Source: Planctomycetota bacterium (GTDB lineage Bacteria > Planctomycetota > Planctomycetia > Gemmatales > Gemmataceae). From it: a stretch of 41,142 bases of DNA. Position numbers and translations under genes: made by a program. Positions 1 to 41,142 of the stretch are shown here, one piece after another (within the stretch, counting starts at the first letter, position 1; the number at the start of each line of letters is the position of its first letter). The DNA lies in assembly GCA_021413735.1 (NCBI GenBank), contig JAIOPV010000204.1:1-41142 (forward strand), written 5' to 3'. The notes under the pieces were generated by a model, which saw only the letters and a program-made list of their open reading frames with translations, was not told the DNA's origin and made no database searches.

Positions 1-2
1 GG

Positions 3-1358
3 GCCACGACTGACGAGATCAAGCGGTTCGTCACACTCTACGAGAAGTGCGTGGGCACTGGCGACCGACCCGGCGCGGCGAAGACCATGCTCCAGGCCGT
101 GCTGCTCAAGACAGACGCCCTGTACCGCTCCGAAATGGGGCGGTCGGTTGCGGATGGGACCGGCCGCCGTATGCTCGCACCGGAGGAACTGGCCGTCGCG
201 ATCAGTCTCGCTCTGGGCCACCGCCGCGATTCCGCGCTGATGACTGCGGCGGCCAAGGGCGAACTCACGACTCGCGAACAGGTGTCGGCTCACGTTCGTC
301 GCATCCTTGCCGACTCGAAAGCGGACACCTCACGTCTCCTGGGTTTCTTCCACGAATACTTCGAGTACGGGAACGCGGAGGCCGTGTTCAAGGACAAGCC
401 GAAGACGTTCGTTCACCAGCCCCGGCAACTGGTGTTGGACACCGACCGGCTCATCCTGCACATCCTCGCGACCGACAAGGACGTGTTCCGCGAACTGCTC
501 ACGACACCGAAGTCGTTCGTCAACTACTCGACCGCGAAGAACAAGCAGAAGGGTGGCATCGAGGAACCGAAGCCGGGTGTGGTGCTGAACCCGATCAACA
601 ACAAGGGGCAGACCGGGGTGGAATCGGTGTACGGTGTCGAGAAATGGGAGCCGCAGCAGCCGGTCACGCTGCCCGAGAACACCCGCCTTGGGGTTCTCAT
701 GCAGCCGAGTTGGCTCATCGCGTGGAGTACGAACTTCGACAACGACCCGGTCCGCCGCGGACGCTGGGTTCGCGAGCGGTTGCTGGGCGGGAACGTCCCC
801 GATCTTCCCATCGGTGTCGCTGCACAGGTGCCGGACGATCAGCATCGGACCTTCCGCGACCGCCTCACCGTGACCCGTGAGGCGAAGTGCTGGAAGTGCC
901 ACCAGAAGATGGACGAGTTGGGGCTGCCGTTCGAGCAGTTCGACCACTTCGGCCGATTCCGGACCGCCGAACCAGTGCTCGATCCAGACGCCACGGCGAA
1001 GAACGTGGACAAGAAGGGTAAGTCGCTCGGCTCGGTGTATCGCGACGCCCCGCTCGTGACGACAGGCATGATCGCCGACAGTGGCGCACTAAAGCTCGAC
1101 GGGCCAGTGATGGATCCCCGCGAGATGGTGAAGAAGATCGCCAACTCGGACCACGCCCGCCAGGTGTTCGTCCGCCACGCGTTCCGCTACTACCTTGGCC
1201 GCAACGAAACGCTCGCAGACGCGAAGACGCTCCAGGACGCCGACCGGGAGTATGTCGCGAGCGGCGGCAGCTTCAAGGCGCTGGTCGTCTCGCTGCTGAC
1301 GTCCGACTCCTTCCTCTACCGCTCCGCCCCGAACCCCACTGCGGGAGATACCAAGTGA
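3..1358 (+). CDS. DUF1592/DUF1588/DUF1585 cytochrome-like protein, 5' end outside window
   Basis: The reading frame is open from base 3, so the N-terminus lies upstream; about 451 residues are visible. It starts inside the DUF1595/DUF1592 (PSD5/PSD4) region, recognisable from the text around ELAVAISLALG and the LLGFFHEYFEYG stretch. The DUF1588 (PSCyt3) domain follows, with RRGRWVRERLLGG and a CWKCH haem-type motif at bases 888-902, then FEQFDHFGRFR. The C-terminal DUF1585 (PSD2) has FVRHAFRYYLGRNE and ends SFLYR. Family members are exported planctomycete proteins, presumed c-type cytochromes of unknown reaction. The same order of domains is found in the protein at 24751-26940, a clear paralogue. 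The stop codon overlaps the GTG start of the next gene, implying translational coupling with the DUF1552 protein. Family assignment is firm; function is not known. Confidence 0.9.
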   Translation, partial: ATTDEIKRFVTLYEKCVGTGDRPGAAKTMLQAVLLKTDALYRSEMGRSVADGTGRRMLAPEELAVAISLALGHRRDSALMTAAAKGELTTREQVSAHVRRILADSKADTSRLLGFFHEYFEYGNAEAVFKDKPKTFVHQPRQLVLDTDRLILHILATDKDVFRELLTTPKSFVNYSTAKNKQKGGIEEPKPGVVLNPINNKGQTGVESVYGVEKWEPQQPVTLPENTRLGVLMQPSWLIAWSTNFDNDPVRRGRWVRERLLGGNVPDLPIGVAAQVPDDQHRTFRDRLTVTREAKCWKCHQKMDELGLPFEQFDHFGRFRTAEPVLDPDATAKNVDKKGKSLGSVYRDAPLVTTGMIADSGALKLDGPVMDPREMVKKIANSDHARQVFVRHAFRYYLGRNETLADAKTLQDADREYVASGGSFKALVVSLLTSDSFLYRSAPNPTAGDTK

Positions 1359-2734
1359 ACACCGAAACCACACGCCGCGAGATACTGAAACTCACCGGGT
1401 ACGGGGCGTCGGCCTCTTTGCTCACGCCGATGCTCGGCCAGTTGGCAGCCCACGCCGCCGGGGACGCAAAGTCCGCCAACCGCAAGAAGGTCGTGTTCGT
1501 GCTCCAGTGCAACGGGATGAACCCGGCGCATCTCATGCCGTCTGGACTTGAGCGGCCCAAGAACGGGCGGCCGACCAACGAGAAACTCGAAGAGGAGTCG
1601 CTTAAAGATCGCACTCTGCACGCCGCGCTCGAGCCGCTGACGCCGTACAAGGATCGGCTGGCCCTGGTCCAAGGGCTATCCGGCCGCATTGCTCTGTCCG
1701 ACCACTCGGCCAACCACGGCGCGCTCGGCTGCTACCCGGCGAACAAGGGGCCGATGGCCCAGACCATCGACTGCGCCCTCGGCGAAGCCAATCCCGGCAT
1801 CTTCCCGTACGTCGCACTGGGCATGGCGGAGAAACCCGACCAGACGCTGAACTACCAACTCTCCGCGGCCGGCCCGGGGAAGGCCAATCCGGTGCAGTGC
1901 AACCCGGAACTGGCGTTCAAAGCGCTGTTCGGCAGCGTGGCCGGCGGCAACAACCGGGCCGCGTTCGACCGCCGCACCAACCTCCTCGACTTCATGGCCG
2001 AGGACGTCAAACGCACCCGCGGACAACTCGCCGGTGAGGAGCGACAGAAGTTCGACCAATACCTGGAAGCGTTCGAGAACCTCCGCGACCGTCAGGCCAA
2101 GATCGACGCGATCTCCGACGACCTCAAGAAGCACGCTCCGAAGCTCGACGCAAAGTTCGCCAAGCCAACCGAGACAAACCGGCTGGAGGCGCAGTTCGAG
2201 ATCGCCGCGGCGAGCCTCATCACTGGGCTGACGAACACCGTGCTGCTCACGAGTGGCGGGGGCGGGCAGCATTTTCCGCCGTTCCCCGAACTCGGCATCC
2301 CGGTTGGCGGGCACCACTACGGGCACGGTGGCGGAGTTCCGGGCAAGACCTACGAGGATTGCTTCATCGCCGTGCGCCAGTATCACTGCAAGCTGATCGC
2401 GAACCTCGCGAAGACGTTGGAGTGTGTGAAGGAAGGCGACGGGACGATGCTCGACAACACCGTCATCGTGTACCTCTCTGACTCCGGCGACGGCCACCAT
2501 CCGCAGTTGCGCGAGTGGCCGGTGGTTCTGCTCGGTGACCTCGCCGGCAAGCTCAAGACCCGGGGTCGCTACTTGCAGTTCCCGGGTTACGAGACGAAGG
2601 CGCACCGCACAATGGCCAACCTGTACTGCACCCTCCTCCATGCGGTCGGCAAGCCGACCGACAAATTCGGCGTGGCCGACCCCGGTCTCAAGGACGTGAA
2701 CCAATCGGGGGTGGTCGCGGCATTGCTGAGTTGA
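1355..2734 (+). CDS. DUF1552 domain-containing exported protein
   Basis: A 459-residue protein starting at a GTG that overlaps the previous stop (GTGA). The N-terminus contains TTRREILKLTG followed by a short hydrophobic stretch and an AHAAG-type end, resembling a twin-arginine export signal. The body shows DUF1552 hallmarks: VVFVLQCNGMNPAHL near residue 48, a VQGLSGR segment, the NPGIFPYVALG stretch, LDFMAEDVKRTR, and DNTVIVYLSDSGDGHH near residue 367. DUF1552 belongs, as far as I recall, to the alkaline-phosphatase-like fold group; no substrate is established. Glycine- and histidine-rich text (GGGGQHFPPF, GGHHYGHGGG) at about residues 304-330 could bind metal. It pairs with the cytochrome-like protein just upstream, a pairing repeated twice more in this window. 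Closest relative here is 26979-28376. Confidence 0.92.
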   Translation: MNTETTRREILKLTGYGASASLLTPMLGQLAAHAAGDAKSANRKKVVFVLQCNGMNPAHLMPSGLERPKNGRPTNEKLEEESLKDRTLHAALEPLTPYKDRLALVQGLSGRIALSDHSANHGALGCYPANKGPMAQTIDCALGEANPGIFPYVALGMAEKPDQTLNYQLSAAGPGKANPVQCNPELAFKALFGSVAGGNNRAAFDRRTNLLDFMAEDVKRTRGQLAGEERQKFDQYLEAFENLRDRQAKIDAISDDLKKHAPKLDAKFAKPTETNRLEAQFEIAAASLITGLTNTVLLTSGGGGQHFPPFPELGIPVGGHHYGHGGGVPGKTYEDCFIAVRQYHCKLIANLAKTLECVKEGDGTMLDNTVIVYLSDSGDGHHPQLREWPVVLLGDLAGKLKTRGRYLQFPGYETKAHRTMANLYCTLLHAVGKPTDKFGVADPGLKDVNQSGVVAALLS

Positions 2735-2739
2735 GCTGA

Positions 2740-2768
2740 GGCGCCGCGCGAGACGACCGCGCGGCGCC
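2740..2768. terminator. Perfect 11-bp hairpin between convergent genes
   Basis: GGCGCCGCGCG at 2740-2750 pairs exactly with CGCGCGGCGCC at 2758-2768 around a 7-base loop. It sits in the 45-base gap between the DUF1552 stop and the convergent minus-strand gene, as expected of a bidirectional terminator. No T-run follows on either side, so classical intrinsic termination is uncertain. Confidence 0.6.
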
Positions 2769-2779
2769 CTCCGACCGAT

Positions 2780-3649
2780 TCAATTCCCGCCCAGCACGGT
2801 CTTCCCAGCCACCCGCACTGGGTCGAGGCTGGGAACGTAATTTTTCATCGCGTCGCCGCGCTTCACAAGTTCCCCAACGAATGGTTGCACCGGAACCTTT
2901 TCCTTCTCGGTTGGTTTCTTGTCGATGAATGCGCCATCGGTCAATGACACCCACACCGGGCGGCGGTAGTTGACCACGTCCGCGCCCAAATCCTTGACCT
3001 TGTGAATCGCGTCGCTGTTCGGACCGACGGTGAACTCCAACACGCTGTAGTCCGGCGAGACGCGAAAGTAGCGGTAGCCACATCGCGGCGGTTCCCCGTT
3101 CTTCATCACATCCGGGTACTCGCTGAGCCAGTACAGATTTCCCTGCACCCAGTTCACGTACACCCACTCGTTCGCCTTCAGGATGTCGTTCATTGACACC
3201 CGCTTCACCACCTCTCCGGTCTTCTTGTAGATCACGAGGCGGTCGGCGAAGCCAGCGTAGTTCTTGAACTCATTGGGCGGGTTCTGGTTGACCTGCTTCT
3301 CCTGTCCTCCGGGTGGCTTGCTCCCGCCGACGGCCCAGCTTGCCGTCTGGAAGACCGCGAACGTTTCGCCGCCGGGTGGGACAAAAATGTGCGTATACGT
3401 GACCTTGAAGTGCTCAAGCCCGTAGGGCAGACCAACCAGCCACCCGGTGTGCGTCGTGCCGGTCTTGTTGTCTTTCCAGGTGAACTCCCAGCCATCCTTG
3501 CCGTCTGGTTGTTTCTTCGACTCGGCGGTGACGACGTATCGACCGTCGGCCGACTGGCAGCCGTCGACATACCCGGGGCGAGTATGTCCAGCGAGCGCAA
3601 GGGTAGGAAACGCGAGAAACGCAATGATGAGCAGTGAGATTCGGGACAT
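2780..3649 (-). CDS. Exported protein of unknown function
   Basis: A 289-residue protein with a clear Sec signal peptide: MSRI, then a hydrophobic core LLIIAFLAFPTLALAG, with cleavage probably after residue 20. The mature part starts with the sequence GHTRPGYVDG and has several short aromatic, charged segments (GWEFTWKDNKTG, TAESKKQPDGKDG, VYVNWVQGNLYWLSEYPDV) that suggest an all-beta fold, perhaps propeller-like, but I do not recognise a named family. It is the last gene of the minus-strand unit that also holds ThuA, DUF1501, DUF1549/DUF1553 and a heparinase-like protein; the gap to the ThuA gene is 48 bases. An envelope or extracellular role in the same pathway is inferred from the signal peptide and context only. 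Confidence 0.8.
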   Translation of the reverse strand: MSRISLLIIAFLAFPTLALAGHTRPGYVDGCQSADGRYVVTAESKKQPDGKDGWEFTWKDNKTGTTHTGWLVGLPYGLEHFKVTYTHIFVPPGGETFAVFQTASWAVGGSKPPGGQEKQVNQNPPNEFKNYAGFADRLVIYKKTGEVVKRVSMNDILKANEWVYVNWVQGNLYWLSEYPDVMKNGEPPRCGYRYFRVSPDYSVLEFTVGPNSDAIHKVKDLGADVVNYRRPVWVSLTDGAFIDKKPTEKEKVPVQPFVGELVKRGDAMKNYVPSLDPVRVAGKTVLGGN

Positions 3650-3697
3650 GACACTGGCCTCAGGGTGAAGGCGTTTGCGAGACTTGGCGACGCGGAG

Positions 3698-4588
3698 TTA
3701 CTTCTTTTCGGCGGGAAACTGGCTCGTTTTGTCTGCGGTGGGAAAGTTTTCAGGGACTGCGAGCGTGACCTTGCCGGTTGCAGCCCACTCGGTGCCTCTC
3801 CACATCGTGGTGGCGAACCCGATGCAGCTCATCGCGAAGACGTCGTGACCCATCGGCGTGTGGACGACCCGTCCCTTCCCGTAGTCGACCGTCCACACGA
3901 TCGGCTCGTTCGTCTTGGTCGCCGGGCAGTACGCGGTCGCCAGCACCTTCATCCCCTCGGCCGGGCCTCGCAGGTTGTGCATGAGCTGGTCCTTCGCATG
4001 CATCCACTCCTTCGGCATACCCTTCGTAATGGGGTGGTTTGAATCGCGCACGACGACCGCGTACGGGTGGTTCGTCTCGCCCGTTCCCTTGCCCTCGCCC
4101 TTGGGGACGCGGACCTCCTTCCCGTCGTCGTCGAGGTAGACACGCTCGCCAAATTTACTGTCACGCCACCCGAGGCCGATCATCTTGTTGAACTCGGGCC
4201 AACTCCCGAAGCAGTTGTTCGCGGCATGGAAGAGCACGAAGCCGAGTTTCCCCTCGCGGACGCGGGCCTCGAAGTCCTTCTGAAACTCCGCCGGCCACGC
4301 GGCACCGTTGTAATTGCTCACAACCACGTCGTACTTGCTTAAGTCTGGCGGGAACGCGACTGCGCCCTCTGGGGCCTTTTCGCCAGGCTTCACGTTCGAC
4401 GACACATCCACCGTAAATCGGCCGCTCTGCTCAAGGACCTTCCTGAGATACGGCGTGGTCTGCTTCCAGTTGTGGTTGTGCTGACCGTCGATGATGAGCA
4501 CCCTGATCTTCGCGTCGTCGGCCGCGGCCGGCGATGCCAGGCACGCAGTGACCGCCGCCGCGACAATGAGTTTGCTGAACCGTCGCAT
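3698..4588 (-). CDS. ThuA domain-containing exported protein
   Basis: A 296-residue protein; the ATG at 4588 is chosen because it begins a signal peptide (MRRFSKLIVAAAVTACL, then ASPAAAD, cleavage near residue 22) and is preceded by AAGGGGA. The mature protein opens with IRVLIIDGQHNHNW, the first strand and loop of the ThuA (trehalose-utilisation-like, class I glutamine-amidotransferase-fold) domain, and continues with YDVVVSNYNGAAW, GFVLFHAANNCF, NHPITKGMP and GRVVHTPMGHDV. These are ThuA hallmarks over the whole length. In planctomycetes such proteins are common near sugar-degradation genes, and their reaction is not settled. Only 14 bases separate it from the upstream DUF1501 gene, so it is co-transcribed. 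A longer open frame upstream lacks any signal and is rejected. Confidence 0.9.
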   Translation of the reverse strand: MRRFSKLIVAAAVTACLASPAAADDAKIRVLIIDGQHNHNWKQTTPYLRKVLEQSGRFTVDVSSNVKPGEKAPEGAVAFPPDLSKYDVVVSNYNGAAWPAEFQKDFEARVREGKLGFVLFHAANNCFGSWPEFNKMIGLGWRDSKFGERVYLDDDGKEVRVPKGEGKGTGETNHPYAVVVRDSNHPITKGMPKEWMHAKDQLMHNLRGPAEGMKVLATAYCPATKTNEPIVWTVDYGKGRVVHTPMGHDVFAMSCIGFATTMWRGTEWAATGKVTLAVPENFPTADKTSQFPAEKK

Positions 4589-4602
4589 GTTGTTCCCCTT
4601 GG

Positions 4603-5898
4603 TCAGAACGCTTCCTTCACCGGTTCGGCCTTGGTGCCCAGGAAGGTCATCGGACGCCCTTCCTTCGACATGTATTCCTTGTGGCAGTCGATCTTCAGAG
4701 CGTGGCAGATCGTTGCGAGGAAATCCTGAGCGTTCACCGGGTGGTCGATCACCTCGCCGCCCTTCGCATCGACCTTGCCGATCACCGTTCCGCCACGGAC
4801 GCCGCACCCGGCCATCCATGTCGTCCAGGCTTTCGCGTAGTGTCCTGCCCCAAGCGTCTGGTTGTACCCACTGTCGGCCAGTTGCGGGGTTCGCCCGAAC
4901 TCGCTCATGAACACGATCAGGGTGCTGTCGAACAGGCCCCGGATCTTGAGGTCGTCGATCAGCAGCGAGATGGTCGGGTCGAGGTACTCCGCCCGACGCT
5001 TGATGTTCTTCGCCGCCCCGCCGTGGTCGTCCCACCCGTCGAGCGTGACCTCGATGAACGGCACGCCAACCTCGACCAATCGCCGCGCGAGGAGCAGCGA
5101 CTTACCGAACTGCGTCTTCCCGTAGGCGTCTCGGGTACGGAGCGGTTCGGCGTCGAGGTCGAACGCCTTCATCTTGTCGGAGTGTAGGAGTTGCAGCGCC
5201 TTCTTGTAGTTGGCGAGGTGCGTGCTGCCAGCGGCCGATGGTCGGGCCGCCTGGGCGTGGCCCTCGAACTCGGCGAGGAGTTTCGCCGTCTCATCGAACT
5301 CGTTGGTCCCGATGGCGGTCTTGAGGTTCTCAATCCCCTTCGCCGGGTCGTTGACCGGGACCGGCGCGAACTTCGGGCCGAGGTAGGCAGGCACGCTCCG
5401 GTGGAGCGGCCCGCTGCCGAGGCCGTCGGAGCCGGCGTAGACGCTGACGAAGTTCGGCAGTTCCGCGTCCAGCAGGCCAACTTCGCAGGCAGCGACGTTC
5501 CCGACCGACGGGTAAGCGACCGTTCCGTTCGGGTTGTAGCCCGTGTGCATCAGAATACGGGCACGCTCGTGGACGCTGTTACCGGTGCTCATGCCACGGA
5601 TGAGGCAGATGTCCTTCATCCGTGCCCCGAGCTTCGGGAAATACTCGCAGAACTTCACGCCAGCCACGGCAGTGTCGATCTGGGAGTTCTCTGCCTTGGA
5701 CTCGGGGACTGTGAACGTGTGGTGCTGGCTCACCCCGCCCTGCATGTGCAGCATGATGCACGCTCGGGGCCGCCCGACCTTACCCTCGGCCGCGTAAGCG
5801 GCGCGGGGCAGGAGCCAACCGGACGGCGACACTCCAATCACGCCGGCTGCCGTCAGCTTCATGAAGTCACGCCGAAATACGGCCTGTTGAAAAGCCAT
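4603..5898 (-). CDS. DUF1501 domain-containing exported protein
   Basis: A 431-residue DUF1501 protein. The N-terminus FRRDFMKLTAAGVIG followed by a hydrophobic stretch and RAAYAAEG is a twin-arginine-like export signal. Family landmarks in order are IMLHMQGGVSQHHTF near residue 46, ICLIRGMSTG, GKSLLLARRLVEVGVPFIEV near residue 263, WDDHGG, LIVFMSEFGRTPQ near residue 326, GAGHYAKAWTTWMAGCGV and a C-terminal HPVNAQDFLATICHAL. DUF1501 proteins have an alkaline-phosphatase/sulfatase-like fold; their activity is unproven. The usual GRDHW motif after EFGRTP is replaced by GAGHY. It follows its usual partner, DUF1549/DUF1553, by 36 bases, in the minus-strand unit that begins with the heparinase-like gene. 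Confidence 0.93.
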   Translation of the reverse strand: MAFQQAVFRRDFMKLTAAGVIGVSPSGWLLPRAAYAAEGKVGRPRACIMLHMQGGVSQHHTFTVPESKAENSQIDTAVAGVKFCEYFPKLGARMKDICLIRGMSTGNSVHERARILMHTGYNPNGTVAYPSVGNVAACEVGLLDAELPNFVSVYAGSDGLGSGPLHRSVPAYLGPKFAPVPVNDPAKGIENLKTAIGTNEFDETAKLLAEFEGHAQAARPSAAGSTHLANYKKALQLLHSDKMKAFDLDAEPLRTRDAYGKTQFGKSLLLARRLVEVGVPFIEVTLDGWDDHGGAAKNIKRRAEYLDPTISLLIDDLKIRGLFDSTLIVFMSEFGRTPQLADSGYNQTLGAGHYAKAWTTWMAGCGVRGGTVIGKVDAKGGEVIDHPVNAQDFLATICHALKIDCHKEYMSKEGRPMTFLGTKAEPVKEAF

Positions 5899-5934
5899 CG
5901 GAACACTCCAGAGTCGGGAGTCTCACGGGTCAGT

Positions 5935-7878
5935 TCAGTTCACCACCATGAACTCGCTGCTGTTGACCAACACCCACACGATGCGGGCGTAGCCGTCGCG
6001 CGTGGTCTTCTGCTTCTCGACGAAGGCAACGAACTTCACCCGCTCGGCAGGCGTCGGCTTGCGGGACAGCACCGCGAGGAAGAGTTCATCAACGGCTTCG
6101 GTCGGTGACTTCGCGGTCATCGTGACACGGTCCGCCACCTTCCCACCGTTGTTGAAGTTCGGGTCGTTCATCAGCTTCAGCGCGTGTGGCACGCCGAGTT
6201 TCAACTCGGTCGACTCGTCGGCCTCGCCCGGCCCTCGGAAGAACGAGACGAACACGCTCCGCGGGCTGGGTGGCGGCGGCGCCTTCGGGTTCGGCTTCTT
6301 TTTCGGGTCGACTGGCGGCGCAATCTCCGGTACTTCCAGAGCGACGCACAGCGCGTCGTACAGTTGCTCGGGGGTGAGGACCTTCGGTGCCATCCTCGCG
6401 AACAGGGCGTCCGCCTCCGGTTTCTCGTTACCCGGTGCCACCTTGCTTGTTCGCTGGTATGCGTCGCTGAGGGTGATGCAACGCACGAGGTGGCGGACGT
6501 CGAAGCCGGACACGACGAACTCGTCGGCCAACTCGTCGAGCAGCGCCGGGTGCGAGGGGGAGTTGTGATCGCCGAAGTCATTCAGCGGGTTGACGAACCC
6601 GCGGCCGAAGAAGTGTGCCCAAAAGCGGTTGACCGCGGCACGGGCGAACATGCGGTTCTCCTTCGCGGTCAACCATTCCGCGAACGGCGGGCGGTGGCTC
6701 TTGGCAGGGTCTGCAGTCAACTTCGCCCCATCGAGAAGTCCGGCCGGCACCTTCTTGCCACCGTTGCGGGCTTCACCGTCGTTGGGGATGTTGATGCTGA
6801 TCTCTTTCGGCGGCGTGGGTGGCTTTTTCCCGGGTTTTGGTTCTTCGAGGTGTCGCTCCTTCACGCCCGGTGTGTTTTTGTTCTCCACCGTCTCCATCCG
6901 CGCGGCTTGACCGAAGAACGCGGCGAGATTCCAGAAGTCGGTCTGCTTCCACGCGCCGAACGGATGGTCGTGGCACTCGGCGCACTGGAGTTGCACGCCC
7001 AGATACACCTGCCCGATGTTCCCCGCGAGGATCTTCGGGGCGAACTGCGAGTTCATGTCGCCGTTGTAATAGAAGAACAATCCCTGCGGCGCGTCGCTGA
7101 GAGGCCCGGTGGCGGTGAGGATGTCCCGCGTCAGTGCGGCCCACCCGCGCCCCTCGTTGAGTTGCTTCGCGAACCACTCCTTGAACGGCTCCGGTTGCAT
7201 CGGCCGCTGGTTGACCGTGGTCAGGTAGAACACGTTCACCCACCGTTCACCGAAGTGCTTGCCGTAGTCCTCGGACGCCAAGAGGGAATCGATCAGCTTC
7301 GCTCGCTTGTCAGCGTCTGTCGAATCGAGGAAGCCCGCGGCTTGCTGAGCCGTCGGTGGCTTGCCGACGATGTCGATGTACACACGACGGAGGAACTCGC
7401 CGTCGTCGGCTTTCAGCGAGGCGGGAACCTTCGTGGCCGCCAGTTTGGAAGCGATCTCGCGGTCGATGAACTTCGCGACCTCCGCGGGCTTCTTGGCCGC
7501 GCGTGCTGGAGCCGTTCCGGTTTTCTTCTCGATCCCCTTCGCTCCGAGTGCGATCCACTCCCGGATGAGCTTCTTATTCGCGTCCGAAACCTTGTTGTCG
7601 GTCTTCGGCATCTCGTCTTTCACGAGCTTCTGCCAGAGGAGGCTCTCGTACGGCTTGCCGGGCACAACGACCGAGCCGCTCTTGCCGCCCTTGAGCACAC
7701 TCGGCAAGGTGCGCAAGTCGAGGCCGTTCTTCTGGTGAACACCGCCGTGGCACTGAAGGCAGTGTGTGTTCAGCACCGGCAGCACGTCGCCTTCAAATGT
7801 CGGCACCTTCGGTGTGTCGGCCGTGGTGAGGCTGGGTGCGAGCAGAATCGCGATCAAACTGAGCAGACTGCGTGTCAT
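5935..7878 (-). CDS. PSCyt1-DUF1549-DUF1553 cytochrome-like protein
   Basis: A 647-residue protein; the ATG at 7878 is preferred because it starts directly with a signal peptide (MTRSLLSLIAILLAPSLTTA), whereas an ATG nine codons upstream would add a charged leader. The N-terminal PSCyt1 domain has THCLQCHGG (haem C40-C43-H44) followed by the KGGKSGSVVVPGKP stretch. DUF1549 (PSCyt2) starts near residue 137 with FIDREIASKL, includes LRRVYIDIVGKPPT, and contains a second haem-type motif CAECHDHPFG at about residue 299. DUF1553 (PSD1) starts near residue 393 with ENRMFARAAVNRFWAH and ends SSEFMVVN. A proline-rich linker PPVDPKKKPNPKAPPPPSP interrupts the C-terminal domain. The protein is presumably exported and haem-loaded, and is partnered with the following DUF1501. 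Confidence 0.92.
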   Translation of the reverse strand: MTRSLLSLIAILLAPSLTTADTPKVPTFEGDVLPVLNTHCLQCHGGVHQKNGLDLRTLPSVLKGGKSGSVVVPGKPYESLLWQKLVKDEMPKTDNKVSDANKKLIREWIALGAKGIEKKTGTAPARAAKKPAEVAKFIDREIASKLAATKVPASLKADDGEFLRRVYIDIVGKPPTAQQAAGFLDSTDADKRAKLIDSLLASEDYGKHFGERWVNVFYLTTVNQRPMQPEPFKEWFAKQLNEGRGWAALTRDILTATGPLSDAPQGLFFYYNGDMNSQFAPKILAGNIGQVYLGVQLQCAECHDHPFGAWKQTDFWNLAAFFGQAARMETVENKNTPGVKERHLEEPKPGKKPPTPPKEISINIPNDGEARNGGKKVPAGLLDGAKLTADPAKSHRPPFAEWLTAKENRMFARAAVNRFWAHFFGRGFVNPLNDFGDHNSPSHPALLDELADEFVVSGFDVRHLVRCITLSDAYQRTSKVAPGNEKPEADALFARMAPKVLTPEQLYDALCVALEVPEIAPPVDPKKKPNPKAPPPPSPRSVFVSFFRGPGEADESTELKLGVPHALKLMNDPNFNNGGKVADRVTMTAKSPTEAVDELFLAVLSRKPTPAERVKFVAFVEKQKTTRDGYARIVWVLVNSSEFMVVN

Positions 7879-7948
7879 GGGACTGAGGCTCCGCGGGCAG
7901 GTCACAAGCTGAACCCCGGCCGCGGCAGGCGCAGACCGAGGAGTCGAT

Positions 7949-9694
7949 TCATTTCGTGAACGTGATCCTCTTGCCGTCGAATGTCACCGTTTGGCCGCCG
8001 ACGGTCACCTTGTCGCCGTCGGCCTTCACCTCCGGGTGCTTGTCCTTCGAGAGCGTCAGCACGGTGAATGTGTGCCCGCCAGCGGTGACCTTCGTGAACT
8101 GTGCTGTGTCATCCGACTTACCCTCGCCGATGCCGACGCCCACGAGCAAAAACGGCGCACGAGACGCGCCGGAGAAGTCCACCGCCAGGTGCTTCTCGCC
8201 CGCTGCGATCACGCCGGAGCCGTCCTTGCCGGGCGCGAAGTCCGGCGGCTTCGCGGAGAGGAAGTTGCCGAACTCGTAACGCTTGCCCAGACCCCACACC
8301 ACGACCGGGCCGAACTTTGGCTTGTAGTCGCCCTTCGGACCGTATCCCAGGAGCGCGGTCACGACGATGTCGTCGGCGTCCTTCCAGCGGTTGCGGAAGC
8401 AGTAGTAGCCGTGGACGCGGTCCTCCACCGCCTGCGGCAGGATGCCCGCGGGGTTCTTCGGCTCGACGCCGATCGGCCAGTTCACGAACGCGACGACCGC
8501 CTTCCAGGGTGTGGTCAGCGCGTCGAAGCTCTTCTCGTCCTTCGCGAGCCAACCTTTCTCGTTGATCCAGGCTTCCTTCGCAATGAGCTTGTGCTCGGCC
8601 GGTTCGACGAAGTTCTGGTACACCCACAGCATCGCGGGCTTGTACTTGTCCTCGACGATGCCGAAGCCCTGGGCGAACTGCCCGCCGTGGGACCAGTCGC
8701 CGCCCCGGGTGAACTCGTGCGTGCCGTACGATGGTCCGGCGGCCATGCGCAGCGGATACTGCGGGCGCCCGTCCTGCGGAATTATCTCCATGACCCACCG
8801 CAGGGCGACGTACTGGGCGTTCGGTCGGGGTGTGATGAAGTCCTTGCCGCAGGCCATGCGGGCCGACGCCAACCAGAGCTGGAAGCCGGTGTCGGAGGAG
8901 ACGTGGCTGGGCCCCTGGCTCTCGGCGTACCAGCCGTGGTCGCCGAAACCCTCGGCGAGCATCGCCAGCGTGTTCTTGTATGCATCCGGCAGCCACTCCT
9001 CCCAGATCTTGACGCCCTCGGCGCCGGGGTCACCCGCGAGCGCGGCGGCCGCGACCGCGCCGCACATGATCCCGCCCGTGTGGTTCTTCGCGGGTGGGTA
9101 CTTCGGCTTGCGGACCACCTTTTCGAGGTTGAAACCCTGCTTCGTCTTGATGTCGAGGAACGCCTTTGCGACCCGCTTGCGATCGGCCTCGGGCCAGCCG
9201 TCGTAGCACAGATCGTAGCCGAGTGCCGCGACCGCCCACGAGGAGCCGGCGCGCAGTTCGCCGTTCGGGTTGGTGAACGAGTAGCGTCCGTCGCGGTCGG
9301 CCTCGCCCTTGATCATGCGGTCGAAGCACTGGAGCCCGAGGTCGGCGTACTTCTTGTCGCTGGTGAGCTGGTAGAGCAGGCCGTACCCAGCGGCGTGGCC
9401 GATAGTGAACGCTCCGACGGTGTGCTCCGGCTGCCCGGCGGTCAAGAGCGTGTCGCCGTTCTTGCCGTCGAGCAAGAACCGCAACCGCTTGACGATGGCT
9501 TTGCCATCGGGCGTCTCGGCCCGCTTCTTGATTTCGGGGACGTCACCCTTGCGGAAGAGTAGACGCGGGTGCTCGCCGGCTTCCGGCTCTTTCCAGTCCT
9601 TCACGTCGGCCGGCCACGGCGATTCGGCCGCGGAAACGGCGACTGGTAGTGCGAGGCAAACCGCGACGAGGCCGAGTCGGAGAGCGTATTTCAT
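7949..9694 (-). CDS. Heparinase II/III- or alginate-lyase-like exported protein
   Basis: A 581-residue protein with a Sec signal peptide (MKYALRLGLVAVCLALPVAVSA, cleavage near residue 23). The mature N-terminus has HPRLLFRKGDVPEIKKRA, the opening typical of polysaccharide-lyase toroid domains of the heparinase II/III and alginate-lyase type. Helical-hairpin text continues through AALGYDLCYDGW, NHTGGIMCGAVAAAAL near residue 205, and GWYAESQGPSHVSSD near residue 255, a likely active-site region with Tyr, Glu and His. The last ~150 residues read as beta-strands (FGPVVVWGLGKRYEFG, KVTVGGQTVTFDGKRI), fitting the beta-sandwich domain of these enzymes. It would cleave or bind an acidic polysaccharide outside the cytoplasm; the substrate cannot be told. 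It is the first gene of the minus-strand unit, 70 bases before the cytochrome-like gene. Confidence 0.72.
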   Translation of the reverse strand: MKYALRLGLVAVCLALPVAVSAAESPWPADVKDWKEPEAGEHPRLLFRKGDVPEIKKRAETPDGKAIVKRLRFLLDGKNGDTLLTAGQPEHTVGAFTIGHAAGYGLLYQLTSDKKYADLGLQCFDRMIKGEADRDGRYSFTNPNGELRAGSSWAVAALGYDLCYDGWPEADRKRVAKAFLDIKTKQGFNLEKVVRKPKYPPAKNHTGGIMCGAVAAAALAGDPGAEGVKIWEEWLPDAYKNTLAMLAEGFGDHGWYAESQGPSHVSSDTGFQLWLASARMACGKDFITPRPNAQYVALRWVMEIIPQDGRPQYPLRMAAGPSYGTHEFTRGGDWSHGGQFAQGFGIVEDKYKPAMLWVYQNFVEPAEHKLIAKEAWINEKGWLAKDEKSFDALTTPWKAVVAFVNWPIGVEPKNPAGILPQAVEDRVHGYYCFRNRWKDADDIVVTALLGYGPKGDYKPKFGPVVVWGLGKRYEFGNFLSAKPPDFAPGKDGSGVIAAGEKHLAVDFSGASRAPFLLVGVGIGEGKSDDTAQFTKVTAGGHTFTVLTLSKDKHPEVKADGDKVTVGGQTVTFDGKRITFTK

Positions 9695-9833
9695 GTGCTG
9701 CCGTGCGGGAGGGGTTCGGGGAAGGCACCCACTGAACCCCGCCTGTCGGCTTCCTCAGACAGCCGCGAGCGTCTGCGCGCGTGGTCCGGTGGGGTTCGGC
9801 TGGCGGTAGCCTCCTTCGCACAGGTCCGACCCC
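9695..9833. promoter_or_regulatory. Divergent intergenic region with two dyads
   Basis: This 139-base gap separates the divergent heparinase-like and SMP-30-like genes and must hold both promoters. GGGGTTC at 9711-9717 pairs with GAACCCC at 9734-9740, and CTGTC at 9743-9747 with GACAG at 9758-9762. These could be operator-like sites or leader hairpins. No clear -35/-10 pair was recognised. Confidence 0.35.
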
Positions 9834-10784
9834 ATGCCCCGATTACTTACCCTCGCCTCCCTCTTCGCGTTCGTCGTACCCGCCCTCGGCGCGGAGCCGG
9901 ACGCCGCCCCTTCGGGCGTGTACACGGCGGAAGTGGTCGAGGGCAGCCCGAAGATGACCGCGGCCAGTATGGCATGGTGGAACGGCAAGCTCATAATTGC
10001 CGACCGCCGGGGGAAGCGGCTCGTCGCGTTCACCCCACCGGACAAGTTCGAGACGCTCCGCGAGGTGCCGACCCCGGTCGGGCTGGCGGTCGATCCCGAC
10101 GGTCACCTCGTCCTCACCGAGCGAGATCCGAGCCGAGTCGTGCGCATCAAAGCGGACGGTACCAGTTCCGTTCTCGCGGAGAAGGACGTCGGCACCCCAC
10201 AGTTTGTGACCGTTCACAAGTCCGGCCGGGTGTTCTGGTCCGGCTTCCCGGACGGCGGCACCCGGAGTGTCGTACCCGGCAACCCGGTCGAAGTTCTCTC
10301 CCCGAAGATCGGCCACACCTACGGCATAGGCTTGAGCCCGAAACAAGACTGGCTCTACGTTGCGTCGAAGTTGCCCAACGCCGATGGCCGGGCCGTGTGG
10401 CGGTTTCCGCTCGACGCAGACGGGAAGCCTGGGAAGGGTGATGTGTTCTTCAAAGTCCAGGATCTCAAGCCGCAACTGGAGAAACTCCCTGCGGCCAAGG
10501 ACAGTCGCGAGAGCCTGCTGGGGTGGGTCGGACGGTTGCAGGGGCTGGCGGTGGACCAACTCGGAAACGTGTACGTCGCCGGCGCCGAGTCGCACACATC
10601 GGGCGAGGCCGTCGCGGTCATTTCCCCCGACGGTAAGAAGGTCGTGGCCATGGTCCTCGGCGTGCCGCGGAACGTGTCGGGTCTAGCGTTCGGCGGGAAG
10701 GACGGCCGCACGCTCTACATCACCGGGGCCGGGGATTACGAGCTGCACCATGTCCGGTTACCGGTCGCCGGTGCTGGGTGGTGA
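9834..10784 (+). CDS. SMP-30/gluconolactonase-like exported beta-propeller protein
   Basis: A 316-residue protein with a signal peptide (MPRLLTLASLFAFVVPALGA, cleavage near residue 20). The body consists of propeller-type repeats: MAWWNGKLIIADRRGKRL, VGLAVDPDGHLVLTERD, VTVHKSGRVFWSGFPDGG, YGIGLSPKQDWLYVAS, and LAVDQLGNVYVAG. The pattern of a glycine/aspartate turn followed by a hydrophobic strand matches the SMP-30/gluconolactonase/LRE group. The family binds a divalent metal and often hydrolyses sugar lactones; whether this one is an enzyme cannot be decided, because exported planctomycete members are often of unknown function. It is divergent from the heparinase-like gene and lies 92 bases before the broken DUF1501 gene, so it may share a transcript with the plus-strand cluster. 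Confidence 0.8.
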   Translation: MPRLLTLASLFAFVVPALGAEPDAAPSGVYTAEVVEGSPKMTAASMAWWNGKLIIADRRGKRLVAFTPPDKFETLREVPTPVGLAVDPDGHLVLTERDPSRVVRIKADGTSSVLAEKDVGTPQFVTVHKSGRVFWSGFPDGGTRSVVPGNPVEVLSPKIGHTYGIGLSPKQDWLYVASKLPNADGRAVWRFPLDADGKPGKGDVFFKVQDLKPQLEKLPAAKDSRESLLGWVGRLQGLAVDQLGNVYVAGAESHTSGEAVAVISPDGKKVVAMVLGVPRNVSGLAFGGKDGRTLYITGAGDYELHHVRLPVAGAGW

Positions 10785-10876
10785 GCCGTCTGTCTGGCGA
10801 AGCGTCGGCCGGGGTTCGGTCATGTGGTACAGTGTCAAGTACACCCCGCCGGCCTTCCCGCCCCGAGCTATTCCCC

Positions 10877-12100
10877 ATGACCCGATCCGTTACTCACGCC
10901 GCCGAATGTCGCCGGGCCGACCACCACCTGTCACGCCGCCTGTTCCTTCAGGGTGCGGGTGCCGCCGCGGTGGGCGGGTTCGGCCGCCTCTTCGCCGCCG
11001 ACAACGCGGCAAAGACCGTCGCACAGCAGAAGCACGTCATCCTTGTGTTCATGTCCGGCGGGCCGAGCCAGTTCGAGACGTGGGACCCGAAGACTGGGCG
11101 GCCGACCGGCGGGCCGCACATGAACATCCAGACCACCGTTCCAGGCGTGAGGTTCGACGAATACATGCCGAACCTCGCCCGGCTCGCCGACAAGATGGCC
11201 GTGATCCGCTCGATGACGAGCGACCTCGGCGACCACCTGGAGGGGCACTACCTCGCCCAGACCGGCCACAGGCCGACGAACGTGGTCGCCACCGCGCCGC
11301 ACTGGCTGTCGGTGTGCGCCCAGCAACGGCCCGCGGCGAGCGGGCTGCCCTCGTATGTCGTCCTCGGGGCCGAGCAGGGTGGAAACATGGCCGTGCCGGG
11401 GCCGGGCTTCCTCGGCGCGGGGTACCAGGGGCTCTACTGCCCTGGCAAGGGGCAGGGGCCGGAAGACCTCCCGGCTGCGGGGGCGAAAGACTTGGACGAT
11501 TACCGCCGACGGGCCACGCTCCGCGCCAAGTTGGGTGAAGGTTTCTCGACCGGCCGCGCCACCGTTGCCGCCGACAGCCACGACGCGGCGTTCGGGTCGG
11601 TCGAGCACCTGCTCCGCAACCGCGACCTGTTCGACCTGTCGAAGGAGCCGCCAAAGCGGGTCGAGAAGTACGGCCCGACCGCCCTCGGCCGGGACTGCCT
11701 GCTCTCGGCCCGGCTGGTCGAGAAGGGCGTGCCGTTCGTCCGCGTCCAGCACCAGGGCGGGCTGGCGTGGGACAAGCACCGGCGGGCGTTTGACAGCCAG
11801 CGGCACCTGACCCGCGAGTTCGACATCGCGACAGGTGCGTTGATCGAAGACTTGAGAGAACGCGGGCTGTGGGACAAGACGCTCGTCATCCTCATGGGCG
11901 AGTTCGGCCGCACGCCCGGTGCTAACCGAGCGGTGCTACTCGTGCCACTCGGCCGAGGCCCAGGCGCAGAAGAAGCTCAAGGGCGGCCTCCTCATCGACA
12001 CCCGCGACGGACTCCTCCGCGGCGGCGACTCGGGTCCCGCTGCCGTCCCGGGCAAGCCCGCCGAGGGGACGCTACTCAAGGCATTGCGGCACGACGGTGA
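10877..12100 (+). pseudogene. DUF1501 gene truncated at its 3' end
   Basis: The ATG at 10877 opens a DUF1501 protein: HHLSRRLFLQGAGAAAVGGF is a twin-arginine-like signal, followed by HVILVFMSGGPSQFETWDPK, MAVIRSMTSD, GRDCLLSARLVEKGVPFVRV and LVILMGEFGRTPG. Family similarity stops right there, at about base 11918 (residue ~347). The frame then runs to a stop at 12100 in arginine- and proline-rich text that is just the +1-frame reading of the next gene. The intact relative at 14572 has about 95 more residues after GEFGRTP, including GRDH and the final strands, so the C-terminal quarter is missing. The most likely cause is a deletion that joined this gene to the PSCyt1 domain of its neighbour. 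The remaining product would probably not fold correctly. Confidence 0.75.
11905..11925 (+). other. Deletion or fusion junction between DUF1501 and PSCyt1 genes
   Basis: In one frame the bases encode the DUF1501 motif GRTP; in the next frame the overlapping bases encode RPVLTERCYSCH, the usual entry to a PSCyt1 domain. The bases around CGCACGCCCGG could belong to either gene, as expected for a short microhomology. No start codon other than a GTG at 11919 exists in the downstream frame after the in-frame TGA at 11853. Confidence 0.65.
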
Positions 12101-14543
12101 CGTCAAGATGCCGCCCAATGGGAAACTGCCCGACGACGTCGTGAAGGACTTCGAGGCGTGGGTGAGGGCAGGCGCCCCCGGCCCCCGCGACGGGAAGGTT
12201 ACCGCGTCTGGCGTCGATGTCGAGCGGGGCCGGCAGTTCTGGGCGTTCCAGCCGCCCCGCAAGCACGCCCCGCCGGCGGTCAAGGATCCGGCCTGGCCCC
12301 GCAAGGACATCGACCGCTTCGTCCTCGCGGAGTTGGAGAAGCGGGGGCTCAAGCCAGTCGCCCCGGCCTCCCGGCGGGACTGGATACGGCGCGCTACGTT
12401 TGACCTGACCGGCCTGCCGCCGACACCGGAGGAGGTGGAGGCGTTCGAGAAGGACGGTGCCCCGTACGCCTACGAGAAGGCGCTGGACCGGTTGCTGGCC
12501 TCGCCCCACTACGGCGAGCGGTGGGGCAGGTACTGGCTCGACCTCGCACGCTACACCGACGACCTGGGTGGGACCGTCGGCCCGGTCCCGGCCCCGAACG
12601 CCTGGCGGTACCGTGACTGGGTCGTGAAAGCGTTCAACGCCGACATGCCCTACGACACATTCGTCCGGCTGCAACTGGCCGGGGACCTCATTCCGGACCC
12701 GGCGGCCGACTACGCCGAGCGGCTCGGCGGCCTCGGCTTCCAGGGGCTCGGCCAGCGGTTCAGCGGTAACGCGGTCGGCATGGTCAAGAAGAAGGCGGCA
12801 GACGAACTCGACGACCGGGTCGATACAGTTACCCGCAGCCTGCTCGGGTTGACGGTAAGCTGCGCCCGCTGCCACGACCACAAGTTCGACCCGATCCCGC
12901 AGGTCGATTACTTCGCACTCGCTGCGGCCTACAACGGGGCAACGCTGAGCACGGAAGTCGTCCTCGACTCGCCCGCGAATGTCACGGTGGCCGAGCGGTG
13001 GCGGAAGGACGTGGCCGACCGGAAGGCCCTGCTCGACCGGCTCACACAGACCGAGGCCCGCCGGATCGGCCGCGAAGAGTTGGCCCGCGTCGATGCCTAC
13101 CTCTTGGCGGCCTGGCGGTTTCGCCTCCTGACCGAGCGGGGCGAGAAGGTCGACCCGGACGTCACCGCCCGCGCGGCGGGGTTGCGCCCCGTCTTTCTCG
13201 CCCGGTGGGCGAAATCCCTCACCACCGAGAAGCCCCTCCCGCTGCTGGCCGACTGGCAGGCTGCCGCGACCGCCGGTCTCAAGGCTGCGGGCAAGGATGG
13301 CCCGACCGACACGCCGAAGACGGTGGTCGAGGAGACGGCGAAGGTCAAGGAACGGGTGGCGACCGCCCTGCGCGATCTGGACTCCGGGAAGAAGCCCCCG
13401 CCCGAGAGCGACACGCTGCTCAAGGTGTTCCTCACCAACGACGGGGCGTACTTCAAACTGACGGCCGCCGAAGTCCTTCTGCTCCTCGACCCGGACGAGC
13501 GAAAGGAGTACGAGCGACTGGTCGCGGAGTTGGACGGGCTGAACAAGGCCCCGCCCGCGCCGCAGGTGAAGGCACCGGCGGTGACCGGCGGCGGTCAGCC
13601 GATGCGGGTCCATGTCCGCGGGAATCCCGAGGTGCTCGGCGACCTCGCCTCGCCGGGCTTCCCGCAGGTGCTCACGAAGAAGGGGGCGGTCAGGAAGGAG
13701 ACGTTCACCCGGCTCGACCTGGCCGACGCCATCGCCAGCAGGGACAACCCGCTGACCGCCCGGGTGTGGGTGAACCGCGTGTGGGCACACCACTTCGGCT
13801 GCGGCATCGTCGCCACACCGGGCAACTTCGGCGCGCTCGGCGAGAAGCCGACCCACCCAGAACTGCTCGACACCCTGGCCGTGCGCTTCGTGGAGAACGG
13901 CTGGTCCACCAGGTGGCTTCACCGGGAGATTATGCTCTCGGCCGCGTACCGGCTGGGGGGCGCGACCGATCCGGCGAACGCCGCGAAGGACATGGACAAC
14001 CGCTACCTGTGGCGGGCAACCCCGCGGCGTCTGGACTTCGAGGCGTGGCGGGACGCGATGCTTGCCGTCGCCGGGCGGCTCGACCCGCAGGTCGGCGGGG
14101 CGCCGTTCCTCGACCCGCTCGGGAAGGCCCAACTCCAGCCCGAAGATCCGGCCAACCGCCGCCGCACCCTGTACTCGTTCATCAGTCGGTTCAAGCCGAA
14201 CCCGACGCTCACGCTGTTCGACTTCCCGGAGCCGAACGTCACCAGCGACGCGCGGACGGCCACGACGATCCCACAACAGCAATTGTTCGCGCTCAACAGC
14301 CCGTTCGTCGTCGCTACGGCGAAGGCGTTCGCAGCCCGCGTCGAGAAGGTAGAGGCGGGTGAGGGCCCGCGGTTGCGGCTCGCCTGGCGGCTGGCGTACG
14401 GGCGGTCTCCGACAGACAAGGAGGCCGACCTCGCCCGCGAATTCCTCCGCGCCGCGGCCACCGACGCCGGAGACGGTCTCCGCTCGTGGGAACAATTGTG
14501 CCAGGCCCTCCTGACCGCCAACGAGTTCGCCTTCCTCCCCTGA
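11919..14543 (+). CDS. PSCyt1-DUF1549-DUF1553 protein lacking its N-terminus
   Basis: An open frame of 874 codons from a GTG at 11919. The first residues already read LTERCYSCHSAEA, so the haem motif (C6-C9-H10) sits at the very start and the signal peptide plus about 15 preceding residues expected for this family are absent. The rest is complete: the GGLLIDTRDGLLRGG stretch, DUF1549 from about residue 129 (DIDRFVLAELEKRG, ATFDLTGLPPTPEE), CARCHDHKFDP near residue 315, and DUF1553 from about residue 594 (NPLTARVWVNRVWAHHFG) to NEFAFLP at the end. Without export, haem could not be attached, so the product is likely non-functional unless translation starts inside the upstream DUF1501 frame. It is followed by an intact DUF1501 gene after 28 bases. 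Confidence 0.8.
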   Translation: MLTERCYSCHSAEAQAQKKLKGGLLIDTRDGLLRGGDSGPAAVPGKPAEGTLLKALRHDGDVKMPPNGKLPDDVVKDFEAWVRAGAPGPRDGKVTASGVDVERGRQFWAFQPPRKHAPPAVKDPAWPRKDIDRFVLAELEKRGLKPVAPASRRDWIRRATFDLTGLPPTPEEVEAFEKDGAPYAYEKALDRLLASPHYGERWGRYWLDLARYTDDLGGTVGPVPAPNAWRYRDWVVKAFNADMPYDTFVRLQLAGDLIPDPAADYAERLGGLGFQGLGQRFSGNAVGMVKKKAADELDDRVDTVTRSLLGLTVSCARCHDHKFDPIPQVDYFALAAAYNGATLSTEVVLDSPANVTVAERWRKDVADRKALLDRLTQTEARRIGREELARVDAYLLAAWRFRLLTERGEKVDPDVTARAAGLRPVFLARWAKSLTTEKPLPLLADWQAAATAGLKAAGKDGPTDTPKTVVEETAKVKERVATALRDLDSGKKPPPESDTLLKVFLTNDGAYFKLTAAEVLLLLDPDERKEYERLVAELDGLNKAPPAPQVKAPAVTGGGQPMRVHVRGNPEVLGDLASPGFPQVLTKKGAVRKETFTRLDLADAIASRDNPLTARVWVNRVWAHHFGCGIVATPGNFGALGEKPTHPELLDTLAVRFVENGWSTRWLHREIMLSAAYRLGGATDPANAAKDMDNRYLWRATPRRLDFEAWRDAMLAVAGRLDPQVGGAPFLDPLGKAQLQPEDPANRRRTLYSFISRFKPNPTLTLFDFPEPNVTSDARTATTIPQQQLFALNSPFVVATAKAFAARVEKVEAGEGPRLRLAWRLAYGRSPTDKEADLAREFLRAAATDAGDGLRSWEQLCQALLTANEFAFLP

Positions 14544-14571
14544 TAACCTCCCGACACGGTCGAGACGAGCC

Positions 14572-16023
14572 ATGAGTCCGAGCCGATACTACCTTCCCTC
14601 GCGTCGCGACCTGCTGGCCCATACCGGATACGGGGTCGGGGCGATCGGCCTCGCTGCGGCACTGGCCGCTGACGCCAGCGCGGGTGAGCCTGCTCGCCCG
14701 CTGGCCGCCCGCAAGCCACACTTTCTGGCGAAGGCCAAGCGGATCATCCACCTATGGATGAACGGCGGGCCGAGCCAGGTGGACACGTTCGACCCCAAGC
14801 CGGCGCTCGAGAAGTTCGCCGGCCAGCGGCCCGAGAGCACGGCGAAGCTCACGACCGAGCGCGCCACCCGCGGGCTGATGCCCTCGCCGTTCAAGTTCGC
14901 CAAGCACGGCAAGTCCGGGCTGGAGGTGAGCGAACTGTTTCCGCACCTCGCCCGGCACGCCGACAATCTGTGCGTGATCCGCTCGATGCACACCAACGTG
15001 CCGGTCCATGAGGCGTCCAACTGGATGATGTTCACCGGGCACGTGCAGCCGATCCGCCCGGCGTACGGGTCGTGGCTCCTGTACGGGCTCGGGTCGGAGA
15101 ACGAGAACCTGCCCGGGTTCGTGGTGCTCGGGGAAGGGCAGCCGGTGAACGGGCCGTCGAACTGGAGCAGCCGGTTCCTCCCCGGCATCTACCAGGGGTG
15201 TCAGGTCGTCCTGCCGGTCATCTACCAACCGCGGGACGTTATCGCGAACCTGCAGAACGCGCAGCTCACCCCGGACGCACAGCGGCGGCAACTCGACTTC
15301 ACGCAGAGGCTCAACGCCCTGCACCGCGACCGGGTCGGGGCGGACGGCGGGCTGGACGCCCGCATCGACTCGCTGGAGTTGGCCTTCCGCATGCAGGCGT
15401 CCGCGGCCGATACTTTCGACATCAGTCGCGAGCCGGACAAGGTGAAGGAGGCGTACGGGCTGACCGGGCCTGACGCCAAGGCCGCGGCGAACACCAACGG
15501 CGGGCTCAGACGGGCCGCGTTCGCCCGCAACTGCCTACTCGCCCGCCGGCTGGTCGAGAGTGGGGTGCGGGTGGTGCAGGTGTACACCGGCAACCTCCAG
15601 CCGTGGGATACGCACGACAAGAACGCCGAGGGCCACCAGAAACTGGCCCACATCGTGGACCAGCCAATCGCCGCGCTGCTCGGCGACCTGGAGCAGCGGG
15701 GGCTGCTGGACGACACGCTGGTGGTGTGGGGCGGTGAGTTCGGCCGCACCCCGACCACCGAGGGGGGCAGCGGGCGGGACCACAACCACTACGGCTTCAG
15801 CATCTGGCTGGCGGGCGGCGGCGTGAAGGGCGGACTCGCGTACGGGGCGACCGACGAGTTCGGGTTCCAGGCGGTGGACAAGCGGGTCCACGTCCACGAC
15901 CTGCACGCGACCATGCTCCACCTCATGGGCCTCGACCACGAGAAGCTCACCTACCGGTACAGCGGCCGCGACTTCCGCCTGACAGACGTCCACGGCACGG
16001 TGGTAAAGGACATCATCGCCTGA
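14572..16023 (+). CDS. DUF1501 domain-containing exported protein
   Basis: An intact 483-residue DUF1501 protein. The leader YLPSRRDLLAHTGYGVGAIG with following alanine-rich hydrophobic text and ADASAGE resembles a twin-arginine signal. Landmarks are IIHLWMNGGPSQVDTFDPK near residue 60, LCVIRSMHTN near residue 140, NWSSRFLPGIYQGCQVV, ARNCLLARRLVESGVRVVQV near residue 320, WDTHDKN, VVWGGEFGRTPTTEGG near residue 383, GRDHNHYGFSIWLAGGGV, and HDLHATMLHLMGLDHEKL near the end. All the usual metal-site candidates (Asp, His) of the alkaline-phosphatase-like fold are in place. This version, with long insertions such as EASNWMMFTGHVQPIRPAYG, is the subtype normally partnered with PSCyt1-DUF1549-DUF1553, which here is the damaged gene just upstream. 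Confidence 0.94.
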   Translation: MSPSRYYLPSRRDLLAHTGYGVGAIGLAAALAADASAGEPARPLAARKPHFLAKAKRIIHLWMNGGPSQVDTFDPKPALEKFAGQRPESTAKLTTERATRGLMPSPFKFAKHGKSGLEVSELFPHLARHADNLCVIRSMHTNVPVHEASNWMMFTGHVQPIRPAYGSWLLYGLGSENENLPGFVVLGEGQPVNGPSNWSSRFLPGIYQGCQVVLPVIYQPRDVIANLQNAQLTPDAQRRQLDFTQRLNALHRDRVGADGGLDARIDSLELAFRMQASAADTFDISREPDKVKEAYGLTGPDAKAAANTNGGLRRAAFARNCLLARRLVESGVRVVQVYTGNLQPWDTHDKNAEGHQKLAHIVDQPIAALLGDLEQRGLLDDTLVVWGGEFGRTPTTEGGSGRDHNHYGFSIWLAGGGVKGGLAYGATDEFGFQAVDKRVHVHDLHATMLHLMGLDHEKLTYRYSGRDFRLTDVHGTVVKDIIA

Positions 16024-16245
16024 CGCTTCGACGATCCCGAAGAATGAACCGACTGCTGCTTCGCGCGGCCGCCTGGCGAACCCCAAGGAACGCCGGGCGG
16101 TCGCAGACGCGGGTGCCTGGGCCTTCACCCCAACTGGATTAGGGCGTGCGGCCCGCGGTCGAGCTTCACGCCTTCGAGCCGCAACGGCTGCTTGGCTGCG
16201 GCGGGCAGAAAGCGTCTCGCCGGAGCCTACTTCTTTTCCACCCGG
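16024..16245. terminator. Convergent intergenic region with small hairpins
   Basis: The 222 bases between convergent genes hold no gene. GCCGCA at 16178-16183 can pair with TGCGGC at 16197-16202, and within it AGCCG (16177-16181) with CGGCT (16185-16189). One of these could end transcription, but there is no T-run and the stems are short. Confidence 0.3.
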
Positions 16246-19200
16246 TCACTTGAGCGTGGACAGGTAGATCACCAGATCCTCGAACTCGCGCCGGCTGAGG
16301 CCGTCGGCGAGGCCCTCTGGCATGACCGAGATCTTGGTTACTGACCGGGCGGCGACGTCGGCCTTCGGCACCCGCACGACCCCGTCGGCTGACAACACAC
16401 GCAGCGCGTCGCCGTCGTCGCGGACGAGCCCGGTCAGCACCCGGTCGTCGGCCGTGCGGACCGTCTCCGCCTCGAACCCCGTCTTGATCACCTTCGACGG
16501 CAGTAGTACCGACTCGACGAGGTATTCGGGCTTCTGCCCGCCGATGCCCTTGAGCGACGGGGCGAGTTCGGTCGTCTGCGTGGCGGTGGTGTGGCACTTC
16601 GTGCAGCCGGCGCGGTCGAATACCTGCTGCCCGAGGGCGGCCCGGCGGACCCGGTCGGCGGGTGGCACCTTCGCCACCTGTGCGGTCGCGTCGCGCCCGA
16701 GTTCGTCGCGCGTCGGCACCGTTGGTAGGTTCAGCCCCTTCAGCTTGTCGTCCGGGGCACCGAGAGCGCGGGCGACGGCAGCGAGGTCGCCGGCGAGTTC
16801 CGGGTTGCCCTTCAGGAGTTCCGGGGCCGCACTCAGAAGCGAATCGACCCGCGAGGCGTCGCTTTTGAACGCCCGCCACGCCCGAACGGCCTCGGTCCGC
16901 ACGCCCGGATCCTTCGCGGACAGCAGCGCGGCCCACCGCTCGGCGTCCGGCTTCGGCTCGACGCGGGCGAGGGTCCCGATGGCTTCTGTGCCGAACTGCG
17001 CCGCCTTCTTCTCGTCGCTGAGGATGGCCCACAAGTCCTTCGCCAGCGCGGCCGCCTTCGGCCCGAACCGGCGGGACAGGGCGTGGGCGGCGTCCCTCAC
17101 CTCTCGGTTGTTCGACCCGAACTGCTTGCCGATCAGCCGCAGCGCGGCCGGGGTGGGCCCACCGGCCTCCACCAGCGCGAACACCGCGACGAGATCATCG
17201 GGACGGTCGAGGGCGAGCTTCCCGGCGTCGGCCGCCTCGGCCATCTTCGCCGCGAACTTCTCCTCGAGTTTCGCCGACGGCGAGCCCTTCGCCCGGAGGA
17301 ACAGGAGGGCACGGCCGACGACTGCCTCGGGCAGGTCCGACTTCGCCAGCAGCGCCTCGACCGCCGGGCGGAACGACACGTCGCCATGCATCTGAACGAG
17401 GGTGAGGAGCGACCGCGGATCGCACGCGCCGGGCGCCGCGACCGCGCCCTTCAGCGCCGCGACCGCGTCGGGTTGCGTGGCGAACTTCTCGTAGCAAGCC
17501 ACGTCCACGGCGATCATGCCTGCGAGGGCCATGTCCGCCTCGGCGGAGGCGAGGAGTTCCTTGAACGCCCCGCCCAGCCGGGCCAGGTGCCACGCGGCCT
17601 CGTACCGCGTGTGCGGGTCGTGCGCCGCGCCGCGGGCGAGGGCCGACACGAGGGCCTTTCGGGTCTCGTCGTCCGGCAGCGAGAGCGCCGCGGCGATCAG
17701 GACCGCGGGCGACTCGTCCTTGCCGAGCGAGCGGGCGATCTCGGCGGCGTCCGGGGCCTTGTACCGCCGGACCAGTTGCGCGGCGAGGCGACGCACCTTT
17801 GCGTCGCCGTGCTTCGCCCCCGCCCCGAGCGCCTTCTTCGCGTCGTCGGTGCCGATCCGGGCGAGCAGCCACAGGGCGTTCGCGGCCCCGAGCGGTTCGG
17901 CCGCCTTCGCCGCGGCATCGGCCAGCGCCGGGACGGCCTTCGCCGCGTCGGCGGTCAGGAGGAAGTCCGTGCAGACCTCGCGGGTGCGGTGGCTCGGGGA
18001 GCCCAAGCCCGCCGCGGCGTCGGCAACGGTCAGAGCCTTCGCGTCTGGCACCGGGATGGGCTTCGGGGCGTCCTTCCCAACGTACCGGATCCGCCAGATG
18101 CGCCCGGTCAGGTCGCTCTCGTCGTCCCGGCCGTACCAGTCGGCGACGAGCAGGTTGCCGTCCGGGTCGAGGCAGACGTGGGCCGGCCGGAAGTGCGGGT
18201 CGGTGCACCACACGAACGGCTCCTTCGCGGCGATCCGCCCGGCGTCGTCGGGGACGTAGCGGAACACCGCGCGGTTGGCGCCGGCGAACCCGTGCCGGCC
18301 CCAGTTGTCGAGCAGTAGACTGCCGCGGAACGCCGCCGGGTACGCCGCGCCGTAGTACCGCATCAACTGCGTGTGCGCGCCGCCCGGCAGTTCGAAGCAC
18401 GGCGGGGCGAGCGGGTGGTTGCCGGCCAGCCAGTTGTTGTCCACGCCCCGCGTGTAGCAGTGGTAATCCACGCCCTCGATCACCCGCAGGAACCGGTTCG
18501 GGTTCCCCTCGCCGTTTGACAGCAGCCACATCTGCCCGAACGGGTCGAACTCGAAGGAGTACGGCACCCGCAGCCCGTGGACGAGGTACTCCATGTTCGT
18601 GCCGTCCGGGTTCATCCGCATGACGAACCCGGTGCGCCCGCGGCCCTTCAACTCGCCGCCCGGCCCGACGAGGTGGATGTTGTGGTCGCCGACGCTCAGG
18701 TACAGGAGCCCGTCCGGCCCCCACTCGAGCACGAACATGCCGAACGGGTTCCACGCCTTGTTCTTGTCCGTGACGAGCGTCTTCTTGTTGACCGCCTTGC
18801 CCTCGGGCGTCAGATCGAAGGTGAAGAGGTAGTTGTTCGCCGCGGCCCAGAGCCTGTCGCCCTTCACGGCGATACCCATGACCGGGTCGTCGAACCCCTC
18901 GGCAACAACGGTGCGGGTGTACCCCGTGCCGTCCGGCTTCGGGTCGAGCCGCACGAGCGGGTTGCTGGCTGGCTTGACCGGCGTGCCGCTTGGGCCGTAG
19001 CGGTAGGTGTGGCTCTCGCTGACGTAGATGCGGCCCTTCTCGTCGCACACCATCGTGACCGGGTTGATGACCAGCGGGTCGGCGGCGACCAGTTCGACGG
19101 CGAAACCGTCGGGGCACTTCATGTGCGCCTTCTGCTCCTCGGCCGTCAGCCGCCCCTTGAGCGACTTATCGACCTGCGTGACCTCGGGGTGCGGAACCGG

Positions 19201-19275
19201 CTTCGGCGGATCCTCGGCCGCGGCGACCGCGGGCGCGAAGAGGCAGAGTGCGGCGAGGCGGGAGAGCGAACGCAT
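16246..19275 (-). CDS. PVC-type haem-binding protein: beta-propeller, HEAT-like repeats, cytochrome c
   Basis: A 1009-residue protein; the ATG at 19275 is used, one codon inside a possible GTG start. Residues 1-20 form a signal peptide (MRSLSRLAALCLFAPAVAAA). From about residue 50 to 400 there is a glucose/sorbosone-dehydrogenase-like propeller: CPDGFAVELVAADPLVINP, CDEKGRIYVSESHTYRYG, FVLEWGPDGLLYLSVGDHN, VHGLRVPYSFEFDPFGQMW. From about 410 to 850 come alanine-rich helical repeats of HEAT type (AANALWLLARIG, VRRLAAQLVRRY). The C-terminal cytochrome domain has RAGCTKCHTTA with the haem motif at about residue 891, then LAPSLKGIGGQKPEYLVESV. This layout is typical of the PVC group. It ends the four-gene minus-strand unit, 74 bases after a DUF1501 gene. 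The reaction is unknown; a periplasmic sugar oxidase or binding role is an inference. Confidence 0.92.
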   Translation of the reverse strand: MRSLSRLAALCLFAPAVAAAEDPPKPVPHPEVTQVDKSLKGRLTAEEQKAHMKCPDGFAVELVAADPLVINPVTMVCDEKGRIYVSESHTYRYGPSGTPVKPASNPLVRLDPKPDGTGYTRTVVAEGFDDPVMGIAVKGDRLWAAANNYLFTFDLTPEGKAVNKKTLVTDKNKAWNPFGMFVLEWGPDGLLYLSVGDHNIHLVGPGGELKGRGRTGFVMRMNPDGTNMEYLVHGLRVPYSFEFDPFGQMWLLSNGEGNPNRFLRVIEGVDYHCYTRGVDNNWLAGNHPLAPPCFELPGGAHTQLMRYYGAAYPAAFRGSLLLDNWGRHGFAGANRAVFRYVPDDAGRIAAKEPFVWCTDPHFRPAHVCLDPDGNLLVADWYGRDDESDLTGRIWRIRYVGKDAPKPIPVPDAKALTVADAAAGLGSPSHRTREVCTDFLLTADAAKAVPALADAAAKAAEPLGAANALWLLARIGTDDAKKALGAGAKHGDAKVRRLAAQLVRRYKAPDAAEIARSLGKDESPAVLIAAALSLPDDETRKALVSALARGAAHDPHTRYEAAWHLARLGGAFKELLASAEADMALAGMIAVDVACYEKFATQPDAVAALKGAVAAPGACDPRSLLTLVQMHGDVSFRPAVEALLAKSDLPEAVVGRALLFLRAKGSPSAKLEEKFAAKMAEAADAGKLALDRPDDLVAVFALVEAGGPTPAALRLIGKQFGSNNREVRDAAHALSRRFGPKAAALAKDLWAILSDEKKAAQFGTEAIGTLARVEPKPDAERWAALLSAKDPGVRTEAVRAWRAFKSDASRVDSLLSAAPELLKGNPELAGDLAAVARALGAPDDKLKGLNLPTVPTRDELGRDATAQVAKVPPADRVRRAALGQQVFDRAGCTKCHTTATQTTELAPSLKGIGGQKPEYLVESVLLPSKVIKTGFEAETVRTADDRVLTGLVRDDGDALRVLSADGVVRVPKADVAARSVTKISVMPEGLADGLSRREFEDLVIYLSTLK

Positions 19276-19349
19276 CACGGGCTCCGGGGAGTGTCGGTCT
19301 GTGCGGGCGGGTTTGCCCCGTTCCCAGCGGGCGAGGCCGCCGCGGCAGG

Positions 19350-20750
19350 TCAGAACAGGTCGTCGATGACGGCGTGGTTATCGACAGCGGCCTTGATGTC
19401 GCGGTGGACGTCGGTGCGTAGACGAAGTTTGCCCAGATCGAACAGGTGGTGCATCACCGTCGCGAACAGGTTCGCCGGCTTGTAGACCTTCGTTGTCGGG
19501 ACCGACGCGGTCGCGTCCGTCTTGCCGATCACCTGCCCGGTCTTGACCCCGCCGCCAGTGAGAACGAGCGGCGTGACGTTCCCATAGTGGTCGCGGCCGC
19601 CGTTCTTGTTCAGCTTTGGCGTCCGGCCCATCTCGCCGGTCACCACCAGGAGGACGCGGTCGGACAGCCCGCGCTGCTTCAGATCCTCGACGAAGGCAGC
19701 GACGGCATGGTCCACCTGCGGCGCGAGCCACTTCAGCCCCTCCATGTTCTTGGGGCTGTTGTTGTTCGCGTGCATGTCCCAGCCGCAGTCCGACACCGTC
19801 ACGAACCCGACGCCGTTCTCGACCAGCCGACGGGCCAACAGCATCTGTCGGCCGAGCAGGTTCGTGGCCCGCTTCATGTCGTGCCAGCGGGTGGCCTCCT
19901 CCAGCTTGAACAGCTTGCTCGTGTCGTACCGCTCCACCGTCTTCGGGTCTTCCTTCGACAGGTCGAATGCTGCCGTCACGCCGCGGGTGATGACGTCGGC
20001 CGCCTGCTGCTGGTACTTGCCGGCCTGTGCGACGGCGGGGTCGCGGTCGAGGTCGCGGCGGAGCCCGTCAAGGTCGGCCAGGAGTTTCCGCCGGTCGTCG
20101 AACTGCTCGCGCGGGAGGGTCAGGCTCATCGCCTGTTTGAGCTTCGACCCGCCGGACGGGTTGAACGCCTCGCACTGGGGCCCGAGCGAACCGGGCTGGG
20201 TGAGCGTCGGCAATGCTCCCGTCTCGAAGTTGTTCTGGAGCGTCAGCCCGTCCTGCACGGCCTCGGGCAGCACCAGCACGTTGGTGGGGAGCCCGCTGCG
20301 TGGGTGCGTGGTGCCGGCGAGGTTGGCGTACGCGGCGCTCATCGAAGCCTTGGCCCCGTTCCCGCCGGTGGTGACTGCCTGATAGGTGTGCCCGCCGTTG
20401 CCGGAGGCGAACGACCGGACAAAGGCGAACTCCTTCGCCAGCGCGGCCATCTTTGGGAAGTGCTCGCTGAACCGCACCCCTGGGAGAGCCGTGGGGATCG
20501 TGTCGCCGAGCGTGCGAGTCTCCTGTGGCGCGTCCGGCTTCGGGTCCCACGTTTCGAGCTGCGTCGGCCCGCCCTGGAGGAACAGGAGAACGACAGCCTT
20601 CGCCTCGGTCGAATCGCCCGTCGCGGCCCGCGCGGCGAGCAGGTCCGCGAGGGTCAGCCCGCCCAGCGCGAGCCCACCGACGCGGAGGAATTCGCGGCGG
20701 GTGCGGCCCTGGCAGGTGTGGGCGTAGCCGCGGTCGAAGATCGTGAGCAT
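19350..20750 (-). CDS. DUF1501 domain-containing exported protein (tandem copy 2)
   Basis: A 466-residue protein; the ATG at 20750 is preferred over a TTG two codons upstream because AGAGGGA lies at a suitable distance. The leader MLTIFDRGYAHTCQG, then TRREFLRVGGLALGGLTL, is the classic DUF1501 twin-arginine-like N-terminus. Further landmarks are VVLLFLQGGPTQLETWDPK near residue 54, FAFVRSFASGNGGHTYQAV, GRQMLLARRLVENGVGFVTV near residue 300, WDMHANNN, LLVVTGEMGRTPKLNKNGG near residue 363, GRDHYGNVTPLVLTGGGV and ANLFATVMHHLFDLG. It lies 36 bases after another DUF1501 gene with the same N-terminal layout, so the two arose by tandem duplication or were kept as a pair. The shared transcript starts at the DUF1549/DUF1553 gene. 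Confidence 0.93.
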   Translation of the reverse strand: MLTIFDRGYAHTCQGRTRREFLRVGGLALGGLTLADLLAARAATGDSTEAKAVVLLFLQGGPTQLETWDPKPDAPQETRTLGDTIPTALPGVRFSEHFPKMAALAKEFAFVRSFASGNGGHTYQAVTTGGNGAKASMSAAYANLAGTTHPRSGLPTNVLVLPEAVQDGLTLQNNFETGALPTLTQPGSLGPQCEAFNPSGGSKLKQAMSLTLPREQFDDRRKLLADLDGLRRDLDRDPAVAQAGKYQQQAADVITRGVTAAFDLSKEDPKTVERYDTSKLFKLEEATRWHDMKRATNLLGRQMLLARRLVENGVGFVTVSDCGWDMHANNNSPKNMEGLKWLAPQVDHAVAAFVEDLKQRGLSDRVLLVVTGEMGRTPKLNKNGGRDHYGNVTPLVLTGGGVKTGQVIGKTDATASVPTTKVYKPANLFATVMHHLFDLGKLRLRTDVHRDIKAAVDNHAVIDDLF

Positions 20751-20786
20751 CTGCAATCCCTCTTTTTCGGTGCGACACGTGGCCAG

Positions 20787-22226
20787 TCAAAACAGCTCGC
20801 TGATCGGCTGGCCGGTGTTGACGAGGTTCGCAACCTCGGCGGGCAGGAGCGCAGGATTGGTCCGCACCGCTGACGTGTCGAACAGCGTGTGCAGCACCGT
20901 CGCCAGCAGGTGCTCGGGCTTGTACGCCTTTGTCACCGGCTTGGCCCCGGTCTTGTCGCTCTGCCCGACCACCTGCCCCATCTTCAGGCCCCCGCCGGCC
21001 AGCACCAGCGGGGTGATGTCCGCGTGGTGCCCCGTTCCGCCGTTCTTCCCCTTACTCGGGCTGCGTCCCATCTCGCCGGTGATGATCAGCAGCACCTTAT
21101 CTTCCAGCCCGCGATCCTTCAAATCGTCGAGGAACGCTGCGACGGCGTGGTCAAGCTGCGGCCCCAGGAACTCCATCCCCTGCGGGCAACCGGGGTTGTT
21201 GCCGTCGGCGTGGAAGTCCCAGCACGAGTCGAGTACCGTGACGAACCCAGCCCCGCGCTCAACCAGACGGCGTGCGAGCAGCATCTGCTTGCCGAGCAGG
21301 TTCGTCACCCGCGACTGGTTCACCAGCTTGTTGTAGTTCTTGCCGTCCTTGTGGTAGTCCTCCATCTTGAACAGGTGGCCCGTGTCGTACTTCGCCACCG
21401 TCTTCAGGTCTTCCTTCGTGATGTCGAAGGCATCGGCGATCCCCTTCACGAGCACGTCGGCGGCCTGCCGCTGGAAGGCGTCGATGCCGGCGGCCTCGCC
21501 GGTCTTGTCGAGCGTCCGCTTGAACCCGTCGAGCTTGCCGAGCAGGCTCTTGCGGTCCTCGAAGTCCGACTGCTGCATTTGGAGTTGCAGGTTCTTCAGC
21601 AGCGAGTCGGCTCCCATCGGGATGAAGGCATCGTAGGCGCGGCCGACGCCGCCAGCCGGGATGTAGTTCTTCAGCACGTAATCGAGCTGGAACGGCCCGG
21701 TCGGAGTGCCGAGCCTCAGATCGGGGCGGATCGCCTCCGGGACGACCACCGTGTTGGTGGGCACGCCGGTCTTGGGGTTCATCGCCCCGAGCGCGCGGGC
21801 CACGATCGCGGCCATCGGCGATTTCATCGGGCTGCGACCGGTGATGACCGGAAGTTGATTGTGCCCGCCGTCCGTGCTGCCAAATGACCTCACTACCGCG
21901 AGCCGGTCGGCCCGCTCGCCCATCTTTGGGAAGGTGCCGCCGAACTTCACGCCCGGGAGCTTTGTCTGCACCTCGCCGGTGCAACTGCGGATGTTCTCCG
22001 GGACATTTTCTTTCGGGTCGAACGTCTCGATCTGCGGTGGCCCGCCGACGAGGAACAACATCACCACCGCCTTGTCGCGGTACGCGGCACCGGCTTCCGC
22101 GACCCGCGCCCGGAGCAACCCCGGGAGCGTCAGGCCGCCCAGGGCGAGACCGCCGACGCGGAGCAGTTCACGCCGCGACACGCCGGCACAGGTGCGGGTG
22201 TTGTCCGACCCAAAGACCGAAAACAT
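20787..22226 (-). CDS. DUF1501 domain-containing exported protein (tandem copy 1)
   Basis: A 479-residue DUF1501 protein. The leader MFSVFGSDNTRTCAG, then SRRELLRVGGLALGGLTL, mirrors that of the gene downstream. Landmarks are VVMLFLVGGPPQIETFDPK near residue 54, LAVVRSFGSTDGGHNQLPV, GKQMLLARRLVERGAGFVTV near residue 308, WDFHADGNN, and LLIITGEMGRSPSKGKNGG near residue 370. Two motifs deviate from the family: GRSP replaces GRTP, and GTGHH replaces GRDH(W/Y). The sequence therefore has changed near the presumed metal site, and it may bind another substrate or have lost activity. It starts 43 bases after the DUF1549/DUF1553 stop. Identity as DUF1501 is firm; activity is unknown. Confidence 0.93.
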   Translation of the reverse strand: MFSVFGSDNTRTCAGVSRRELLRVGGLALGGLTLPGLLRARVAEAGAAYRDKAVVMLFLVGGPPQIETFDPKENVPENIRSCTGEVQTKLPGVKFGGTFPKMGERADRLAVVRSFGSTDGGHNQLPVITGRSPMKSPMAAIVARALGAMNPKTGVPTNTVVVPEAIRPDLRLGTPTGPFQLDYVLKNYIPAGGVGRAYDAFIPMGADSLLKNLQLQMQQSDFEDRKSLLGKLDGFKRTLDKTGEAAGIDAFQRQAADVLVKGIADAFDITKEDLKTVAKYDTGHLFKMEDYHKDGKNYNKLVNQSRVTNLLGKQMLLARRLVERGAGFVTVLDSCWDFHADGNNPGCPQGMEFLGPQLDHAVAAFLDDLKDRGLEDKVLLIITGEMGRSPSKGKNGGTGHHADITPLVLAGGGLKMGQVVGQSDKTGAKPVTKAYKPEHLLATVLHTLFDTSAVRTNPALLPAEVANLVNTGQPISELF

Positions 22227-22269
22227 GAGCGTCTCCCGTGCGAGGGTGGATTCTGGTTGGGTTCGGCGA

Positions 22270-24555
<2,286 letters not shown>

Positions 24556-24750
24556 GGCAGGCTCGGGAGACAAGGAGGCGGGCGGTTCGGCGGGTGGTGG
24601 CTCGTGTCCGAACCACGTTGTCATCTCTGAACCCCGCTGCGAGTACTCCCCAGACGCACGGGATCGCTATTTCTCGAAAAAATGGTGTCGCCGTCTGCGC
24701 CCCGCGACTGCGGGGTTTGGTTGTTTGTTCCTCTCGTGGAGTCCGCCCCG
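24556..24750. promoter_or_regulatory. Divergent promoter region
   Basis: These 195 bases separate two divergent units. An AT-rich patch near 24668-24683 is the likeliest site for promoter elements, but no convincing -35/-10 pair was recognised. The rightward leader contains a strong hairpin (separate entry) about 35 bases before the start codon at 24751. Confidence 0.35.
24700..24729 (+). terminator. Terminator-like hairpin in the leader of the 24751 gene
   Basis: CCCCGC at 24700-24705 and GCGGGG at 24710-24715 form a perfect 6-bp GC stem with a GACT loop, followed by the T-rich tail TTTGGTTGTTTGTT. Because the gene to the left runs the other way, no plus-strand transcript from upstream needs to end here. 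It may therefore be an attenuator or a leader structure for the 24751 unit. Confidence 0.45.
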
Positions 24751-26940
24751 ATGTTCCGCTTCGCACTCCCCGCCCTCGCACTGGTTGCTGTCTTTCTCGG
24801 TGCCCGCGCCGCCGACCCGCCCGCTGGTCCGACCGAGTTCAAGTTCGAGACGGCCGCCCAGAGCAAGTCCGAGTTCGACAAATCCGCGGCACCATTCCTG
24901 ACGAAGCACTGCGCCGAGTGCCACAACGCGAAGAACGCGAAGGGCGACCTCGACCTGGCCGCCCTCGACCCGGACATGAAGGCGACCACCAGCGGGGCCC
25001 GGTGGGCGATGGTGGTCGAGAAACTCGCCACCGGCGAGATGCCGCCGAAGGGCAAGCCGCGGCCCGCGGACGCCGAGCTGGTCGCGGTCGGGCAGTGGGC
25101 GCACGCCGAGGCGAAGCGGGCCGGGCGGCCGTTCACCCGCCGGGCCGCCTACGCCAACGGCAACGCCGTCCCGCACCATGTCCTGTTCGACCCGAAGAAC
25201 GTCCCGCCGTTCGACGGCGGCCCACGGGTCCGCCGGCTCAGCCCCGAGATCTACGCCGCGTTCACCAACGACCTCGCGAAGGGCAGGCCCGGCATCGGCC
25301 AGCCGTTCTCGCCCGAGGGGAAGTCCACGTTCAAAGACATGGGCGCGCCAAAGATGGATGAGCCGGTCACGGCACAACTGATCCAGAACGCCCTCGCCAT
25401 CGTCGAGTTGCAAACGGCCTACAAGGTCGAGGACGGGCAGGTGAAGGGCGTCGGCTTCACGCAGAAAGAGTTCCTCGCGCTCTTCGATCCCAAGAACCTA
25501 CCCACCGACGTGCAGTTGGAAGCGGCGGTGGCGAAACAGTTCGACACCATCCTGAAGCGGCAGCCGACGGCGGAGGAGAAAGCACGCTTCGTCGCACTGA
25601 TGAAGAAGAACATCACCGACGCCGGGCAGACGGTCGGCGTCCGGTACGCCTTGGCGGCGGTACTCCTGCTGCCGGAGGCGGTGTTCCGGATGGAGGTCGG
25701 CGCCGGCAAGCCCGACGCGAAGGGCAGGGTCCGGCTCGCCCCCCGCGAGATCGCCTTCGCGCTGGCTTACGCCCTGACCGACAAGCGGCCGGACGCCGAA
25801 CTGCTGAAGGCCGCGGCGACCGGCGAACTCGACACCGACGCGGGCGTGGCGAAGCAGGTCCGGCGGCTGCTCGACGACCCGAAGACGGATAAGACCCGCA
25901 TTCTCCGGTTCATCCGCGAGTACTTCGGTTACGACGCAGCGCTGGAAGTGTTCAAGGACAGCAAGGATAACCCCGAGCACGACGCGCGGGTTCTGATCGA
26001 AGACACCGACCGGCTCGTCCTTTACGTTCTCGAACAGGACAGGCAGGTTCTCAAGGAGTTGTTGACGACGAACAAGAGTTTCGTCGCGTACAAGACGGCC
26101 GCCGACACGAAGAAGAAGCGGGCGGAAGAACTCGCGAAATTCGAGAGGGAGAAGGCCGCGAACCCGGAGAAGTTCAAGGGCAAGACGTACAAGCCCTTCG
26201 GCAAGAGCGTCTACGAGGTCTACGGGCTGAAGGATTTCCCCGATACCCAACCGGTCGAACTTCCCGCGGAGCAGCGGGCGGGCATTCTCACCCAGCCGGC
26301 CTGGCTGGTCGCGCAATCCACGAGCTTCGACAACCACGCGATCCACCGCGGCAAGTGGGTCCGCGAACGGTTGCTCGGCGGCGTGGTGCCGGATGTCCCG
26401 ATCACGGTGGATGCGCAACTGCCCGACGCGCCGCACAAGACGCTCCGCGAGCGGATGGCCGTGACGCAGCAGGAGTACTGCTGGAAGTGCCACCGGCTCA
26501 TGAACGACGTGGGCTACCCGTTCGAGCAGTTCGATCACTTCGGCCGCTTCCGCACGGCCGAGAAGGTGCTCGACCCGGTTGCCACAGAGAAGAACAAAGA
26601 CCCGAAGGGGAAGCCGCTCGGCCCGGTGACGCGTGACGCCCCGCAGGACGCCACCGGCCTGATCGCCCACGTCGGCGACCCGGCGCTGGACGGTCCGGTG
26701 AAGAACGTGGCCGAGTACATGAAGCGTCTGGCAAGTTCGGAGCGGGTCGAGCAGGTGTTCGTCCGGCACGCCTTCCGCTACTGGACGAGCCGCAATGAAA
26801 GCCCCGGCGACGCCGCCACGTTGCAGGCCGCACACAAGGCCTACCGCGACAGCAATGGCAGCATGAAGGCGCTGATCGTCTCGCTCTTGAGTTCCGAGTC
26901 GTTCCTTTACCGCGTGCCCCCGCCCGAGTCGAACAAGTAA
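24751..26940 (+). CDS. Cytochrome-like DUF1595/DUF1592/DUF1588/DUF1585 protein
   Basis: A 729-residue protein; the ATG at 24751 begins a signal peptide (MFRFALPALALVAVFLGARA, cleavage near residue 20) and is preceded by GGAG. The N-terminal cytochrome part has KHCAECHNAKNAKG (C54-C57-H58), then the EKLATGEMPPKGKPRP stretch. DUF1595 is around LKRQPTAEEKARFVALM, DUF1592 around APREIAFALAYALTDKRPD and ILRFIREYFGYD. DUF1588 has HRGKWVRERLLGGVVPDVP and CWKCHRLMNDVGYPFEQFD (haem motif near residue 577), and DUF1585 FVRHAFRYWTSRNE to SFLYR. It is paralogous to the partial gene at the start of the window. It leads a plus-strand unit and is followed after 38 bases by its DUF1552 partner. An exported dihaem protein of unknown reaction. 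Confidence 0.93.
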   Translation: MFRFALPALALVAVFLGARAADPPAGPTEFKFETAAQSKSEFDKSAAPFLTKHCAECHNAKNAKGDLDLAALDPDMKATTSGARWAMVVEKLATGEMPPKGKPRPADAELVAVGQWAHAEAKRAGRPFTRRAAYANGNAVPHHVLFDPKNVPPFDGGPRVRRLSPEIYAAFTNDLAKGRPGIGQPFSPEGKSTFKDMGAPKMDEPVTAQLIQNALAIVELQTAYKVEDGQVKGVGFTQKEFLALFDPKNLPTDVQLEAAVAKQFDTILKRQPTAEEKARFVALMKKNITDAGQTVGVRYALAAVLLLPEAVFRMEVGAGKPDAKGRVRLAPREIAFALAYALTDKRPDAELLKAAATGELDTDAGVAKQVRRLLDDPKTDKTRILRFIREYFGYDAALEVFKDSKDNPEHDARVLIEDTDRLVLYVLEQDRQVLKELLTTNKSFVAYKTAADTKKKRAEELAKFEREKAANPEKFKGKTYKPFGKSVYEVYGLKDFPDTQPVELPAEQRAGILTQPAWLVAQSTSFDNHAIHRGKWVRERLLGGVVPDVPITVDAQLPDAPHKTLRERMAVTQQEYCWKCHRLMNDVGYPFEQFDHFGRFRTAEKVLDPVATEKNKDPKGKPLGPVTRDAPQDATGLIAHVGDPALDGPVKNVAEYMKRLASSERVEQVFVRHAFRYWTSRNESPGDAATLQAAHKAYRDSNGSMKALIVSLLSSESFLYRVPPPESNK

Positions 26941-26978
26941 CCGACCTTCGTCCCTCCCACCCCGCCGGAGAATCTGCC

Positions 26979-28376
26979 ATGTCCCTCGACCGCCGCGACG
27001 CCCTGAAGACCCTCGGCCTGTCCGCCGGGGCCACGTTCCTCTCGCCCGTCCTGTCGCGGATCGAGGCGCAGGCTGCGGGCACACCTGTGACCGCGAAGCG
27101 GTTCGTTTTCGTGGTGGAGAGCAACGGCGTTCCCCCCGAGCAACTTGCCCCGTCCGGGCTGACCCGCAAGCGCCGGGAGCAACGGGAGCTGAACGGGCCG
27201 GAAGAGTTCATCGACGTGCCGCTGAAGGACAAGGAACTGCCGTTCTCGCTGGAGCCGGTGAAGGCCTGGAAGGACAAGGTGACCATCGTGCAGGGGCTCT
27301 CCAGCCGGGTCTGCAGCGGCGGGCACTCGAACAACTTCCAGGCGCTCGGTGCCTTCGGCGCGGGTCGCGGCAACGGAAGCGAGAGCATGGCCATCCTCGG
27401 CGAGACGATCGACGGGGCGCTGGCGAAGGCCAATCCGGGCATCTTCCCGCACGTCGGTCTGGGCATCTCCAAGCGGCTGGAAACCAACGTGATGTACAAC
27501 ATCTCGGCCTGGGGCCCGAACAAGGGGCTGCCGACGATGTGCAACCCGGCGAACGCCTACGGCACCCTCTTCGGCCTCGTCGCCGACGGGGCGGCCCGTC
27601 AGGAGTTCGCGGCGAAGAACAACCTGCTCGACTTCATGAAGGACGACGTGAAGACGGCGGGGTCGCGGGTCGCCGGGGCCGAGAAGGAGCAGTTCGACGC
27701 CTACCTCGAATCGTTCGAGACGCTCCGCGACCGGCAGAGCAAGCTCAACGAGATCAAGCACACCCTCCGCGAGAAGGGGCCGGTCGTCTCGGACAAGTAC
27801 AAGTCCGCTGTGGAGACCGACCGACTCGACGCCCAGTTCGACATCGGGGCGGCGGGCCTGATCTGCGGGCTGACGAACGTGCTGACGCTCTCCAGCGCCG
27901 CCGGCGTCCGCGACTTCGACATCACGTTCAAGGGTCTGGGGCTGAACATCGACAAGCACTCGATCGGCCACGGTAAAGGGCTCGAGGGGAAGACCTCGTC
28001 CGACCTGTACAACATCATCCGCCGGTACCACTTCGACCTGATCGCCGGGCTGATGAAGAAGCTCGAGAAGGTGCCCGAGGGTAACGGTACGATGCTCGAC
28101 AACACCGTGATCGTGTACCTGAGCGATGGTGCCGAGGGGCACCACTCGAGGTGCTGGGAATGGCCGATGGTGGTGGTCGGCGACATGGGCGGCAAGCTCA
28201 AGACCGGCCGCTACGTGGACTACCCCGGGTACGGCCGCAAGGGCCACCGCACGACCGCGAACATGTACCTGACGCTCCTGCACCTCGCCGGGGCGAAGCG
28301 GGACTCGTTTGGCATGCCCGACCCGAACCTGAAGGATCTCGACCAGTCCGGCCCGCTGAGCGAGTTGTTGGCGTAA
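26979..28376 (+). CDS. DUF1552 domain-containing exported protein
   Basis: A 465-residue protein with ATG at 26979 and GGAGA nine bases upstream. The leader MSLDRRDALKTLGLSAGATF with following LSPVLSRIEAQAAG is twin-arginine-like. The body has FVFVVESNGVPPEQLAPSG near residue 43, VTIVQGLSSRVCSGGHSNN near residue 96, GALAKANPGIFPHVGLG, NNLLDFMKDDVK near residue 211, IDKHSIGHGKG near residue 324, LDNTVIVYLSDGAEGHHSR near residue 372 and KGHRTTANMYLTLLHLAGA. The same landmarks appear in the protein at 1355-2734, and both follow a DUF1588-type cytochrome gene, so the pair was duplicated as a module. Reaction unknown. Confidence 0.92.
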   Translation: MSLDRRDALKTLGLSAGATFLSPVLSRIEAQAAGTPVTAKRFVFVVESNGVPPEQLAPSGLTRKRREQRELNGPEEFIDVPLKDKELPFSLEPVKAWKDKVTIVQGLSSRVCSGGHSNNFQALGAFGAGRGNGSESMAILGETIDGALAKANPGIFPHVGLGISKRLETNVMYNISAWGPNKGLPTMCNPANAYGTLFGLVADGAARQEFAAKNNLLDFMKDDVKTAGSRVAGAEKEQFDAYLESFETLRDRQSKLNEIKHTLREKGPVVSDKYKSAVETDRLDAQFDIGAAGLICGLTNVLTLSSAAGVRDFDITFKGLGLNIDKHSIGHGKGLEGKTSSDLYNIIRRYHFDLIAGLMKKLEKVPEGNGTMLDNTVIVYLSDGAEGHHSRCWEWPMVVVGDMGGKLKTGRYVDYPGYGRKGHRTTANMYLTLLHLAGAKRDSFGMPDPNLKDLDQSGPLSELLA

Positions 28377-28433
28377 CCGCCCCGCTCGCCCCAACTGGCA
28401 CCCGGACCGCAGGCCGGATTCACGCCCGTACCT

Positions 28434-28461
28434 GTTGAGCGGTCGCCCACTGCGACTCAAC
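28434..28461 (+). terminator. Intergenic hairpin between DUF1552 and DUF1501 genes
   Basis: GTTGAGCGGTCGC at 28434-28446 pairs with GCGACTCAAC at 28452-28461 around a CCACT loop, leaving a 3-base bulge. It lies in the 122-base gap between the two genes. No T-run follows, so it may be an RNA-processing or rho-linked element that sets the ratio of the two products. Confidence 0.35.
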
Positions 28462-28498
28462 CTGACCGCCGCCACCCCTCGTACGAGGATGACAGAAC

Positions 28499-29869
28499 AT
28501 GTTGAAATTCCTGGGATCTCGTTACCGATGCTGCGACGGCAGCACCCGCCGCGACTTCCTCCAAGTCGGCGCCCTCGGGCTTGGTGGCCTTACTCTGGCG
28601 GATTTGCTCAGCCTCCAAGCGCAGGGTGCCGCTCGGCCCAAGTCCGCGGTGAAATCGATCATCATGGTCTACCTGCACGGCGGGCCCAGCCACATCGACA
28701 TGGTCGACATGAAACCCGACGCGCCGGCGGAAGTTCGGGGTGAGTTCAAGCCCATCTCGACGAGCCTCCCCGGCCTGAACATCTGCGAACTCTTGCCGGA
28801 GTTGGCCAAGGTCGCGGACAAGATGACGGTGATCCGCAACATGTGTTTCTCGGAGTTTGCGGATGCCCACGACCCGGTGCTTGTCTACACGGGTTTCCAC
28901 TTCCGACCCATGGTCCGACCCACGTTCGGATCAGTGGTCAGTAAGCTGCGCGGCGGTGCCGTGAAGGAGATGCCCCCGTACGTCGCCTTCGACGATCCAT
29001 GGACGCCCCGGCTCTCGACGGACTTTCTTGGTCTCTCTCACCACCCCTTCATCCCGGGCGCGGATCTGAAGGCGATTGGGCCATCTGGGGGAATGACGCT
29101 CGACCGTATGGGCGATCGGAAAGATCTCCTGTCTTCCCTCAATTCCTTGCAACGCGTCGCCGACAATGAACGCGGCAGCGTGGGTGCGCTGGACGCGTTT
29201 CAGGCCCGAGCTTTGGACATGGTGCTCAGCCCGAAGGCCCGCGATGCCTTCGACATTCAGAAGGAGCCCGATACGGTTCGGGCCAAGTACGGCGTCGGTG
29301 GGACGCAGTTTCTTCAAGCTCGCCGACTGGTCGAAGCGGGCGTCCAGGTGGTGACACTTACCGCCAATCAGGAAGCCAAAACGTGGCACACCCAAGGTCC
29401 CTGGGACCATCACGGCGGTGTCTTCAAGGGGTTGCGAAAGGAGCTGCCGGCGCTCGACAAGCATCTGTCCGCCCTGATTACGGACCTGTACGAGCGCGGG
29501 TTGGAGAAGGACGTGGCAGTTGTGGTCTGGGGCGAGATGGGACGGACTCCGAAAGTGAACGGGGGGGCGGGCCGCGACCACTGGAATGAGGTCGGCTTCA
29601 CGCTCGTCGTGGGCGGCGGAATGAAAATGGGCCAGGTGATCGGCTCCACCACGCGGTGGGGCGAACGGTCGAAGGGCAGCCCGTACACGCCCAAAGACCT
29701 GTTAGCCACGCTCTATTCCCATGTGTTGGGCATTGACCCTACGACCACGCTGACCGGGCCGGATGGTCGACCCATCCGCATGTTTGAAGATCATGGCATT
29801 ATCGGCGAGTTGACAGGCCAGGCGTCGAACATCGGAGGCCCGATCGTCCCTCGCCATTACACAAAATGA
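28499..29869 (+). CDS. DUF1501 domain-containing exported protein
   Basis: A 456-residue DUF1501 protein with ATG at 28499 and GAGGA upstream. The leader MLKFLGSRYRCCDG, then STRRDFLQVGALGLGGLTL, is the standard twin-arginine-like N-terminus. Landmarks are IIMVYLHGGPSHIDMVDMK near residue 53, MTVIRNMCFSEFADAHDP, LQARRLVEAGVQVVTL near residue 264, GPWDHHGGVFKG, VVVWGEMGRTPKVNGGAG near residue 340, GRDHWNEVGFTLVVGGGM, and PKDLLATLYSHVLGID. All the conserved family motifs, including GRDHW, are intact. Unlike the other DUF1501 genes here it follows a DUF1552 gene rather than DUF1549/DUF1553. The GC content looks slightly lower than in neighbours, by eye only. Confidence 0.94.
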   Translation: MLKFLGSRYRCCDGSTRRDFLQVGALGLGGLTLADLLSLQAQGAARPKSAVKSIIMVYLHGGPSHIDMVDMKPDAPAEVRGEFKPISTSLPGLNICELLPELAKVADKMTVIRNMCFSEFADAHDPVLVYTGFHFRPMVRPTFGSVVSKLRGGAVKEMPPYVAFDDPWTPRLSTDFLGLSHHPFIPGADLKAIGPSGGMTLDRMGDRKDLLSSLNSLQRVADNERGSVGALDAFQARALDMVLSPKARDAFDIQKEPDTVRAKYGVGGTQFLQARRLVEAGVQVVTLTANQEAKTWHTQGPWDHHGGVFKGLRKELPALDKHLSALITDLYERGLEKDVAVVVWGEMGRTPKVNGGAGRDHWNEVGFTLVVGGGMKMGQVIGSTTRWGERSKGSPYTPKDLLATLYSHVLGIDPTTTLTGPDGRPIRMFEDHGIIGELTGQASNIGGPIVPRHYTK

Positions 29870-30109
29870 ACCGGCAGAGAACCGTTCGAGCCCGATTGCG
29901 TTACCCTTCGCCCGCCTCCCGCAAGGCGATACCTGCCGGAGGCAAACCGACCAACTGGGCCGTCCGGGGGCGAGCCGGTCATCATTGCCGACCCGCACCG
30001 ACGATTCTGCACAACCTGCTAAATATTGACCGGATGCGGGCGGTTGCAAGGTTCTCTGCCAAGGTGCTCGCACGGGTTGCCAAGGAAACCCCATCCAGGA
30101 GTTGGTCTC
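29870..30109. promoter_or_regulatory. Intergenic region before the WD40 gene
   Basis: 240 bases without a gene. GCCTCC at 29914-29919 can pair with GGAGGC at 29938-29943, a weak candidate for ending the DUF1501 transcript. An AT-rich patch with TAAATATTGACC around 30020-30031 stands out in GC-rich surroundings and could be part of a promoter, but no good partner box was found. AGGAG at 30097-30101 is the ribosome-binding site of the GTG start at 30110. Confidence 0.3.
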
Positions 30110-31051
30110 GTGACCCGCCTCGCGCTGCTCGTGGTCGCCTCCGCCCTCGCGCCGTCCCTCGCTCGAGGCGCGGACGACTCGCTGACGTTCGCCGGGCACA
30201 AGGGGTTCGTCACCGCGGTCGCCTTCACCCCCGACGGCAAGCGGATCGTCTCCGGTAGCGAGGACGACACTGTTCGCCTCTGGGATGCGAAGACCGGAAA
30301 AGAAGTGTGGTCGGTCGAAGTCGGCGGGAAGGGCGTCACGAGCGTGGCGCTGCCTCCTGGTGGGAAGCGGATCGCGGTCGGGTGCTGGGAGCGTTCGACA
30401 CGCGTGTTCGACGCTGAGTCCGGCAAGGCGTTGCTGACCCTGAAAGGACACAAGGAGACGGTCACCTCGGTGGCCTTCAGCCCGTGCAGCGAACGAATCG
30501 CGACGGGCAGTGCCGACGATACGCTCAAGGTCTGGGACGCGAAAACCGGCAAACTACTGCTCACGCTGGAGTCCGGCAACGACTATGACGTGACGGCCGT
30601 GTGCTTCAGTCCGGACGGCAAACGAATCGCGTCCGGAGACGGCGACAACATCGTCACAGTCTGGAACGCGAAGACTGGCGACGAGGAATTGACGCTCTCC
30701 GGTCACGACGCGATCGTCACCGCGGTGGCGTTCAGTCCCGACGGTAAGCGGCTCGCCTCCGCGAGTCGGGACGACACGGTCCGGGTGTGGGACGCGAAAA
30801 CTGGCAAGTGTTTGCTCACACTCAAGGGGCACACCGAAGATGTCACGTCGGTGGCCTTCAGTCCGGATGGGAAGCGGCTCGCTTCTGGGAGTGAAGACAA
30901 GACGGTGAGACTGTGGGACGTGGTCACCGGCGACGAGGTGGCAGTCCGGAAGGGAAAGAACCCAGTCGCCTCGGTGGCGTTCAGTCCGAACGGCAAGCGA
31001 ATCGCGGCAGCGTGCGGTAACGCGGTTGTCGTGTGGGAGGTGTCGAAGTGA
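30110..31051 (+). CDS. Exported seven-repeat WD40 protein
   Basis: A 313-residue protein. The GTG at 30110 is preferred because AGGAG lies eight bases upstream and because it begins a signal peptide (MTRLALLVVASALAPSLARG, cleavage near residue 21); an upstream ATG adds a leader with no signal. Seven WD40 repeats of about 41 residues fill the rest, each with a VTSVAFSPDGKR-type strand and a VRLWDAKTGK-type end; repeats 2 and 7 are the most diverged. Seven blades make one closed propeller, with no kinase or other domain attached, as is otherwise frequent in planctomycetes. Its stop overlaps the GTG of the next gene (GTGA), so the two are translationally coupled and the propeller probably binds the exported cytochrome-like partner. 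Confidence 0.9.
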   Translation: MTRLALLVVASALAPSLARGADDSLTFAGHKGFVTAVAFTPDGKRIVSGSEDDTVRLWDAKTGKEVWSVEVGGKGVTSVALPPGGKRIAVGCWERSTRVFDAESGKALLTLKGHKETVTSVAFSPCSERIATGSADDTLKVWDAKTGKLLLTLESGNDYDVTAVCFSPDGKRIASGDGDNIVTVWNAKTGDEELTLSGHDAIVTAVAFSPDGKRLASASRDDTVRVWDAKTGKCLLTLKGHTEDVTSVAFSPDGKRLASGSEDKTVRLWDVVTGDEVAVRKGKNPVASVAFSPNGKRIAAACGNAVVVWEVSK

Positions 31052-33549
31052 TCGGTCGTCTTCTGATATCCGCACTGGCAATCGTTCTGCTCGTGGATTC
31101 CGTCACGGCTGCGGATGAGTTTGCCGATGTTGCCGCGCCGTTTCTCAAACAGCACTGCCTCGCCTGCCACGGTGAGAAGAAGCAGGAAGGCGGCGTCCGT
31201 CTCGATCAGGTCACTGGTGTCGAGGCCGGGAACCGCAATCTCTGGACCCTGGTCCATCAGAAGGTCGCGTCCGGGGAGATGCCGCCAGCGAGCAAGCCGC
31301 AGCCAACTGCGTCCGAGAAGGAAAAACTCCTGAAGTGGGTCGCCGAGAAGCAACGCTCGCTGGGCGTCAGCGGCACCCGGCGGCTCAACCGTCGCGAACT
31401 GGCGGCATCCCTCCGCGACGTCACGGGCTTGAACATCGACTTCGCCGCCTCGCTTCCTGGCGATGGGACGGTCGCGGGCTTCGATACCGGAGCCGATGCC
31501 CTCCAGGAAGCATCCGACGGGGTTGCCCAGTGGCTCGTGGTCACTCGCCGGGCTGTGGACGGGCTGCGGTTCCTCGATGCACCGCGGGGGAAGCCATTCG
31601 CGATGAACTTCCGCGAGGTGAAGGATCTGAAGAAGTCGTTCGACGAGTGGAAGGCCGACGGGTTCACCGGGAAGGAACTGAAAGGCATCCTGCGCCCGGG
31701 TACCGGCCTCCTGATCGAATCGCGGGCCGTGGGCGACCGCGAGGAATTGAGCTTCAGTGTGCCGGCACCGCCGAGTAAGGAGGGCGTGCTCCGCCTGGCG
31801 CTCAATATCTCGGTGCTGAAGCCGTTCCCGAACTTGCCCAACCCGCGACTGTGGGTCAGGATCGGTGGCCGTGACCTCGACTTCCGCGAGATCACCGCTG
31901 CAGCCAACAAGCCGCAACGCTTGGTTTACGAGGTGCAACTTGGCGACCTGGTGGTTCAACCCAAAGGCGTGACAATCTCCCTCGCGAGCAAGGTGGAAGT
32001 GCCTTACACCGTCGATGGCTTCGAGAACGAGGACAAGAGCAACCCGAAAGACCCGGTGCCCGGTGGGACGGGTCTCTTCCGCCCGTTCTTCGATCGCAAG
32101 CTGCCACCCGACAAGCAACCCAGCCCGTTCGTGGTTCTGCACGATATCGCCATCGAGCCGGACACGGTCACCGCATGGCCGCCGGCGAGTTGGGGCGCGA
32201 ACCTCGGCGAGGTGAAGGCCGACGCGGATTCCGCGAAGCGACTGCTCGCTCTCTGGACCGATCGGGCGTGGCGACGGCCGACGAGCGAGTCCGAGCGTGA
32301 GCCGTTCTTCAAGCTGTATGAGAAGCTCCGGGGCGAAGGGCTGAACTTCGACGCTGCGTTGCGTGCCGCGTTCCGCTCCGTGTTGATGAGCGCCCACTTC
32401 CGCTACCACGCCTCGCCGGCCCATTTGGACAAAGTTGTCGCCCAGTTCGCGATCGCGTCGCGGCTCAGCTTCATGTTGTGGGGCGAGCCGCCGGACACCG
32501 AACTTCGCAAGCTCGCGGACGCGGGCAAGCTCCGCGACCCCGCCGTGCTCGACGCCCAGGTGGACCGACTGCTGGCCGACTCACGGAGCGACGGCTTCGT
32601 GCGGCCGTTCGTGGTGCAGTGGCTGGAACTCGAACAGCCCATCACGATCGCACAGTCGCACATCAACAAGCAGGACTTCCGCTTCGCCCGCTACCTGAAG
32701 GCGTCGATGCGCGAGGAGACGGTGGGATACGTCTCGCGTCTGCTCGCCGACAACCGGCCGGTGAGCGAACTCGTCGCCAGCGACTGGACGATGATGAACG
32801 ACGCCCTCGCACTGCACTACGGTTACCCGGCAATGGAAGGCGGGCACCTGCGGAAAGTGAAGTTGCGAACCGACGACCCGCGTGGCGGCGGCATCCTCGG
32901 GCACGCAGGAATTCAGTCGATGCTGTGCTGGATGGGCGACAACTGGGTGATCTACCGCGGCGCGTGGACACTCCGACACGTCCTTGACATGCCCCCGCCC
33001 CCACCGCCCCTGGAGGTGCCTGAACTCAACCCGTCCGACGGCAAGAACAAAGGGAAGCCGTTCCGCGAATTGCTCAAGCAGCACCAGTCGGATGCGAAGT
33101 GCTCGGTGTGCCACAAGACCATCGACCCGCTCGGGTTCGCGTTCCAGAACTTCGATATCAGTGGCCGCTGGCGCGAGGTGGAACACGAGAGCTACAAGCG
33201 CGGTGAACTCGACGGTCGCATTGCCTGGGTCGGTGAAGGCAAGACCCGTCCGGTGGACGCGACCGGCCGGTTGCCGCGCGGTGAGGAGTTCAAGAACTTC
33301 GCCGAGTTCAAGCGCGTCGTGGTCGAAAAGTACCAACCTGACATGGTTCGAGGTCTATTGAAGAACTGGTTCGTGTACGCCACCGGCCGCCTTCCCGGCA
33401 TTGACGACCTGGGCGAGATCTCGGAGATCATGACCACGAATCGTGCGAAGAACTACCCGCTCCGCGACTTGCTGAAAAGCGTCGTCAAGTCCCGGGCGTT
33501 TCTGGAACAGCACGAACTTCCTGCTGAAAATCAACCCCTCCGAAAATAA
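31048..33549 (+). CDS. Cytochrome-like DUF1587/DUF1592/DUF1588/DUF1585 protein
   Basis: An 833-residue protein whose GTG start at 31048 overlaps the WD40 stop. Residues 1-21 are a signal peptide (MIGRLLISALAIVLLVDSVT). The PSCyt1-like cytochrome has QHCLACHGEKKQEGG (C37-C40-H41). DUF1587 (PSD3) follows near residue 113 with RRLNRRELAASLRDVTGL. A beta-rich middle part (residues ~180-370) precedes DUF1592, seen in IASRLSFMLWGEPPDTELR. DUF1588 has GIQSMLCWMGDNW, RHVLDMPPPPPPLEVPELN and a CSVCHKTIDPLGFAFQNFD motif (haem near residue 685). DUF1585 runs from FVYATGRLPG to the end. It is a fuller version of the family than those at 3 and 24751. Its DUF1552 partner begins 10 bases downstream. Confidence 0.93.
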   Translation: MIGRLLISALAIVLLVDSVTAADEFADVAAPFLKQHCLACHGEKKQEGGVRLDQVTGVEAGNRNLWTLVHQKVASGEMPPASKPQPTASEKEKLLKWVAEKQRSLGVSGTRRLNRRELAASLRDVTGLNIDFAASLPGDGTVAGFDTGADALQEASDGVAQWLVVTRRAVDGLRFLDAPRGKPFAMNFREVKDLKKSFDEWKADGFTGKELKGILRPGTGLLIESRAVGDREELSFSVPAPPSKEGVLRLALNISVLKPFPNLPNPRLWVRIGGRDLDFREITAAANKPQRLVYEVQLGDLVVQPKGVTISLASKVEVPYTVDGFENEDKSNPKDPVPGGTGLFRPFFDRKLPPDKQPSPFVVLHDIAIEPDTVTAWPPASWGANLGEVKADADSAKRLLALWTDRAWRRPTSESEREPFFKLYEKLRGEGLNFDAALRAAFRSVLMSAHFRYHASPAHLDKVVAQFAIASRLSFMLWGEPPDTELRKLADAGKLRDPAVLDAQVDRLLADSRSDGFVRPFVVQWLELEQPITIAQSHINKQDFRFARYLKASMREETVGYVSRLLADNRPVSELVASDWTMMNDALALHYGYPAMEGGHLRKVKLRTDDPRGGGILGHAGIQSMLCWMGDNWVIYRGAWTLRHVLDMPPPPPPLEVPELNPSDGKNKGKPFRELLKQHQSDAKCSVCHKTIDPLGFAFQNFDISGRWREVEHESYKRGELDGRIAWVGEGKTRPVDATGRLPRGEEFKNFAEFKRVVVEKYQPDMVRGLLKNWFVYATGRLPGIDDLGEISEIMTTNRAKNYPLRDLLKSVVKSRAFLEQHELPAENQPLRK

Positions 33550-33559
33550 AGGATCGAGC

Positions 33560-34888
33560 ATGAACCCGAAGACACAGTGGATCACCCGCCGAACCCTGCT
33601 TCGTGGGTTTGGGGCAGCCATTTCGCTCCCATACCTCGACATCATGGGCGGCCGCACGCTTGCAGCCGAGAGTGGTGTGAAGGAACCGCGGCGACTCGCC
33701 TGTTTCTACATTCCGGGAGCCATCAACCGGCATACGTGGTTCCCGAAGGACACCGGCCGCGACTACACACTGGCCGACGCCCACAAACCGCTGGCGAAGT
33801 TCCGCGACGAGTTCACTGTGCTGACGAACTTGTCACACATCACCGGGCGCATCAGTGGACACGTCCACCCGTACAACTGGCTAACCGGGCACAACATTAA
33901 CATCGTTCCCGGCACCATCACCAACACCGTGTCGATGGATCAGGTCGCGGCCAAGCACCTTGGGCCGACGTGGATGCCGTCGCTGGCGCTTTCGTTCGCC
34001 GATGGGGTCGGCACGGCCACGCTCTCGCGGAATTCGATGGGCGTGGACATCCCCGCGACAGCCAATTACCGCATCGTGTTCGAGCGGTTGTTCCCGCCGG
34101 CCGACAAGGCGCAACTCAAGGAGGCCGACGCCCGCATCGCCCTCGACAAGAGCGTGCTCGACACGGCGACGGGGAGCGTGAAGGGTTTCCAGAAGCAACT
34201 CGGGGCCGATGACCGCCGCCGGCTCGATCAGTACCTGGAGTCGATCCGCGAGGTCGAGAAGCGTCTGGATGACAGCCGCGAGATTCTGGAGCGTGGGCGG
34301 CCGAAGTTCGACGAGGAGGCGGTGAAGACAGTGCCGCAGGGCAAGAACAGCATGCGGGAACACCTCGAGCTGATGATGGACTTGATCGCGCTGGCCTTTC
34401 AGACGGATATGACGCGGGTGGTGACCCACTCGCTCGGGGGCGAGGGTGGGCCGAACTACGACGAGTACAAGGACTGGGCGCAGAAGAGCGGGGCGCCGGT
34501 TCGCGGGGCGCACGATGTCCACCACAAGGGTGGCGGCGAAGCCGAGTCGCCGGATGCCAAGGTGTTAGGGGCCCGCGACGAGATGCTGGTCGCGTGCTTC
34601 GCTCGCCTCGTGGAGAAATTGAAGGGTGTGAAGGCGTCCGACGGCACCCTCCTCGATCACACCGTGCTATTATTCGGCGGGGCGCAGATCAGCAGTCACT
34701 CGGGCAAGAGCTTTCCGACGCTGCTGGCCGGCGGTCGCAAGCTCGGGTTCCGGCACGGCCAGCATCTGAAGTGGGAGTCGAACAAGAAGCCGATGTCGGA
34801 CCTCTATCTCACGATTCTGAAGCAACTCGGTTGCCCGGTGAAGTCGTTCAAGGAGAGCACCGGCCCGATTTCGGACCTGATCCTGTGA
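33560..34888 (+). CDS. DUF1552 domain-containing exported protein
   Basis: A 442-residue protein with ATG at 33560 and AAGGA upstream. The leader WITRRTLLRGFGAAISLPYL is the typical DUF1552 twin-arginine-like start. Landmarks are RLACFYIPGAINRHTWFPK near residue 46, VLTNLSHITGR, NWLTGHNIN, SVDQ-like text around NTVSMDQVAAKHLG, QYLESIREVEKRL near residue 225, LELMMDLIALAFQTDMTRVV near residue 268, and VLLFGGAQISSHSGKS near residue 372. DUF1552 is, as I recall, also called the HXXSHH family in Pfam; the matching place here reads AHDVHH (residue ~315), with valine in place of serine. It is the last gene of the plus-strand cytochrome clusters; no export-type gene follows it. Confidence 0.93.
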   Translation: MNPKTQWITRRTLLRGFGAAISLPYLDIMGGRTLAAESGVKEPRRLACFYIPGAINRHTWFPKDTGRDYTLADAHKPLAKFRDEFTVLTNLSHITGRISGHVHPYNWLTGHNINIVPGTITNTVSMDQVAAKHLGPTWMPSLALSFADGVGTATLSRNSMGVDIPATANYRIVFERLFPPADKAQLKEADARIALDKSVLDTATGSVKGFQKQLGADDRRRLDQYLESIREVEKRLDDSREILERGRPKFDEEAVKTVPQGKNSMREHLELMMDLIALAFQTDMTRVVTHSLGGEGGPNYDEYKDWAQKSGAPVRGAHDVHHKGGGEAESPDAKVLGARDEMLVACFARLVEKLKGVKASDGTLLDHTVLLFGGAQISSHSGKSFPTLLAGGRKLGFRHGQHLKWESNKKPMSDLYLTILKQLGCPVKSFKESTGPISDLIL

Positions 34889-35274
34889 GGTGGAGAACAA
34901 CCTGCGGTCTACTTTCCCGGTGTGGTTTCGTTGCCGCGACGAATCGCCATTTGTCGGAAGTGGCGTTTCGGCACTCCAGCAGAGGACTTTTCCGACAATG
35001 CCGACGCCGAACTTGTGTGGTTCTTGCCGAGTGTCCATGCCGCACTTTGTGCCCTTCAAGCAGCCGGTTGCGGGCGGTCCGACGACTTCGCAAACTGGGT
35101 TTGCCGTGACCGTCACCGAACCCGAGACGCCCGCAGGAACAAGAAACGCATTCACGCGAATGTCTTTCGTGCGAGCAACGCGAACACCAACACGGCACAG
35201 GGAACACCCTCGCTGGGCTTGCCGCATCCTCTTGCGATCGGACTGAATCAATAAGACCACAACTTCATCGCAAA

Positions 35275-35320
35275 GATGGTTTTCAGTCTGCTTGTGGACA
35301 CAACCACGCCGAAAACCATC
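35275..35320. repeat. Perfect 10-bp inverted repeat
   Basis: GATGGTTTTC at 35275-35284 and GAAAACCATC at 35311-35320 are exact complements separated by 26 bases. An imperfect palindrome with arms AAACCG and CGGTTT follows at once (35321-35341) and leads into T-rich sequence. Either could act as operator, terminator or mobile-element end. Confidence 0.55.
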
Positions 35321-35472
35321 AAACCGTGAAATTCGCGGTTTCATTTTCTAAACCGAAATTAGCATGTGAGTTGTGGCTTAACACCAGTCATTTTCGATGC
35401 TCTGGATTTCCCATCCTCCTTACAGGGCCTTCAGCCTTTGCGTCGCCACGCGCCCACGAATCGCCATCGCCG

Positions 35473-35491
35473 CGTGGTTCCACGGACCACG
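35473..35491. repeat. Strong short hairpin
   Basis: CGTGGTTC and GGACCACG form an 8-bp stem with one G-T pair and a CAC loop. It lies upstream of the SIS-HAD operon. There is no T-run after it. Confidence 0.45.
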
Positions 35492-35667
35492 AGCTTGCTC
35501 CCCAACGAAATTTAACCTGTGTGTCAATCGCTGCGAACCCGCACAGGTCGATGATGCGGTGACGGTGGCAGAAGCTGGCACAGAGCACGACCTGAGCGAA
35601 AACGAAGGTTGTGCGGGTGTGGGCGGTCGGTGCCGCGAGCCCACGGTGGGCGTAAGCTTAACGGAGA

Positions 35668-35696
35668 TTGCGATCCGTTCACCGGTGGTAAATCAT
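35668..35696 (+). promoter_or_regulatory. Possible sigma-70-type promoter of the SIS-HAD operon
   Basis: TTGCGA at 35668-35673 and AATCAT at 35691-35696 are 17 bases apart and each match the consensus at four of six positions. Transcription would start near 35703, giving a leader of about 68 bases before the GTG at 35771. The match is modest and planctomycete promoters are poorly known. Confidence 0.3.
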
Positions 35697-35770
35697 GTTG
35701 CTGCGTTCAGATCTGCGGCACCGGGCTTCAATTCCGAAGAGGTGCGGCCACAGACAAGGTTGGGGGTCCG

Positions 35771-37681
35771 GTGGGCAAGCCATTTCAGTCGGAACTCGCA
35801 CAGTTGCCGCAGACGTACCTTTGGGCCTCGGAGTTCTCTGTCGAATCTCTCGCGAAGGCTCTGCGTCGGTCAAAAGTACCGCTCTTGGCGGTCGGTTCGG
35901 GAGGCTCTTTCACAACCGCTTGCCTCGTGACGGCGTTACACGAGCGCCACTTCGGACTGCCCTGCGTCCCGATGACTCCGCTTGAAGTCGCTCGCAGCGA
36001 GATCGACCTCCGGGAGACGGCTGTCCTTCTGTTGACGGCCGGGGGTAAAAACGCTGACATCCTCGGAGCGTTCCACTCGGCGGTGCGGCGTGAGCCGAGA
36101 CGACTGGTCATCGTTTGCGCCACGACGGGTTCAAAATTGGCCGCTGCGGCCGCAGAACACTCGACCGTCGAGGTATGCGAGTTCGACCCGCCGCCGGGAC
36201 GCGATGGCTTTCTCGCCACGAACTCGCTCTTCGCCTCGGGGCTACTCCTGATCCGCGCCTACGCTCTCGCGTCAGGTGTCGCGTCACAACTTCCCGGTGA
36301 CCTTCAAGCGCTCGCTGGTCCTCAGTTTCGCAAGGTGGATTTCTCCTCCCTTCTGTCACGGGAGACGATCGTCGTGCTGCACCCGCCGTCCCTCAAGACA
36401 GTCGCGGTCGAGATCGAATCGAAGTTCACCGAGGCGGCGTTGGGGCACGTACAGATTGCTGACTACCGCCAGTTCGCCCATGGCCGGCATCACTGGCTGG
36501 CAAAGCGAGGTGACGAATCGGCTGTGTTGGCTTTGAGCACCGTCGCCGATGACGCGATCACATCACGGACCCTTCGGCTGCTCCCCGACTCCATCCCCGT
36601 CGTGCGACTTGCCCTGCCACACGCCGGACCGGTGTCTTGTCTCTCCGGGGTCGCACACGCCTTTGAACTTGTCCGACAGGCGGGCAAGACGCGGGAGATC
36701 GATCCCGGTGACCCAGGCGTCCCGACGTTCGGGCGTCGCCTGTACAACTTGGGTGTTTTCCCGCGGATGCCACCTCCTCACGGGATTGCCACCCCGGAAG
36801 TAGCAATCGCCCGTAAGTCCCGCGTGCCGGGGGCGCAATCCTCTGCCTCGGCTTGGCAGGACGCCTACGCGGGTTTCCTCTCGCGCCTGAGTTCGGCTCG
36901 AATCCGGGCACTTGTGTTAGATTACGACGGAACACTCTGTGACGAGGCGAAGCGGTTCGATCCACTGCCCGCGCCGGTGGGAGATGAGTTATCTCGAGTG
37001 CTCCGCGCCGGAATCCCCGTTGGGATCGCGACCGGACGCGGGAAGTCGGTCCGCGAGCGCCTGCAGGAGGCACTCCCACGCAACGTGTGGGATCGGGTCC
37101 TGGTGGGGTACTATAACGGAGCGGACATTGGGTTGCTTTCGGACGACAATCGGCCGGACGGCACCAAGATGGTTTCGGAGCCGTTGCGGCCGGTCGAAGA
37201 TCTGCTCGTTCGACAGAGCCCCTTTCTCGGCCCCTGCGAGACGGAACTGCGGCCGTGGCAGATCACCCTGAAGCCAGCCGAGTCGATGGCCCTTGATCGC
37301 CTCTGGCAGTGCATGCAGGGGTTCGTCGCACATCTCACCGGGGTTGAGGTTCTCAGGTCGGGGCACTCGATCGATATTCTCGCGCCAGGTGTGTCGAAGC
37401 TGGCCGTGGTCCGTCGGCTGACGGAAATGGCTGGCTGCTCGACCGAGGAGGTGCTGTGCGTCGGCGACCAGGGGTGCTGGCCGGGTAACGATCACAAACT
37501 CCTCGGCACTTCGCTCTCTCTTAGCTCGAATGTGACCTCCGCTGACCCGGACCGCTGTTGGAACATTGCACCGGCCGGGGTGCGCGAATCACAGGCGACC
37601 CTGGGCTACCTGTCACTGCTGAAAAAGTCACGCGGCGGGCTACGGTTCGACCTACCCACCGCAGCGAGGAATTCGTCGTGA
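35771..37681 (+). CDS. Double-SIS and HAD-phosphatase fusion protein
   Basis: A 636-residue cytoplasmic protein (no signal). The GTG at 35771 is chosen because the 54 in-frame codons before it read as cysteine/glycine-rich non-coding text and similarity to SIS begins soon after. SIS half one includes PLLAVGSGGSFTTACLVTAL (residues ~37-56) and AVLLLTAGGKNADILGAF, the phosphosugar-binding pattern. SIS half two includes VEIESKFTEAALGHVQIADY (~213) and FAHGRHHWL, like the C-terminal isomerase domain of GlmS. A HAD domain follows: LVLDYDGTLCD (nucleophile D384, D386), IATGRGKS (T421), K543 and GDQGCWPGND (D566, N573, D574), all four motifs present, of the HAD-IIB type. It probably binds and dephosphorylates a sugar or nucleotide phosphate. 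It leads a four-gene operon with a phosphoribosyltransferase-like protein and a AAA+ ATPase. Confidence 0.85.
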   Translation: MGKPFQSELAQLPQTYLWASEFSVESLAKALRRSKVPLLAVGSGGSFTTACLVTALHERHFGLPCVPMTPLEVARSEIDLRETAVLLLTAGGKNADILGAFHSAVRREPRRLVIVCATTGSKLAAAAAEHSTVEVCEFDPPPGRDGFLATNSLFASGLLLIRAYALASGVASQLPGDLQALAGPQFRKVDFSSLLSRETIVVLHPPSLKTVAVEIESKFTEAALGHVQIADYRQFAHGRHHWLAKRGDESAVLALSTVADDAITSRTLRLLPDSIPVVRLALPHAGPVSCLSGVAHAFELVRQAGKTREIDPGDPGVPTFGRRLYNLGVFPRMPPPHGIATPEVAIARKSRVPGAQSSASAWQDAYAGFLSRLSSARIRALVLDYDGTLCDEAKRFDPLPAPVGDELSRVLRAGIPVGIATGRGKSVRERLQEALPRNVWDRVLVGYYNGADIGLLSDDNRPDGTKMVSEPLRPVEDLLVRQSPFLGPCETELRPWQITLKPAESMALDRLWQCMQGFVAHLTGVEVLRSGHSIDILAPGVSKLAVVRRLTEMAGCSTEEVLCVGDQGCWPGNDHKLLGTSLSLSSNVTSADPDRCWNIAPAGVRESQATLGYLSLLKKSRGGLRFDLPTAARNSS

Positions 37682-38784
37682 ACCAGGAGTTCGTACTCGG
37701 AAAACTCGCCGACCTCATGGAATGGGACAACGAAACCGCGCGCGGCGAGTTCGCCTGGCTCCGCCTTATGTCTCGGATGAAGTACGACGGCTACCCGGAA
37801 TTTCTGGCAGGAATGCGGTTCATCGAGAGTCTGACGGATTGGCTCCAGCAGTTCAAGCCGGCGCACCGGGTTACCGCTTACAAATTCGTCCGTGAGAACC
37901 TCGTGTTCGTCGGAACAGCGGAGATGCGCCACCTCGTCGAATTATTGTACCCGGAGACGGTCCAGCCCCGCCTTCTTAAGCGGGTGGCCGACTTGCGTGG
38001 CATTCCGCAATACCAGGTGTGGGCCGACCCGGAGGCGACAGCGCTCTACCAGAAATTGCTCAAAAAGACCCTCTTCATCGAATTAAGCGACGGCGGCAGG
38101 ATCGACATCTTCCGTCGCGCTAACCCAGGGGTCATCAAGAACGAACAGGTAGTAACCGCTCCCCAGATCAACGCGACCAAATGGGACGATCTCCTGAAGA
38201 AGCTTCGCAAGGCCACTGGGGACGTGAACGACCGTTTCGCGTTCGTGTTCCTTGTTGATGACTTCACCGCGAGCGGAACCACGCTGCTCCGCCTTGAGGA
38301 AGACGCATGGGACGGCAAACTGTTACGGTTCTGGAACGACATCAAGACCGCCGTGATCCCGAAGTACTTCGAGGACGATTGGACCCTCTGCGTTCACCAT
38401 TACCTCGCAACCGAACTGGCCGTGAAAACGGTCGAAGAGCGGGATGAAGCCGCCAGGGGAGAACTCGGGGCGGATGGATGGTTCCGGCAGAAGATCGAGA
38501 TGAGTTATGGGATGCGAATCCCGGCCGAGGTCGGTATCACGCCTCAATCGCATGAGGATTTCGCCGCCATCGTTCAAGAATACTACGACAACTCAATCGA
38601 AAGTGAGCACATGCGGAAGGGCGGAAACGACGCCCGGTTCGGGTTCGGCGGATGCGGGTTACCCTTGATCCTTGAGCACAATACCCCGAACAACGCGATC
38701 GCCCTTCTTTGGGCGGAGACCGATGGGAAAGAGGGACAGCACCCGATGCGACCACTCTTCCGTCGGAGACAACGGCACAGTTAA
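37678..38784 (+). CDS. Phosphoribosyltransferase-like protein (PRTase-CE type)
   Basis: A 368-residue protein. The GTG at 37678 overlaps the previous stop (GTGA) and is preceded by GAGGA, so it is translationally coupled to the SIS-HAD gene. The N-terminal ~100 residues are helical and tryptophan-rich (WDNETARGEFAWLRLMSRM, LTDWLQQFKPAHRVTAYKF). The core holds FVFLVDDFTASGTTLLRLEE with D194, D195 and the SGTT loop, the PRPP-binding signature of type I phosphoribosyltransferases. The C-terminus has FGFGGCGLPLILEHNTPNN and ends HPMRPLFRRRQRH, conserved features I associate with the PRTase-CE family of biological-conflict operons. It may make or consume a phosphoribosyl metabolite, or only sense one. 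Assignment to the fold is confident; the reaction is unknown. Confidence 0.85.
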   Translation: MNQEFVLGKLADLMEWDNETARGEFAWLRLMSRMKYDGYPEFLAGMRFIESLTDWLQQFKPAHRVTAYKFVRENLVFVGTAEMRHLVELLYPETVQPRLLKRVADLRGIPQYQVWADPEATALYQKLLKKTLFIELSDGGRIDIFRRANPGVIKNEQVVTAPQINATKWDDLLKKLRKATGDVNDRFAFVFLVDDFTASGTTLLRLEEDAWDGKLLRFWNDIKTAVIPKYFEDDWTLCVHHYLATELAVKTVEERDEAARGELGADGWFRQKIEMSYGMRIPAEVGITPQSHEDFAAIVQEYYDNSIESEHMRKGGNDARFGFGGCGLPLILEHNTPNNAIALLWAETDGKEGQHPMRPLFRRRQRHS

Positions 38785-38790
38785 TTCCCC

Positions 38791-38797
38791 AAGGAGG
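38791..38797 (+). promoter_or_regulatory. Strong ribosome-binding site for the AAA+ gene
   Basis: AAGGAGG lies eight bases before the ATG at 38806. It is the best match to the anti-Shine-Dalgarno sequence seen in the window and fits a need for more ATPase than PRTase-like protein. Confidence 0.6.
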
Positions 38798-38805
38798 GAA
38801 GTTCG

Positions 38806-40761
38806 ATGGAGAACCCGTTCCTCCGGCGCGCCAGCGAACTCCTCCGAGATGATGAGGCGTTCCTGGCAGTCGTCAGTCCCGAACCGGTCAACTATCACCT
38901 CAAACGGCCGGGTGAAGGCGGGACGCTCTACGACCGACTCGTACTCTTGCGCGGAACGCCGGGGGTTGGGAAGACGACGCTTGCAAGGCTGTTCGAGTTC
39001 CCCACTCTCAGCACGCTGCTTCGGAATCAGAGTTTCACGGGTCACAAAGAACTCCATGCCGCTCTCTCGGCCTGCCGCGCCATTGAGGACGACGAACCGC
39101 GGGTGCTCGGCTGTCGGCTGCCGATGGAGAGTGACTATCGCGACTTCTGGGAATTCCCATATTCGAGCGAGGTGAAGATCGGTCTGATGGCATCACTGCT
39201 TCAAGCGCGGACCGTACTCGCGTGGTTCCGGCATCTTCGGGCCGCAGGAATACAGCCCGATCAAGTTGAACTGATTACACGGCCGGAGTCTCAGGGCGTA
39301 CTCGACACCATCGGTGGGGTTCACGGCGAGGGCCTCATCTCGCGTGCGGCGGATGTTGAGAACCGAATCTACAAGGTAATTTCCGCGATCATCGCGCCCG
39401 ACGAGTCGACGCTCGCGACCGAGGTGGGCGGATCGTACAAGCCCTTTGACCATATCGAGCGGATTCGCATTCCGGCCATTCATGGGGTTGCCGGAGGGAC
39501 TCGCGACTTGATTCCCCTCGCCATCTTCGATGATGCACATGTGCTGCACCCGGAGCAGTTCAGGGCACTGGAGCACCTCCTCATCCGTCGCGAGCTTCGG
39601 ATCGCGCGGTGGATCATCGCTCGGTTCGACGTGCTCCTTCCGGATGAAGCGCTGGCCGCAGCGACCGAGGACCGCTCGGACGGGACAGAACACCCAGGCG
39701 TGACTGCGGACAGGGAGACGGAACCGATTCTCCTCCAGAGTTCCGGTCGGCGACGAGAAAAGAGAGAGCAGTTTCGTTCCGTTGCGAAGAGCATGGCATC
39801 ACGCTATCTCCGCCGCATGCCGCTGTTAAACGAAAAGGGTCTTAACGTTCTCGGGAACGTGCTGAGCGAGGCGGAACCCGGACTGACCGCGGGGCGGCTG
39901 AATGAGCTGGGGAAAAAGGTGAGCTCGACCCAGAAGCGGCTGAAGGTTTCAAAGCCGAAGCGGGAGGGGTTCGAAAAGCAGATCCGCGACTACTGGGGGA
40001 CAAAAACGGCTTTGCCGCCCGACGTTGCACTCGCCATGCTCAGCGTGATGATGCACCGGCTGAACGTGCGGCGAGGCCGCCCCAGTCCGGGGCTATTCGA
40101 TACGGATGACGACGAGGTTGCGACCGAATCCGCGCCTGACGAAGCGGCCATCGCCGTAGCCGCGAACCGAGAGGTGTACGAAGCAGCCGTCTTCCACCTC
40201 TTCCATCAATACGACCGGCCCTACTTTTACGGCATCGACAGTGTCTGCGACGCCAGTTCAGAGAACGCCGAGCAGTTTCTTCGCCTCTCCGCGGAGCTCG
40301 TTGAAGCTGTCGCGACGCAGCTCGCGCGAGCGAAGCCGCCGTCACTCACCCCGACGGTACAACACAAACTACTCCGGGAGCGCGGGTCGAAGATCATGGA
40401 AAAGTGGGACTTCCCCCAGGACACCGCCGTGCGGCGGATGGTGGAACGGATTGCGAATTTATGCTTGGAGAAGTCACTGGAACCGAACGGTGCGATCATC
40501 GCAAACGCCTTCGGCATTCCTCAAGAGGAGTTCGAGAAGCTTGGCAAGACTGCGCCCGAGGTGGCTCGGGTACTCCAATTCGCAGTGGCTTACAACGCGA
40601 TTACTTTGGTGCCGCACTACACCTGCCAAGACGAATCGTGGTGTCTGCTCGAACTCGGCGGGGTGGCGCTGCTTAAGTACGGGCTTACCCTGAAGCGCGG
40701 CGGGTTCATGAAGGGCAGTGCTGCCCAACTGGGGGCATTCGTGGTGGAGGAGTCGGCATGA
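38806..40761 (+). CDS. ORC/CDC6-like AAA+ ATPase
   Basis: A 651-residue protein starting 21 bases after the PRTase stop behind a strong ribosome-binding site. Walker A reads RGTPGVGKTTLARLFEF (K56), Walker B LAIFDDAHVLHPEQ (D242, D243), and a sensor-1-like strand WIIARFDVL follows near residue 268. The region after Walker B (FRALEHLLIRRELRIARWI) and the helical C-terminal half (VYEAAVFHLFHQYDRPYFYG near 460, MEKWDFPQDTAVRRMVERIA) fit the ORC/CDC6-like AAA family that I recall accompanying PRTase-CE proteins. The C-terminus may include winged-helix-like elements, as in CDC6. It probably acts as the ATP-driven sensor or switch of the operon. There is no export signal. Its stop overlaps the ATG of the next gene (ATGA). 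Confidence 0.85.
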   Translation: MENPFLRRASELLRDDEAFLAVVSPEPVNYHLKRPGEGGTLYDRLVLLRGTPGVGKTTLARLFEFPTLSTLLRNQSFTGHKELHAALSACRAIEDDEPRVLGCRLPMESDYRDFWEFPYSSEVKIGLMASLLQARTVLAWFRHLRAAGIQPDQVELITRPESQGVLDTIGGVHGEGLISRAADVENRIYKVISAIIAPDESTLATEVGGSYKPFDHIERIRIPAIHGVAGGTRDLIPLAIFDDAHVLHPEQFRALEHLLIRRELRIARWIIARFDVLLPDEALAAATEDRSDGTEHPGVTADRETEPILLQSSGRRREKREQFRSVAKSMASRYLRRMPLLNEKGLNVLGNVLSEAEPGLTAGRLNELGKKVSSTQKRLKVSKPKREGFEKQIRDYWGTKTALPPDVALAMLSVMMHRLNVRRGRPSPGLFDTDDDEVATESAPDEAAIAVAANREVYEAAVFHLFHQYDRPYFYGIDSVCDASSENAEQFLRLSAELVEAVATQLARAKPPSLTPTVQHKLLRERGSKIMEKWDFPQDTAVRRMVERIANLCLEKSLEPNGAIIANAFGIPQEEFEKLGKTAPEVARVLQFAVAYNAITLVPHYTCQDESWCLLELGGVALLKYGLTLKRGGFMKGSAAQLGAFVVEESA

Positions 40762-41010
40762 CTGCTTCGCTACGATGGGAGCCGTGCGTTCATCACAGAG
40801 GCGAAGCCGCAGAGGCGTTCGCCCGCGATTACTTCGCGAGGAAAGACCGTCGCATCGGACTCATCGCAGGTGCAGGGTTCGACCCCCGTTCAGCGATTGT
40901 GCCCCAGTTGCTCGCCTCTGCTGCGCCGGGCCGAGTCCGCGGCATGTTTTTGCGAGAGGAGCGTCCCTCTCCTCACGCGCATTTGCTAAGTTCGGCCGAG
41001 GCATCCCTTT
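40758..41010 (+). pseudogene. Fourth operon gene, interrupted by an insertion sequence
   Basis: The ATG at 40758 overlaps the ATPase stop. The first ~84 residues read as a real protein: LRWEPCVHHRGEAAEAFARD, then RRIGLIAGAGFDPRSA near residue 35, a glycine-rich strand-turn that looks like a nucleotide- or cofactor-binding loop, then GRVRGMFLREERPSPHAHLL. I do not recognise a named family, but the RRIGLIAGAGFDPR segment and ATGA coupling make it a genuine component. From about base 41000 the sequence changes character, and the minus strand carries a transposase C-terminus, although the plus-strand frame happens to stay open to the window end. The gene is therefore probably cut by the insertion. 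The break position is uncertain by some 20 bases. Confidence 0.6.
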
Positions 41011-41142
41011 TCACACATCACGTTTGTTCATTATTGAGTAGTCGTGAGGTGGCGATGTGTTTCGCTTCTGGGAAGCGGGTGCGGGGTGGTCTCGGCTTCT
41101 TCGGTCCACGGGTCGCCTTTCGATACCGTTTCAGGTTCGCAC
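41001..41142 (-). mobile_element. Partial insertion sequence, IS4-like, right-hand part outside window
   Basis: The transposase C-terminus at 41018-41142 places an insertion-sequence end a few bases beyond its stop, between about 40990 and 41017. The other end lies outside, so inverted repeats and target duplication cannot be defined. It lies inside the fourth gene of the SIS-HAD/PRTase/AAA operon. Confidence 0.6.
41018..41142 (-). CDS. IS4-type transposase, C-terminal fragment
   Basis: Reading the minus strand from the window edge gives about 40 residues: NLKRYRKATRGPKKPRPPRT, then RFPEAKHIATSRLLNNEQT and a TGA stop at 41018. The KATRGPKKPxPxRTRF and HIATSRLL pattern is typical of the basic C-terminal tail of IS4-family (DDE) transposases that are abundant in Gemmata-like planctomycetes. 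The catalytic domain lies beyond the window. Only the tail is visible, so the exact IS group is not certain. Confidence 0.7.
   Translation of the reverse strand, partial: ANLKRYRKATRGPKKPRPPRTRFPEAKHIATSRLLNNEQT

Follow-up and report, generated by a model that had tools for sequence, protein, structure and literature searches.

The window analyzed here, a 41,142-bp stretch of DNA that makes up the entire contig C240 of a Planctomycetota genome assembly, ends with three complete genes and the beginning of a fourth, all on the forward strand. Gene 1 (positions 35771 to 37681, with a GTG start at 35771) encodes a SIS-like half joined to a HAD-IIB phosphatase and overlaps by a GTGA with gene 2 (37678 to 38784, GTG start at 37678), which encodes a type I phosphoribosyltransferase (PRTase) of the PRTase-CE family. 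Gene 3 (38806 to 40761) encodes an ORC/CDC6-like AAA+ ATPase and is separated from gene 2 by 21 bases that include a strong, purine-rich ribosome-binding site. Gene 4 starts in turn at the ATG of an ATGA overlap, and the window holds only its 5' part (40758 to 41001), the first ~81 codons for a tandem CARF protein. These three complete genes and their couplings stand as originally predicted. The same prediction closed a four-gene operon with a "small" fourth gene ending at 41010, but the frame that begins at 40758 is open up to the contig end, and a fifth gene, encoding a PfkB kinase on contig C289, had been missed, as had the NADAR gene that often accompanies the set.

The break in gene 4 lies at the end of a mobile element (41002 to 41142) with ~22-bp imperfect terminal inverted repeats, and the end of the element is also the end of the contig. 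The rest of the gene, ~290 residues of a full length of ~370, is found on the reverse strand of contig C289 (6296 to 7182 of locus L142). A 12-bp direct repeat, the target-site duplication, occupies 40990 to 41001 in the window and recurs at 7171 to 7182 of L142, the two flanks having been compared separately, unjoined. The element end has matching stretches of 139 to 141 bp (100% or 99% identity) on three other contigs: at the end of C241, at each end of C63, and close to the start of C150. Because of the terminal inverted repeats, the 12-bp duplication, and the copies at other contig ends, an insertion is favored, and a frameshift or misassembly was rejected as the cause of the break; the open frame, the repeated element, and the remainder on C289 rule out a small fourth gene. 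With the gene 4 remainder and the PfkB gene on C289 and the element at the end of C240, the operon therefore comprises five genes, divided between two contigs and interrupted, and the genes in the window are most of a five-gene cassette. In the source genome this cassette, broken in gene 4 by the element, is probably not working. No convincing copy of a tRNA-Ser end as an island edge was found in the window (the best was 17 bases at 88%).

Predicted functions of the cassette proteins

The HAD, PRTase-CE, and ORC-CDC6-like domains named in the original prediction were all recovered by Pfam above cut-off, and the residues singled out there, D384 of the HAD part (counted from the GTG at 35771) and D194/D195 of the PRTase (from the GTG at 37678), are motif residues. 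In gene 1, the HAD part matched Hydrolase_3 (2.3e-8), and the SIS half, absent in Pfam, was found by searching a family profile against solved structures, with matches to GlmD/GFAT-type SIS proteins (8eol and 3hba, E about 2e-4) as well as to HAD phosphatases (3mpo, 7.8e-6). Together with its DxDGT and GD..ND motifs, gene 1 is predicted to encode a SIS-like sugar-phosphate isomerase or binding half fused to an SPP/Cof-like HAD-IIB phosphatase. Gene 5 matched the PfkB profile (6.1e-16), with the GxGD anion hole present in 72/72 copies and fructokinases as the nearest solved structures. The SIS, HAD, and PfkB motifs are conserved in most or all copies.

Gene 2 scored 62.8 bits against the PRTase-CE family (PF24390, 5.8e-17; curated cut-off, 27) and also matched PADLOC PRTase_III-A (2.2e-15). 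In its AlphaFold model (pLDDT 91.8), gene 2 adopts the fold of type I PRTases, and it carries the PRPP motif. The 50 VIA matches listed were all PRTases or proteins of that fold (UPRT, HPRT, PyrR, OPRT, and entries from structural genomics; Z up to 8.6). The PRPP pattern was found in 76 of 80 gene 2 copies, and variants of the motif were found in the other four. Foldseek alone returned no match for the model at E <= 0.001, and neither gene 2 nor gene 4 had a relative at a meaningful E value when compared by sequence with solved structures. Short PRTase-CE proteins of another type were encountered without the gene set.

Gene 3 encodes an AAA+ ATPase that has a P-loop, scores 37.7 bits against ORC-CDC6-like (PF24389, 1.4e-9; cut-off, 27), and carries the Walker A sequence GTPGVGKT at residue 50. 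The Walker A pattern was found in 76/80 copies, the four misses having a variant loop, PPGxGKT. A narrow Walker B pattern was found in 66/80 copies and missed the one in the window, where the DD follows IF; D242, followed by D or E, does not vary among the 15 rows of alignment A3. The PRTase-CE and ORC-CDC6-like families have a prior link to biological conflict, and a 2023 NAR paper is said to be the source of the modules that combine them. Genes 2 and 3 resemble those modules in passing both curated family cut-offs. In the cassette, the CARF protein, the SIS-HAD protein, and PfkB are their constant partners.

Gene 4 encodes a tandem CARF fold, as seen in the predicted model of the copy from a relative, L046 (pLDDT 93.1). 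When this model was compared with the PDB by VIA, the 19 best rows were all CARF proteins, led by Csm6 (Z 12.8) and Can2 (11.9), with Cam1, Csa3, ring nucleases, and Cad1 following down to Z 8.3 and the first non-CARF match at 7.6. Cation-chloride transporter tails and KaiC, ranked first by Foldseek alone, had low TM scores (about 0.2 to 0.3) and were discarded when VIA re-ranking placed CARF proteins on top; a search of a viral structure library gave no useful match. PADLOC CARF6 models (PDLC01916 or PDLC01910) matched three relatives almost end to end, with best E values of 1e-94 to 1e-111, and the fragment in the window at 6e-14. The CARF6 clade reportedly comes from a CARF classification paper, and gene 4 shares with it a full-length match to two models and the Csm6/Can2 CARF fold; it differs in lacking a fused effector domain and in not being tied to Cas10. 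The usual ligand of CARF proteins is Cas10-made oligoadenylate. The original prediction cast the AAA+ ATPase as the sensor, which now appears incomplete: because gene 4 encodes tandem CARF domains, its product, rather than the ATPase alone, is the likely sensor.

Conservation and mobility of the gene set

Among 80 loci drawn from 328 relatives, all five genes occur together in every locus with room for them (72/72, spanning 13 phyla and counting interrupted copies), and in the other 8 the cassette is cut by contig ends. The survey of homologue neighborhoods thus gave no exception where contigs allow, and the set was neither scattered singly nor lodged in housekeeping sugar operons. A NADAR glycosidase is present as a sixth gene in 25/80 loci. 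For the five proteins, matrices of pairwise distances correlate with each other at r values of 0.88 to 0.95 (67 of 80 loci; null maximum, 0.25), and the gene set is fixed, with a single history, and transferred as one block. In one plasmid cassette, L041, PfkB is absent from the stretch examined.

Nine of 10 close pairs share the cassette only (~7 to 9 kb, up to 99.6% identical, at blastn sensitivity); for example, L077 and L078 match over 7,641 bp at 99.6%, with flanks that do not match. The tenth pair, L078 and L080, has the same site and near-identical DNA. This cassette-only sharing indicates that the cassette moves as a unit, and, judged from such comparisons, it appears to jump as one block between unrelated bacteria. 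Within the phylum it was found in 3 of 392 genomes, including the source genome. Sixteen copies are on plasmids (13 of these matches were opened), of which eight were typed as conjugative, and copies also lie beside recombinases and known defense genes. Scans of the near flanks covered 275 of 285 genes called by a crude gene caller (10 were removed by hand, mostly near-duplicates), and neighbor counts refer to the first 25 families listed per scan. Neighbors include type I RM, AbiEi, Gabija, Mokosh, Dpd, and Wadjet-type proteins, although these counts are uncontrolled. Location on plasmids, or beside recombinases and defense genes, is what a conflict system would show. A phage-borne system was rejected, as a search of 50,697 phage records gave no PRTase match and the close-relative scan found no confirmed viral-contig relative; many defense genes occur in phage records as well.

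These settings also bear on whether the cassette is metabolic rather than immune, serving to scavenge or detoxify nucleosides that are ribosylated or modified, under the regulation of the CARF protein and the ATPase. SIS, HAD-IIB, PfkB, PRTase, and NADAR are all ribose or sugar enzymes, PfkB is nearest to fructokinases among solved structures, and a nucleoside hydrolase and a SIS protein are each encoded once among the flank genes. However, among 25 families per flank scan the lone repeated metabolic enzyme is a short-chain dehydrogenase (2/132) and no transporter appears twice, a CARF protein with an ORC-type switch would be unusual in catabolism, and transfer of the cassette alone between unrelated sites and the defense genes nearby also weigh against this explanation, which we regard as quite unlikely.

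Source of the CARF ligand and proposed mechanism

CARF sensors are mostly understood as readers of Cas10 products, and the carriers of this cassette mostly lack Cas10 or a CD-NTase. Synthase searches covered 46 of the 80 loci plus genomes G000 (that of the window), G231, and G289, giving 49 carrier genomes, of which the 46 may be incomplete; G369 was set aside as a carrier, with none of the five families in its stretch. Cas10 was above cut-off in 4/49 (Csm1 in 2, Cmr2 in 3), with one further partial match, and none was above cut-off in the window's own genome (95.74% complete). SMODS was above cut-off elsewhere in the genome in 14/49, but the CD-NTase (SMODS) that a CBASS operon would contain was not matched by any of the operon genes scanned, and these include no known CARF-ligand synthase. 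Of the messenger synthases, the searches covered Csm1, Cmr2, SMODS, and mCpol; 34/49 carriers had none of them above cut-off, so another origin is probable for the CARF ligand. The CARF fold and the PADLOC names CARF6 and PRTase_III-A would fit a type III CRISPR accessory module reading cyclic oligoadenylate from Cas10. The scarcity of Cas10 among carriers and its lack in the source genome make this highly improbable, and it is rejected as a general rule; it could hold in single genomes.

Our preferred reading, on which our judgment is evenly balanced, is that of a mobile five-gene (often six-gene), CRISPR-independent, CARF-gated conflict cassette. Upon infection, a nucleotide-type ligand would bind the CARF pair of gene 4, and the ligand-bound pair would allow the ORC-like ATPase to assemble with ATP, much as ligand binding by the RtcR CARF domain acts on the AAA+ domain of that protein. 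Once assembled, the switch would turn on the PRTase, which may cleave or exchange glycosidic bonds among pool nucleotides, or else ribosylate a base, and so stop phage growth. SIS-HAD, PfkB, and NADAR would process ribose-phosphate or ribosyl products, shaping the product or ending the response. The novelty lies in the constancy of the set and its inclusion of a CARF sensor, PRTase-CE and ORC-CDC6-like proteins having been connected with conflict before. Among the literature matches listed, we recognized no publication describing the five-gene set, which may nevertheless be in print. The cassette would bring PRTase effectors and NADAR together in a single chemistry, and CRISPR-independent CARF sensing can now be tested with five defined proteins, intact copies being available from rhizobial plasmids and cultured bacteria.

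Several points count against the conflict-cassette reading: the operon has no known CARF-ligand synthase, the phage records gave no match, three strictly present sugar or ribose enzymes exceed what an effector system needs, and the PRTase could synthesize its compound as readily as break one down. It is possible, though doubtful, that the tandem CARF protein reads a ribosyl-nucleotide signal built by PRTase, PfkB, and SIS-HAD or obtained by converting phage nucleotides, with the AAA+ protein as infection sensor or effector platform. The three enzymes are present in every locus with room, as for a biosynthetic pathway, and the carriers with none of the four synthase families are consistent with a signal made in house. 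On the other hand, the cassette has no nucleotidyltransferase, L041 lacks PfkB where examined, and the CARF pockets we know of take oligoadenylates or tRNA ends. A broader proposal, which we consider unlikely, is that the cassette represents a third route to a CARF sensor, needing neither Cas10 nor a CD-NTase: a self-contained mobile immune pathway in which PRTase, PfkB, and SIS-HAD (with NADAR) would make or trim a new ribosyl-nucleotide messenger, the tandem CARF protein would read it, and the ORC-type AAA+ protein would act.

The cassette can be compared with several described systems. In RtcR (CARF-AAA+-HTH), ligand binding by the CARF domain drives oligomerization (PMC7790460), and the likeness is a CARF sensor controlling an AAA+ ATPase, as proposed for the cassette; the cassette differs in having separate proteins, an ORC-type rather than NtrC-type ATPase, ribose enzymes, and no RNA ligase. 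An RtcR-like response, in which the CARF pair senses broken tRNA or RNA ends left by nucleases or toxins and the enzymes aid repair, would agree with the account of RtcR binding tRNA halves with a cyclic phosphate before its AAA+ domain oligomerizes (PMC7790460) and with the reported tie of NADAR to RNA repair (PMC9503650). We find this improbable, as no RNA ligase, RtcA/B, or nuclease is present in the cassette or among the 25 most frequent families per flank scan.

Chp, a CARF-HAD effector of type III-A CRISPR, is reported to deplete ATP (PMC12715507), and it likewise places a CARF domain and a HAD phosphatase in one pathway, which is immune in Chp and predicted to be so for the cassette. 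As described there, Chp is a single membrane protein that depends on Cas10 for its signal, whereas the cassette has separate genes, a SIS-fused HAD-IIB, and mostly no Cas10. The conserved HAD residues of Chp were inessential for toxicity in the same account (PMC12715507), and motif conservation is therefore a weak guide. The conflict-cassette reading also finds a parallel in P2-like phages, in which DprA plus a PRTase is described as protecting against T7 and lambda (PMC9122126). There too the PRTase is a probable effector, in a system tested as antiphage where the cassette is predicted to be one, but the system has two genes and DprA is the proposed sensor. In Ter-dependent systems, compared by description only, PRTases are likewise placed in predicted nucleoside-like metabolite synthesis, being thought to make a nucleoside-like compound in defense (cited in PMC5512222).

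An interrupted operon at the window end

The window makes up the entire contig C240 of the source genome (G000; 9.8 Mb, 293 contigs, 95.74% complete), which has one copy each of the ATPase and PRTase-CE genes. On the forward strand, the called genes 1 (SIS-HAD; 35771 to 37681, GTG start) and 2 (PRTase-CE; 37678 to 38784) are followed by gene 3 (ORC/CDC6-like AAA+ ATPase; 38806 to 40761) and gene 4, called from 40758. The couplings in the original prediction hold, in that genes 1 and 2 overlap, the 21 bases between genes 2 and 3 contain a strong ribosome-binding site, and genes 3 and 4 overlap. Gene 4 had been read as ending at 41010, which is refuted by a frame that stays open to the contig end. 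Two genes, of the planctomycete cytochrome/DUF1592 and DUF1552 types, lie upstream of the operon, whose closest relatives are planctomycetes.

The last 141 bases of the window (41002 to 41142) are repeated sequence. Copies of 139 to 141 bases (100% or 99% identity) terminate contig C241, lie on either end of C63, and occur close to the start of C150, and C51 has an 82% copy. With a full-length relative as the query, the first part of gene 4 matched in the window and residues 78 to 357 matched on contig C289 of the same genome, where the PfkB kinase gene (gene 5; fifth-gene profile, E = 7e-112) adjoins and overlaps the remainder of gene 4. Both ends of the repeated element form imperfect inverted repeats, and its two flanks have 12 identical bases in common. 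From the recurring end sequence, the inverted repeats, the identical flank bases, and the splitting of the gene between contigs, we conclude that a mobile element is inserted in gene 4 of the window operon. The cassette copy in this genome is probably nonworking. Downstream of PfkB on C289 are two helix-turn-helix genes, a phage-type tyrosine integrase gene, and a tRNA-Ser(CGA) gene (L142, 1583 to 3859). The operon therefore seems to lie beside an integrated element, whose opposite edge was not found.

Gene 4 of Singulisphaera GP187 is broken by a DDE_3 transposase gene (L047, 13595 to 15021), and a Longimicrobiales ATPase gene is broken by an insert of about 1.5 kb, of which two frames were scanned and matched no Pfam family (L056, 12838 to 14408). 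With the window, interruption is seen in three cassettes, which may hint that the system is costly. In two further genomes gene 4 stops prematurely, at 9 bases (L067, 13084 to 13350) and 40 bases (L068, 13054 to 13734) from the end of the contig, perhaps also through insertions.

Conservation and mobility of the five-gene set

By tblastn, the ATPase matched 16 plasmids, half of them (8/16) typed as conjugative. Thirteen of the 16 plasmid loci were inspected over 18 kb each, and all five genes were present within that span in 11; L041 was without PfkB within 18 kb, and the L045 stretch begins inside a PfkB gene and was without SIS-HAD within the stretch. Searching genome contigs with the PRTase alignment yielded 382 stretches and 328 relatives, from which 80 loci were kept, representing 13 phylum-level groups (including Planctomycetota, Pseudomonadota, Chloroflexota, Bacteroidota, Actinomycetota, Gemmatimonadota, Myxococcota, Verrucomicrobiota, and Chlamydiota). 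The five genes occur together in 72 of the 72 loci with room for them. For this count, gene 4 of L047 and the ATPase of L056 (both interrupted), the SIS-HAD of L054 (truncated at the contig start), and the broken-frame PRTase of L121 were scored as present. The order is HAD-PRT-ATP-gene 4-PfkB in 54 loci and PRT-ATP-gene 4-HAD-PfkB in 18; in the remaining 8, a contig edge was reached before the missing gene. Pairwise distances of the five proteins were correlated (0.88 to 0.95 over 67 loci; null maximum, 0.25), which shows a shared history but not in itself a shared function. The PRTase tree requires 11 changes for Pseudomonadota (5 forced by starred branches) and 3 for Planctomycetota (2 forced).

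A Rhizobium tumorigenes plasmid (L045, 2 to 11004) carries two tandem PRTase-ATPase-gene 4 triads with a patatin phospholipase gene between them, and L038 carries a second PRTase-ATPase pair. The PRTase, gene 4, and HAD on a plasmid of Rhizobium sp. CC-CFT758 (L042, 6886 to 13863) are annotated in pieces, and this cassette is perhaps a decaying copy.

The cassette is mobile. When ten locus pairs were compared by blastn (limits of E = 1e-5, 1e-20, or 1e-30), it was the sole match, at 7.1 to 8.6 kb, in nine (L077/L078, L077/L080, L094/L097, L070/L081, L117/L119, L091/L093, L058/L060, L079/L070, and L074/L084), with the NADAR gene included in the matched block in two. A Croceicoccus bin (L077) and Qipengyuania (L078) match over 7,641 bp at 99.6%, the rest of the 21-kb loci being unmatched, and no common direct or inverted repeat of at least 9 bases was found up to about 100 bases from the edges. 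The tenth pair, L078/L080, matches along all 21 kb and represents the same site. Distribution is patchy: PRTase-CE exceeded the cut-off in 12 of 392 genomes of the phylum (G000 included), and 3 of these 12 have the cassette, namely G000, G231 (all five genes), and G289 (four genes, then the contig end; the same contig as L055). No such set was found at the other PRTase-CE loci over the cut-off, most of them about 3.8 kb long, or at a second stretch of genome G369.

Predicted folds and a putative ligand sensor

Three relatives of gene 4 matched no Pfam family; CARF6 models of PADLOC matched them almost from end to end (best E values, 1e-94 to 1e-111) and also matched the window fragment (6e-14). 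When Foldseek matches of an AlphaFold model of gene 4 from L046 (47 sequences; pLDDT, 93.1; pTM, 0.92) to the PDB were re-ranked by structure comparison (VIA), Csm6 came first, covering both halves (Z, 12.8; 261 residues; rmsd, 6.7), followed by Can2 (Z, 11.9; 113 residues; rmsd, 2.4), with Cam1, Csa3, and ring nucleases also among the top ranks and the best non-CARF row at Z 7.6; Foldseek alone ranked unrelated proteins first. On its modeled structure, the product of gene 4, originally taken for a small unknown, is a CARF protein. Loose patterns recovered the conserved loops GFDPR after the first strand (74/75), DxSAL (71/75), and SPxGSK (65/75), the last of which is similar to the known CARF ligand loop.

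The 50 VIA matches listed for the gene 2 model (pLDDT, 91.8) were PRTases or PRTase-fold entries (best Z, 8.6), Foldseek alone gave no match at E ≤ 0.001, and the PRPP motif is present in 76 of 80 loci, with variant letters in the other four. The gene 3 P-loop is likewise found in 76 of 80, the other four having a variant loop. Gene 1 joins a SIS half similar to GlmD/GFAT isomerases to a HAD half similar to SPP/Cof phosphatases (DxDGT in 77/78, GD..ND in 78/78, and GSGGS in 67/78). Gene 5 is a PfkB protein, with fructokinases nearest among solved structures and GxGD in 72/72. Zinc-like CPxC motifs occur in PfkB of 53 of 72 loci (e.g., L142, 5196 to 6299); 18 of the 19 loci without them have the order PRT-ATP-gene 4-HAD-PfkB.

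Ligand synthases were searched for in 50 genomes, and with G369 set aside as not shown to be a carrier, 49 carriers remained (G000, G231, G289, and 46 loci). Matches over the cut-off were found for Csm1 (2), Cmr2 (3), SMODS (14), and mCpol (2, co-located with Cmr2 matches), together in 15 of 49; 34 of the 49, in which bins may be incomplete, had none of the four over the cut-off, and 29 had none even counting weak matches at E ≤ 0.001. G000 has a SMODS (CBASS-type) nucleotidyltransferase elsewhere (contig C67, 7413 to 7796), and Cas10 was not found in it. Since Cas10 genes exceeded the cut-off in few carriers, the putative CARF sensor is, by gene content, not generally fed by Cas10.

Proposed action and genomic context

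In Pfam, the families named PRTase-CE and ORC-CDC6-like carry consecutive numbers, and the paper naming them reportedly ties both to immunity. CARF6 is a named clade in PADLOC and is said to come from a CARF classification paper. Among the literature matches listed, there was no recognized description of the five-gene set. For this set, of demonstrated unity, mobility, and folds, we propose that the CARF pair of gene 4 would bind a ligand, the AAA+ protein would assemble, the PRTase may act on nucleotides, and SIS-HAD, PfkB, and NADAR may do the processing. There are precedents: tRNA halves are bound by the CARF domain of RtcR, which then oligomerizes (PMC7790460); Chp, a CARF joined to a HAD phosphatase, lowers ATP (PMC12715507); DprA paired with a PRTase gives protection against T7 and lambda (PMC9122126); and CARF domains have been proposed as possible sensors of phage-specific nucleotides (PMC4012209). 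We file the cassette as a variant of nucleotide-centered conflict systems, and a bolder reading could also be made.

Near-flank scans covered 275 of 285 called genes. Among the 25 Pfam families listed were integrases (4), resolvases (4), transposases, a conjugation protein, DNA methylases, and DpdA, and among the 25 PADLOC families listed were type I RM, AbiEi, Mokosh, HEC-01, Gabija GajB (3), DpdF, JetD, and MzaA. These defense and mobility genes, counted without a matched control, are no more than suggestive of a conflict context. NADAR is present in 25 of 80 loci, comprising all 18 with the order PRT-ATP-gene 4-HAD-PfkB and 7 of the 54 with HAD-PRT-ATP-gene 4-PfkB, and in 5 of 13 plasmid loci. 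Shorter-type planctomycete PRTase-CE genes also lie beside NADAR-like frames (L005, 823 to 1488; L004, 2 to 1555), and the frame in L005 was confirmed as NADAR by Pfam.
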